NCBI RefSeq assembly: GCF_025766255.1
Contig: NW_026516678.1
Span: 310,001-374,000, forward strand
DNA from: Zychaea mexicana
Lineage: Eukaryota > Mucoromycota > Mucoromycetes > Mucorales > Lichtheimiaceae
Reading direction: 5' to 3'
DNA length: 64,000 bases
A program made the position numbers and the translations under genes. Of the stretch, positions 1-64,000 are shown in pieces. Below the pieces are notes generated by a model. That model had not been told where the DNA came from. It saw only the letters and a program-made list of their open reading frames with translations, and did not search any database. Numbering within the stretch: position 1 is the first letter of the stretch; the number at the start of each line of letters is the position of its first letter.

Positions 1-343
1 CATCATCTGTTCCAGACATGCTTAGAGCATCATACTGGCACTAAATAACCGTCGCTAGGGGGCATCCCTCTGCTTTCAAGCAAGCCATTCCTCAATGTTC
101 CCGAACACCACATTTTCACATAACAGCCATATTCTTATCCCGGGCACCATACATTCAGTAACCATATCGATCGAAAATCACTACGATCCAAAAGCAATGA
201 CCTGGTCCACTAGCCCATCCATCTTTTCCAAACGAAAGAGCACATGCATTCTAAACAAGTTTCGACGTAAAGAGTCTGATATGTTGTTGGTTTAACAAGA
301 TGATGGGTGTTTTTTAATCGTAGAAACAATCTTGACTACATGT
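1..343. other. 3' flank of RPP1, no gene seen
   Basis: This is the downstream flank of the minus-strand P1 gene. Short open frames occur on both strands, but none has splice sites or family resemblance. It presumably holds the RPP1 3' UTR and polyadenylation site. Confidence 0.5.
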
Positions 344-945
344 TTAGTCGAAAAGACCTATAAAAAATGACACGTGTAAGTTTTTTCAAAGATACAACAA
401 TCCATGCAACTTATAATTTGACGAGTCGTGACAAGCAGTTATGTCAAAACTTACCGAAGCCCATGTCTTCATCAGACTCTTCCTTCTCTTCTTCCTTCTT
501 TTCTTCTTCGGCAGCGGCCTCCTCACCGGCACCACCAGCAGCAGCAGCGGGACCAGCGGCAGCGGCACCAGCACCAGCGCCAACGTTGAAGATGAGTTCC
601 TTAAGGTCCTGACCCTCAAGAGCCTTGGCGTAGAGGTTGAACCAGATAGGCTCGATTTCGGTCAAACCAGCAGCCTTGGTAAGAGTCTGGAGCTTGTCAG
701 CCTAAGTAAATTTAAAAAAAAAATAGGCAATCGTGGGCGCATGGTAAGCATTTTGTTTACATCGTCTAGTTGCTTCCGTATAGACAAGCCGTGCGAAAGA
801 AAGTATGTTCCAAAGAGAGTGACGTGAAATGTCTCCACAAGTGCAAAATTAGGAAAAAAAAGATAATAATTTAACTTACAGAGATTTCGACGTTGTCATC
901 CTTGAGGATGAGGGCAGCGTAGACGATGGCAAGATCCGAAGACAT
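344..945 (-). CDS. RPP1: 60S acidic ribosomal protein P1
   Basis: This is the acidic stalk protein P1 of the large ribosomal subunit; P1/P2 dimers recruit translation GTPases. Three exons read 945-880, 701-455 and 357-344 and give 108 residues, a normal P1 length. The N-terminal helix begins [17 protein letters not shown]. An Ala/Pro/Gly hinge and an acidic E/K run follow. The family's C-terminal signature DEDMGFGLFD is split by the last intron, so the final exon is only 14 nt (after GGCTTCG, ending TAA). Donors are GTAAGT-type and acceptors are TTAG and ATAG. The family assignment is secure. P1 rather than P2 is preferred because of the N-terminal sequence and the [11 protein letters not shown] segment. 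Confidence 0.95.
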
Positions 946-2152
946 GCTGTTTAAAGAAATATTGGTAAGAGAATTCAATTGTCAATACGCTATTGCCATA
1001 GATGTAACGGATGGATGGATGGATGGATGGATTTTTGATGGGGTGGATGGCTTCATGTGTTGGACCTACGTACGCGATATGGCAAAAAGAGGCTGTTCCT
1101 TGGATTCAAGGCTTGGGTAATTTTGTGTATAGTGCTCGTCAACCCCGCCAATCAGAAAGCGGAATTTTCATGTCGTCTACTGAAGCCTATACATCCTCTG
1201 GCAGCAAAACATGATCATATTAGGAAAAACGTATTTGGCAGATATACAGTAAAAATGCAAGTATATGAATAATCATTATGCATCTAAGCTGTATATCCTC
1301 CAAGTACTTTGCTTAGATACTTTCAAATTCTTTATACAGTTTTGCAATTTTCAAATTAAACCAACTTTGGTGTTTGAGTATTAACATGTAATGTTTTCTA
1401 TTGAATTTTTCGAAGGTGGATTTTCGTTTACGTTACTCTTTTATTTTTACTAGAAACTCAATATTTTGTAATATATCATATAAGATTAATTATGCTATAA
1501 TGTGCGCTACAACAAGGCCGCATACATGATACGTACTTGTTCACTTTTTATAGTAAATATTTAGGCAAGAATGTCATAGATCTATATCTGATAGGTAAGA
1601 GTTACTAGAAGGATGATACTGTACCAGCAAAATCGATAGCTCAATGCAATATACTATGTTAAGTGAGTTGCTTGCTCTAGTGAAATAAACACTGTGAATT
1701 ATATTGCTAATAGCAGAACATGTAACTATGTAAACCAGATACAAACAGCCAGATCTTATACGCGTCTTTGGAAATTTAAAGCTGTATAGAATGTGTCGGT
1801 AGGGTGTGTGTAGCAGACATTTGTTGAAAATCCTGTTGAAAAAAACCGTGTCTATGTACACTATTATGTAGCTACTGTATGCACTCGCGACAAGATTAGA
1901 GGATGCCATGACCAACAGCTTTCTTTTAAATGGTTGAAATCACAAGGTGTGGTTCTGAGAAGCAGCGAAATACAATAATGTGCTACAGAGACAATGTGTT
2001 GAATATTATAATAGCGACATTACATCAGCATCCACGGCCATAAACTTTGTGCTGTACATACTGCTTGCATCATGCGAACCAGCTCTTAAAAAGGAGTATG
2101 ATACATATTTATTACAGTGTAGTGGTTTTCCACAATAGTGTCGTGTATATTA
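946..2152. other. Gene-free interval with a GATG microsatellite
   Basis: This is RPP1 promoter and RABL6 3' flank. A (GATG)n-type microsatellite lies at about 1009-1031. A 113-codon minus frame at 1574-1915 shows no family resemblance, biased codons or splice sites. Base composition is AT-rich. I see no gene here. Confidence 0.5.
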
Positions 2153-5066
2153 TTAAGGCGAGGTCGTCGTCGTCTTCTTTTTCTTTTTGCCATCCTTGGA
2201 CTTCTTCTTCTTCTTCGTGCCACTGCTGCTACTCGAAGCTTTCTTATTTCCTTTACTCTTTTCCGACGGACTCGCTGTCGCCTCAGGACTCTCAGCAGCT
2301 TCATCTAATGTTTCATGGTGAAGATCAGTAGCACCGGTACTATTTGTAGCCTATTACATCGAAACCAAATTTAATTCACAATGTTTTTGAACAATGGAGA
2401 TCAAGTTGTTGATAATTCTTTTACCTGTGGTTCACTTTCTGTGGTATCTGCCCAGAAACCGTCATCTTCTTGTGTTTTTTGCTGTTGCCGATCATCCCAC
2501 GACCAAGGATTCTCACTGTCGCCACCAATCTCTTCATAACTTCCAAAGCCGCCACCCGTCACGAGCGGAGACGCTGCTGCTGGTGATCCCTCAAGGATAT
2601 CTGGTTCCTGAAAGCGATCGTCCGGGATTGGAGCTGGCGAGAAGGCATTGTCTTCATCTTCGCTGTCAGATTCAACCCGAGCTTGTCGCATAAGCAACGA
2701 ATGGCTACGTTGACGGTGGTCATGAGACGTGGAGCCCCAGACACTGCTCAATTCGCTATGAAATACTGCAGGCGAATGCTGCTGATCTTCGTCGTCTTTG
2801 TCCTCCTCTTCTTCATTAAAGTCGTCATTGTCATGGTCGCTATCCTTTGCTGTTGCTATCTGCCGCACATCCGGTCTACCGTCAGCACTGGATTTTCTGG
2901 TGTTATAGTATTCAACAGATTCAACGTCTTCATCCCCGGCCACCATTGGATTGCCGTTATAATCTTCGTTATCGGAATCTTGTTTTTTGGGAGCAGTAAA
3001 TGATGGTCCTGTGTTGTTGTTATCTGTTGTATCTTCTCCAAACCAATCGTCTTCCAGCTCGCCGGCGTCGAATTGGTCAACTGCAGCAGGCATCCGATCT
3101 GAATCTGATACAAGTGATCCTTCACGTCGACGACCTCGGACAGGGGCTGTAGGTGGTGGTGGTGTTTCTTTTCGAACAAAGGATGGCGATGAAGGAACTT
3201 CCAAAGCGGGCAAACCTATTACAGCATCAGAAGATGTAAGCAATTTATACTACCAGTAGGTGCCTTATCTCTCTTTCAGTCTCCATCCAGTATCCAAAGA
3301 ACGCAAATAAAAAGATCCACGTACTATCCACAGCAATATCCTCAAGTTCTTGGTCCCACACTTTCTTCATATCATCTCGTTGTCTTGCTAAATGAGGTTC
3401 CGACGCTATAGACAAATACATTTACAATTAGCTATGTCCCTTTTACTTTTCCTCCTTTTTCCTCGTATATATGAGCGGGTACTGTACGTTGATCAAAATT
3501 GTCTTGGCCTCTCCTACGTTGCATTACATCAGGAACTTTATCATTGGTATCAAGTGTTTCTAATGTATCTACTATCTCAGTAGCTTTCAGTTCGAGTTGC
3601 TTTTTGAAAGTTTCCATCTATAGATTACGGTAAAATAAAAGCCCAAAGCGTTTTAGAATAATAATAAAAAAAGATGCTTCAACGCATAGACATGGACGCT
3701 TTTATACCTGCAACTGGAGGAATGGGACACCGAGGTAATCGTAGATGTACTGTAATCCCAGTCCCGTTTTCATGCTTGCTTCTGCATAGCGTATCAAATT
3801 GGGTTTGATGGCTCCCTTTTCGATTCTTTCTTGATTATGCTGATAGAGTGTAGCATGAATTTCTTCCAAGCTGACAACACGTTCCGCACTATGATAGCCA
3901 ATTTCTATGTAATCAGCTCTTCTTTGGCTCCTTTCAAAAAAGCCTCGTCATCTCCCTTTTTCCCTTGATAGTTCTTTGAGCACGGGCTGATGTATATATA
4001 CCCTAAAACGTGGCTCACACTTACCCACCTCTTATCCGAAAAGTTTCCCTGTTCCAAACAATTGAATGATTTTTTGTCATGTGAGCTCTCTGGATGCCCG
4101 TAAACAGCTAAATAGATCGCAGAAGACACAGAAAGTAAACAGATATGCACTTACAAGTACGAGAACAGAAATACTTTCGGGAACATTTGGCAATTCATTG
4201 TTTACATAATCGAACGTCCATGGCTTGGTTATATCAAAAACAAAAAGAGCTGCATGGCTATTCCTATAAACGTTTACTGTGCTTGCATCTAGTCCAAGGT
4301 CTGCTGCTGTTGATGATGATGCTTCTTGTTGCACTTCTTGTTGTGATTTTGGTGTTGCTGTTGGTGCATTATGCTCGAGTTTGATGCCTGTATCCGTTGT
4401 GGACGGCGTCTTGTTGTGAGCTTTATCAACCACGTCCCATACTTCGACTTTGATGACATCGTTTGAATCTTTATTTTCAAAAGAGGTTTTAGCCAATGGC
4501 CGCTTTGCATATGCATATACAGAATGCTGACCTCTTCCTCTCTCTTGGATTAAGTACCTTTATATTGCCAGGGTATGTTGGCCACCTGTATTTCTGGTGT
4601 AGAATTGTATGCGGGATCAAACTCTGCCCCTTGAAGCCGGTTGACTATATGGCGGGATATATACACCACAGTTAGTGATTGGTTACAGCGCTGGATACAA
4701 TTACGAAAAAAGCTTATTACACAAGGTCGATTTGCCCGTCATGACATCACCGCGTACCACGATTTTCACTAAGAAAAAACAAAGCTCATCCATCAGCAAA
4801 AAGCAATGTCTAAATTATTCTGTTTCTTAATGTCAATGTCCGATTCCTACTATTATATTGTACACCTCTTCGAAAAGCTGTGCTCATTGTTTTAAAGGTG
4901 TTATGCTGCTGCTGCTGTTGCTGGTCAGGTGCAGCAGGTGAACCAGCTGGTTCCTGGATTTATATGTTTCAGTTTTTTTTTTGTGTATGTTTACTATAGC
5001 TTCGCGTGAGTGTGAGTAATATGCTCTTACCTTTTTACTTGATCCAAATGACCAAAGGAAGCTCAT
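2153..5066 (-). CDS. RABL6-like (Parf) small GTPase-related protein
   Basis: Rab-like protein 6 is a Ras-superfamily protein with a long disordered tail. About 11 exons give roughly 690 residues. The N-terminus MSFLWSFGSSKK leads to GVQYN, then a P-loop (GDVMTGKSTLFNRLQG) assembled across an intron. The switch/G3 part reads DVIKVEVWDVVDK, followed by ALFVFDITKPWTFDY, LGNFSDK and the PFLQLQ block. These match vertebrate RABL6 in order. The tail is acidic and keeps the family motif GNPMVAG near residues 450-470. It ends in a Lys-rich stretch, as in animal RABL6. Inferred acceptors include one inside AAAG|ATTC (4469) and ATAG|TGCGG. Short exon joins are less certain than the whole. Function in fungi is unknown; animal RABL6 is linked to cell-cycle control. 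Confidence 0.85.
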
Positions 5067-6108
5067 TTTGAGGAGGGGATAACAAAAAGTGGAGAAAGAA
5101 AGAAAAGTGATTTTCGCGAACTACCATCGGAACACAAGCCGAGCTAATGGGCGCCAGTGATGCGCCTGACGTCTCTTGTTGTGTCTCCTATATTTTATGC
5201 GTGCCCGCATAGCAGCAACCCGGCAGACTTTCGCGGGTAACCATGGTAACTTTGGCTATGGCATCATTCGTAACACGTCAGACTACTTTATTAATACTCC
5301 TTTACAGTATCTTTTATAGTATACACGGCCGTCTGTCAAGATTACTGCCGTATTAAACATTCACTAGTAGTAGGTACAAAAAGTAGCATACCGCCGCCAA
5401 CAAGTAAAGTAGATAATAACACCTAAAGTGGCGGAGGCGTCAGCTGCTAGCGTACTATATGATATCACTGCTGCCTGTATTCCACTGACATCATCACACT
5501 ATGTAGAATGTTTATGTATGAGCTTTGTATTTCGATTGCACCTTTTGTATTTACTGTAATCATGACCATCTTTTACGATTTAGCATAAAAAAACGTACAA
5601 TTTGGTTTTAGCGCAGCCAATGAGGTTCACGCTCAACGAACATGTGCCTGGATAGATTCTAATGACCTCCAGCAGCAAGCAAAATTTTATATGATATATA
5701 GGCTACATTTATGCTGGATGTAAGGCACAATGATCTAGAGGACAAGAAGCCATACTTGTCAATCTACAATAGTATGTAAATCCGTTGTTGTACAAAAAAG
5801 TCAATTTCAATGACATTTCAGATAACTTATCTCCATAAGTAGCTATTCATGTGTTATATGAATAAAGAGCCATCACACATCATCATCAATTCATGGCAGC
5901 AGGTAGAACTGGTGGATATAGTGACAGGTGTTTTTTATTGATTTAAATGAAATGGCAAAAACAAAGAGACATAGTGGGTAAGTTGTTGTTGATGGGGGTA
6001 GAACGACAAAAAATATAGTAGTAGGATATATGAGTATACGGCAGAAATGCATGCCTGTTTTTCTCTAACAACGAAACAAAGGAAAAAAAAAACAAAGAGT
6101 GGCAATTG
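5067..6108. other. RABL6 upstream region and 3' flank of DUF3605 gene
   Basis: About 1 kb of AT-rich DNA with no convincing gene. It contains the RABL6 promoter side and the transcript end of the next minus-strand gene. An ATTTGTATTTTATTG-type AT-rich stretch precedes 5940. Confidence 0.4.
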
Positions 6109-6857
6109 TTATTTCTTGTCTGCCGTGGCAGCGGCGGTAGCGTTGGCGTTGGCGTTGTTGGCGGTGCGAGGACGCATAAACACGTGTACATGTGGCAATC
6201 GCTTTACACTCTGAGTTTCCGGAGGATTTACAAAATAGACCCATTCCCAGTTGTTGCTGCCGTAATGCGACTCGAGGATCTCCCTGACGTAAGGCTCGCT
6301 CAATGGCTTTTGAGACCATATCAAGACATGCTTGGTGCCTGGCTCGGTGGAATAAGGAAAGTCGTTGGGAAGCACAATATAGTGTGGACGCGTTGGATCT
6401 GCTGGTTCCTCGGTTGGGAAATGGAGCTTTTCGGACAACAAAAAGTCCTCAATGTCCTTGTATTTCGATAGCGTGGTCTCGGTCCAGTGACGATACACCC
6501 GTTGGCCCTCACGGTTGCGTCGAAGTTGTTGGACTTTGTTGTTGGCTTTTTTTTTCATTGAAGTACATGGAAATTATGAATAATTAGATGCGTATCGTAG
6601 TGGTTTTTTTTCTCCCTCTACTTTGGTTGTTGTTGGCAGGCAGGTAGATGTGATATCACAAGATACGAGCCATCCAACTCCCCTTGGTTCCGTGTTACGT
6701 TCAGAAGACACAACTTACAGACTAGGTGGCGAATCTCATTCCAATCGTGCACTTGATCGCCAAACCATTCGTCGTCGATGGGCACAGCGGCGGCAGCACG
6801 GGAGGAAGTAGCAGTAGTGGTGGTAGTGGTAGTTGTGGTTCTAATACTGGGTGACAT
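6109..6857 (-). CDS. DUF3605 family protein
   Basis: A two-exon gene (6857-6719 and 6545-6109; 191 residues) of the fungal DUF3605 family, some members of which are called N-acetylglucosamine-induced protein. The biochemical role is unknown. Exon 1 has a Thr/Ala-rich start and DDEWFGDQVHDWNEI. Exon 2 carries the core: LPNDFPYSTEPGTKHVLIWS, then WEWVYFVNPPE and HVHVFMRP, which align in order with the family's NDWPYG, HLVVWTK, WFKN and HVHVF blocks. The acceptor at 6546 follows a poly-A run and is the least certain point. The start at 6857 is the first ATG in frame. The C-terminal Ala/Asn/Thr run is low complexity. Confidence 0.75.
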
Positions 6858-7212
6858 TGTGATACACAAGGAAAGAAGAACGAAAAAAAGCTAGGATGTC
6901 TCAAAAAAATAATTCAGGGTGTGCTTAAATACGTTACTCCCCTTTCAATCGGCTTACATAAGCCGGCCCATTCTGGTGTCCCTGTTTGTGTACATTCTCT
7001 CTCCTAAAAAATACCTACGCTTCCAGGCCCTTTGTTGAGTCATTTAATTTAAAACTTTTGGAACCATTATTGTTGTTGTCGGGTTGTTACAAGTTATTGT
7101 CACAAATGAGCACGTTTTTCTTTACAAAAGTTCAATCTGAAAGGTGTACTTTTCGTGTAGCAGGCCACAATCTTGCAGGCTAGGTTGTATTGGTATTGTT
7201 CATTATCTGGAG

Positions 7213-7457
7213 TTACTTCTCCTTGATTGGCTTGACTCTCACGGCAGCTACTAAAGATTGTTTGCTGATGATGATAGTTTTTCCTTTGAGATCTTTAAGC
7301 GGCAAATCGACCCCAGATTATGGCGGAGCCATGGTAACAAAGACAGCCACGATTGGCATGAGTTCCAAAATTGCCACTTTTTCCGCGGGGAAGGTTTCTC
7401 CGGGGACTGCAGGATTCTTGATTCTTACATTCACAGTTCTTTACCCTTCTGATATGT
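7213..7457 (-). pseudogene. Coding-like fragment with an in-frame TAA, family unknown
   Basis: On the minus strand one frame reads protein-like across about 80 codons. It begins near VRIKNPAVPGETFPAEK, continues KVAILELMPIVAVFVTMAPP, has a TAA, then SGVDLPLKDLKGKTIII and AAVRVKPIKEK before a TAA at 7213. The balance of hydrophobic and charged residues and the local GC rise are unlike the flanks. I do not recognise a family. It could be a gene relic, an unrecognised exon, or chance. Confidence 0.25.
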
Positions 7458-7712
7458 ACAGGACTGTGAATTGACAATAGCGCTATAGTGTCTTTATATA
7501 CTCTCTGTTATTTTAATGTGCGACAGATGATATTTATTTGTTCTTGCTATCATAGCTGTACCATATCCATTGAAAGGCGAGGACCAAAGCATAAAAGTGT
7601 TTTGGGCATCTTATGAAGCCGTCATATTGACGTTATCAACGATGACTTGGTCTCTTTCACAAACATGAGCTCGTCTTTACGATCATCATGGGATAACGCA
7701 ACACATCAGCAA

Positions 7713-7741
7713 CTACAACAACAACAACAACAACAACAACA
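7713..7741. repeat. CAA trinucleotide microsatellite
   Basis: An almost pure CAA run lies in the gene-free stretch upstream of the RNF5-like gene. No coding frame uses it. Confidence 0.8.
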
Positions 7742-8174
7742 GTGACTACTACCACTGTCACTACTCTTGTTGGCCACATACTTTACAACTTGTGCTTTTC
7801 GTTGTAGAAATAATATGTTGCATTGATGGATGATAGCGATCTCGGGCGAACAAGCTTATTTCTGTTTCCAAAGCCCGTTCTTTTATCGCTGTTCCTAATG
7901 TTCCACCCAAGAAATGCCACGAAACACCTGTGGGTGAGTGATAACTGTACTTTACGCCTGATTGGTTTTACCGGTAATCTTAATTTTTCAAGCCGATAGG
8001 CTGGCAACTTGAATCAACTCCAACAGACACCACACAGACATATCTCCACACAAGCCAAAAAAAAAAAAAAAGAAACCGTTCATTCTAGCAAAAAAGCATT
8101 TATTTCTCTCTTTGCTTTCCTTTTCTTTTTTTTTTCCCACACACCTAGCCGAAACCCTATTTTCCTTCTTCTCA

Positions 8175-9397
8175 ATGAGTGAAGCAGCAATACGGGACGA
8201 TGATACGAGCAACCATAACTCAAATTCAACAATTGCACATCATGTGGACTCGTCCATAACACAACAACACGACACAGACCCGCTATTACAAGAAGATAGC
8301 AACAGTAGTAGTAATAGTAATAGTAGCAGTGTGGTGCCTTCACAACCAACAACAACGACAGAGACCCAGGATGACACTTCATCATCATTGCGCGACCCTG
8401 ATATTGACGATAACGTTGCAATGGACAACTCAACAGAACCCATAATTCCAGAACGGAAACGGAATCAGTTTTCATACAATTCAAACGAGCTTAGACGGCG
8501 GCATATCGGGAAAACTGCTGCTGCTACTTTTGGAAAAAGCGAGTCGTCGTCTGGTACAACGACACGAGCAGAAACGAATACGAGTGGAGGAGGAGGATTC
8601 TATGAATGTAATATATGGTAAGAGAGAGGCTCTTTTGTATGCCTCTTTGGCGAGAAGGATGAGCTATTAATAACCTTTCTTTTTGTGTGGTTACAATCTG
8701 GAAATTAAAGCTTCGATACGGCAACACACCCGGTATTGACACTGTGTGGCCATTTATTTTGGTATGTGTAAACGACATTTTAATCACAATGTGTGGCACT
8801 GTTCTGAACTCATCCTGTTATGCATTAGTTGGTCATGTCTTGCACAATGGCTTAATGCACAATCGCGCAATCCTACCTGTCCTGTATGCAAAGCTGGATG
8901 TGGTAAGGATAAGGTGATCCCTATTTACGGACGAGGACGAGAAGAAAAAGATCCAAGGTAAGGTATCATTGAGAGGGGCTATTCTACACGGTATGCTTAT
9001 GTATATACTGGGGTTTTTTTTAGGAATGATCCATCGATACCCACACGCCCAGCAGGCCAGAGACCACCCCCATTACGAGACCCAAACACACCGGCAACCT
9101 CGTTCTTTGGACAACCATTCCGAGGAGCCATGTATAACGCCGGCAGCAACGTTGCGATCTCTGCAGGCATTGGCTTATTTCCACTAGGCATTACTTTGGT
9201 AAGTGGGCAAAGGACGACGAGGGGGGGGGTGTTGATTGACGAGAGAGCTGTGTTAATGCTTCTTTGGGCTATGCTATCTGTAGAATATTCCGGCAACATC
9301 CGGTGGTCTGCACGGACAAAATGCACAGAGCTCATTTTTATCGCGATTGATCTTGATGGTCATCATTCTGTTCCTTGCTGCGATCATATTCTATTAA
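8175..9397 (+). CDS. RNF5/RNF185-type RING E3 ubiquitin ligase, ER membrane
   Basis: A tail-anchored RING E3 of the RNF5/RMA1 class, which ubiquitinates misfolded and ER membrane proteins. Five exons: 8175-8617, 8711-8761, 8829-8957, 9024-9198, 9284-9397; 303 residues. A Ser/Asn/Gln-rich N-terminus of about 140 residues precedes the C3HC4 RING: ECNIC, then HPVLTLCGHLFCW, then CPVCKAGCGKDKVIPIYGRG. The last block is diagnostic for RNF5/RNF185. A Pro-rich linker follows. The C-terminal segment LILMVIILFLAAIIFY is a single membrane anchor ending at the stop. All splice phases close cleanly. The N-terminal extension is longer than in animal RNF5 (about 180 residues). Confidence 0.93.
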
Positions 9398-9775
9398 CCA
9401 ACAGCAACACCAAAAAAAACAAAAAACCAAGCCGCGTAATACTATCCCCTCTTTCCAGAAAACCCAATTTTCTTCATTTTCTTTCATAATTGTACAAAAA
9501 CTAAAGCCGGAGAACAGAGAGATCAATTATCTGTATACAACATGTTGTGTGGAACGATGTATTTATATATGTAGTACTATATTATTACGATGCAGGAAAA
9601 AAAGAGAGAAAGGAATAGGAAGCTAGATAAGAGTTGGTTTTGTAAGAGACAAGCGGGAATACTTAGTGTTGGGAAAGGAGGGGGAGACTGTGTGTGTGTG
9701 TGGACAATGGTAGCCGATAGACGATTGCACTTGCAGGTGCGTGATTGATGGTTGACCAATAGAAGATTATTTCCT
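9398..9775. other. Convergent 3' flanks
   Basis: A 378-bp interval between the ends of the RNF5-like gene and the universal stress protein gene. It contains a TG run near 9690. No gene seen. Confidence 0.5.
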
Positions 9776-11090
9776 TCAAGGCAGGTTGTGAACGTTAGGA
9801 GCAGCAGCACCTGCTGCTTCATCCACCTTGAGTTGACCATTGCGCACCGACTGTGACAGCTTCTGAGCTGCAGTCATCTTCTTCTTGCTCTTCTTTTCCT
9901 TCTTCTGAGGACGTACCACCGACACCGGTACTGGTGCATTGTGGACAAGGAATGTGGACACGCTACCCATCAACAATCTAATCATAGCGAAGAGTGTCAG
10001 AATAGATATCAATGCTACTCATAAAAAGAAGCTCTGTAATTTTCTGGGTTACCCTTTGAAAGCGCCTTTTTCTCGTGAACCACATACGACCATGGTCAAT
10101 GGCAGGCTATAGATCTATATACTTATTCCATTAGAAAATATGTATCGACCGGGAAAGAAGTAGTAGCAATAGTAGTATGGAAAACTTACCAGTTCAAGTA
10201 ACGATTCTTTTGTTTGGCCGGCAATGGAATAGATGACAATTGTGATATTGTATAGTAACATCTCCTCCAACTTGGAGCGTACCTTGGATATCAAATTCTT
10301 GGATTTACGATCCATCTAATTTATATACACCATACATTCGATCAGTCATCAGCTCTTCTTGACGTACTATGCATCATGCCTCCATCCATCCGGACTTTAC
10401 CTCTTGCCAGAGACGGTACTTTTCATCATCATCCATATCATCAATATCCTCGTCCGGAGTGACGACGGTGGCGACATGGACCTGGTCACCATCACGAAGC
10501 ATAGTGCCCAGTGCCCAGTTCATGGCATACATGCTTTCTTCTCCAAAGTCGCAAGCCATCATGTATTTGCGCGACTTGACCACCGGCTTGTCCGGCTTCT
10601 GGCCATAGTGGAACGTGACAATGATACGGTCTGGTTCGGTGACAGTGGTCGGTGGGTCCGAAAACACCAATTCTGGTGGACGTGTCATGATGGCTGCCAC
10701 TGACTTTTTACGTTGAGGTGTATAGCCGTCTTGCTGTTGCTGTTGCTGTTGTTGTTGTTGTTGTTCGTCCAAAATAATTTGACGGTTAAGTTCGGTGGTT
10801 CTGAATAATTCTGGGTCACGTAAAGCAAGGTCGTCTTCATAATAGTCGTCGTCGTCTTCGTCACAGTATCGCACCGTGCGTCGTCTGGGCGTGGTGTTTC
10901 CACTACTACTGTTGTTGCTGTTGCCATTGTTTTCGGACGAGCTGTCGTCGGACGAATAGTCATCATCAGGACCTAGAATTTTGTTGGGATCTCGCTTGTC
11001 GAGAATAACGGCTTCTTTGACTCGTCGGTCCTCTTCACTGTCTCGATTCAAGTCTTCGATTTCTTGTGCTAAGAGTGCATCGAGATCCAT
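9776..11090 (-). CDS. Universal stress protein (UspA) domain protein with acidic poly-Gln N-terminus
   Basis: Four exons (11090-10401, 10315-10190, 10114-10053, 9977-9776) encode 359 residues. The first 170 residues are acidic and Ser/Asn-rich, with a poly-Gln run near residue 110. The UspA fold follows: RKYMMACDFGEESMYAMNWA (beta1-alpha1), VHVATVVTPDED, MLLYNITIVIYSIAGQTKES, MVVCGSREKG and LLMGSVSTFLVHNAPVPVSV. The G-S-R...G...G-S-V-S signature is that of the ATP-binding USP subclass. The Lys-rich tail is KKEKKSKKKM. The start is the ATG at 11090 preceding DLDALLAQEIEDL; an upstream open frame is promoter sequence. The role is inferred as a stress or nucleotide-sensing protein. Confidence 0.88.
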
Positions 11091-11433
11091 GGTTTTTATG
11101 TCAGTTGTAGTAGTTAATGAATTCAATAGAAATGCCTGAGTGTGGGAGAGAGAGAGAGAGAGAGAAAGAAGAGATATGTATAGAACCAGAAAAAAGAGTA
11201 ACAGGGCTGGAACTTTAAAAAAAATGGGATGTGTGTGTGTGTGTGAGAGTCCACACACCATTGCGGCGGGTGCGGCATTGCTCAAGCAGCCAATCATGTG
11301 GTCTGGCCCAGTATAGCACGAGAAACGCACACACACACACTGTGCCCACACATAAAAGCACATATTGAGGAATTTTCTTTTTCTTTCGACTCTTTCTCGT
11401 TTCCCACAAACAAACACAAACCACATCTTTGTT
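11091..11433. promoter_or_regulatory. Divergent promoter of USP and Yippee genes
   Basis: 343 bp separate two divergent start codons. The interval contains GA (about 11147-11166), TG (about 11228-11244) and CA (about 11330-11341) dinucleotide runs but no recognisable TATA box on either side. Shared regulation of the two genes is possible but not shown. Confidence 0.4.
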
Positions 11434-12019
11434 ATGGGTTTGATGTATCGAACGTTTCTTGAAGGCAGCGTTGTCTATGCGTGTGGCAAATGCAGAACCC
11501 ACTTGGCCACGGACGAGTATGTGCTGTCAAGGGTAACATAATTCACATCTTTGTCGACCGTTTATACAGAGAATAAATGAGCATATTATTAATAACATCC
11601 CATGATCATGAATCCGTGTGTGTGATTATAGCAATTTCAAGGCAAATATGGAACGGCATATCTTTTCCATCAAGTGTAATATAATAAACTCACAAATGAT
11701 CAATCTGACTGGCGGTACATACCATACGTCATCTGTACTCACATACATAATGACCGATTAGCGTGAATGTTATGCAGGGTGATGAGCAAGACAGAGCCAT
11801 GACCACGGGATTACACACGATCAAAGATGTACTGTGCTCCAAGTGTAAAACCACACTCGGCTGGATTTACGTGCGTATTATACAATCACATACTTTGCAG
11901 TGATTTTTGACCTTTTTCTTTTGTATGCAACACAACAGGTGAAAGCGTATAATGATGACAACAAGTACAAAGAAGGCAAATGTGTTCTCGAAAGCAAACT
12001 CTTGGCCGAAGCGCATTGA
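11434..12019 (+). CDS. Yippee-like zinc-binding protein
   Basis: Four exons (11434-11532, 11632-11675, 11762-11870, 11939-12019) give 110 residues, the usual Yippee length. Two CxxC pairs that bind one zinc ion are present: CGKC near residue 17 and CSKC near residue 70. Other family marks are THLATDEYVLSR, QFQGKYGTAYLFHQVVNV, TGLHTIKDVLC and TTLGWIY...YKEGKCVLE. Animal relatives act in the CTLH/GID ligase and in growth control; Moh1 is the yeast relative. The donor of exon 3 is GTGCGT, otherwise splicing is ordinary. Confidence 0.95.
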
Positions 12020-12151
12020 AAAAAAGTAATGATGATACGGGCATGCTGGTGCGTGTACATATGTAAAGAGAAGCAGAAGAAAGAATGTATAGTAGTGTAT
12101 ATTATATATATTTACAAAACAGAAGCATAAACCAAGTGATAGATGTCGAGT

Positions 12152-12175
12152 GTGTGTGTGTGTGTGTGTGTGTGT
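12152..12175. repeat. TG dinucleotide microsatellite
   Basis: A run of about 12 TG units sits in the short convergent gap between Yippee and mL53. Confidence 0.8.
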
Positions 12176-12188
12176 TTGCGTATATGAT

Positions 12189-12723
12189 TTACCAAGAATT
12201 GGCTTGTTCAACTTCCTCTAGTTTTTTCGCATGCTTGTTGACAAGTTCCACAATGTTGTCAATCTTTAGCTTATCCGTATCGAGTCCGAGCTTTTTGCCA
12301 TCACCTATTTGGAAGGTTTTGTTGTGAATTATATATCCTATGCCTCTGTCTTTTCTACTATAATTCCCCAATAACCCATGGAAAAAACCACACATACGGT
12401 ATACGACGTCAATGCGCGAAGGTGCCTGAGCATCGCTCAAGATAGTTGTTGTGATTTTCAATGCTGGATTCAATTTACGTGCTTCGTTGGTATTCACGCG
12501 ATTTAAAAATAATCTAATAAAAATATTTATGAAATCCACAATAAGTCTTTCGAATGTTTCTCCTGGGTGTGTTGCTACGTTGGCTATGGCCGTTGTCAAG
12601 GAAGTTTATAGAAAACGTAGCAACGATGTTGCAAATTAAAAACCTAAATTACCGTGATGCTTTGGAGGCAGTGTTGAAGGGTGACAAGGACACCTTAATG
12701 TCATTAATATGGCGCATCAACAT
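12189..12723 (-). CDS. Mitochondrial large ribosomal subunit protein mL53
   Basis: Three exons (12723-12653, 12513-12398, 12304-12189) give a 100-residue basic protein that looks like mL53 (yeast Mrpl44). The N-terminus MLMRHINDIKVSLSPFNTAS matches the family's V.V.F.PF start, followed by SRLFLNRV, then LKITTTILSDAQAPSRIDVV and the DGKKLGLDTDKLKI strand. The C-terminus IVELVNKHAKKLEEVE resembles the family's final helix. Phases close exactly across both introns. The family is diverged, so I am fairly but not fully sure. A second ATG at 12717 could also serve as the start. Confidence 0.72.
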
Positions 12724-12998
12724 GGTAGTGAGTGAGAGTGTGTGTATACACAAAGGGAAAACTGTCAAAAAATTAGGCTGTGCCTTATACTTTGTTCTGA
12801 CGTCAGCAGCCACCGAATTTTTTTTTTTAGATTCAGGCAAAAGTTAGCACTACTATATTATTATTTTTTTCTTCCAACTTTTTTTTTTTTTACATAGATT
12901 GAAAGGTAAAATTCTCAATCGACTTTTTTTTTTTCTTCAGTTAAATGTTTTAAACCAAAAAGCTTACATAAAAACCGATTGTGCCGAATAAGTTAGTC
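12724..12998. promoter_or_regulatory. Divergent promoter of mL53 and OLA1
   Basis: 275 bp between divergent starts. It has several poly-T tracts (12819-12828, 12882-12892, 12925-12934), a common feature of nucleosome-depleted fungal promoters. No specific factor site is recognised. Confidence 0.4.
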
Positions 12999-14374
12999 AT
13001 GCCACCAAAGAAGGCCGTCAAAGAAGAGAAGCTTTTGCTTGGTCGTCCCTCCAACAACTTGAAGATCGGTGTTGTCGGCCTTCCAAACGTTGGCAAGTCG
13101 ACCTTCTTCAACGCCCTGACAAACTCATCGGCTGCTGCTGAAAACTATCCTTTCTGTACCATCGGTAAGGGCTTTCTCAAATTTTTTTTTGAAAGAAAAA
13201 GTTAATGGAGAAAAGGGACTGAGCTAATGCCAACATGTCTCGGTGACGGGCAATATAGATCCGGAAGAAGCCCGTGTTGCTGTTCCCGATGCACGCTTCG
13301 ATTGGTTGGTTCAGCACTACAAGCCTGCCAAGGAGATCCCTGCTTTCGTATGTATTTCCTTGTTCCTATAATTGACATTGGGATGCTGGGATTGACAATT
13401 ACTGGAGGGACTCACGTATCGTTATCATGTAGTTGACTGTCATTGATATTGCCGGTTTGGTCAAGGGTGCTGCCAGCGGTGCTGGTCTCGGTAACGCTTT
13501 CTTGTCGCACATCAAGGCCGTCGATGCCATTTTCCACGTTGTGCGTGCCTTTGACGATCCCGATGTGACTCACGTTGAAGGTGACTTGGACCCCGTCCGT
13601 GACATTGAGATCATCCACGAAGAACTCCGTTTGAAGGACGAGGAATTCCTTGCCAAGAACGTGGCTGAATTGGGAGGCTCTGTCAAGCGTTTGGGCCATG
13701 GTGGCAATGCACAGGACAAGGCGCGCAAGGAAGAATTTGCCGTCGTTGAAAAGGTGTACAGTCACGTCAAGGAAGGCAAAGAAGTGCGTCACGGCGTTTG
13801 GACCAACAAGGAAATTGAAGTCATCAACACCTTGCACCTGATCACGGCCAAGCCTGTCATTTACTTGGCCAACTGCAGTGAAAAGGACTTTTTGCGCAAA
13901 AAGAACAAGCACTTGCCCAAGATCAAGGCCTGGATCGATGAGCACTCAAAGGGTGACTTGATGATCCCTTACTCGGGTGCCTTTGAGCAGCGCCTCTCGT
14001 TGATCGAGGACAAGGAGGAGCGTGAACAGACCATGAAGGAGTTGGGCGGTAACTCCATGTTGCCCAAGATCATTGTCGCTGGCTACAGTGCTCTGCAGCT
14101 CATCTACTACTTTACTGGTGGTCCGGATGAAGTCCGTGCTTGGACCATTCGTCGTCTCACCAAGGCTCCTCAGGCTGCTGGTGTCATTCACACTGATTTT
14201 GAGCGTGGTTTCATTATGGCCGAAGTCATGAAGTACGACGACTTGAAGGAATTCGGCAGCGAAAACCAGGTCAAGGCGAACGGCAAGTACCACCAAAAGG
14301 GCAAGGAATACGTTGTGGAGGATGGCGACATCATCTACTTCAAGTTCAACGTCACTGCTTCAAAGAAGAAATAG
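12999..14374 (+). CDS. OLA1: Obg-like ATPase OLA1 (YchF family)
   Basis: Three exons (12999-13164, 13259-13347, 13433-14374) give 398 residues, as in other OLA1 proteins. The P-loop GLPNVGKST starts near residue 28. The G3 motif is DIAGLVKGA and the G4 position reads NCSEKDF, the non-canonical NxxE form that makes YchF/OLA1 prefer ATP. A helical middle region follows, then the C-terminal TGS domain ([32 protein letters not shown]). It associates with ribosomes and acts in translation and stress responses. C-rich codon choice (AAG, GTC, CGT) marks high expression. Confidence 0.97.
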
Positions 14375-14554
14375 ACTCCTTTCTCCCTCCCTGTTTTCTT
14401 TTTGTTGCCAACCATATTTCCACAACTACTCTTTCCATCCGCGTTTGTCCATTATACATAAAAAACAATATCTCTCGCCCACCTTAAAAAGAAAGAATAG
14501 ATCCTCACAGGATGAGGTTAATACACTACGTTTTCTTTTATTATCTCTTGCAAT

Positions 14555-16334
14555 TCATGAAAGGGTATGTGGAGTTTGTTGCCGTCTTTCGTCGACATTG
14601 CTGTCGTTGTCATTATCATCATCATCATCATCACCGAGTACTTCTTTCATAACGTTGTCCTCGGTAACATACAAAGTGTTGGCACCCTGGGCTGCCATAT
14701 CAATCATCCATGGCGGCACTGGCTGTTCAATGATACCTCTCAACGACAGTTGTCTAAGACCTTCCATCACATTTCTCCCTTTGATCTTGACTTGTAATTT
14801 AATCAAATCACTGCCATCTTCTGCCGCTGCTTCTGCAATACTGGGTTCCAGCATGTCCTTCAATGAGTGGGTTATCTAATATACACAGTCCACCACCACA
14901 GCAAGAGAGAAGTTAGTAATCGTTCCTTTTTTTTTCAAAAACAATTCTTTCTCGAATATGCACTTACATGAATATTCAACTTCTCCAATCCCTGAACCAC
15001 TTTGGTGCCGAATGTTGCTCTTGTCTGACTATACCGGTTCCTGAGCACGTCGCGATTTAAAGGTACCACACGACGTCGACGTTCACGTCCTGTCACATAG
15101 GCATCATCAGCCTCTTCAGATGCTGATCTTTTTTTAAGCTGTTTCTGAAGGTCGAGCGGGTTGGTATCGAACTCGTTCTCTCGCAATTGATTGATTGGGC
15201 CTAGAGAATTGTAGTTTTTGGCAATTTCAGCGATTTTATCGACGTCGTTGGTTTCGGTATTTCTTTCCACAACTGAAGTGCCTCCAAACACAAGTGCAAC
15301 TGACTAATTTTTTTTATACAAAACGAGAACATTTTGTGAGTTTTGGGTTGTTTTTCGCGTTGTGGAAAAGCATAGTAGAGTTTTACCTGTTGAACGATTT
15401 GTCGAATTGCTGAACGGTTGGCTTTGAGCGCTGCTACATAGGGCGTGTCAGGATATCGGACGAGGTAGATCGTTTCCGATGAGCCTGGTAGTTCGTCGGA
15501 ATCGGCCGAAGCGAACAGAGCGATTCGTATCCAATCTGTCTTTTGTTCTTCATTGCGCATCACAAAGACATGCTATACTTTCCTCCCAACTGCGTTAAGT
15601 AATCGATTACTCCCGAGATACACATGATATGAACAAGAAAATAAAAAGAGAGAGAGAGAGAGAGAGTTTTCCTTACACATTTGAAATACATATTTAACCG
15701 TTCCTGTATACGGTGGCATATCATCGAGCCATTCAATGAGAGTTCAAGCTGTTCTACGTCTAAAAATACAGATCGGTTTGTTAATAATGATGACACTCAA
15801 AACAGATTGGAAATAAATTGTTATATCCATTACCTCCTTTGATCTCCCACAATCTTGAGACTAGACGAACCCTTTTATGTATCATGGCTGGTTCAAGAGT
15901 AAAAAGTTAAAAAGACATCCTGGTGGTTTTGCATGATATAAACGTTTTCAAGTAGTTCACGATATAATAAGAAAACGATACATACTTGTCAAATCCAATT
16001 GAGCGACTTGGTACATTGTTAATCCGTCTTTCTAGAATTGACAAGAGATCTTATTAGTAAGTTGATTTTTCTTCAACATTAAAAGTCGATTGTTATTTTT
16101 TACCCAATCTCTATAGATCAAATCACACAAAGCAGCTTTCTTTCGACCGTCTTCATATTGTTTATAGTCGCCCCAAGTTCGGTGTGTGCTTGGTTTAAGT
16201 TTGGGATTGTTCCACCATTCTTTGACACAAGTCAACACATCGGTGTGGTTGGAACGGGTAAAGATAGCATAAACGGATTTGCTATAGGTGAGACGGTACA
16301 GATCTTGTTTGGAGAGTGATCTGGTGTTCAACAT
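14555..16334 (-). CDS. CENP-N/Chl4 family inner kinetochore protein
   Basis: About seven exons give roughly 420 residues. The order of blocks fits CENP-N/Chl4/Mis15. There is a helical N-terminus with LTMYQVAQLDLT, which matches the family's WPDGLTLYQLAQID-type segment. A beta region follows: TDWIRIALF...ETIYLVRYPDTPYVAAL, where human CENP-N has WIRIAW...YVVYYSQTPY. Next come IRQIVQQ|SVALVFGGTSVVER and a basic linker (GRERRRRVVPLN). The C-terminal block IKLQVKIKGRNVMEGLRQL...GIIEQPVPPW mirrors LIKFSSPHLLEALKSL. A poly-Asp tail ends the protein. In other organisms it binds centromeric CENP-A nucleosomes with CENP-L as part of CCAN. All exon phases I traced agree. Divergent from STS1. Confidence 0.78.
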
Positions 16335-17030
16335 GGAGGTAAATTAGAGGGATGCGACTTTCTTGTGTGTAGAGAAAAGGGAAAAGAAAAAAAAAGAAGC
16401 GCGTTTGGTAGTAGAGCGCGAGAATTCACGCTGCACGTATGACTGGGGTTGCTTATTGCCATAAATGGGATTATTTTTTGTTTTTTCTTTTGTTTTTGAG
16501 ATACAGTAAGATGGTTGCACGCCCACCATACTGAATAAGGTTTTCAACACCTTGCGTTGTGTGTATACACATGTTTACAGCATAATATCAATCAAATCTA
16601 AGTTCTAGGACGACGATGAGATGCTATATCTTACTTCTATGCATGTACTATCAAGTGTGGGACATGCGAACAAAACTTAAAAAGAAGACTGTAGCACTGC
16701 AAAGCATGTCTAGTAAGCATAAAACTACGCAGCGATATGATTTGCTCGATCTTTCTTCATTTTGATTCGTTTCACGAAACGACTGTGCGTATGTGTGCGT
16801 GTGTGCGTGTGTGTGTATAGTACGTAAAGTAACTGCTCCCAGTGTCTCCGATTCAAAAAAGAAAAAAGTCGGCTTTCTTTTCGATTCCGTTTCTCCCTCT
16901 CTCTCTCTCTCTCTCTTTTCTCTCTCCCTCTTTTCGTTTTTTTCCTTTCGTTCATCGCATTTTGACAATAATCCTTGTCGCTTCAATCACAACCAAATCA
17001 AATTAAAAAAAAAAGAAAGAACTCACTAGC
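16335..17030. promoter_or_regulatory. Divergent promoter of CENP-N and STS1 genes
   Basis: A 696-bp interval with TG-rich (about 16790-16816) and CT-rich (about 16892-16930) tracts. The CT tract directly precedes the STS1 start, as in many fungal 5' leaders. No defined factor site is recognised. Confidence 0.4.
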
Positions 17031-18449
17031 ATGACCTCACTTTATCCACCTCACAACGGAATGATTAAAGGTAAAGCAATTCCTACTGGAAATTGTATAT
17101 ATAAATTGCCTTTTGCTTATTGTATGGTGTTGCGTATGACTTTCTTGCTAGGCCGAAAACGCCGACTTTCCGAAGACGAAGACATGGGTGATGCCTCGGC
17201 GCCATTACCAAGCTCACCCCTTCGAAATCACCATCACCGTCCTGTTCTTCATGGCAACAACAGCAACCACGACATTAACAAACGCTACAAAACCGGCATG
17301 ACGAAACAATCAGGCACTGCAGCCATGTTAGGTAAATTCCGCACATTGCTTGTGTGCGTTTGTGTTGTGTGTGCATGTACACCTGTAAAGTGTCATACTA
17401 AACTAAAAGCATGTGTTTTCAAAAGCTTCGCTGGACAAGGACAAACTCATTCATATCGTACACACGCTCTTTGACACGCACCCAGAACTACGACAAGACA
17501 TTATGAACTACATACCAGCACCCAGTGTGCATACCGCAGCAGTTGTGCTCAACAACTTGGAGAAGCGTGTGCACGACAGCTTCCCCTATAACCGCAACGG
17601 TCCCTCTAGAAATGACTATACATTCTCACGAGTACGCGGTGCCCTTGTTGAGCTGATCGTACGTATCATCCCTCCACTGTATTATGCGCAGTAGCAGCAG
17701 CAGCAGCATTAGTATGATGATTCACTGACGCATAAGAATTATTAGGACACTGCCATCCAATACGCCGATCATTTTACATCATCCACAGCATTTCCACCAC
17801 AGGCATTTGCATTCTTACACATGGCCACTAGCTTAGCACATCGGTTGCCGTTGTGGGACAGTGAAGGTAGAATAACCATTTCCTGTAGTATAATGATGAA
17901 AAAAAAAGTCCCTAAAACTCATGTAAACTAAACTCTTGCTAGAAAACAACGAACTTAAACGGGATTTGTACCGGGTTCTTGACGAGTGTTGGAAGTCAGC
18001 ATCACGGTATGCTGCATCCAAGATTCGGGAAGGAGAGTCGTATAGCCTTCAGGCGGTGAAGGAGTGGGCCAAAAAGTAAGTAGCAGTTCAAGTAGTAATA
18101 GTAGCAACCAAGACAGTGGCTTCTTTTTTCCCCTTGCAACACTACACAAGACCCCCCCCCTCCCTTCCTCTCCTCTCCTCCTACCCAGACATATGCACAA
18201 GACGACTGACTGACTGATTGATTGATTGATTGATTTGGTTATAGTTTGGCGGAGCACAATCACTATACAGGAAACCTATTCTTCACGGAAGCAGTGCAGG
18301 AGTTTTCCAAACGGCTAGGATTCTTGATCGGACTGCCGCACAACGAAGCACCACATGACGCTCCAATATGCCATCACCCTGCACAAAGTGACATTGCTCG
18401 CTTGGCTTCTCCCCCACGCGTTGTTGGCTATGCTGATGCACGGAGATAG
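17031..18449 (+). CDS. STS1: Cut8/STS1 nuclear proteasome-tethering factor
   Basis: Six exons (17031-17070, 17152-17331, 17426-17658, 17746-17866, 17943-18075, 18245-18449) give 303 residues. Cut8/Sts1 tethers the 26S proteasome to the nuclear envelope and is needed for nuclear proteolysis and mitosis. Family blocks: SLDKDKLIHIVHTLFDTHPE, LNNLEKRVHDSFPYN, RNDYTFSRVRGALVELI, and FLHMATSLAHRLPLWD. The N-terminus has a nuclear-signal-like GRKRRLSEDE and a Lys/Thr-rich segment, the part that binds the proteasome in Cut8. Intron 5 contains a tandem GATT run near 18217-18234. The first exon encodes only 13 residues. Confidence 0.93.
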
Positions 18450-18996
18450 ACTGACTTGGCTTCTTTCTTTCAACTCCACACGTTTACATCATCCGCACTA
18501 CTTTCTTTTTTCTCTCCCCCAAACGAACCAAGCCCCCCCCCCTCCCTCCCACCCAGTGCTACCCATTATCCTATTCATCCTCAGTATATCCACACACACA
18601 CACACACACTCTCTCTCTCTCTCTTTTTCTCTCTCAAGCCATATCTGCCTTCTCCCCTTTCGGTTATCCTATCTCTAAGCAACATCCACACTGCCACAAT
18701 CACCCTTTGTTCGCACACAAACGCACGTGCTCCCTTTCAACATGATCACCATCCAACAATCACAACCCATCCACTAAAGATCTCGTTTCACACACACACA
18801 CACATACTCGCTAAAAAGAACCAAACAAATGAGAATGGTTCAAGTGCTTCTTTCTCTCACTTCGTCTACAAAAGACAATTTCATCTCGCAACGACAACCA
18901 CCCCTTTGTACTTTCATGCATTACTTTCCAACAAAATAAAAAAAAAACTCTCCTTGATGATTCTTTTTTTCTTTTCCAAAACTGCTTTATTCCTCT
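18450..18996. other. Convergent 3' region, pyrimidine- and CA-rich
   Basis: The plus strand is strongly C/T and CA rich, with a poly-C run near 18531-18543, a CA run near 18591-18608 and CT runs near 18609-18625. Two long open frames here are composition artefacts (few purines, hence few stops). I see no gene. Confidence 0.5.
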
Positions 18997-20190
18997 TCAC
19001 GTCGACTCTTGTGCTACTACATCGAGTATTCGTTCCTTGACTCGACCAGCAACATTCTGTACAGCAGTTTCCATCAATGCATAGATCCCACTGAATGCCC
19101 CCAAAATACCAAATACAATGGTGACCAAAATGACAAACGCAACAAAGACGACGATGCCTCCCAGAGCAGCATCACCACTGCACGTTTTGAAATCTGCCAC
19201 GTAGCACCCGTACCACGGACCATCACCACAACAGCAACACAGCCATGCTGCTGGGGATGTTGATGGGTCACCACCGGTCATGGGTGATGATGCTGTTGCA
19301 CAGCAATACACCAGATAGATGATGCCCAGCATGGAGACACTGACCAGACCAGCGAGCAGATAGACACGGTCTAGCCACAGAATCGTTGGACCATGCCAAT
19401 CGTCAGGATCTCCATGGTCACCATCGACACCACTGCCGCCTAGTAAGTAGATATGGACCACTTTGCACACATACGCCATGCCGATCGTGAACAGCAGGAT
19501 CAGCAGAACCGTGATTGAACGTAAAAAGTAAGGATGCGATACGATAGCGGCAAACTTGGGCCGGTAGATGTTGTACCGGTAGCCGCACAGGTCGCAGGCA
19601 ACATGTGATTCCTGTCGGGGAGATAACTCACGCCACCGGTTCAGGCAGTCAACATGAATGTACATCATGCTCCCCTTACATTTACAAGGTCGTATCAATG
19701 GGTTATCTGTATTTCTTTTCGTTGTCTTTTGTTTGGCTGTTTTCTGCTGTTGTTGCTGTTGTGTTGTTGATGACATGGTTGGATGGTTTGGGTATCGTTG
19801 TTGTTCTTGTTGTTGATCGTTGTGATAGTAGTTTCCTACGAGTTGATTTTCTTCGTCGCCGTCGTCTTCTTCTTCCTCTCCTTCGCCACAAATGCGACAG
19901 GATTTGGAGAATTCATCTGAATCGTCACTGTGATTGATTGCAATCGACACAATGTCTGGCTCAGCTTCTAGTAATGCTGCTGTTTCTTCTTTACGGATGT
20001 CATTGTCATTACTGTAATGGTGGTTGTTGCTGTTGCCAGTACTATTACTACTGCTACTGCTGTTGATTGAATAAGTCCGGAAATGGTTCTTGTTGTTATC
20101 GTTGCTTATGCTACTGCTGTTGCCACCTGCCATATTCTGGATCGCTGTCGTCGTTTCGTTGTTATTTTTTAAAGGCACGGAACGCAACAA
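18997..20190 (-). CDS. RINGv (MARCH-type) membrane E3 ligase
   Basis: An intronless gene of 397 residues. A Ser/Asn-rich start leads to a C4HC3 RINGv domain: CRIC near residue 97, then CKCKGSMMYIHVDCLNRW near residue 170 and CDLCGYRY near 200. A low-complexity acidic/Gln-rich insert of about 70 residues separates the first zinc pair from the rest, where MARCH proteins have about 15. Three hydrophobic segments follow: SITVLLILLFTIGMAYVC, YLLAGLVSVSMLGIIYLVYC and GGIVVFVAFVILVTIVFGIL. A Cys cluster (WLCCCCGDGPWYGC) lies between the second and third. It likely ubiquitinates membrane cargo. Diverges from HSP104. Confidence 0.9.
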   Translation of the reverse strand: MLRSVPLKNNNETTTAIQNMAGGNSSSISNDNNKNHFRTYSINSSSSSNSTGNSNNHHYSNDNDIRKEETAALLEAEPDIVSIAINHSDDSDEFSKSCRICGEGEEEEDDGDEENQLVGNYYHNDQQQEQQRYPNHPTMSSTTQQQQQQKTAKQKTTKRNTDNPLIRPCKCKGSMMYIHVDCLNRWRELSPRQESHVACDLCGYRYNIYRPKFAAIVSHPYFLRSITVLLILLFTIGMAYVCKVVHIYLLGGSGVDGDHGDPDDWHGPTILWLDRVYLLAGLVSVSMLGIIYLVYCCATASSPMTGGDPSTSPAAWLCCCCGDGPWYGCYVADFKTCSGDAALGGIVVFVAFVILVTIVFGILGAFSGIYALMETAVQNVAGRVKERILDVVAQEST

Positions 20191-21383
20191 AAAAGAAGGG
20201 GGGGGAGGTGTAGATTGTGGTGGGGAGGGTTTTACCGTAAGGTTGTATGATGATCAATGAAATAAAAGAAGGCAGAAAGCAGGAGCTTTATAGTGGTAAA
20301 AACCAGTGAAATAGCTGGAAAGTGAGGTATAGATGCACAATTGCTCAATTCCTGTGGCACTCACAAACATAGACGTCTTCTTTTTTTGGCTCCACCACTA
20401 TTTGCCAAGTGTTCCATTCGGTTTCCTTATGCATGATAGATCGCTATTTGAAAAAACCTAGTATGTGGAACATGTATTACACCAGCCACCGTTTCCGTAA
20501 AATGCCAACGTATGACAAGGACCAAAGCCCTCCATTTACTAGCAACACAATACTGAACTTCGTCCATGTTTTTTTATTCTTATTGTGACAGCAACCCCCT
20601 ATTAAATGCAGGCACTGTATCTTATCCTCTAATGCCATCACATATTGGAAGGTGACACGGTGTGTAATCGCACTATGATTTGACATCCAAGCTGAAGATA
20701 GTATCCAGAAGTGGCATGAGTTAAGAATTGGATAGCTCTCAATGAGGCAAGATGCGTACGTACGCCGATATAAAAAGTCTATAACATTACAAACACACAG
20801 ATATTCATGCAAAATACCCCTCATCTATGGTAATTGCCTGATAGAAATGACTGAAGAGAACAATGCTGCCGTCAGGTGCTCATTGTTAATATTGCTTAGC
20901 GATAGACAGGAAATAAACCATTGTTAATATATCACCTCATATTTCGACCATTAATTACCATATCATAACGTGAAAGGACGGATTGATAAGATCCCTTGGA
21001 TACAAAGTAAAGGAGGTTAGAAAGGGATCCGTTGCAGGAAAACAACGATGATCTACAGCCATCAGTTCGATAAACCCTCGATTCCGATTTTCAGGTGGAA
21101 GATCTAAACTCCGGGCACAGGAGGATGATCATCGATCACTGGGTGCTAACTTACCAGCACTTGCTGGCATGCTGTAGAAATTGCTGGAAAAGCGGAACCA
21201 TAATTTTTCTGGCATGTTCAACCATTTTCGAGCAAAAGAGCAGCTGCATAAAACATATAAAACCGATACAAACCCCTCCCACCTTTTCCTTCTTGCTTCC
21301 CGCAACTTTTTTTTTATCTTCACTCGCTTCTAACTCCCACAAGAAACATATACACAAGCTATATATACACACACACACACACC
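20191..21383. promoter_or_regulatory. Divergent region between RINGv gene and HSP104
   Basis: A 1.2-kb interval with no convincing gene; a 115-codon minus frame at 20477-20824 has no family resemblance. The HSP104-proximal 200 bp carries the GAA/TTC array, an STRE-like CCCCT (21273-21277) and a TATAAAA box at 21256-21262, about 122 bp before the ATG. Confidence 0.55.
21177..21229 (+). promoter_or_regulatory. Candidate heat-shock element array upstream of HSP104
   Basis: GAA triplets begin at 21177 and 21187, and TTC triplets at 21207, 21217 and 21227. All five lie on the same 10-bp grid, the spacing of gapped HSF binding sites (nGAAn units skipping one). A further GAA at 21195 is off the grid. 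Position is 155-207 bp before the ATG. HSF control of HSP104 is well known in fungi; the site call here is inference from spacing. Confidence 0.45.
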
Positions 21384-24146
21384 ATGGCAGGCATGGAATT
21401 TACAGAAAAAGTCGAGAAAGCTCTCGGCATTGCACAAAGTCTCGCACGTGAATTCGGCCATATCCAAATCTATCCAGCCCATATCGCCTGTGCTCTCTTT
21501 GACGAAACCGATGGACAATCCTTATTCAAGTCAGTGATTGAAAAGGCCGGTAGCGAGCCTACAACTGTAGAGCGTGCTTACAAGAAACAGATGATCAATC
21601 TGCCCACCCAGGATCCACCGCCGGCCGAGATATCGATTGGCACGGGCACAAGCAAGTTGCTTCGGAACGCCCAGTCGCACATGAAGAAGCAAAAGGATTC
21701 GTTTATTTCGGTCGACCACGTTATTCTTGCCCTTGCCGACGACAATCAATCTTTTGAGCCCATGCAAAATGCCGGCATTACCAAACAAGCGCTCGAGAAT
21801 GCCGTTTCCCAAGTCCGTGGCAACCGACGCGTTGACAGCAAGAACGCCGAAGAAGTCTACGAAGCTCTGAGCAAGTACGCTATCGACTTGACCCAAATGG
21901 CACGCACTGGCAAACTAGATCCCGTGATTGGCCGCGATGATGAAATTCGTCGCGTCATTCGTGTACTGGCCCGCCGTACGAAAAACAACCCCGTCTTGAT
22001 TGGTGAGCCCGGTGTCGGTAAAACTGCCATTGTCGAAGGTCTCGCCCGGCGCATTGTCGAGCGCGATGTTCCACAAACGCTGCAGTGCAAGTTGTTTGCG
22101 TTGGATATGGGCGCACTCATTGCAGGTGCAAAGTACCGTGGCGAGTTTGAAGAACGACTCAAGGCAGTGCTCAAGGAGGTCAAGGAATCCGAGGACGGCG
22201 TGATTTTGTTTATCGATGAAATACACACAGTGCTGGGTGCTGGTAAGGGTGAAGGGTCCATGGATGCAGCCAATTTGCTCAAACCCATGTTGGCTCGTGG
22301 CGAGCTGCGTTGCATTGGTGCTACCACCATTACCGAATACCGCCAAATTGAAAAGGATCCAGCCGTAAGTTTTATTCTTGTTCATGCATAACAACAACAG
22401 TGAATATATCAGTGATACCCAAAATTAATCTCTTGTTTACTCTAGTTTGAACGCCGTTTTCAAAAAGTCGATGTGGGTGAACCCTCTGTCCCAGCTACTA
22501 TTTCGATTCTCCGTGGTTTGAAGGAGCGATACGAAAACTATCACGGCGTCAAGATTACCGATTCGGCTCTTGTCGCCGCCGCCCAGCTCTCCGACCGTTA
22601 TATCACCACCCGCTTTTTACCCGACAAGGCTATTGATTTGATTGATGAAGCAGCTGCCAACACCCGTGTGCAGCTTGACTCGAAACCCGAAGAGATCGAT
22701 GTGCTCGAACGCCGCCACTTCCAGCTCGAAATTGAAGCCATGGCGCTTTCCAAAGAAAAGCACAACAAGGAGTCGCAAGAACGTCTGGCCAAAGTCCGCG
22801 AAGAGATGGCCCAAGTGCAAGAAGAGCTCAAGCCGCTCAAACTCAAGTATGACATGGACAAGGGCCGATTGGACGAAATTCGTGAATTGAAGCAAAAGCT
22901 GGACGAGTTACGACGCAAGGCTCTCGAAGCACGAAACCGGTACGATTTGGACACGGCTGCAGATATCGAGTACTATGCTATTCCAGACGTTGAGCAGCGC
23001 GTCCAGACGCTGATGGAACAAAAGCAGCAGAAACTTGCCGAGATGGCAGCTAACCCGGATGCCCAACCGGCATTGAGCGAGCTTGTACGTCCTGAGCAGA
23101 TCATGGAAGTCGTGTCGCGCTGGACCGGTATTCCTGTCACCAACCTGGCCAAGAGCGAGCGTGAGAAGCTGCTACACATGGAAGCCGAGTTGCGTCGCAA
23201 GGTGGTTGGCCAAGATCCTGCCATCCGTGCTGTCAGCAATGCTATTCGTCTTACCAAGGCTGGTCTGCAGAATCCAAACAAGCCATTGGCCAGTTTCCTT
23301 TTTCTTGGTCCCACCGGCGTCGGCAAAACTTTGTTGTGCAAGACCTTGGCTGAATTCCTGTTTAATGACGAGCGTGCACTGATCCGTATCGATATGAGCG
23401 AATTGATGGAACAACACAGTGTTGCCAAGCTGATCGGTGCCCCACCAGGTTACGTCGGTCACGAAGAAGGTGGTTTATTCGAATCCGTGCGTCGCAAGCC
23501 TTACTCTGTTGTCTTGCTGGATGAACTGGAAAAAGCACACAAGGACGTTGCCAATGTGCTTTTGCAAGTACTGGACGAAGGCTTTATCCACGATTCCAAG
23601 GGTCGCAAGATCGATTTCCGCAACACCATCATTGTCATGACATCCAACTTGGGAGCCCACTTGTTGGCTGAACAGTCGGCACACGGTCAGTCACCCGAGT
23701 CGGTCATCCTGAAGGAACAGATCCAGCAAATCGTCCGCCAGCATTTCAGCCCTGAGTTTACCAACCGTATTGATGAGATTGTCATTTTCGAACGGTTGTC
23801 ACAGAACAACATTACCGATATTGTCGATGTTCGCTTGGAGGAGGTTCAGGAACGACTTGATGACCGCAAAATCAAGTTGGATGTCTCGCCGGCTGCCAAG
23901 CACTGGTTGGCCGAAAATGGTTATGAACCCGTCTTTGGTGCTCGCCCGTTGAACCGTGTGATCCAACAACGCTTGTTGAACCCACTTGCTCGACTTATCA
24001 TTGATGGTGGCGTTCGTCCAGGCGAGACAGCTCATGTGGATGTCGTAAGTGAAGGTTCTATCGATGTCAGGCGCAACCATGAAAGCCAAAGCGATTTTGA
24101 AATTGAGGAACCGATGGATCAAGATGATGAAATGAGCGACGAGTAA
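21384..24146 (+). CDS. HSP104: Hsp104/ClpB disaggregase
   Basis: Two exons (21384-22364, 22446-24146) give 892 residues. Hsp104 is a hexameric AAA+ unfoldase that rescues aggregated protein with Hsp70/40 and maintains prions in yeast. The Clp N-domain repeats occupy residues 1-150. NBD1 has Walker A GEPGVGKT at about 207 and Walker B ILFIDEIH. The coiled-coil M domain (about 410-530) is rich in E/K/Q. NBD2 has Walker A GPTGVGKT at about 615, Walker B LLDELEK and sensor motifs (GARPLNR). The C-terminus is acidic ([13 protein letters not shown]), as in Hsp104 rather than mitochondrial Hsp78, and no targeting peptide is present. The single intron falls between ...EKDPA and FERRFQ. Confidence 0.98.
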
Positions 24147-25070
24147 AAATTATAGTTAGTGTAGAGAAAATCACATTCCTTTTTTCATTGTATATATACT
24201 ACTTACGCAAAGTACCCTCTCAACACACCATTGTATCATAAGTCTAACAGCCCAACAACCTGTACACACACTTATCCATTTGAGTTCATTTAATACATAA
24301 AACTAAAGTAAACTACATAATGGGAAACACTGCTTATACTTTGAACCTATAATTGCAGAATATAAAAGGGAAAAACTCAAGAACTAGATCCATATATATC
24401 ATATTTCCAATTCATTGTTCCTAAAGCTAGAAACATTTGTATATGAGACACGTATAACAGTGACATTACTGTTGCCTTAAAGGGAAACATATAACGCTCA
24501 GTTCATCTTTCAAGAATTGATGATGCTTTGCATCTATGGAGAGATAGCCAGCGCGCCTGACAAACCTGTCAAATCTGTCAGTTGTCTTTGTTGAAACAGC
24601 GACAGCATATCTGTTGTGTTGAGAATTGCTATAGTGCAATTCTTTCCTGTGTATCATATCTCACGTCTCGTTTGCCTGGAGGAAATTCTGTTCCAAAATT
24701 GTTCTGACGAAAGAGCCGTGGGTTTCTCATACTTTGTTTTGATTTTACTACATACATTCTCCTTTTATATATGATCTCTAGTTTGTATGTATTGTCCTCT
24801 ACGTTCATTTTGTCGCTATTATTATCCTGATAACCGCCTTTACTCTGTGCTATCCCTCACTTCAATTATCAAATGATTGATTATCAAATTTGTCTTTCGA
24901 ACGGAAACCCCATTCAATGATACTTTTTACCATGTTTACGGGGAGAAGAACTTTTTACTATTTCTAATCAGTAATTGATGGAAAAGGTGTCGTTTATGTA
25001 CAGAATCGTATAGAGATATCGAATAAATATAAGAAGTAGAGTGGAAAGGCTTTTCTTTTCAGATTTGCTA
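24147..25070. other. Convergent 3' flanks
   Basis: 924 bp of AT-rich sequence between the ends of HSP104 and WDR59. No gene, repeat or RNA is recognised. Confidence 0.5.
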
Positions 25071-28000
25071 CTATGATGAGGAGTCGATGAGACAAACACA
25101 CCCGCAGCCCGTCGGGCAAATTTTGTGTTGTGAAAACCAATCCTTGATATGCTGGCTGTGTCCACCATGCCCGCATTTGCTGCAAAAATTGAGAATACCC
25201 TTGACCAGTACGTGACATATGCTACATCGAATTTGATTGCGCAGCTTTCGGCAGGAATAGCAGATCCGATCTCGTCCAGCAATTTCAGACCCACAAATAT
25301 AGCATCGTATTTGAACCTGCATTGTTCGTTCTGTTGCAGGAAAAGGTGGCCGACTCAGGAATTTGAGAATTTCGGCCCGTTTTTCAAGTAAGCCCCAACG
25401 ATACAGCATATCCGCATAGTTGAGTCGTAAGACATCGAGCTTAGCAATGTCTTTTGGATCGAGCAGTGATACGTCATTATTGTAAGAAAGAGCCTTGTCG
25501 CCATCATACGTTTCCAAATTCGTAAACTCAATCGTCATTTCATCCGTATAAACAAGCTTCCCTTCTTTGTCGGAAACGACGGCTTGAGATGAAGATGCAG
25601 GAGGAGTAAAAGGTGGCGGTGTTGTTATGGCAGCAGTGGCGGTTGTCATGGTGGCAGGTGGGGTCAATGGTTGGGTAGATAAATTGCGTAAGCCCGGGGC
25701 AGTATTACTAGGTATCTTTTGTTGGGTCAAGGTGCTTGTGAAGGGTCGAGTGATACGTTTGGCGTAGCCAGCGGTCGATGATTCATGCATACTCTCTGTC
25801 GCAGACTTTTCGCCAGGTGGAGTATGCCGGTCAGTATCCCAAAAATAGGATAGAAAGTTCACGCCTCGTGTTCCATACGACGCGCTCAATTGTGAAGTCG
25901 TGATACGATCTGGCGATCCAGGAAGCACTGCAACAGGCCCTGATCCAGTTCTCACCAGAGATTGTGCTCGTATATTTGATGAGTCAATGTTCCCATTTGA
26001 CATAACAGTGTGATCTGAAAGTCCGTTCTAGAATGATTATGGAGTTAAACCACATTTCACCGATAGCAATACATATTTTTACTGATAGCAGGAGTAAGCA
26101 GTCAGTTAATTTACCTTGCGTGTGGATGGCGACACTTGGGTATTACTGTTGTGGAATATACAGGAGAGCATAGCAGCAGTTTGAATATCACCAATACTCA
26201 TGAAATGCTGCAACCTACATATGATAGTAAGTATATGCTCCTGCACATTTGGTGTGATCCTGCTCTGCCACCACTTACAAGTTATTGATAAGCTTCCTTC
26301 CTAATGGATGCAGTCCCCATTTGACACGTCGTTTCTTTGGTATCCGCTTGCTCGATTTCTTTGTCCGTTGTGTTGCTGGTCCGTACAGTATCTTTCTAAT
26401 GTCATGCAAGGTTTTGTCGTCCGTTTGGAAAATCTCAGTCTGTTCGGGAGCCCATCCTTGTTCTTTATCCAACGGGATACATTGCTTGACGATTTCGGAT
26501 GCCAAAGACCAAACCTTTGATAAGTCTGATCGATCATGATTTCGACACACGACAGCGTTATGCGTGCAGGCTGCAACTGGATCTCCCAAAGTCAAGCTAT
26601 AAATTGTAGTGAAGAGATCAATATTCAATTTTCTGGATGCGTTTACAGACCATTCATATACACTGGTTATTCTTTTAGTTAATACTAACATGTATTCTTT
26701 AGCCAAATCAGCGTCGTAGGGTAGTATTCTTTTCAGATCGACAAGTAGAACATTATATGTAATGCGATCTGTTTTTGGATTACGGTATAAAAGATTGCCG
26801 TTGTTCGATATGGATCCCGCCAATGCAAAACTCTATATGAATAAAGTAAAGTATCAGTATTATATTTTCGTATATAATAGCAGCAACATCCATACGGCAT
26901 ACATCTGGTTTGAAATATAGCGAGGTCATCGTTGTTAACCCATCGTCTATATCATCCGGATCATCATCGTAGGCATACTCGCCAAAGGCACCGCCTGTGC
27001 CACCGACAAGCACGGTCGCATTTCGCCCTTGCCGTGACATTGCTGCAATTTCCTTGTATTCTTCAAATTGTTCATATGTACGTGGATGCTTGTAGAAATC
27101 GCTGTACGTATTCTCGAAATATTCAGTGTTGCTTGCATTGCTGGTCGGGCTCGTGCCCTGTCGAGCCTCTTGCTTTTCAGCGGCGTCTTTTTGGCTTGCA
27201 CGATTGGAATCACGTACACGTAACGTTGAAAAGAAGCATACGAGTTGTCCTACATTACAAAAGCCCAAGCAGTGAATATAGTATCTACATACTTTGTGAT
27301 GCAAGAATAAATCAGTAAGAAGCGACTTACCACTTCCAGAAAAGACACCACCGCAAAGGCGAGGAAATGGTACTTTTTCGTCTGCGGTTTGTTTGGAAGA
27401 CATATCCACGACGATACCTTTTTCACTCTGCACGCTCACGCGTTTGCCTGCCATGCCATATCCACCACTGACGCCTCCCATGAATGGCGGACCGGCGAAT
27501 ATCTCGTCATCAGAGTCACCATTGTCTACACCAGTACCAGATCCGTTCCAGTAGTTGCCTGTTTGATTTCCATTTCCAAAAATGTCCTCCTTGCCCTTTT
27601 CTAAAGCTAAATCGGCGTCATCTTGTGGATTTTCTCCAAGCAAGCATCGAATGCATGCTTCGAGGCACCATCGCTTCTGGGATGTATAACTTGCTGCCAA
27701 AGCGTTCAGCTCTTGTGACATATGGGCACGATAAAAGATAGACATCATGCTATTTTTTTGAATATCAAACTCGGGGGGACTATTATCTGGATATTGCGCA
27801 CTGAAGCGGATTGTAATGCGGACAAATGTGCTTCCGGTATCTGACCACGGGCCATGCAGAGTAATAGTGCAGGTACGCGAGGCGCCGTTTACCTATTAAA
27901 ACCAACATGTTTCAACATGATTTAACTGAAATCCCTTATTACTTCAAATAAGTAGAATGCTCTTGTTGGTTACCTTTTCCGTTTTAACACCTGCACTAGC

Positions 28001-30429
28001 ATACTTGCTTAATACAGTTGACATTTCCTCCGCCACGGTCGGATAAGTGGCTTCAGTCGTGGCCGCGCGCCGCAGCTCAGTGGTTGGTGGTCCAACAGTT
28101 TTGACGTTTTGCATCCATAGCAACGGGTTGATAGCGTACTTTTGCTCATGATACGCATTTGCCGTGGTATCATAGCCACCAGAAGAGATGCCTGTTGTTC
28201 CAGCCCTAATACCACCCGGTCGAAACAGACTCATTGCTGACATGGGTTCGCTGCCGTCTTTTCGTGATCCAGGACCTGACAAGGATGATGTCAGCTGACC
28301 ATTCAAGGGTTCAACTTCATCAGGTATTCTTTGGAATGTTCGAGATTGCACGGTTCCATCAGGACGAACAGCAGAAGCAGGTACACGATAAGTTGTCTTT
28401 TTGCTACTGAAGTTATGGCCAACAGACTATGACAAAAAATATTATGTTGAGTATTCCGGAAGCAGCAGCATAGTAATCCTTTCTGAAATATTCTCGTACT
28501 AACCTTCATGATGTCTTCAGTAATAGGCCAAAGTCGAAGATATTGATCTTTGGACCATGTCACCAACTGGAACTCTCGATCATCTAAGTAAATGCCACTT
28601 TAAAAAAAGCGTATCACTTTGTCTCTCTTTCATTGTAATAGAAAGCTTACCACCATCTGAGCCATTGCCGCCTTTCCACCGCCACACGAACTCTTTGACC
28701 GTATCACAATGTCCTTCAAATCGGTGAACTGGAGTAGTAGGCGTGTCTCTGTTGTACAAATAGAGTGTCGTTTCAGTGCGTTGAGGCATCGTAAGGACAC
28801 CGTTACCGAAAGGCGAATTCCTTGCACGCCATACAGGCGAGTTGGTCATGATGGATTCTTCTTCTTGTTCTGGTGTATGAATGTTCCAATACTAAATAAA
28901 GAAAACCAAAGTTAAAATATCATTTAAACAATAAACAAACTCAATTACAATTATACATACTTTGACAAGGTGATCTAAACTGCAAGTAACAATATCGTGA
29001 TCATTCTGCCGACTCCAATCAATACCATAGATTTTTTTAGTATGAGCTTGAATAGTAGTCACTGGGATTGCACCTTTCTATATTCATTCAAAAGCAACAT
29101 TAGTTCAGCCCAAGAATACGATGGTATTTATGATAGACAAGCCGAAGCAAAATCAGTGATAACAAACCCGAATATCCCAGATCTTCACATCCTTGTCATG
29201 AGCCGATGCCAGCAAATATTCGCTTTTACGGTTATATTTAACCTGAGTTGTGGCAGCTGCATAATCTAATTAGCATCATCTGTACCAACACTCCGTTCAT
29301 TTATTAAAGTATTAATTCGAACGTACCATTCCAAGATGTAAACGAATTTGCTGGTCGTAAAGGCTGTCCACTTGGATCATCCCTGCTCTGACCAGCACAT
29401 CTCAGGTCCCATATATGCACATATGTATCAACCGAGCAAGTAGCAAGCATATCTGGATGATGAGGTGACCAATTGATATCCGAAATTGCACGCGAATGTG
29501 CATGGAGGACGTTTTCGATAGCATGAGATCCTGAGTAGTTCAAATTCCAAACCAGGAGCTTTTGATTTGACTGGATGGATTTCACATTTTGCAGTATATA
29601 AGCACGTAATACTTGAGACGCCTAAAAAAATATCCATGTCATCGTCGTTTCCTAAATCACTTACTGTGGATGCAACCCAAGATTCACGCGACACATAGGG
29701 ACTCCACTGAACATCTGCCACTTCCCATTTGCTTAAATGCGTAAGAATACGCGGCAGCACCCATGGATCCTCCAGATCAATTATCAACAGACCCTGCCGA
29801 CTAAAAGCAATAATGATACTTCATCTTAGTATTGCCTAGTTCCATTGCTCAATATATATGCGTATGGAGAATAAATCTATGCAAGCTTACCCTGCAAGGA
29901 CAATATCTCTGCATGAAGGGCTGATACTCATACTGCCCACGGAATGGTGTACCCTTATCTCTAACGTACGGTAAAAGGTATCTTCCTGGGATTGTGACGA
30001 AGACTTTGTAGGTGACGCAGTTACTGTTGCTATCTGTTGCTGTTGCTGTGCTGCCGCCACTGCTGCTGCTGCAGCTGCACCTGGCGTGGGTGTATAACGA
30101 TGAGGTCGTTGGCGTTGCTGTTGCCATGCTAGCGATCCAAGAGGAAACTCTTGTTGAGTAATTGAGCGACTAGGCACAGAGGAGAGGTGAGAAGGTCTAC
30201 GGCGATTAACAGGTTGTTGAACTCGAGTAGTTGCAGCCATTGTATCATGGTTGCCGTTGCTGCCGTTGGTGTCGTCATTATGGTTGGTGTGTCGAGGCGA
30301 GGTATCAAATATGTGAGAATCGGAAAGTCGTCGTGTTTTTATAGCCTCGCCTCTACCATTGTGGGCCGGTGGTAACTGTTTGCGATCCACTGCTCCTCCG
30401 TCGTCCGAGCATTCACGCGCTGAATCCAT
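25071..30429 (-). CDS. WDR59/Mtc5 subunit of GATOR2/SEACAT
   Basis: A long multi-exon gene (about 12-15 exons, roughly 1,100 residues). WDR59 is part of GATOR2 (yeast SEACAT), which relieves inhibition of TORC1 at the lysosome or vacuole. A disordered N-terminus with poly-Ala and poly-Gln precedes WD repeats: VHHSVGSMSISPSCRDIVLA, HAHSRAISDINWSPHHPDML, VHIWDLR, HDKDVKIWDIR, DWSRQNDHDIVTCSLD and LVTWSKDQYLRLWPI. An RWD domain follows (TCTITLHGPWSD, VRITIRFSAQYPDNSPPEF). The C-terminal zinc module reads CSICHVLVKGILNFCSKCG, then HGGHSQHIKDWF and CPTGCGC, nearly identical to animal WDR59. The start at 30429 is the first ATG of the N-terminal frame. Terminal exons and most inner ones are clear; a few joins around 26.0-26.3 kb are less sure. 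Confidence 0.92.
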
Positions 30430-32386
30430 GCGCTTGAATGTTAAAAAAAAAGCTGTTTCAAAGTGCCCGAACAGAAACTCCCCTTCAGCCTACTTTTTTT
30501 AGAAAAAAGAAATTCTGAAACCAGCAATACAGTCCTTGTCGGTTGCATGATCCACTTCCTTGGAGTCAATGCCCGTACTGACAACTCGCAAATTCATATA
30601 AATGGCTCGTTGTAACTGGATAACCTTTACTTGCTGATCCATTGCTGAGCACTCACATTGTATAAAGTGTTATATGTAGTGTGTAGGTCTAGACGCTAGT
30701 AGACCACTTAGTCTTTACTTTCCATCTTGTTGTCAGAAACGATAACGATACGCTGATGATGTGGTTTTTGGGTATTAACTCTTTGACCTCAGTATCCTCT
30801 TCACGGTATTCACATTGTTTACTTTATTATAATCAATGTCGCTAGGTGTAAATGATGCTAATGTATCAGACAGCTTGCTCCTTTCACTGCAGAGTGCTTT
30901 TTTTAAGAAAAATTGAGATATCAAACAAGGACATGATAGGCTCGCATGATATACAAATTACAACATGCTCATTGAAGCACTGCACTTCATCGAACTATAA
31001 CATTGCCCATATAGCCGACAGCAAACTATGCACATGGTGTACTATCGGACGAAAGCAGTGACTACCGTACATTTGCAACAACGAAGCGCTTTCGACCCCG
31101 TCTGTTGCAAAAGCATTTAAACGTAAAGTCTTTTAATTTCTTTTTGGTCAAGGATCGGTGGAATCACACAGCATTAATCCATTCCAAGTTGGTTTGTTTC
31201 ACCTATACGTGTGGTATAGCAAATAGACCATTAATCTCCTGGTATGGTAATACCATACTTCTGTTACATCTCTTTCTTAACAATTTACTATAGTCGTAAA
31301 GAATACAATCAGTTGTTTTCATGAAGAGACAAGGTGGTCTCGAATCTTTGTAGATACTGTACTTTGATGAGGCTTTACCTTTTAAAGGCTCGTACTAGAG
31401 GATAGAATATATCAATAATAATAGTGTACATGTGATTAAAAGTCCCAAAACTTGTAAGAGCAAAGAAGCAGTAGTAATGATATCCTGAGAGCTTCTTCTC
31501 CTAGGCGTGACCAATTGGACTCGTGCAGTAGTGATATCATCAATCGCTATATAACCGGCAACAGGCATCACTGCATTGCTAAATTGACAGACAAGTAAAC
31601 ACGCCCTGTTGACGATTAACAGACCATCATCATATTTCTCTTCGAGAGTTTCTTTGGAGCCGAGAATTTATTGGCTGGTAGTATAGCATGGCTATCAGAG
31701 AATGAAATAAAAGAGTCACATCATCTGGTATAAAGTCCTCAAATGACTATGGCTGTGTGTGGGATACTTACTCGATTATAGTCTAAGCAGTACTATATAC
31801 TCTACTCATATGGCTAGTAAAAAGAGTACAGTATAGGCGACGGCTACCATGGCAAGGACCTTCAGAAAGAATTTACTTGTACAATAATCAATAATTATAG
31901 CATAATAGGCAGCAGCATAAAATTTCTATATACGGCTGTAGCAGTATTCACTCGTTTTAGACTGTATACCTAATTGTCAATTACTGAGTAGGTCACTGAG
32001 TAAGGCCACGATCTAGTATTGTTGCTGGAGAGGCAGACAGATATTTGTACGGCAAAACCTCGCGGGAATGGTATTCCAGTCTAATCTCCACGGACAATAA
32101 GTCTTTGTTACACACAAATGACCATATGCTTTAGTGTGTGCATATTAAATGCACACAGTGAAGCACATGCACTGGTCTCTACCGACGAAGCTGTTGGTTG
32201 CCTAGTAAGTCATAACAATTACATCAACAACCTGTCGTCTACACGGTTTCAAACGCAGAACAAACTGCATTGAGAAAGACTCAGCCGCTTTTGGAAACAT
32301 GGATGCATGATCCCGATACAATTTTCCCAGCTGGCCCGGAGACGTTTTTTCGCGCACCCTTTCTTCCTTCTTTCCTAAATTATTGA
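30430..32386. other. 2-kb gene-free divergent interval
   Basis: AT-rich sequence between the divergent WDR59 and membrane-protein genes. Open frames are short and unlike any family. It is unusually long for this gene-dense window. I see no RNA gene or repeat family. Confidence 0.45.
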
Positions 32387-33769
32387 ATGGCGAATCTCGA
32401 CATTAAAATCAAGCTCGCAAACACCTTGGGCACATTGCTGCTTCTCGGCTTTCAGGGTTTCAGTTACTCTAACTGGTAATATCAAAGCGACCGACTTTAA
32501 AAAAGCCCTTTTTTTCAATTTTGGCGCTCTTATTGGCACGACAATAGCAACACCAGAGCGACACTCTAACTGAAAGCCTCGATCTATGCAGGTTTATTGA
32601 CCACGAATATGGTTTCCATGGACGCGACTTTATCATCATCCTAATCGGTCTCTTACAGCTGTTGCTTATCGGTATGACCATCTACCAGTGGTTCCCCAAG
32701 GCTCCCAAGGGTAAGTTTTTATTGTCGTTGTCATGCACCTTTCCCGAGCAACGTACATGCATGTGTATGTTTCGTAGCTGTGGGCTAAAACGTCACATTG
32801 CGTTATTTTCATGAACAGATGCTTTCGAAGCGATCGGATTTTGGTACTTGTTGATCGCAGCGTTGAATAGTGGCGTTTCCATTCTCTGGGTAAGCTTTTC
32901 TTGAAGGGGATGCGGGCTTTTCCATCTCGCACTTCTTTCTGGAAGCGACTTGAAACCGTTGGAAAGAGGGAGAGTTGAATAAGATTATTGCTATGTTTGT
33001 TGTTATTGGTGACGTTACAAACTTATAACATGGTATACTAACATGACCATCCAATGTGATTCTACGTTTACGACACCACCAGTTCTTCCATCTCAACATC
33101 TTTGCCTTTGTGGGTCTGCTATGGCAACTGGCAACGCTTTTCTTTGTGTACCATCGCTTGCGCGACTATCCTCCTCGCAACAAAACGGACATGTTATTTG
33201 TTAATTCTCCGTTCTCGATTTATACTGCCGCCTCCTTCTTTATGAGCATCTGGCAAATCTTCCAATTTAGCGAAAAGACCAAGAACCACCCGGTGGTAAG
33301 GAAACTTTCGGAAGCGAAGGAGGAAGGAGCCATATTACTGGGTGTTGTGCAATGTATAAAGCTCGCGTGTCTTCTTTTTCCCTGGCTTAACACATGCTTG
33401 ATATGTTAGGTTCTTACGGTCATCATTATCCTTATCGGATTTGTCGCGCTGCACCTTGTCGATTACTCCCATCGACACGATTGGGTCTATGCTTTGACAA
33501 CTGCATGGTAAGACAAAAACGGGTTTTCAGGGAGGAGGGGCTATTGAGTGTTTCATCGCTTATTCTGATCGATGATGGATAGGATCTTGCTGGATGCAGC
33601 TGTTTTCTTGACAGGCACACCCCATGTTGTTTCGCTCATTGTGGTCGGTATTCTCGTCAGTGCCGTTGCACGCGCATTGATTCCCAACTGGCTGGAAAGA
33701 ATCAACAGCCGCTTCAGCCGCTTAGCAAACCGAGTTGGCGAGCGTGCTCCTCTTTTGGGCGGCCACTAA
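32387..33769 (+). CDS. Multi-pass membrane protein with C-terminal dileucine motif, unknown family
   Basis: Six exons (32387-32475, 32592-32710, 32819-32889, 33083-33295, 33410-33507, 33583-33769) give 258 residues with closed phases. About seven hydrophobic segments are visible, among them TLGTLLLLGFQGF, FIIILIGLLQLLLIGMTIY, FWYLLIAALNSGVSIL, HLNIFAFVGLLWQLATLFF, VLTVIIILIGFVALHLV and VVSLIVVGILVSAVARAL. A short motif NSPFSIYTAASFF sits between the fourth and fifth. The C-terminus ERAPLLGGH contains an ExxxLL sorting signal of the AP-3/vacuole type. I do not recognise a named family; TspO-like or DUF1774-like fungal membrane proteins are possible. A vacuolar site is inference from the motif. 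Confidence 0.8.
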
Positions 33770-33912
33770 TACGCAACTCCTTGTTTATCTCTGTTCCAAA
33801 CCTTGTTAATACGAATAAACAACAGCAAACGTCAAATGAAACACTAAAATGTGCATTAAAACAAACAAAACACAATGTCTATATTCTTTTACAGATACAC
33901 TATTATTATTTT

Positions 33913-35701
33913 TTACTTCTTAATGTACTGCTTCAGTCCACGTAAACGTTCGACAGCCTGGAGTAAAACATCGTCTGTCTTGCAGAAAGCAAAACGGGCA
34001 AAATCCTTTGCCAAATACCAGTGCTCCTTGGAGTAGAACTCTGAAGGCGGGATAGCAGCTACGCCAATCTCCTTGGTCAACCAATAGCACGTCTTGAAAT
34101 CAGCTCCTCGCGAATCCAGCTCTTCGGGGAACTGATAATCCTTAGGTATGTCAATCTTATCGGTGTTGACAAGGATATAGTAAGCACCTTCAGGTACGGT
34201 GTAAGGCAACTCGAGTTCATCAAACACTTTGGCTAAGATCTCGCGTTTCTTGAGATAGGCTGCCACTTGATCTTGGAAGATGGGTTGGGTCAAGGAAGCC
34301 TCCAAACCAGCAGCGACGGCTTCTTGGCATGGCGAGTTGACAGAGAAGACGACGCGAGTTTGGGCAGCAAACGAGTACTTGACGAGATGTTCAGGGCCGA
34401 TCAGCCAGCCAACACGCCAGCCGGTGGCAGCAAAGCTTTTGCCACCCGAGCATACAGTCAATGTGCGCTCCCAGAGATTACCCAAGGTGGCGATGCGAGG
34501 GAACTTCTTGAGAGGAGGATAGTAGAGACGATCATACTAATTACAGGAGTAGACAGGAAACATGCCCTGAGATTAACATCTCTTGTTCACTTTGGCACTT
34601 CTTTAATCACTTTGCCTTAGATCAGCCCAATCTCAGTTATTTTATCACCAAACTTACCACTTCATCCGACAAAATGATCAAATCGTTATCCTCGGCAACT
34701 TTGCCGATGGCCAACAATTCCTCTTCGTCAAAGACCTTGCCGACAGGGTTGTGAGGGGTGTTGATGACGATCATCTTGGTTTTATCTGTCACCTTGGATC
34801 GAAGTTCGTCAATATCCAGTTTCCATTCATGCGATGAGATGGTGCTGGTTTTGGCACTGTCAGGAGCGCGAAGTGGTACAAAGACCGGTTTTCCTCCGTT
34901 CATTGTAATATTGGACTTTTTATGTGATAGAAAAGCCAAAATCTAATCAATAAATCGCCTCATAGATCCATTGCCCGCATCTTCTCCCATGTTGAACTCA
35001 CGATATATTGGTCAAAGAATGGCTCGATGCAGATCACTTCGGCCCCTTCATCCAAGTAACCGGCAAACGTGGCATACATGGCTAAATTTCCTTGGTTAAC
35101 ACTACTGCTATTGCAGCTATTTTTTTAAAAATGTGAAATACCTTCGTTTGCACCGGCGGTAACCAGAATCTCGGTTTCGGGATTGAGTTTACGATTGTAC
35201 TCTGGCTCATACGAAGCAGCAATGGCATTGCGCAAGCGAAGACGGCCCTTGGGATGACTGTACTGGTTGGACTCGACGGTTTCGATAGCCTCTTTGGCCG
35301 CGTTTTGAACTGCCTCGGGGGGACCAAAGCTAAAAGTTACAATATAAGTAAGCTTACTAAAACACATAGTCCATTCCTTGGACAACTAGTAATTTCAAAA
35401 GCGTACTTCATGTAACCTTGGCCCAGGTTTATGGCCTTGGTTTCAGCAGCCAATGGTGTAAAGATAGACCAAACTAATAGAAACAAGGAGGAGCTTGATA
35501 TTTAGTACTCTCTCTTCGCTTTGCTACCGTTTCGTTCGCCCACTTGTTCTGTAGCCAGCCAAACAATATATTACCGTCTTTTTCAAATTTGGAGACACGT
35601 GCAGCTGGAGTGAAGCCTTTGCCCATGGTGGTTGAATTAGTGAAAGTCCTGAGAAGCAATGGTCGACAACGAGCAGTGGCGGCCCTGGAAAAGTGAAACA
35701 T
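33913..35701 (-). CDS. Kynurenine--oxoglutarate aminotransferase (Bna3-like)
   Basis: A fold-type I PLP aminotransferase of the kynurenine aminotransferase/CCBL group, making kynurenic acid from kynurenine or acting on glutamine-like substrates. About six exons. Marks in order: INLGQGYM, NQYSHPKGRLRLRNAIA, VTAGANEG, INTPHNPVGKVFDEEELLAI, DNDLIILSDEV, then SGGKSFAATGWRVGW, where the Lys binds PLP, and NSPCQEAVAAGL. The N-terminus MFHFSRAATARCRPLLLRTF is Arg-rich and amphipathic, like a mitochondrial presequence. A second in-frame Met (MGKGFTPAARV) lies about 25 codons on and matches the usual cytosolic start, so dual localisation is possible. Confidence 0.92.
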
Positions 35702-36310
35702 TGGGTTTCTTTGATGAAAGGACGAGTCAGCTCCTCCTTTTCTGGCGAATCGGCTTTGACCTGCATGACGCGACTGCCTTCTTAATAAGGAAAATACAGA
35801 TTTTGGCTTCGGAGGACGGAGGTTGCCGAGTGCAGTGGTAGACGAGTTGCGCTCTTACAATCAAGTGCGTGGAGAGCCTACGTGAAGGATATGCTGCATT
35901 AACGTCTGACAGCCTTGGTGGCCTTTGATTGGTCACCAAGCAAGTTGTAGTCCGTATAAAATAACAGTAAATCATTGAAAGCTGTCATACCCACGCAAGT
36001 GCTGATTATGTTGGAACTAAGTTTCCGCCATCAGCAAAATAATATGCTTGCAAGGTCACCTTTTCTCTTTTGCTGGGATAAGATGGACTCTCCAACGTAA
36101 GCTGCTTAGGATAGGAAGAAAGCAGTGCTCAATCATACCGTCAGAGTAAAAGCACAACTATTTCGTACCGCGAGGATGGTACGCTTTTTATTGTGGCCAT
36201 CCAAACAATGCATCAGCAGAGCTGATACATACAAATCAATTCAGGGGGGGGGATGACTGTGGGTCCTCTTTTTTTTTACTTCTTTATCTTTTACTTTTCG
36301 ACAGCGTTTC
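35702..36310. promoter_or_regulatory. Divergent promoter of kynurenine aminotransferase and VPS26
   Basis: 609 bp between divergent starts. A poly-G run (36246-36253) and a poly-T run (36269-36277) lie shortly before VPS26. No specific regulatory site is recognised. Confidence 0.35.
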
Positions 36311-38120
36311 ATGTCTGTAGCAGTAAGTACCATAATAGCCCTTTCCTAAGCGCGTCTTAAATAAATGGTTTACCTTTCGATATTCTGAATATCTTGGATG
36401 AAAAAAGTCGCTTTTTGGCTTCTCGGCACCAGCGGATATAAAAATCCACCTGACGGATACAGAACAACGCAAAGGCTTTGACATGGCCGTCAACAGGTCG
36501 CAGCCACGCGAAAGGCTCCAACTCTACTTTGATCGTGAGCCCGTAAAAGGCGAGGTAAAATATGACATTGTACGCTTCTCTCATCATTACCAAGATCCCT
36601 AAAGAAGCTACGCCCTCTTCTGGAAAGGTCAAGATCAAGGTCGGTCATGGTAAACGATTGGAACATAGCGGCATTCGAGTTGAATGTGTTGGCAGCATTG
36701 GTAAATTGGGATATGGAAGGATATATTGGCAAGACGGTGCAACAAGTGTGTGTTTTTTTATTTATTTGCTCTGACTGGCACGTCTGTTGCCGTACATAGT
36801 CGTCTTCAACGATTCGTCGCAAAGTAAAGAATTTCTCTGCTTGTCGCAGGAACTGGCGGCACCAGGTGAAGCGTTAAAGCCGACCATGGAGTTTAAATTT
36901 AGTAACGTCGAGAAGCAATATGAGTGTTACTATGGGATCAACGTACAGTTACGGTAAGCGCAGTGAGGAAAAAAGTGGTAACACGACCGGTAGACCGGAT
37001 GCATACAAGTGAGCAAGCACTTCTCTTAAAAATCTTAACTTATCCAAATGTGTATGATTGAGACTAATAGATATTTTGTTCGAGTGATTGTTGCAAGACG
37101 CATGGGAAACTTGGTCCAGGAAGCGGACATTTTGGTGCGATCTTATCATCAACCCAAGGAAGTAATAGCGCACTCGATCAAGATGGAAGTCGGTATTGAG
37201 GATTGTCTGCATATTGAGTTTGAGTACAACAAGTCAACGTATGATGCTTTACATATCTTTCTGGTTTTCGGCATGTCGGCATGTTAGAAGAGAGCTTGTT
37301 GTGCATCGTGGCATCATTTGATGATTTTATCAACAACGCATCATTGGAGAGATACTCATCACATTTAATATATGCTATAGGTATCATCTTAAAGATGTCA
37401 TTGTCGGCAAAATATTCTTCTTACTCGTGCGTATCAAGATCAAACATATGGAGCTATGTATTGTTCGAAGGGAGACAACTGGATTTGGTAATTACATATA
37501 AATCTGCATTTTCCTTTTATTTCAATTTTGTTGAATATGGTCAGTAACTGCTCAACATAAAATCAGCACCCAATACTTACAACGAGAGCGAAACTGTCAG
37601 CAAATTTGAAATAATGGACGGAGCCCCTGTTCGCGGTATGATATCTGAAGAAGATTGAGAATGTGTACGCCTGTTGGTGTAGCATAATTTTAAGATCTAA
37701 CCCACGGACGGAACCGAACATTATGTATGTTTGTGTAGGTGAAGTGATTCCCATTCGATTGTTTCTTGGCGGATACAATCTTACGCCAACGTTCCGCGGT
37801 AAGTGAAAAGAAGAATGACTGTGGTTAACCAAGTGATTTTATTAAGTACCTAACATCTTTCACTTAAAACAAAAAAAGATATCAATAAACGATTCTCTGT
37901 ACGTTACTATCTCAATCTTGTGCTCTATGACGAAGAGAATCGAAGGTATTACAAGCAACAAGAGATCACGCTATACAGAAGACCAGGTTCGTTCAAAGCT
38001 GAAGTATTTCAGTCAAACAATACGTGAAGATTGCAGCATTCTGATATGCTGTCCTGGTTATTGTTAGAGGATGATGGTTTGCCGCAGGAAGTAGCAGAAA
38101 GGGATGGTGATGCTGACTGA
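36311..38120 (+). CDS. VPS26: Retromer subunit VPS26
   Basis: Ten exons give 316 residues: 36311-36322, 36408-36554, 36628-36700, 36800-36953, 37071-37238, 37381-37487, 37568-37636, 37739-37798, 37879-37986 and 38068-38120. VPS26 is the arrestin-like retromer subunit that sorts cargo from endosomes. Exon 1 is only MSVA; exon 2 continues SLFGFSAPADIKIHLTD, like animal FFGFGQSAEIDIVL. Later blocks: GKRLEHSGIRVE, QELAAPGEA, MEVGIEDCLHIEFEYNKSTY, LVRIKIKHMELCIVRRETTG, FEIMDGAPVRGEVIPIRLFL and FSVRYYLNLVLYDEENRRYY. Total coding length is a multiple of three. The high intron density is notable. Confidence 0.95.
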
Positions 38121-38324
38121 TCATGATATCTTGGTATCAATATGCACAGAAAGTGATATAACAGAGAGAAGAATACCGGAAAATTTCGAAATAACTAGCC
38201 TTTCACAAGCAAGTGTAAAAATAAATAAATAAATGAAAAGGGTATATATATACATTGTTTTTTATTTGGCCATTACCTATGGTGGTGGCGGCATATTTAC
38301 AATTCAAAAGGAACATTTCTAGTG

Positions 38325-40064
38325 CTAATAGTGGCTGTTATGTGATGGTGTGGATATATCGATATGTGTTTGCGTTAATATTTGCTTAGCAAAATGTGTC
38401 AGTTCAGCTGGTGAAGCATCCTTGCTAAGACTTGTGATTTGTAAGGACTTTAACTTTTTCTTGCCAACGGACCAGTTATCTATGAGTCGTTGCACATTGC
38501 GATCACTCAAATTCCTGGATCCCAGAACAAGTTGCTCCAAAGACTCCACTCTTATTGACAAGGCGTCGAGAACGTATTTCGGCAAGTCGCCAGATTCAAC
38601 CAAGGACACTGAATCCATGTACGAGTCAAATCGGCAGATGGTGGACATCAGCTTGGCAGGTTCAAGCCCCTTACAATTGACAAACTTGGCTGTTTTCAAC
38701 GTTAAGTATGGTTGAGGCGTTGATACGGTGTCTTGGATTAAGTACGATGATAGTGGGCGCTTGTGACCTGCTGTTGCTGTTGCTGTATCGTTCGATGGCG
38801 TCTGGATGAAGCTGATGTTTTCGAGAACAAGCTGCTCCAAGCAGGGGAATTGGCGTAAGAGATGATCGAGATCAACTAGAGGACCACATATTTGACGGCT
38901 CTGGATAGCAAGTGATTGTAAATGGGGCGCGCCATAATATACAAAGCGTTGCACCATAGAGAATGCCATTGACCAACCAAGATCTGCTCGCATATGCAAA
39001 GCGCCCATATCGCGGCCGTGAGTTTCCAGCATTGTGCCGACACCTTCTTGACCAATAGCCATGTCATTATAAGCCAATGCCTTGTATCCCGGTGGTAACT
39101 TGCTAAACCTGGACGGACTGCATTCGTAAAAGTTTTTGCCGAATCGAATCGTTTGTAGGGACGGAAACATTGAGTTGAGCCACATTAGAAAGTCGCCTTT
39201 TTGGTAAGGTTCGCGAAGATATAAGTGCCGCAGGTTGCCAAATAGTGCCAGGATTCGCTTCAAAGTATCGGTATCAATATAGGGCACCGAGAGTTCTAGA
39301 TCCGTCACTCGTTGCATTGCTTCGTGTATAGATGTATAGGCGTCGAAAAGTGAACGTTTCCCGGTCGAGGTGACAATAGATCTGTTCTTGATGTTGGGCT
39401 GCAGGTTGTCGGATGATGGTGATGGAGGTGACATACGGCGGCAAACACATCTCAAACGAGTGAGATTAGGACACGCTGTGAATATTGTGTGAAGAAAGTC
39501 GTCGATGTTCCAGTCAATAGTGAAGACGTCTAAATCAGTTAGCGTAGGGCCGCACATGTTCAGCAGATCTTGAAGGTTCGGATTGTAGCACGCATTAGTG
39601 ACTATCAGACAGCAAAAGAATATAGTAAATTTATTACGGGCTTTTAGCAAAAAAGTGATAAAAATAGGTTGATAGATATAGGGAACTGTTTGTTTACGAG
39701 TATAAGAGATATAGTAAGGGAGGAGAGACAAAGAAAGGGAAAATATGATCTGCTTACTGGTCTGAATAGTCGAGCATCCCAAATTGATTAGTAGTGTAAC
39801 ATCATCTTGATCCTGCAGGTCAATCTTATGAATATCCCGGCCGTCAATTTTGTATGGTGCCAAATCGCGTGAGATGTTGCATCCGAAAATCTCGTGCCAC
39901 ATGGGAGGAGAGTACAGTACAAGCGATCGCCATGCTTTGGATACTTGAGTGCAGCGTACACGTTCGCGTAACGACAAATGAGATAGTATTATAAGAGAAA
40001 CATCATAAGGTAGCTCGTCTAGAAAGAAAGGTGCAGTGGAAGTAGCAACAGGCATATTGTGCAT
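38325..40064 (-). CDS. F-box protein with leucine-rich repeats
   Basis: Two exons (40064-39758 and 39601-38325) give 527 residues; the intron is a multiple of three and stays open, so it could be misread as coding. The F-box (about residues 15-55) reads LPYDVSLIILSHLSLRERVR then CTQVSKAWRSLV, the Skp1-binding helix pattern. Degenerate LRRs follow (LTDLDVFTIDW, LTRLRCVCRR, LRHLYLREPYQ, LEQLVLENISF, LEQLVLGSRNL). It is probably a substrate receptor of an SCF ubiquitin ligase. Such proteins are greatly expanded in Mucoromycota, and the substrate cannot be told from sequence. Confidence 0.85.
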   Translation of the reverse strand: MHNMPVATSTAPFFLDELPYDVSLIILSHLSLRERVRCTQVSKAWRSLVLYSPPMWHEIFGCNISRDLAPYKIDGRDIHKIDLQDQDDVTLLINLGCSTIQTSKQIIFSLSLSLLPYYISYTRKQTVPYIYQPIFITFLLKARNKFTIFFCCLIVTNACYNPNLQDLLNMCGPTLTDLDVFTIDWNIDDFLHTIFTACPNLTRLRCVCRRMSPPSPSSDNLQPNIKNRSIVTSTGKRSLFDAYTSIHEAMQRVTDLELSVPYIDTDTLKRILALFGNLRHLYLREPYQKGDFLMWLNSMFPSLQTIRFGKNFYECSPSRFSKLPPGYKALAYNDMAIGQEGVGTMLETHGRDMGALHMRADLGWSMAFSMVQRFVYYGAPHLQSLAIQSRQICGPLVDLDHLLRQFPCLEQLVLENISFIQTPSNDTATATAGHKRPLSSYLIQDTVSTPQPYLTLKTAKFVNCKGLEPAKLMSTICRFDSYMDSVSLVESGDLPKYVLDALSIRVESLEQLVLGSRNLSDRNVQRLIDNWSVGKKKLKSLQITSLSKDASPAELTHFAKQILTQTHIDISTPSHNSHY

Positions 40065-41396
40065 TGCGATGATTAACTATCTATAATTTCAGTACCGCTG
40101 TCGACTGATGACCTTTTTATATCTTTTTCTTGTCGAGTTGGCTGTCATTGCTCCTCCTGCTGCTGCTTCTTTCGCGCCGGTATCCGCGGAGGCACCATAG
40201 CCGATGCTCCAGCTTTTTTGTCTATTCTCTGATTTTAGGTTTGCCATGTGAGTCAGCCAATCTATGCGGCGGTTGTTGCGCCGCGGCACAACTATTTTAA
40301 TTGCTCCTCCTTGATCGCCGCTGTTATTTGTGCTTAAAGCAGTGTGTTACGTGAACTTGTCAGTAAAAAAATGAAATTTTTCAGTAGTTTCAATGTGAGC
40401 TACAATCGATAACCTTCCGTACGAACCTTGTTGCAAAGCATTCTACAATGCGAAACAAGTATCATCGTTGGACAGTAAAGAAAACTTCACCGTAAATCAT
40501 TGTTTACTGCCATAGGGGCAATATATTTCCACGGAGTCGTGTACTGCCGGAATCTGGTGTTCAAATATTGAAGGGGAGTAGTGTGAGGTCCTATTTTGGG
40601 AATAACCAAATTGCTGGGTTAGATAACACAGTGATGTTTCTCGGACAGCAGAGCGAAAGAGAGAATAAATATACCTGTCAGCACTCTATTTGTACATCGT
40701 ATGCAGGTTTTCGTTAGCTCATACATTCTTGGACGTGTGTATATTATGCTAGTGCAGAATCGTGAGAATTCCAGCACGCACAAACACGTGGATCGTTCAC
40801 AAGGCGTTGTCGCTGCTGCTATAGAGAACAATATACATATCTTCTGTAGCTGAGAAATCAGCAGTAGTAGTAACGCACAGATGTTGTTACCTTACGCTTA
40901 CTTAAGGCGTGAATCGCTTATCGACGGCAAAAAGAGTCATCCTGGCGCCACAACTTGATCTCTTTTCTCCGCCACATGCAGATAGTCCAGCCTCTTCTAA
41001 AATCCAGCTGATCGTATTGGTAAGAGCAAAAGAGTCAGGTTTGGTAAAATATGGAGAAACCCTTTGTAATTTTCAAGCCCCACAGAGTTACCTAATCAGC
41101 TTATGTAATCCCCGATGTCATGCAGCTTACAGAGGTTTGATGTTCCTTCTCTCCGCAAAATTTGACGGCGATACAAACAAAAGAAAACCAGGCATTTACG
41201 GAGGATGCTTGGAGAAAAGAATGTGTGTATGGAAGAACCCTGTATGATGAATTCAATGACTTTTCACGTCGTCCCTTTCAAAAAGCTCCTCTTGTATCAT
41301 TCATTTGATGGCTTTAAAAATCTAATCTAACCAAAAGAATTTCCTTTATATATAACTAGCAGGGTTTCATTGCTTCAAACATATGTGGTATACTAA
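40065..41396. other. F-box gene upstream region
   Basis: A TATAAAAAG-type motif lies near 40116-40124 on the minus side of the F-box gene. A 66-codon minus frame at 40089-40289 is GC-rich but has no family resemblance. The rest is AT-rich with no gene seen. Confidence 0.4.
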
Positions 41397-41422
41397 TGGT
41401 GCGTTCGCATTATAACCGTCAA
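41397..41422 (+). repeat. MITE left terminal inverted repeat
   Basis: 26-bp terminal inverted repeat, paired with 41947-41972. Confidence 0.88.
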
Positions 41423-41946
41423 AAATTTATTTTGTTTCAATTTGATTCTTAAGCACCAAATCTTATAAAATGTACTTCAAAGAACAAAGATACATATATA
41501 TGGTGAAACATAAAAATGTATAGGAATAGCAATAGAAAAAACGGCGTATAACCTGAAACTGGGCAGTAATTCTTCCGTCAGGCGCACACGTCCTTCTTTG
41601 GATGGCCTTCTGCTTTCGTCTTAATGGCGGCATCTTTAGATGAAAGGTTAAAAGAAAAGACGTGTATGTAGGACGTAGGCGATAGACGACTATATATACG
41701 TATAGGAGTTGTTTACTCATTCTTGTTTCAGGTACGTGAGTTGTTTCAAACTTCTGCCGGCCCAGCTAAATTGGGAAAAACCGGTAACTTTTGGCTTCCC
41801 ATAAATATTTTTTTTACAAACATAATAATTTTTTTATTCTTCAATAACGAAAGCAAACGAGTTAAAAAACGTATTTTGAAGCACGTTGGACTGTATAATT
41901 GCTTTTTGGGGACGTTATAATAAGAGTGTAAAGCAGAGGTAAAAAA

Positions 41947-41972
41947 TTGACGGTTATAAGGCGAACGCACCA
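41947..41972 (-). repeat. MITE right terminal inverted repeat
   Basis: 26-bp terminal inverted repeat, paired with 41397-41422, one mismatch. Confidence 0.88.
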
Positions 41973-42390
41973 TAATAAGTTATTACATGCAGCGCAAAAA
42001 AGCTCAGTTGATGGCCTGCACTCTCCAATCTCTACACATAAAAGGAAGAACTTTTCTCTTCGTTAAATCTATACCAGCGGCACTGAGCCCGTCAAATTGA
42101 CAGTTTCATTCACCAAGAAGAGCGATCGACTCGGGTTCCTCTATATCTACATTCGCTAATAACGGTTAGTTTTGAAGTACTATTAGCCATGTGGAATGAT
42201 CGTGACAAGGGGTGATTTGATTTAGACATCACCGAATCCAGTGATCATCGGATGCCGAAAAGCAAACGAGGAGTCATGGGATGATGCGCGTTCGTTCTTT
42301 TTCTGGTCAAAAGAGGCAGCTTGTACTATCCATTAGAAAGTATTAATCCTCTTCTTTCAGCTTTCACTTTTCTCTCCATTCTGAAAGAGC

Positions 42391-42960
42391 ATGTCATCCG
42401 GTTCTTATAATCCCACAAACAGCTCTGCTGACGACGGTTTTGCTTCTATCCATAACAGCTTCAAGGAATCTGTTCTTCAGCCGCCTTCAGCTATCTTACC
42501 CTCTGCCATCAAGGATGAATGGTCATCATCGTCACCACTTTTGCTTGCTGACAATGGACCGTTTGCTGCTTGCTCGTCGACCAGCGATATACAGCTATCT
42601 CCGGCTTATCGTCGTACACCTGAATCAATGGATTTTTGTATAGAGTTTATACCCCCTGAAGCCACTCCCCGCTCGATCGCTCGAACTAGACGATTGTCGT
42701 CAATATTGCAGCAAAGGGATTCTTATTACACTAACCGTGATGATGCCACCAGAGCACCCACCACGTCAGCAAGATCGCCATCATCAGCAGCCGCTTCATC
42801 TTCATCCCTTCAACTTCCCGAATTACAAGACGCCCGGCCACATCTCCTGCGTGGTCCATTTGAACCCGGCCCTTTATGTCTCGAGGATCATACGGAAAAT
42901 GAGTCAATGCAGGAGATTATCAATTTTCCTGATGACGACGCGATGTCAGCAGACGAATAA
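42391..42960 (+). CDS. Hypothetical Ser/Pro-rich protein
   Basis: An intronless 189-residue open frame with an ATG after a pyrimidine-rich leader. It is Ser/Pro/Ala-rich and mostly disordered, with a more ordered-looking centre (ESMDFCIEFIPPEATPRSIA) followed by RTRRLSSILQQRDSYY, which looks like a basic phosphorylation site (RRLSS). The end is acidic (ENESMQEIINFPDDDAMSADE). No known domain is recognised. The balanced codon use and the lack of a competing frame favour a real gene. It could be a small regulatory protein. Confidence 0.6.
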   Translation: MSSGSYNPTNSSADDGFASIHNSFKESVLQPPSAILPSAIKDEWSSSSPLLLADNGPFAACSSTSDIQLSPAYRRTPESMDFCIEFIPPEATPRSIARTRRLSSILQQRDSYYTNRDDATRAPTTSARSPSSAAASSSSLQLPELQDARPHLLRGPFEPGPLCLEDHTENESMQEIINFPDDDAMSADE

Positions 42961-43988
42961 CTGGAAAGGGTATGTACCTCCTTTCACACTGTTGCAAAAT
43001 ACCGCTATGTAGCAGCTAAGATGTACATACTATTGAGATCTGTTGAGTATCAGAGCAAACAAGAGCTTAAGCATATGCATTTAGAATAAAGTTAACAAAT
43101 ATCTTGATTAGCAAACAATTTAATTTGGTTATTGAAAGAACATTGGCTCACTCAAGTTTTTCTTGTATTCGGGTGTAGCCACCCATTTACCATACATATA
43201 TGAGCTATACTACCTTGAAACTCTTTTGCCATGATACAGGTAAGGCATAGCAGCAGGAAAGATATGTAGTCGCAGATGTATATATGGTTCTATTCTTCAT
43301 CACTTCCAATCCATACAATTAGCCTTCACCTGATTAAGCATTAGTCTTCTGATTCCGTATGTCTTACTAAAAGTAGGATAATACCACCGGCTGTATTGTG
43401 ACAGTTTCAACAATGTGTAACTTTATTCTGCAGCATAGACTATATGTAATATAAAAGAATACTAATGCATGCTTCCCGTGGCATAATAACAGAGGCAGAA
43501 ATGTTACAAATGATCAATCATATGCTCTGTTGTCATCAACTTAAAGAATTATACATTAGAGCTTAAAATTCCTAGCATGGCATACAAAGCGTTATTCAAA
43601 GGTCTTTATGAAAATTTTATACAAGACTGCAAAAGAATCAAGGACAAACTGAACAAGGATGATTTTGATACCGGCTTCTAATCTATGTTTCTCTATTTGG
43701 CTTCTAGTAGTGTAAGCAGACAATAAGGACTAGATTAAAGTTTATATTTATTGGAAGGCTAGTGAGGGTACGCTTGTAGCATTCTTGGAGCTTCCTTGCG
43801 GTGCAGTGATGGAGAAAAAAATACATAATAGGAGAGGTGGTGCTTTCACTAAAGAAAACCTCTTCTAGAGACGTAAAAGTCATGGCGGGTTAAGATGTCT
43901 GGTGAGGAGAGGCGACGAATTAAAATAAAAATAAGAAAAGAAAAGAAAAGAGATGTGAAATTGTGAGAGTGTGAAAGAGAAGAGCTGC
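42961..43988. other. Gene-free AT-rich interval
   Basis: About 1 kb of AT-rich sequence. No gene or repeat recognised apart from short AAAAG tandem units near 43935-43950. Confidence 0.45.
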
Positions 43989-44390
43989 CTAGCCCATGAG
44001 TGTAGTTGTGACGGATGTGGAAATGATGATAATGTCCCGATTGCCCAGGCCTAGCGCTTTCTCGGATGTCAGTTCATTCGTGTCATAGTCAGTGTCCGAG
44101 TGGTTGATTTCACGCAGCACGCGAAGTAATGCCAGTCAGATCCTTATCCCTTTTCCGCGAGACAAAACTATATTGGAACGTGGTAAATTGTCCATGATAT
44201 GGTCGATAGTATGTAGCTCGTTGTCTAAATTTGTTTGTGTGATACCGAAGCCGTGTACATGAGGGATGGGCAGATAGGAGGGTAGCCAGTGCATTCTCCA
44301 TCTGATGCGGTGACGACGTCTTTGGGAAAAGAGGCCAAATAGAATTGGACGATGAGAAACATATACTACTACGTGCTCATAAGTGTCACA
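43989..44390 (-). pseudogene. Coding-like stretch interrupted by TGA, family unknown
   Basis: On the minus strand one frame is open from 44390 to a TGA at 44138-44136 and again to a TAG at 43991-43989, about 134 codons with one stop. Readable segments are HWLPSYLPIPHVHGFGITQT, NELHTIDHIMDNLPR, then after the TGA LALLRVLREINHSDTDYD and LGLGNRDIIIISTSVTTTLM. No acceptor site lies between the TGA and the second part, so splicing does not remove it. GC content exceeds the flanks. It is either a decayed gene or a sequencing-error stop; family unknown. Confidence 0.3.
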
Positions 44391-45285
44391 TTACAGAGAA
44401 AAACAACATACAATGCGGTACTTCTGCTATCCTATGTATTTATATTACTGTACTGTACTACTTTTACCAATTCATATAATCACTTTTGGCGATGAGTTGA
44501 ATTATAAAGCACAGAGCTCATCAACACATGTTTCTTCGTCGCACAGAGGATGATTGTGCTTCGGTCGTGCAATAACAGCAAACCAAGGCCACTTGCAAAC
44601 ACGATACAGGAATATAAGTAGCCATCATGGACCGGGATGAAAGGGTGTACCATTTTATACTAAATCCACGACAGCAATTGCAGGATTGGTGAACTAAACC
44701 CTCCGTACATCGACAACAACATGCATCTGCATAAAGCAAATGTTTCATGCTTTCTATATGACGGAGACGTGATAGTCAATGCTGCTTGATGCATATTAAT
44801 TCGCTTATAAGGTTTGATGACATCAAGTAACGAAGAGCAATGGTGAATCAAAAAGAATTAAATGGTTTGATGTGGTCCTCCATTAGCAAAATTCTATCAA
44901 GGTTAATGTATTTTCAATGCTTTGTTTTAACGGAAAACTGGCCTTTATGATTTTGACTATGAAGTAATCGCAAATGGATTCGCTGATATATGACGCTAAA
45001 GAAATCAACCAACATGGGAATATGATGCTGATAATTATCACGGTGCTGTCGCTCTGGAAGCAATCTTCATTTTAGGTTTTATATATTGGGGTCTGATAAA
45101 CCATCTTTAGGATGTGGTCTGTTTATCTGTTACAAAGCTTATGTCTCTATTATTATCCACAAGAAACAGTAGCCATAGTAATATACAAGGCAGAAAGTAA
45201 TAAATACTCTCATCATTATGATGTTTCTCCAGAAATACATACGGAACATGATCGATTCAAGCTTGGGAAAATGACCAGGTGTTAG
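44391..45285. other. Gene-free interval
   Basis: AT-rich sequence with only short open frames. Nothing recognised. Confidence 0.4.
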
Positions 45286-45696
45286 GCATCCCGGGTTTCG
45301 ATACCGTATCGTCGTCGTAGCAACAGCAACAATAAGCAAAACCGGTCTCCGGTTGAAAAACCCCAAACCTTATACAGACGGCTTAATCGCACCAGTACCG
45401 GCTCCAACAGTGCTGTGCCTGTCGTTCAATTCCACCTACAACCTGTCTTCCAATTTGGAGCCTTATCTGACGTAAAACCTGTACGCAGTCCTTACCTGCC
45501 AGTCAACCCTCGCGATGTCGGATACAAATTTGTTAGTACTCCCAACGCCTATGTGCGTCAAGTGGTAGAAAAACTCTCCTTGGCATCCTATACCCTACCC
45601 TTGAGTGGGCATAAGCGAGGTTGGTTGCTTTCACAATCGAAGCGAACGTGTGTAAAGCATACAGTATGCATACGGGGTTGGGCCCAAATATTATGA
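45286..45696 (+). other. Possible exon or gene relic, unknown family
   Basis: From a TTAG acceptor-like site at 45282-45285 one plus frame stays open for 136 codons. It is rich in Arg, Pro, Ser and Val: PYRRRSNSNNKQNRSPVEK, LYRRLNRTSTGSNSAVPVV, FQFGALSDVKPVRSPYLPVN and YKFVSTPNAYVRQVVEKLSL. GC content is above the flanks. No ATG opens it and no upstream exon was found. A first in-frame ATG-type start is at 45415 only in the weak sense of an alternative codon. It might be an exon of an unrecognised gene or a relic. Confidence 0.3.
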
Positions 45697-46589
45697 AATC
45701 CCCGCCATCTGCGAAATTGCACACTTGACAAACAAAAAAAACAAAGGACTTGCTATGGCGAAAGAAACAGTAGGCAACCCCTTTCCCTTTTGTATACCTT
45801 TTGGCCTATCTAGCACTACTAGTAGGATTCTAAACGATGTAGTGGATCGTTGTTGGTGTTTCCGTACGTCAAAAAGTGAGAAAAATCAAAAGAATTCTTT
45901 TAGAACAAAAAAGAAGAAATGGGTCAATACCCAAGAACGTGGGTCGGCGGTACAGGAAAGGCATAGTGTTCCCAAACAAGATCTCAATCCCACTCCATTG
46001 GTCCTGGGTGATGTCACCCGACTCTGATCCCACTTTGCCCTTTTTTTTGTAACTTACCTCTTGCCAGCACTCCCCCCTCACCGCCTTAACCCAAGCCAGC
46101 TCGGTTCGTTTTTGACGATCGCGAGTTGTCATTGCTTGACATCATACATTGCACCTTGCTATAATTTTAACCAAACGTTTTACGCACATACTCCGCTGTT
46201 TCTACCGTCTTCGAATCCTTCGTTCCGTTACTTTTGACTTCTTTACGTTTATCACACAGACCACGTTAATCATATCAGCACCCGTCAACACCGTCTCCTA
46301 CACTACTACATTCAACCTACCATCAAAATTTTGTTTTAGTACGATACCTTTGTCTTCACGTCGAAAACTTCCGATATTAATAGCGTTTAATCATCTTTCG
46401 CGGTACGTCTTCACAATATCTTCTTCGTATACAATTATTACGGTTATTATCGTGGTGAACGTACGCGTGTGTATTCACTAGCAGGATAAAAAATATTAAC
46501 CCACTTTATTTCTTTTTTCTATAGAAAAATCGGGAAATTATATAAAGCACAATCATTGATCTTATCCATCCAAGTTATGCCAGAAAAAG
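45697..46589. other. Upstream region of HSF-type gene
   Basis: About 0.9 kb. A minus-strand ATG at 46132 opens a 25-codon frame (MTTRDRQKRTELAWVKAV...) that ends at a strong donor GTAAGTTAC, but no downstream exon could be secured. The 300 bp before 46590 is T-rich, promoter-like. Confidence 0.35.
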
Positions 46590-48549
46590 ATGGATGTATT
46601 CAATAGTAGAAGGTCTAGCAAGGACAGTGAAGGTGGCAGCGCAAGCATAGATGGAAATAGTGGCGACGAAGCGTTTTTCCAAGAGTAAGAAACCATGAAT
46701 AGGAAAGGGAGAGCATGTAGATAGAAAAAGATAGAGAGGAATACAAGGATGAGAGAGGAGGGAGAGAAGAGGAGAAAGGTAACCTAACAACATGCTGACT
46801 AACACCAAAGGACGCAAAACCTTCGTAGTAGTCGATCGTCCCACCTACAACCGTTTGAATCAGTAATGGACGGACAATCGCTTACGACCGTACCAATAAC
46901 AAAAACGCACGCAGCATTCGTAAGCAAATTATACAAGTAAGCCCTCTATATTTGGGTGTGTGTGTATCGAAGGGGGACGGACTGGTTGCCAGGAACAAAA
47001 CTAAAGTTGTTCAGAATTGTTTACGAATCAAAGCATGGTAGAGGATTCTGAGATTCAAGATCTCATAACATGGTCAGAAAACGGCGACGTGTTTCGAGTC
47101 TTCAACCCAACGGCGTTCTCGAAAAATGTACTCCCTCGTTATTTCAAACATAGCAATTGGCAAAGCTTTGTTAGACAACTGAACAGTAAGCAAACACCAC
47201 AATATCATGGGTAGTCTCGCGTTTATTAAGCGCGATGGTGTGCGGGATGTTAAAGTGGATAAGATTTCTCTATTTCCAGTACATGTTACTAAACATACAA
47301 CTCATTTCTTTTCTCTCTCATTTCCCAAACCCTTTCCCTCTTCTTCCCTCCCTGTCGATGCACAAAAGTGTATGGCTTTAATAAGGTCAATGATATGATT
47401 CATTCCAACTTGCGGAACGAAAATCAGATATGGGAATTTCGACATCCTCATTTTCAGCGTGGTGCAGTGGAAGACTTACGCAACATTAAACGTAAAAGCG
47501 TCCGTTCCTTAAGGGCAACAGCACCTCTTTCCGTCACTGAAAGCGATGTGCAGCGATCGGAGATGCTGCATCAGAATTATGCAAACCTTGTGGATCGGGT
47601 GACTCGCATGAACACTGGATTCGAGACTCTTTTTGATGAAGTGTCCTTCTTACGTTCTGTTGTACTAAAGCAGCAAGAAGTAGGTTTCCCTTTTCTTTCC
47701 CTTCATCTATATACCAATGTGAATGCACAAACACTTTAGTATATAAGCAGTGCATCGGTATGAAATGGATAAGGTTCTTTTTAACTCATATCGTGTATCA
47801 TTTAATGCAGTATATGGAAGAAATCATTCAGGCACTAGCGCTTATAGGCCCCAATGTTAGTGGTAAGTTACTGCCGTTTTCACGTTTTCGAAAATGGAAA
47901 TGTTTGCTGCTACAAAGATCTAATTAATAAAACACATGGTGATGTTTTTTGCGCTGTACAGATGGAGGTAGGTTATTAGTCGCTCCATCAAGTTGAGCTA
48001 TCTAGATACAGATCGATATCTTTAATGCTGATGTATATGTAATGTATAGATGCAGGGGAATTCCAGGCACAGCTGAACAACTTGCGCGGACGAGCTGCTT
48101 CAATACGCCGACTATCACAGCCGCAATGGAATCATCTGGAAGGGTATTCCAGCAGAAATAGCAGCATGTCACCTATCCACTTAGCACAACGAAATAGAGG
48201 CGAGCGACTGCCGTCTATATGTGTCAGCCCTTTCCAAAGTATAGATGACCGGTCACCATCCCGACCTAGTTTTCGCGACACTCCAACGTCAAATCCTGAA
48301 GAATACAGCAACAATAATACTTCTAAAGACAGCGACATTACTGGTACAATATCATTCCATATTTATTTTTACTAGTGTGCATACAAGGGATCCATGTATT
48401 CTCATTGTTAAGTCCTCGAATTTACAGTAGAAAATCCATCCGCAGCAAGATCAGCCTCACAACCGTCATCTATGATGGCCTTGGGCAAACAATCATACTT
48501 GCTAAACCCAGCACCACCAGACGGTGACGATGAAAGCGGTAAGGACTAA
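46590..48549 (+). CDS. Heat-shock factor-type transcription factor
   Basis: An HSF-domain protein of about 385 residues in eight exons: 46590-46684, 46811-46936, 47034-47185, 47369-47679, 47811-47862, a 6-nt microexon 47962-47967, 48050-48343 and 48428-48549. The DNA-binding domain (about 64-165) starts THAAFVSKLYNMVEDSEIQD and continues LITWSENGDVFRVFNPTAFS, LPRYFKHSNWQSFVRQLNMY and GFNKVNDM, then WEFRHPHFQRG. A basic segment and an HR-A/B-like helical region (NYANLVDRVTRMNTGFETLF, EVSFLRSVVLKQQE) for trimer formation follow. The tail is Ser/Pro-rich. It could be Hsf1-, Sfl1- or Skn7-like; no response-regulator domain is seen. The stop at 48547-48549 lies after a GTAAGG, so an extra 3' exon (acceptor near 48765) is possible. 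Confidence 0.9.
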
Positions 48550-49119
48550 AGGAATTTTGAAACAACACATGGGCTGAGCATAATAGGATCTGATATCCAA
48601 ACATATCATTAGATAATACAATAAAACGGGAAAAAAACATATGAACAATCTTTCGAGACATCTACCTTCATTTATCAAGCCATTAACAACCATCATGCAT
48701 CATGCAAAAAATAACATGTATAATAGAAAGAAAGGGTTAACCTGTAATATGTTCATTTCTACAGGATATGATATGGGGAATATTAACTTTCAAAAAAACA
48801 GTCAACAAAGGAATGGACAACAATATAAAACGGGATGCGGGTATAAAAACATGGGTTGTGTGTATGTGTGTTGTGGATAGTCAGTGTTGGATTTTTTCTT
48901 TTCTGTATAAATTGGTGTATATATGTGTGTGTGTGTGTGTGTTTGCTTGCGAGCATGTGTGTTTATGTGGTGAGGATGCCATTTGTTATATAGCAGATAT
49001 TTTTTGTTTGTGGGTTAAAGCGGGTTACTGGGGAGACCTGCCAATAAGTTGTGTATATGTTTATACTTTGGGATATATGTAGTATATATGATTGTTTCTC
49101 CTCTCAGAAATAATCAGAT
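48550..49119. other. Convergent 3' region with TG microsatellite
   Basis: AT- and GT-rich 570 bp between convergent genes, with a TG run at about 48924-48942. A possible extra exon of the HSF gene could begin near 48766. Confidence 0.45.
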
Positions 49120-50742
49120 CTACTGCCAACTCCATACTTCCTTGAGCCATGATGCCAGGTCTTGTGAAGGGTCTGCACGTTCCTTGATAAACGGATGTTC
49201 TAACACTGCTTCAGGTCCCGGTCTTTCAAGAGGGTCCTTGATCAAACTAAATTATAAATATTTCATTTCATTTATACAGATTAGACTCAGTTATATCATT
49301 TAATATATTTCTGTGTTTTTTTTGACACTTGCCATTTTGAAATGAAATCGCGACACTCGGCAGATCTATCGTCACCCAAGTTTGGAAGAGGTTGGCTTAC
49401 GATAAAGTCCAGTAGCTCAAACACAGAGAGATGAGGTTGGCCAGGTGGTGGCAAGGCTGGATGGTTTTGGGCAACTTCTATAATCGTTAATCCGAGGGAC
49501 CAGATATCGGATTGGACCGAGTAAGTTGCTCCTTTGATACGTTCGGGCTAAAAACACGCACGAGTTACTACGCATTAATAAAAATGGTGGAATGGGAAAA
49601 ATAGTATATTAAAAGAAGAAAAACGCATACCGCCATGTAATACTGGGTTCCAGTAAATGTCTCGGCCATCGAGTTGATCAATTCACCTGAAACACCCAAG
49701 TCGCATAGTTTAATTTCTCCATTTCTTGTCATTAAAATGTTCGACGGCTTGATGTCTTTCAAATTTCGACATTATGCATTAGAGAGACGCTCATATGTAT
49801 ATCCTCCCCACTTTGCCTTTTTATAGCACTGATGTTTACCTCTATGAATTACATTTTTTGAATGCAAATAAATAAGACCTTTGCAGACCTATGATTTTAC
49901 ATATACATATTCAATATCGTGAGTAATAAAGGACGACGCGATTATGTTGCTGTTTGTCTTTGTTGATGCTGTTGAATCTTCCGCGGATGTGTGTGTGTCT
50001 CACGAGATCATAACACATGAAAAATGAATAAAGTTGGAAAGTTTTTCATCTTACCGATTCTGCAAGCCGGGCAAGCACCGTTTCGCCAATCACACCCTCC
50101 ATTTCGCGTGCACGTTTGTAGATATCCTCAAAGCTGCCGCCATCACAATACTCCATACAGATCGCGATCGTCGTATCACCGTCGTCTAAGAACGCACCGT
50201 AAAACGAAACAATATGTGGCGATTCGCATGTTTTGAGAAATGATAGTTCTCGCAGAATTTGACGTTGCAGCTGTGGTTCCGCTTCAACGGTAATCGTCTA
50301 CAATACCAAAACCACTTTTTGTGATGAGCAAACATTTGATCATCACTCATTTTTTTCACTCACTACCGTGATTATCACTAATTACTACCTTTTTGGCCAT
50401 GACCAAACCCGTGGGCTTGTAGCGAACTTTCCAGACAACGCCTGCAGCACCTTCGCCGAGCTTTTGGATGTTTTCAAAATCCTCGGGCTTTAGTTCGTCC
50501 GGGACATCGTTGTTAGGCACCAAGTGGTTCTGTGAACGGTTCTGGCTGACGATACGGGCGAGGTCCTCTCGCCAGTTGCTGCTGCTGTCGGTTGAGGTCG
50601 ACGGTTTAAGTGAAGGAGCACCGGCGCCTACGGCCGCAGCTAAACTTCCTTCATCGTCTAAACTGCATGGTGTTGTTGGTCTTGAATCGCCCAAGTTAAG
50701 ACGAAGGCCGGAATGATTCCGTAGTTTTCCAATTTGTGCCAT
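49120..50742 (-). CDS. MAP kinase kinase, Mkk1/2-Pek1-like
   Basis: A MAPKK of about 380 residues in six exons. The N-terminus is disordered. The kinase domain starts [20 protein letters not shown] (Gly-rich loop) with VMAKK as the ATP Lys, then [12 protein letters not shown] (hinge), [13 protein letters not shown] (catalytic loop, split by an intron) and [12 protein letters not shown], where the usual DFG is DLG. The activation segment [18 protein letters not shown] has S/T at the MAPKK phosphosites and is closest to Mkk1/Mkk2/Pek1 of the cell-wall-integrity pathway. Substrate lobe: [23 protein letters not shown]. The last intron appears to use a GC donor (TG|GCAAGT), giving FISKCLIKDP. Upstream kinase and MAPK target are inferred by family. 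Confidence 0.92.
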
Positions 50743-51321
50743 TTGCAAAGAAAAAAAAAGGCGTATGCTTTGTTGTTGTTGAAAGAGAATTAAAAGGTGG
50801 GGGAGGAGAGAAGTTGCTTAAAACAGTTGAGAGAGCGAAGAACGAGTAAAAGAGAAAGAGAGAGAAGACGCAAGGAAGAAAAAAGCCCAAAAGTTCTTTG
50901 TGTGACCCATAAAAAAAGCGCGATGTTTGCTAAGTGCGGCAGCTTTTCCGACCCGTGTGTGTGTCCACCATAAAGGATGTCACCAGACACACACTTTCTT
51001 TAACCCCTTCTTTCCTTGCAACAGGGAATTATTGGTTATTTCAGATACAGTACAAAGAGAGGAAGAGTATTACTAATAGTCAAAAAAGGAAGCATGCTGC
51101 TGAGCATTCATTATAAGAACACGTTTACAGCTATATGTAAAGTAAGTACCATATATTCGTTTCCAGGGGCAAAAAACTCAATAAATTTGATTACCATGGC
51201 AACATGCAGGTGGTTGCTATGGAATATTTGAAACACCGCCTCGGATTGCTGGCGGGCGAGTGGCACTTGAAGGTGAATCGGCGGCGAACATAGGAACGGT
51301 CTTTTCCCTCAGTACTGAAAG
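50743..51321. promoter_or_regulatory. Divergent promoter of MAPKK and eL37 genes
   Basis: 579 bp between divergent starts. The MAPKK-proximal part is GA-rich on the plus strand (CT-rich leader on the minus). No ribosomal-protein promoter motif is recognised with confidence. Confidence 0.35.
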
Positions 51322-52041
51322 ATGGTACGTATCCTGGAGAAGAAGGAAGGGGGAAGGGACAGAGGATGACGATGACGATGATGGCAATATAAAGAGAAAA
51401 TCAAATGGATGGATGGATGGATGAATAGATGGATGCGTCAACTACATACCACACCGTCAGCGGATATGGCCCTATTTCAACGCTTGTCCACATTTGCAAT
51501 TGAAACTGATTTTCGAATCCGTATATACGAACATTTCCACGAACCATTTTAGTCCAAGGGTACCACCTCGTTCGGTAAACGCCAGACGAAGACGCACACT
51601 TTGTGCCGTCGCTGCGGCAATCGTTCTTTCCACAAGCAAAAGAAGACTTGCGCTAGCTGTGGCTACCCCTCTGCCAAAATCCGCAAGTGTAAGTTATTGT
51701 CAGCAATTATTAGAAACTCCCTTAGGGCTTTGCTTTTTGCATTATTACTTATGTAACACATCTTTATGATGCACAATCACTTCAAACTTTTAAAAATTAG
51801 TCAACTGGTCCGAGAAGGCTAAGCGCAGAAAGACCACTGGTACTGGCCGCATGAGCCACTTGAAGCTCGTCCACCGTCGTTTCCTTAACGGTTTCCGCGA
51901 GGGTGAGTTCTTTTTACTTTTTTTTTCCTAGTGAGAATTAACACGAAAGAAAATAAAAACAAGAAGCTGATGTGCGTATATATTATCTAATTAATAGGTA
52001 CCCAGGCTGTCAAGCAGACCAAGCCCGCTGCCTCGGCTTAA
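51322..52041 (+). CDS. RPL37: 60S ribosomal protein eL37
   Basis: Four exons (51322-51324, 51553-51688, 51801-51902, 51998-52041) give 94 residues. eL37 is a zinc-ribbon protein of the large subunit core. Exon 1 is just the ATG, followed directly by GTACGT; the second exon begins TCC AAG GGT. Residues [18 protein letters not shown] lead to the zinc pairs CRRCG and CASCG around HKQKKT, then [18 protein letters not shown] and [13 protein letters not shown]. The C-terminus is TKPAASA. Codons are strongly biased to C-ending forms. A (GGAT)n run lies inside intron 1. The family call is certain; the start exon is inferred from phase and conservation. Confidence 0.95.
51408..51434. repeat. GGAT tandem run in RPL37 intron 1
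   Basis: A short ATGG/GGAT tetranucleotide repeat with one interrupted unit near its end, inside the first intron of the eL37 gene. Confidence 0.7.
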
Positions 52042-52461
52042 GTGTACTTTTTCGCGTTAGGGATGCTTGTATTTCGACAACCACAATATATACTTGTATA
52101 AAAAGCGATGTGTATCGTGAGAGTGCGAAATGCACAGTATATGAGAATTATCTGTTGTTATTGTCATGCTGATCGTTGCTGGGGGGGGTTTGGTTTCCTT
52201 GTATGTGTGTATTTGGGTATGGGCAGGGCACCTCTGCCGTTGGAACATTCGGCTTATGTGGATTTGAAGATGTACAGTATGGACATTTTTCGATGGGGTT
52301 AAGCTCCCGAAGGTTAGAAAGGATCACGTGCATGATCCCCACACCAATTTAATCGTTATTGTATTTAAAAGGACTGCTGTCAATTTGCGGTATCCGCTTT
52401 TTTTCTTTTTACCTCGTTTCTTTTCCCCACGGCGCTTACTCAAAGTGTCTGCAAGAAAGAT
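52042..52461. other. eL37 3' flank and acyltransferase promoter
   Basis: 420 bp between tandem plus-strand genes. It presumably holds the eL37 3' UTR and the promoter of the next gene. A poly-G run (52181-52188) is present. No further gene seen. Confidence 0.4.
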
Positions 52462-55400
52462 ATGAACAACAGTAAAACCGAAGAACGACTTCGGGCTCTC
52501 ATGGAAGACTATCATAAGAGTGGATCGTCGCCTTCGAACGTTCCTAATCTGTCCCTTGATTTTGATGATCCGGAACATGAACATCGTAATTTGACGCAAG
52601 TATTTTGTTGCCACCACCCCAATCCTCGTCTGCTTCCTACTGTTTCCTCTCGCTGCTGGGCAACAACCATGTTTTTGATTTTTTTTACCCCTATTCACCT
52701 CCTCTTTACGCCTCGTATAACTGCAAGTAAGAGAACTCATACAATCCTCACATGTGGGGCTAAATACTATATAGAGAGAAAGAACCTCGACGTATGAGAG
52801 AAGATCCTGTGGCTTTCATGCTGAATATTGGGTTGCATTATCAGGGCACGGTAACTTTTTCTCGATTATTTGCTTCAGGAACTGAGTGTATATGTGGAGG
52901 CGAGGATCAACTCTTTACTTAAATGGGTACATGCTTTGATAGGGATGGCGCGGCTATCAACAATACATTGGAAACAAGATTTTCTATCCCGGTTTTTCGG
53001 ATCGAATGAAGTCATTGGTTCTCAATAGTCGCAAAGGTATTACTTATCTACTATTTCCTTGAGCTAACTCTCTCTCTCTTTTGTTAAATAATGGATGTAA
53101 TGGTAAACTCGACCTATGTTCCTTCAAATAGTGGAGCAGGTGATCCAAGAATTAGCTGATCGTCAGGCCCAAGAACTTGTTGCTGTCCAAAAGAAAAACA
53201 TGACCGAAGAAGAACGCGCCAAGCGGATCATGAAGCAGCGAAAGCGTTCACAAAAAGAATTAGAGGCTGTGGCTAAAGGGATCGCTGAGAAATGCATCTC
53301 CACAATGGATGATATCCGCGCAGTTAGGTACATGCACATTTCACCAAAAAAGGATACTACACATAGAAGTGTAAAAAGGAAAGGGCCTTGACATAATTTA
53401 CTCAAAGACAAATCGGCCAAATGCTACAGATTCTTTGCATTTGCGCTTAACAATGTGCTGGTGAGGTTGTACCACCAGGGCGTACATATCAAAGAAAGCC
53501 AATGGGTCGAGGTAAAAAAATCACAACAGGAAAAAAATTGTGGAAATAACGGGAGCGTTTTATCTAACCGTGGTGTTGCTTATAAATGTTCAGCTGAAGC
53601 GCGTGGCCTTGATGGCCCAGCAGAAGAAGCAATCGTTGATCTTAGTACCGTCTCACAAATCACATATTGACTACCTCGTTGTGTCGTACATCTTCTTCCG
53701 ACTAGGTAAGCAATTCGCGCACGGCAACTCCCAGCTCCGACATATGGATCGAACCCCATCCATTTTTCATGTTGCTAAAAGAAACGACCACACATATATG
53801 ACACTGCTGTTTTGAACAGGTCTTCAGATTCCTCATATTGTCGCGGGCGAGAATTTGGATCTGCCCCTTGTGGGTCGATTGTTGAAATCTTGTGGCGCGT
53901 TCTTTATTAAGCGAGAGTGGGGTGGTAATCCACTGTACAAGACGATCATGGAGGAGTATATTACCACGCTTTTGTCGGAAGGAAGTACGTATTCGTTTGA
54001 TGATTAGTAATGGAGAATCTTTACTCTTTTTTGGCCACCGTTACCGAAGATCCTCATCAACCGAGTAATTACTATATAGTGAATTTTGAGTGTTTCGTGG
54101 AAGGAACGCGATCCAGATTAGGTAAGCTATCATCTATTAGTTGGTAAAAAAAAGAATGGAAATAGACAAGAGATGCGCGTTTATGGATTGTATCATACTG
54201 ACATGAAAAACTTAATATCATAGGTAAATTGCTCACTCCCAAACTGGGTGTTATTAAGATCATCCTGGATGCAATTGTGGATGACCGCTTTTCGGACTGT
54301 CATATCGTACCCATGTCATTGGGCTATGATAAGATAATTGAAACATATTCGTAAGTTACATGATAGTATAAAATACTTGTCAGTAATATGGGAAAAGATG
54401 GGGCTGATTAAAAGAGACATATGCGCGCACACGCATAATATTTTTTATGCATACTGAAACAGCTATGCGAACGAATTGCTCGGTAATCCAAAGGAAAAGG
54501 AAAGCTTATGGTAAGCAATATACAGTAAACAAGTTTATATCATGCGATCTTGCCTCTAAAAGTATGTTTTGATATAGGGGCCTCATCACGAACACGCGTG
54601 TATTGCAACTTAAATGGGGACGCGTCGATGGTGAGTCTTTATAATATAGCTAATGATCAAATGGATTCGTATCTTAAACTAACAACGGTAATTTCCATCC
54701 TCTTCCCATCTAGTCCGCCTTGGAAAGCCGTTTTCATTAAGAAACTGGTTAGAAGAACAGATTAAACTTCGTGGGTAAGTATCAATGTGGCAACGGATTT
54801 TATAAAGATCATGTACATCATGCGTATAGACTGCTGACCGGCTTTATTTTTCTTTACATTTTAGACCTATGGATCTGACACAAACAACTCAAAAATCTGT
54901 CCTTTTGAAATCACTGGGATACCGGTAAGTTGCAGATTGCAGATACTGAACCAAAAACACAGTAACTACAACGAGCTGAAATTATGTGTGTATATTATGT
55001 GTAGCATTCTGTCAGATATCGTAAGTTGTTTCTATATGTCTTAAAAAGGTTGACAGTAGTTGATTGTAGTAAGTAACACTTGTGCTGTTCATGCACAGAA
55101 TTCCGTCGCTGTTGTGATGCCATCAGCGTTGCTTGGCACCGTACTTTTAACCCTTCGTGGTCGTGGCGTTGGTCGGAGTGAACTTGTTCGACGCGTGGAT
55201 TGGCTGATCAAGGTGATCAACGCCAAGGGCGGGCAGGTCGCCGAATTCCACGGAATGTCCACAGGTGTTGTTGTTGACAGGTATAGTGAAGGAAAGAACC
55301 ATTCGCTTTCTGTGTATGTGTCTGCACGGAAAAATTCTAAATGTTATTTTTTTGGGATGCACTAGAACTGTCCAGATTCACAAAGACTTGATAGGCGAAC

Positions 55401-56638
55401 AAAAGGGCAAGGACTTGCTAGAACCTACGTTTTATGGTATCAACCCCTTTGAACTCTCTTACTATCGTAATCAAGTCATCCATATGTTTGTCGAAGAAGG
55501 TAAGATTGCTGTCATGTTTCGTGAAATGTACCTTTATTAATGTAAGGATATATTTATCTGCTTTTAGCTATTGTCTGCGTCGCGCTTTACACAGTAGTGA
55601 AGCTTGGTGGAAGCAAAGTTGACCAGCGTATGCGATACACCGACCTACTAGAGGAAATTTCGTTCTTGTCTAGCCTGTTGAAACTAGACATGATCTATAA
55701 ACCAGGAGGTGCTGAGAACAACATGCGCAGAACCGTGCGTTGGTTAGCAGATAATCATGTCATTGAAGTAAGCGATGACGGTTGGGTTGGTTTATCCGAT
55801 GCCGAAAGAGAATGGGGCCGCGAGAACTATGGTAAGTTTTCTTGCTTATCTTGCACCACTCCTCCTCCTTTGGATGATGCATGCTGATCCCTTTGCTCCT
55901 CTCCTTTCCTTCTTTGGACAGATTTCCTATGCTTCTTGATCTGGCCATTTGTTGAATCGTATTGGTTGGCTGCAGTGAGTCTATTCTCCCTAGTACAATC
56001 ACGTCGTGCGTACAGCCCCAACAGCGGATCAGCCAAAGCAGAGATGAAGCTTTTTGCAAACAGAGCACAAGCGCTTGGCAAAACATTGTATTACCAGGGC
56101 GACCTCGTAAGTTGCATAACTTGTATGCGTCAGAGTGTTACAAGGGGGACAAACCGAATTAATAAACTTTTTGCCCTTCTATATACTTCCAGAGTTATTT
56201 GGAGGCAGTTAATAAGGAGACGCTTAATACAGCATTTACGAGATACCAAGAGCAAGGCATCATGCTGCTTGCCCGCCATAATACCCCCAAGTCTTGGTCT
56301 GAGATTTTTTTGACAGAAGCATACGTTCCCGAACGCAAGGATGGCATCCTTGTCCCACAAGGCCCACTTTGGGATCTTGTTGAACATATTGGTCGCTTCC
56401 GAATGGAAGGCAAGAACCGAAGAGACAGTGCTACAGGTAGCTAATTACATATTTTTGTTTATCAAAATGAAAATCAAGAATCGAAGCTAAACTGTTATCT
56501 ACAATAGTGAGCACGCGTGTGCTTCGGTTAGCAGAAATCCTTGCAGAGGAAAATGCGGTTCCCTCTGCCAATCAAAAGGCGCTTCTAAAGAAGTTGACCC
56601 AAGAGAGCAAGCAGCAGGCGTCGTCATCTAAACTATAG
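52462..56638 (+). CDS. PlsB-type acyltransferase with peroxisomal signal (GNPAT-like)
   Basis: About 15 exons encode roughly 680 residues, matching dihydroxyacetone-phosphate acyltransferase (GNPAT) in length and order. It acylates DHAP (or glycerol-3-phosphate), the first step of ether-lipid synthesis in peroxisomes. Motif I is PSHKSHIDYL (HxxxxD); motif II is GAFFIKREWGGNPLYK; motif III is FVEGTRSRLGKLLTPKLG; motif IV is IVPMSLGYDK. C-terminal family segments follow: LLEEISFLSSLL, DNHVIEVSDDGWV, FLCFLIWPFVESYW. The last codons are TCT AAA CTA TAG, so the protein ends SSSKL, a canonical PTS1. Human GNPAT ends AKL. A mitochondrial GPAT role is the alternative, but no presequence is visible. 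The first introns (52.6-52.8 kb) are the least certain. Confidence 0.88.
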
Positions 56639-58015
56639 AAAAAACGCACACACACAAAATAAGGGTCAAAAAGAGAAATATCAAAGTATTGTTCTGGTTT
56701 TCAAGTCGCTGTGTGTCTTTCCAGTACCTGGTAGCGATGACAATGAAAGTCGGTTTTTACTAGAAATTTTAATTATTAGTTTCTTAATTATATAGCATGT
56801 TAAAGTATAAATGCACTGTCGGATCTCTTAAAGCTTGTACATTATTCCATTGCATGTTTGCTTGGGCAAGAAAGATACTATAGTATTGTCAGTAGCAGTT
56901 TACTAGCCATATTAGTAAGAAGCTATGTCATACTAAAAGCTGGGCTGGATGACCTAATACGAGGCGCCGCATGCTTCAAAATGCATGTATGTATGGTGCT
57001 ATGCGTGTCTGCCATGTTTCATTTTTTCCCTCTTCTTTTCTCAATGACCATGGATTCCTTTCATCAGCTGGGAACTTAAGGACATGTGTAATGTGAATTA
57101 GACAAAGGGAGGGACGTTGTTATTCACATAGACGATGGCGAATAATGTACGCTATATGCATGTCCATCATCTTTTATTACTGCTATGTGCTGTACTCCTG
57201 AACAAATGTGTGTAATTACCATTTTGTTGGGAGGAGGAGATACATGTAGCGAGCCCTTTTGGTTTCTTTTTCCTTCTTTTTTTTGCCCCATCCTCTGTTG
57301 TATGACTTTGATAGGCCCCATATGACGATGATCACGCGCATCGTGTTTGCGTACGTGCCTCGATGCAGCAGCAGCAGCACATTAACAACTTTGACAAAAA
57401 AGAGAGTTTGTGATCTAATAGTGTGAGAACGCCCGAGATCTGTGTGTATCACTATTCTTACGGGGTTGATCGCAATGTTTATTTCTGACAGAGAAACCTG
57501 ATTTGTTGAGTTGTGAGCAGCCTTGCATACGGACTTGCTAGGTGTAATGACTATTGGGCGTTCGGTGCCTCTTTTCGTGCTGCCAAGATTAAAAAGAGGT
57601 GCCGCACAGATGATTGATTGTAAGAAGAAACTCCAAACGAAAGGGGAAAGTAGTAATCAAGGAGATATGAACAGGAAAATGAAAGAAAGAGAGCTGCAAT
57701 GAAACGAACTGCTAAATTTTAGAGTATGAATCAAGAAGAAAAAAGGTGATGAAGAAGAAGATGCATTCCATTTTATTTGTAAGTGAAAAAGGGCTACATC
57801 GTCGTCACCGCCTTGCCTTTCCTTCCCTTTCCGAGAAGCATACATATTCACATATTCTCACACACTCCTACATCTTGCAATTCTACAAACCCAAAGCGCT
57901 TTCGCTTGCCTTCCCTTCCCTTCCTTTTCTTTTCTCAATTTCTTTTTGCATCCTGCTACTACTACAACTACCCCACAATCCCTTCACGTACAACAAGAGT
58001 ACGAATCCATTTTCC
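56639..58015. other. Upstream region of fungal transcription factor
   Basis: A 1.4-kb gene-free stretch. The 270 bp directly before 58016 is CT-rich and open in the downstream frame, but its composition (runs of CTTTCC, CACAC) is that of a 5' leader rather than coding sequence. Confidence 0.45.
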
Positions 58016-60172
58016 ATGTCATACAACTTCATTGATAGCGACAGGAATGACAGTCATCTTTCTACGGCGACAACAACAATAACAGCTCAAGATGATGAGA
58101 CGTCGACTGAAGATTTGCTCTATCAATACCTAGAGCCCCATTTTGCTCAATCATTTTCTCCTGTGAGCCTCTTTGATGACCACGAGTTTGACACGATGGA
58201 AATGATCGGTTTGTCTTCCCCTATCAGCCATCATTCATCTTCACCACAAACCATCCATGACTATCCAGCACAGACCTGTGTTACAGCTTATCCTCATCCC
58301 GATATCAATATGACTTCCGCAAACCTAGTCGATGATCACATACAGCTGCAAATAACTAGCTTTTCCGACCTCCAAACAGCGCTTAAAGACATTGGTCATG
58401 AAGCCTATGGCTCACCGGCTGGAAGTCCGCAGCAACCAATGCTCAGCTTCCCTGGTTTGCAAGATCCGCTACTGCACAGCAGTCATCACCATCACAATCA
58501 CAACACTTATTATCACCACAACAGTTATAACGCTGCTTCATCAACATTATTGGCAGCAGACGATCAGATCTACAACAATGGCAACAAAAACGACGATATA
58601 ACAACTACGACAGATACAGCAGCGAACAACTCAACAGAAGAAGACCTAGTGTACTTGAACAGCACCGACTTCACTGTACCGTCTTCCATCCGACTTAACG
58701 TCGAAAGCTCCCACATGCTCGAGAGTTTGATGCAACAGGCCGTATCACATTGGTGCTGCATTGGATTCAAAGTAGCACCGATCAGCCTCGATTTGATCCG
58801 CGACTGGCACAGTGCACCTCCGGCGATTGTGTACTGCGTAGCATCAATCAGCTTAGTCACATTTATAGATCATAATGCGAGTCAATCTTTCATCAAGCAA
58901 GCGGCCATGGTATTTTACGAGCAAGCGCGACACAAGATGGACGACGTGTTTGTTGAAGACATGCAGCCCATGATAATTCAAGCCTATTTCTGCTTGAGCT
59001 ACACATCCAATCTGCTACGGTTGTATGAGCAGCAACGAACATGGGGAGGACTGGCGTCCATTGCTTTGCAACAGCATACCAAAGACATTGCCGCTGGCCG
59101 GCCTGTCGATCGCATGACCATGATGTGCTGGCTTCGCTGGTACTATGTTGACGCATGGATGTGCCTTACCCTGAATCGAGAATGCCTGCTGGCAGACGAT
59201 ACACCGCTACAACTGGCAGCACTCAGCAACAATACCAACGACGACGACGACGCATCATTATCGCTTCGGCCAGAAAATTTCCATGGTCTCTTTCAATTTG
59301 CTGCTTTGACGCAGTACATGCGTATGTACATTCGAGCGATCCGATCCGGCACCATTTTTCAAGAAGGCACAACTTACCCTTCGTTACTCTATCAAGAGAT
59401 AACCGTACAGTTAAAGCAGTGGTACGCCCAGCAGCAGCATACCGAAAACCATTTTCACTTGTGCTATCACGCCATGCGGCTCGTCATTCTCTTCCAGTTC
59501 TTAAATCCAGCGTCTTCTCCGCCACAAGACATTTTGATCGACTGTTTGGAAACCAACCTGGCCTTGTTGCAAGCATTGCAGTATCTCAAAGAAATTGGCT
59601 GCGACCAGAGTACCTATCACCACATGTTTTTCGCCATCCACAACACAGCCAAACGCATCTATACATACAACTCACATGCACTAAAGCATTTTGCCGAAGA
59701 ACAGCTGCGGATCAACTTGATGCTGTTGCGCGGTACTCAGGCTTATATCAACGACGTATTCAAGGTGCGACTTTATGCCGAAAAAATCGAACAACAATTC
59801 CGTGACCTCCAGATTTCGATTGAAGGCAGCACGAGTACCTGTAGTGGCATAGTGTTTAATAACAATGGATCGTTATTATCATCACCTTCTTCTCAAGCTT
59901 CGTCGTCGTCTTCGGCAGGTAGGCCATCCAACAGGCGGTCACTCTCTTTACCAGCTACAACGTCACTGCAGCCCAGCAATTCGGGGTCCCCATGCATTTT
60001 TGTGTTTCGTCAAAAGCCGTTACCAACGCCATCCACTACTCGAGTGCGCAAGTCATCGCATGACGAAAAGATCAAAAAGGATTCGCTTAAGCGTCAGTTT
60101 TCCTTTCCATGTTCATCGAAGAAGAAGAAGAATTCTCCCCCCAATACCTCAGTTCAATATTGCCCTTCATAA
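58016..60172 (+). CDS. Fungal-specific transcription factor domain protein lacking a Zn2Cys6 motif
   Basis: An intronless gene of 718 residues from the ATG MSYNFIDSDRND. An upstream in-frame ATG at 57746 would add 90 Ser/Pro/Phe-rich residues that look like a translated leader, so 58016 is preferred. The first 220 residues are Ser/Thr/His/Asn-rich and acidic. The core at about 230-600 resembles the middle homology region of fungal zinc-cluster regulators: MLESLMQQAVSHWCCIGFKV, AIVYCVASISLVTFIDHNAS, MIIQAYFCLSYTSNLLRLYE, TWGGLASIALQQHTKDIAA and WLRWYYVDAWMCLTLNREC. The tail is Ser-rich with basic clusters (KKKKNS). No CxxC zinc cluster is present anywhere, so it may act as a co-regulator or bind DNA through a partner. 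Confidence 0.78.
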   Translation: MSYNFIDSDRNDSHLSTATTTITAQDDETSTEDLLYQYLEPHFAQSFSPVSLFDDHEFDTMEMIGLSSPISHHSSSPQTIHDYPAQTCVTAYPHPDINMTSANLVDDHIQLQITSFSDLQTALKDIGHEAYGSPAGSPQQPMLSFPGLQDPLLHSSHHHHNHNTYYHHNSYNAASSTLLAADDQIYNNGNKNDDITTTTDTAANNSTEEDLVYLNSTDFTVPSSIRLNVESSHMLESLMQQAVSHWCCIGFKVAPISLDLIRDWHSAPPAIVYCVASISLVTFIDHNASQSFIKQAAMVFYEQARHKMDDVFVEDMQPMIIQAYFCLSYTSNLLRLYEQQRTWGGLASIALQQHTKDIAAGRPVDRMTMMCWLRWYYVDAWMCLTLNRECLLADDTPLQLAALSNNTNDDDDASLSLRPENFHGLFQFAALTQYMRMYIRAIRSGTIFQEGTTYPSLLYQEITVQLKQWYAQQQHTENHFHLCYHAMRLVILFQFLNPASSPPQDILIDCLETNLALLQALQYLKEIGCDQSTYHHMFFAIHNTAKRIYTYNSHALKHFAEEQLRINLMLLRGTQAYINDVFKVRLYAEKIEQQFRDLQISIEGSTSTCSGIVFNNNGSLLSSPSSQASSSSSAGRPSNRRSLSLPATTSLQPSNSGSPCIFVFRQKPLPTPSTTRVRKSSHDEKIKKDSLKRQFSFPCSSKKKKNSPPNTSVQYCPS

Positions 60173-60433
60173 TCATCCTTCTCTTTTTCATAATGTTTAA
60201 CTTCTTATGTTTTTACGATTGTTCTCTATATATATTTATAATATCATAATAGCATTTACATATATGGCTCCATAACAATGTTTGTATAGCCCCTCTTGTT
60301 TTTCAAGTATCTTTTCTAATAAAAAGTGACGACTATGTAAAAAGATTTAAAGTGTAATAAGTGTTAAAAGTGTTTCCTGCAACAGCATTTGCTGAGACAG
60401 AAAGGGCAAATTTTGCTATATGGTTTGCTCCCA
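60173..60433. other. 3' flank of transcription factor gene
   Basis: AT-rich, no gene. It contains an AATAAAA polyadenylation-like signal at 60318-60324. Confidence 0.4.
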
Positions 60434-60570
60434 TCAGTACGGTGCCCGCTCGATAATTCGATACCCGATAACTCGATATTTTCGATAATTCGATCACTTT
60501 CTCAAATGACCAGGCTGGTAAGCAGTAAAATATCGACAAATCGATAATTCGATCATCGATCACTTGGCTG
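60434..60570. repeat. Terminal or satellite-like repeats, 13-mer TCGATAATTCGAT three times
   Basis: The 13-mer TCGATAATTCGAT occurs exactly at 60450-60462, 60482-60494 and 60541-60553, with partial copies (CGATAACTCGATA, ATATCGACA) between. The block opens with CAGTACGGTGCC. Pogo-group elements commonly start CAGT, so this may be one end of the transposon remnant at 61.1-62.1 kb. No matching inverted copy is seen at the other side. Confidence 0.55.
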
Positions 60571-60607
60571 TGACATATCGACAAGTATAAACCAATAGAA
60601 TTACTTA

Positions 60608-60670
60608 GTGACGCGGAATCGAACCAGCGATCAGTGTCGGATCATACATCAGAGTCCAGAGTTAACATGT
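60608..60670 (-). other. tRNA-like fragment with pol III B-box match
   Basis: On the minus strand the sequence contains GGTTCGATTCC, an exact B-box/T-arm match, and upstream GTTAACTCTGGACTCTGA, which resembles the D-loop end and anticodon arm of tRNA-Gln(CUG). A paired acceptor stem and a proper anticodon stem cannot be formed, so it is not a functional tRNA. It may be a tRNA pseudogene or part of a SINE. Confidence 0.35.
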
Positions 60671-61087
60671 ATTCCCAATAAAAATTCGTAGTATATATTT
60701 ATTCACTTAATTTAGAAAGTCCATGAGGTGGGATTGCGTCAGCTTCACTGATTGCCGCTCCTCTGACTCCAAAAGTCTAACTCTTTTTTTTACCAGATAC
60801 AAGATGTCCATATCCAATTTGTGTGTGATGTCAAGTTTATCTATAAAACTATGGTAGAGGCGCTTTTTTCCTTTAATTGCCCTAATATTCGCATCGGCAT
60901 CATCTTCTTCTTCATTTTGTTCTTCGGTCGCTCCATCCTCGCCTATTATAAAGACGAGGGGATTTTATCCATCAATGCACTTACTTTGTATGATGTCCCT
61001 ACTAGAAGATTGATAAGTAGTACTGTACCTTCATCTTCAACGTTTTGATTCACCAAACGATCCATTCGTTCTTCCAGCGTCAACATC

Positions 61088-62080
61088 TCATGTCCCGTCG
61101 TCTTCGTCATCTGGAATCACGAAAACTGTGTTCGTATCATCTTGATCATTGCTGACAGATCTTAGGTACGAGTCAAGTTCGACAGTCAGTTCCTCCTCCT
61201 CCTGCAAAACAACAGCTTCTTCGGATTCAATTACTTCTGTAAGGGTTTCCACTGACATAAGGCCAGTATGTCGAAAACAATTTGAAATTGTTTCGGACGA
61301 GACACGGTCCCAGGCCATAATAGACCAGTCCAAGGCTTGTTTGAACTTAATGTTGTAAAGATCGTGAAGCTCGTTGTTGTTGTAGCGAATTGTTGCTCTG
61401 CGAAATAAGATGCTCCTAAAATAGATTTGGCCCAACAAGTTCTGCTTTCTTAACATCCAAATAAATCACTTTGTCTGCTTAAATCTCCTGTTGTTTACAA
61501 TGTACCTATACTTTTTTTTGAACGAAGCAATGATTCCTGCATCAAGCGGTTGGTAGTGGGATGTGGTTTTTAGAGGAAGCATGCACAACTCGATATTTTT
61601 TTAACTGAATATCCAAGTTTTTATGCGAAGGTGCATTATCCATCAATAAGAGAGCTTTTTTGCCTTTATGTGCATGAAACACTGCCGAATCCAGCTTGCG
61701 CAAGATCTCTCTTAAAATCGACTTTGTCATCCACGCTTTCGTATTGTTGTGGTGTATTGAATCAGCTGTCGTTCTTTTTCATGTTTTACTAACATTAACT
61801 TACTCAGCTTTGATCCAAAATCTTTTCCTCCAGCAAAGCGTTTAATGAAGTAGGGGCCAAGTTTATGCGAGCCAGTTGCATTGGTGACAAGGACAACAGT
61901 TACACGACTTTTATCGACTTTTCGTCCGGCAATAGGTTTGTTCGAAATCGTTCGACGTGGCACTTGCTTGTAAAAAAGTCCCGTTTCATCAATGTTATAG
62001 ATGCATTCAGGTGGAAACTCGGCTATTTTGGCCTTGACTTCTTCGAGCTGCTTTTGGATCTTTTCATCGTCGACATATCG
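61088..62080 (-). pseudogene. Decayed pogo/Tigger-type DDE transposase
   Basis: The minus strand encodes the catalytic half of a pogo/Tigger (DDE_1) transposase. Readable marks in order: NIDETGLFYKQVP (first Asp), VTVVLVTNATGSHKLGPYF, KAWMTKSI, LLLMDNAPSHK (second Asp), HYQPLDAGII (third Asp) and SIMAWDRVSSETISNCFRHT. The frame shifts near 61730-61740 and again near 61580-61600, and a TGA interrupts the stretch near 61470. The N-terminal helix-turn-helix/CENP-B part is absent, and a TAG lies directly before the readable region. The element is therefore 5'-truncated and dead. The acidic tail ends PDDEDDGT at 61088. Confidence 0.85.
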
Positions 62081-62159
62081 CTATATCAACGTCTACATTA
62101 TTAAACGCAAACTACTGTATCTTGCAGCACTGGCGAACGATCTATGGCTGAACTATGCG

Positions 62160-62247
62160 AAATTTAATTTTCATTGGCTAGCGACATTGATTTCCATTGG
62201 ACGACATTGGTTTCCATCGGGCCCGACATTGATTTTCATTGGCTGCG
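62160..62247 (+). repeat. Imperfect tandem repeat, about 21-22 bp, three to four copies
   Basis: Units of the form cGACATTGATTTCCATTGG occur at about 62182-62201, 62202-62221 and 62224-62243, with a partial copy (ATTTTCATTGGCTA) from 62167. The array lies between the truncated transposase and the RRG7-like gene, about 125 bp before its ATG. Confidence 0.7.
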
Positions 62248-62368
62248 ACATCACATATTGGAAATACTGTACTTCATCGAAACGAAGCTCATCTTGTTGT
62301 AACTACGATTCAGAAAAGAGATTGGCTCATTTAAATAAGGATATAGAAATCTGTCTCTCCTTCTTTCA

Positions 62369-62989
62369 ATGCGTAACCCTCTCAATCGTGCCAAATCAAC
62401 CTTGATCCACGATCTCAAATCGTTTCTACAACATCCACCCTCTGATTCGTCGTCCACTGTCTATCGAGGAACGCTTTTCGAATGGCAAACGCATCAAGTC
62501 TTTGAGCAAGAACTCGGGATGCGACTACGACGCGTAGGTGGAAAAAGCGACGGTGGCGTGGATTTACGAGGCACGTGGCCATTACGCGACTTGTCACTTT
62601 ATAAACAACAGCAACCTTTTGGGATAGATATTGCACCGAGCATCATCGTTCAATGCAAGAGTATCAAGGCTGGATGTTCACCTGATCATGTGCGGGCACT
62701 GGTCGGTGCAGCAGGCGCATTGGATCCTCAATCCAGTATAGCAATGTTGGCTACAAGCAGTAACAAAAAATATACAGCCGATGTCATTTCGCATTTCATG
62801 GAATCTCATATGCCGTTGGCCTTGGCAAGAATATGTGATGTGCGACTTGACTCGCTTCTATTCAATCCTGCAGCAGAAACAGTTTTACAAGGTTTGACAG
62901 TAGCAACCCAATTCGATTCCAATGGCAACCCAACACCCATATTGATGCATGATGGAGATATTGTTGATCGAGATAGAAATTGTTCATAA
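62369..62989 (+). CDS. RRG7-like mitochondrial restriction-endonuclease-fold protein
   Basis: An intronless 206-residue protein of the RRG7/DUF2034 family (Mrr-like restriction-endonuclease fold), required for respiratory growth in yeast. The start MRNPLNRAKSTLIHDL is Arg/Lys/Ser-rich, fitting a mitochondrial presequence. The family core is VYRGTLFEWQTHQVFEQEL, then LRRVGGKSDGGVDLRGTWPL, with the GG-x-x-D-GG-x-D-L nuclease motif, and IIVQCKSIKAGCSPDHVRAL, which supplies the QxK part of the PD-(D/E)xK site. SSIAMLATSSNKKYT is a further core strand. Catalytic residues appear intact. It abuts NIP7 convergently, 116 bp apart. Confidence 0.85.
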   Translation: MRNPLNRAKSTLIHDLKSFLQHPPSDSSSTVYRGTLFEWQTHQVFEQELGMRLRRVGGKSDGGVDLRGTWPLRDLSLYKQQQPFGIDIAPSIIVQCKSIKAGCSPDHVRALVGAAGALDPQSSIAMLATSSNKKYTADVISHFMESHMPLALARICDVRLDSLLFNPAAETVLQGLTVATQFDSNGNPTPILMHDGDIVDRDRNCS

Positions 62990-63105
62990 AAAAACAAGAC
63001 TTTTTTTCTGTGTAATGCGTTTTGGTGATATTGTAAATGAAAAAAGAAAGCAAAAGAATGTATATAGTATATTACAATGATAAAAGCTTTAAGGGAAAAC
63101 ATTAA

Positions 63106-63942
63106 TTATAATAAAGTATCTTCAGAGCGAAGGTATTCTCCAACATCTGCCTGATGGAACACAATGATATCCGTTGGCTGAAGCTTCTTCATATCTGCTG
63201 TTGATCGAGCAGTGACACCGAAACCCTAATTGAACTCTTGTCAGTTTACCCATCCTCCGCTATATGCATAATTGCTCCCCCTTCCTATCCTTGCAAAAAC
63301 AAACTTACCAAAGGCATGTCTGTCATGGAATAAACAACAACACCAGTGTGTTCAGGTGTATCATCCGTAATGCGACCCAAATGTGCCTTGACAACATTAT
63401 TGCCATAGAGATATGTCATTTCACCATTTGGCTTGATCCAGATCTTGTGCTAATACGATATGAATGTATCAGCCGTTTTCCGCTTCTATGTGATTTCAAT
63501 ATATAGCGGTTTACCTTTGCATATTGTGCCAAGTGATCCAAAGCGGTGACATGGAGCGTAAACTTTCCGGTTTTGGTGAACTTGCCGAAGCAGACACCAG
63601 CAGATCCCAACTGATCTCGACCAACAGAAGTTGCTATGCGTACCATGCTCTCACTATATATAGATTCTTGTTGAGTATATGTTGTCATGTGTTGTACTTT
63701 TATTTGTTCTACTCTTCTTTTATAGAGTACCTGAGGTAGTATACTCGATCTTTGTGCAAACGGAAGCAGTAAGTTTCATCCGGCCGATCAATCAAGTGCT
63801 TAATGTTCGATCCGATGCTACATAAGTGACAAGCTGTTAGACTTACATATTTCTCATTCACTTTAAAAACGTTTGAGATCGCTTACTATTTTGCTAATTT
63901 CTCGAAAAGCGTAGTTGTTTCTTCGTTTGTGAGAGGACGCAT
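63106..63942 (-). CDS. NIP7: NIP7, 60S ribosome biogenesis factor
   Basis: Five exons give about 180 residues. Nip7 binds pre-rRNA and is needed for 27S processing and 60S assembly. The start is [19 protein letters not shown], then [67 protein letters not shown] and the C-terminal PUA part ([32 protein letters not shown]). All agree with Nip7 in order and length. The promoter side is cut by the window end, 58 bp upstream of the ATG. Confidence 0.96.
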
Positions 63943-64000
63943 GGTGACTGCAGTACAATGTCAAAAAAAAAGTGTTGCTTTTCAAGGAACTTGAGCCACT

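Follow-up and report, generated by a model that had tools for sequence, protein, structure and literature searches.

Human CENP-N reads CENP-A directly in the structural passages of PMC5777823, where the first helix contacts the CENP-A L1 loop through E3, E7 and R11 and Y147 packs on this loop. According to the sections of PMC9463443 on the human inner kinetochore (CCAN), CENP-LN forms a channel that holds DNA. In the same sections, a human CCAN sub-assembly without CENP-C and CENP-TWSX bound nucleosomes with RG-loop-mutant CENP-A like normal ones, and nucleosome binding failed when charge reversals were introduced into CENP-L and CENP-N.

Among the Mucorales, the closest described case is Mucor circinelloides, whose CENP-N is known here through two reviews. 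The relevant part of PMC9252888 describes this fungus as lacking CENP-A, CENP-C and CENP-Q/U and as keeping CENP-L-N, and Table 1 of PMC7729030 lists CENP-N and CENP-L for it and shows nothing under CENP-A or CENP-C; the same parts credit the inventory to Navarro-Mendoza et al. 2019. Retention of CENP-N despite loss of CENP-A is thus already in print, and the puzzle is not new.

Here we describe the CENP-N locus of Zychaea mexicana (Mucorales, Lichtheimiaceae), a species of the same order as Mucor circinelloides and of another genus, in a window of 64,000 nucleotides. No mention of Zychaea mexicana was found in the literature searched, and the main text of PMC5579357 contains none of the terms Mucor, CENP-N and CenpN. 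An earlier sequence-only reading had rightly placed the DNA in a probable Mucoromycota genome. It had also presented CENP-N as unexpected in a lineage devoid of CENP-A; since the reviews, in the parts cited above, report CENP-L-N without CENP-A in Mucor, its occurrence in Zychaea is no surprise.

Zychaea mexicana encodes an intact CENP-N/Chl4 orthologue

Splicing of the window on the minus strand from 16334 to 14555 joined seven exons of 231, 46, 54, 83, 186, 336 and 321 bases (the last including the stop) without a break in the reading frame, giving a protein of 418 residues, with the ATG at 16334 and the stop codon at 14555-14557. The six introns measure 72-104 bases and every one is bounded by GT...AG. 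The exons, all defined by splicing, are as follows.

16104..16334, minus strand: exon 1, with the start codon and a putative PYRIN-like N-terminal domain (the Pfam alignment begins at residue 19, and the N-terminal fold matches Chl4)
15986..16031, minus strand: exon 2, within the segment alignable to yeast Chl4
15834..15887, minus strand: exon 3
15677..15759, minus strand: exon 4
15387..15572, minus strand: exon 5, probable CENP-N/L homology domain with the WIRIALF and DTPYVA segments (alignment)
14968..15303, minus strand: exon 6, with the basic RERRRR, identical in Zychaea and Phascolomyces, and the TFGT segment
14555..14875, minus strand: exon 7, carrying the end expected to bind CENP-L, the acidic tail and the stop codon (a short match to C-terminal Chl4, non-significant by itself)

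The protein matched the Pfam CENP-N family (PF05238) at E 5.4e-37, its score of 128.5 bits exceeding the cut-off of 25, and its residues 19-369 align to profile positions 5-396 of 410 and thus cover most of its length. No second Pfam family was found in it at E up to 10, and so no added DNA-binding domain was seen. The spliced product is identical to the public Zychaea mexicana protein P0001 (100% identity, 100% coverage), which already carries the name centromere protein Chl4/mis15/CENP-N. When the genome was searched with the protein, all seven matches fell at this locus and no further CENP-N copy was found. The sequence-only reading, which had called a CENP-N/Chl4 gene and proposed this profile search of the spliced protein, was borne out in the identity, in the intactness of the gene, and in its exon phases and coordinates. 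The gene is a real, intact and ordinary CENP-N/Chl4 orthologue that had been annotated and named before.

Several neighbouring genes were recognised in the window.

13433-14374, plus strand: YchF/OLA1-type GTPase (PF06071, 135.8 bits), adjoining the 3′ end of CENP-N in convergent orientation
17407-17694, plus strand: Cut8-type nuclear proteasome tether (PF08559, 72.2 bits), divergent from CENP-N, with more exons seemingly upstream
18997-20253, minus strand: RINGv-domain protein
21261-24146, plus strand: Hsp104/ClpB-type disaggregase, divided between two open stretches, with the domains Clp_N, AAA, AAA_2 and ClpB_D2-small
25071-26027, minus strand: zinc-ribbon/RING-like protein
38325-40076, minus strand: F-box protein

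Homologues and predicted structure

Besides P0001, the sole relative recovered by protein search at E <= 0.001 was P0002, a CHL4-like protein of Phascolomyces articulosus. This species also belongs to the Lichtheimiaceae, and its protein falls in the same Pfam family, with 45% identity over 92% of the query, and differs by a few short indels. A profile built from both sequences returned P0001 and P0002 again and no new protein, and the conserved region 266-372 alone returned P0001 only. The protein searches yielded no Mucor entry, so the sequence comparison does not extend to a Mucor CENP-N. Four dihydropteroate synthase sequences retrieved from the PDB by sequence search (E about 0.4) were treated as chance matches.

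Because no new relatives were found, the structure was predicted from a two-sequence alignment, and the resulting model was poor (mean pLDDT 38.2). Foldseek with this model gave no match at E <= 0.001. From the structure comparison only the Chl4 and CENP-N rows were taken, as support, and there the N-terminal fold matched Saccharomyces cerevisiae Chl4 (PDB 8ow1, 6qld and others) with 16% identity over the fold alignment. The C-terminal stretch scored 1.8-2.8 bits against yeast Chl4, which is not significant alone; the Pfam alignment extends into this stretch.

Kinetochore components in the Zychaea genome

The genome (50.3 Mb, 305 contigs) was searched in six frames, blind to introns, a procedure that a fast-evolving, intron-split CENP-A or CENP-C could escape. 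With this procedure the Pfam CENP-N profile found nothing at the default E <= 0.001, and raising the limit to E 10 recovered three of the CENP-N exons (best 0.0022); the null at the default threshold was therefore not read as absence of CENP-N and was used as a gauge of the weakness of the search.

Matches above the Pfam cut-offs were obtained for CENP-L (contig C25, 30.1 bits), CENP-I (C288, 37.1 bits), Ndc80 (C263, 90.6 bits), Mis12 (C39, 33.5 bits) and a CENP-T histone-fold exon (C179, 33.7 bits). CENP-L is supported in part: when its pieces on C25 were scanned separately, one reached 15.5 bits, below the cut-off of 24.4, and the second gave nothing. The CENP-T search also raised four histone rows above the cut-off, namely three H4 at 31.8-31.9 bits and one H3 at 28.6; the C179 exon on its own matched CENP-T_C best (36.3 bits), followed by CENP-S (27.8).

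All seven matches to a fission-yeast CENP-A query were exons of four canonical H3 genes (C68, C251, C276, C101), each with a plain FKTDLRFQSSAIGALQEA core without an RG-type insertion. A histone profile at E up to 10 gave 23 matches, which by our own labelling comprise eight in the four H3 genes, six H2A-like, three H2B, three H4 and three other histone-fold pieces; none of the 23 was read as a non-canonical or further H3. One of the H2A-like folds (L019, G000:C238:199998-200234) is diverged in appearance and stands beside more usual H2A copies. CENP-A was thus not found with either the CENP-A query or the histone profile in these intron-blind six-frame searches. The H3 genes on C276 and C101 are themselves split by introns and were detected, core exons of at least 26 residues scoring 33-66 bits and tail or shorter pieces 16-26 bits, and therefore a CENP-A core exon would probably be detectable too.

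The CENP-C profile (PF11699) gave a single match (C24, E 4.03, 13.3 bits against a cut-off of 29), which was rejected; eight of the 14 control genomes, whose names mark them as bacteria and archaea, also gave weak matches below the cut-off, and the six-frame search held no credible CENP-C match. For Scm3, nothing was found with E up to 10. This null alone does not show absence, because the 14 control genomes were likewise without a match and the search so had no positive control. The negatives for CENP-C and Scm3 are weaker than that for CENP-A. From the genome-wide search for CENP-L, CENP-A and CENP-C that the sequence-only reading had called for, then, CENP-L emerged in part, the CENP-A query led to H3 only, and CENP-C was not recovered.

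CENP-A-contacting and DNA-contacting residues

The human residues that contact CENP-A were aligned with the two Mucorales sequences, Zychaea and Phascolomyces, using a human sequence entered by hand.

human E3: N3 in Zychaea, gap in Phascolomyces
human E7: K19 in Zychaea, A15 in Phascolomyces
human R11: A23 in Zychaea, S19 in Phascolomyces
human Y147: S170 in Zychaea, S167 in Phascolomyces

At the aligned places, with the N-terminal alignment uncertain, the contacts are not conserved in either sequence. This apparent loss would be in line with a role that does not involve reading CENP-A. Relaxed selection after loss of CENP-A was considered as its cause and not adopted, given two sequences, an unsure N-terminal alignment and no CENP-A-bearing fungus in the comparison.

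The same alignment was used for the basic positions 10, 15, 42, 45, 148, 169, 170, 194 and 196 of human CENP-N, which we take to be nucleosome contacts; a tenth position, 53, was dropped, as the human sequence used here has no basic residue there. Lysine or arginine occupies three of the nine in Zychaea and two of the nine in Phascolomyces. Of the human DNA contacts, K296 corresponds to K342 in Zychaea and T334 in Phascolomyces; at K270 both sequences have histidine. As aligned, these positions offer no clear support for kept DNA contacts.

A proposed role for CENP-N without CENP-A

The locus is very probably an intact Zychaea CENP-N/Chl4 orthologue, the only copy found, forming half of a CENP-L-N dimer located centrally in the CCAN. 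Zychaea CENP-N would pair with CENP-L in this dimer, which would join the CENP-HIKM side to the remaining CCAN and grip DNA in a positively charged channel. By analogy with the DNA-gripping human CENP-LN, we infer that Zychaea CENP-N most likely helps to tether the inner kinetochore to DNA and that it does so without reading CENP-A.

The sequence-only reading had offered two explanations for an intact gene, that the species still has CENP-A or that CENP-N has another job. A CENP-A too diverged to detect, read by CENP-N as usual, would accord with the fast evolution of CENP-A and with the capacity of the intron-blind search to miss real genes, as it did with CENP-N. Against it stand the assignment of every CENP-A-query match to canonical H3, the detection of intron-split H3 exons, the absence of a non-canonical H3 among the histone-fold matches as we labelled them and, with no positive control, the lack of any Scm3 match; we consider a hidden CENP-A very unlikely. 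The other explanation survives in part, in that CENP-N would act without CENP-A and yet need no new job, because the human sub-assembly binds RG-loop-mutant nucleosomes like normal ones (PMC9463443, sections cited).

A stronger version of the latter would give CENP-N a new centromere-specifying job in Mucorales, for example by direct contact with a conserved centromere DNA motif. The review PMC9089191 offers the speculation that the unique centromere sequence of Mucor, a 41-bp motif, is recognised by one of the kinetochore proteins, and the shared basic RERRRR segment could be read in this light. However, that identity involves two related sequences only, CENP-N is the sole Pfam domain in the protein, and human CENP-LN touches the DNA backbone electrostatically, which the corresponding section of PMC9463443 takes to fit sequence-independent kinetochore assembly. 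We regard such a job as highly improbable. Fortuitous resemblance or a decaying gene remnant is refuted by the PF05238 E-value, the frame intact across seven exons and the 45% identity to a relative in another genus, and has a negligible probability. The preferred reading is thus an ordinary CENP-N acting within a CENP-L-N dimer. That CENP-N and CENP-L might have become a main kinetochore anchor on centromeric DNA in CENP-A-less Mucorales, binding by way of conserved basic surfaces and having lost the surface that reads CENP-A, we consider unlikely.

Comparison with known systems

How kinetochores are positioned without CENP-A is a real question, raised by earlier work, and the Zychaea CENP-N alone does not advance it. 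The Mucorales, like the Umbelopsidales, are CENP-A-less fungi, and the Endogonales are CENP-A-bearing. The genome adds one more member of the Mucorales in which the CENP-L-N module is present and CENP-A and CENP-C are undetected. Yeast, whose Chl4 provides the N-terminal fold match, has CENP-A (Cse4), unlike Mucor circinelloides (PMC7729030, Table 1). With CENP-L-N kept and neither CENP-A nor CENP-C detected, the Zychaea gene set is consistent with the published inventory of Mucor.
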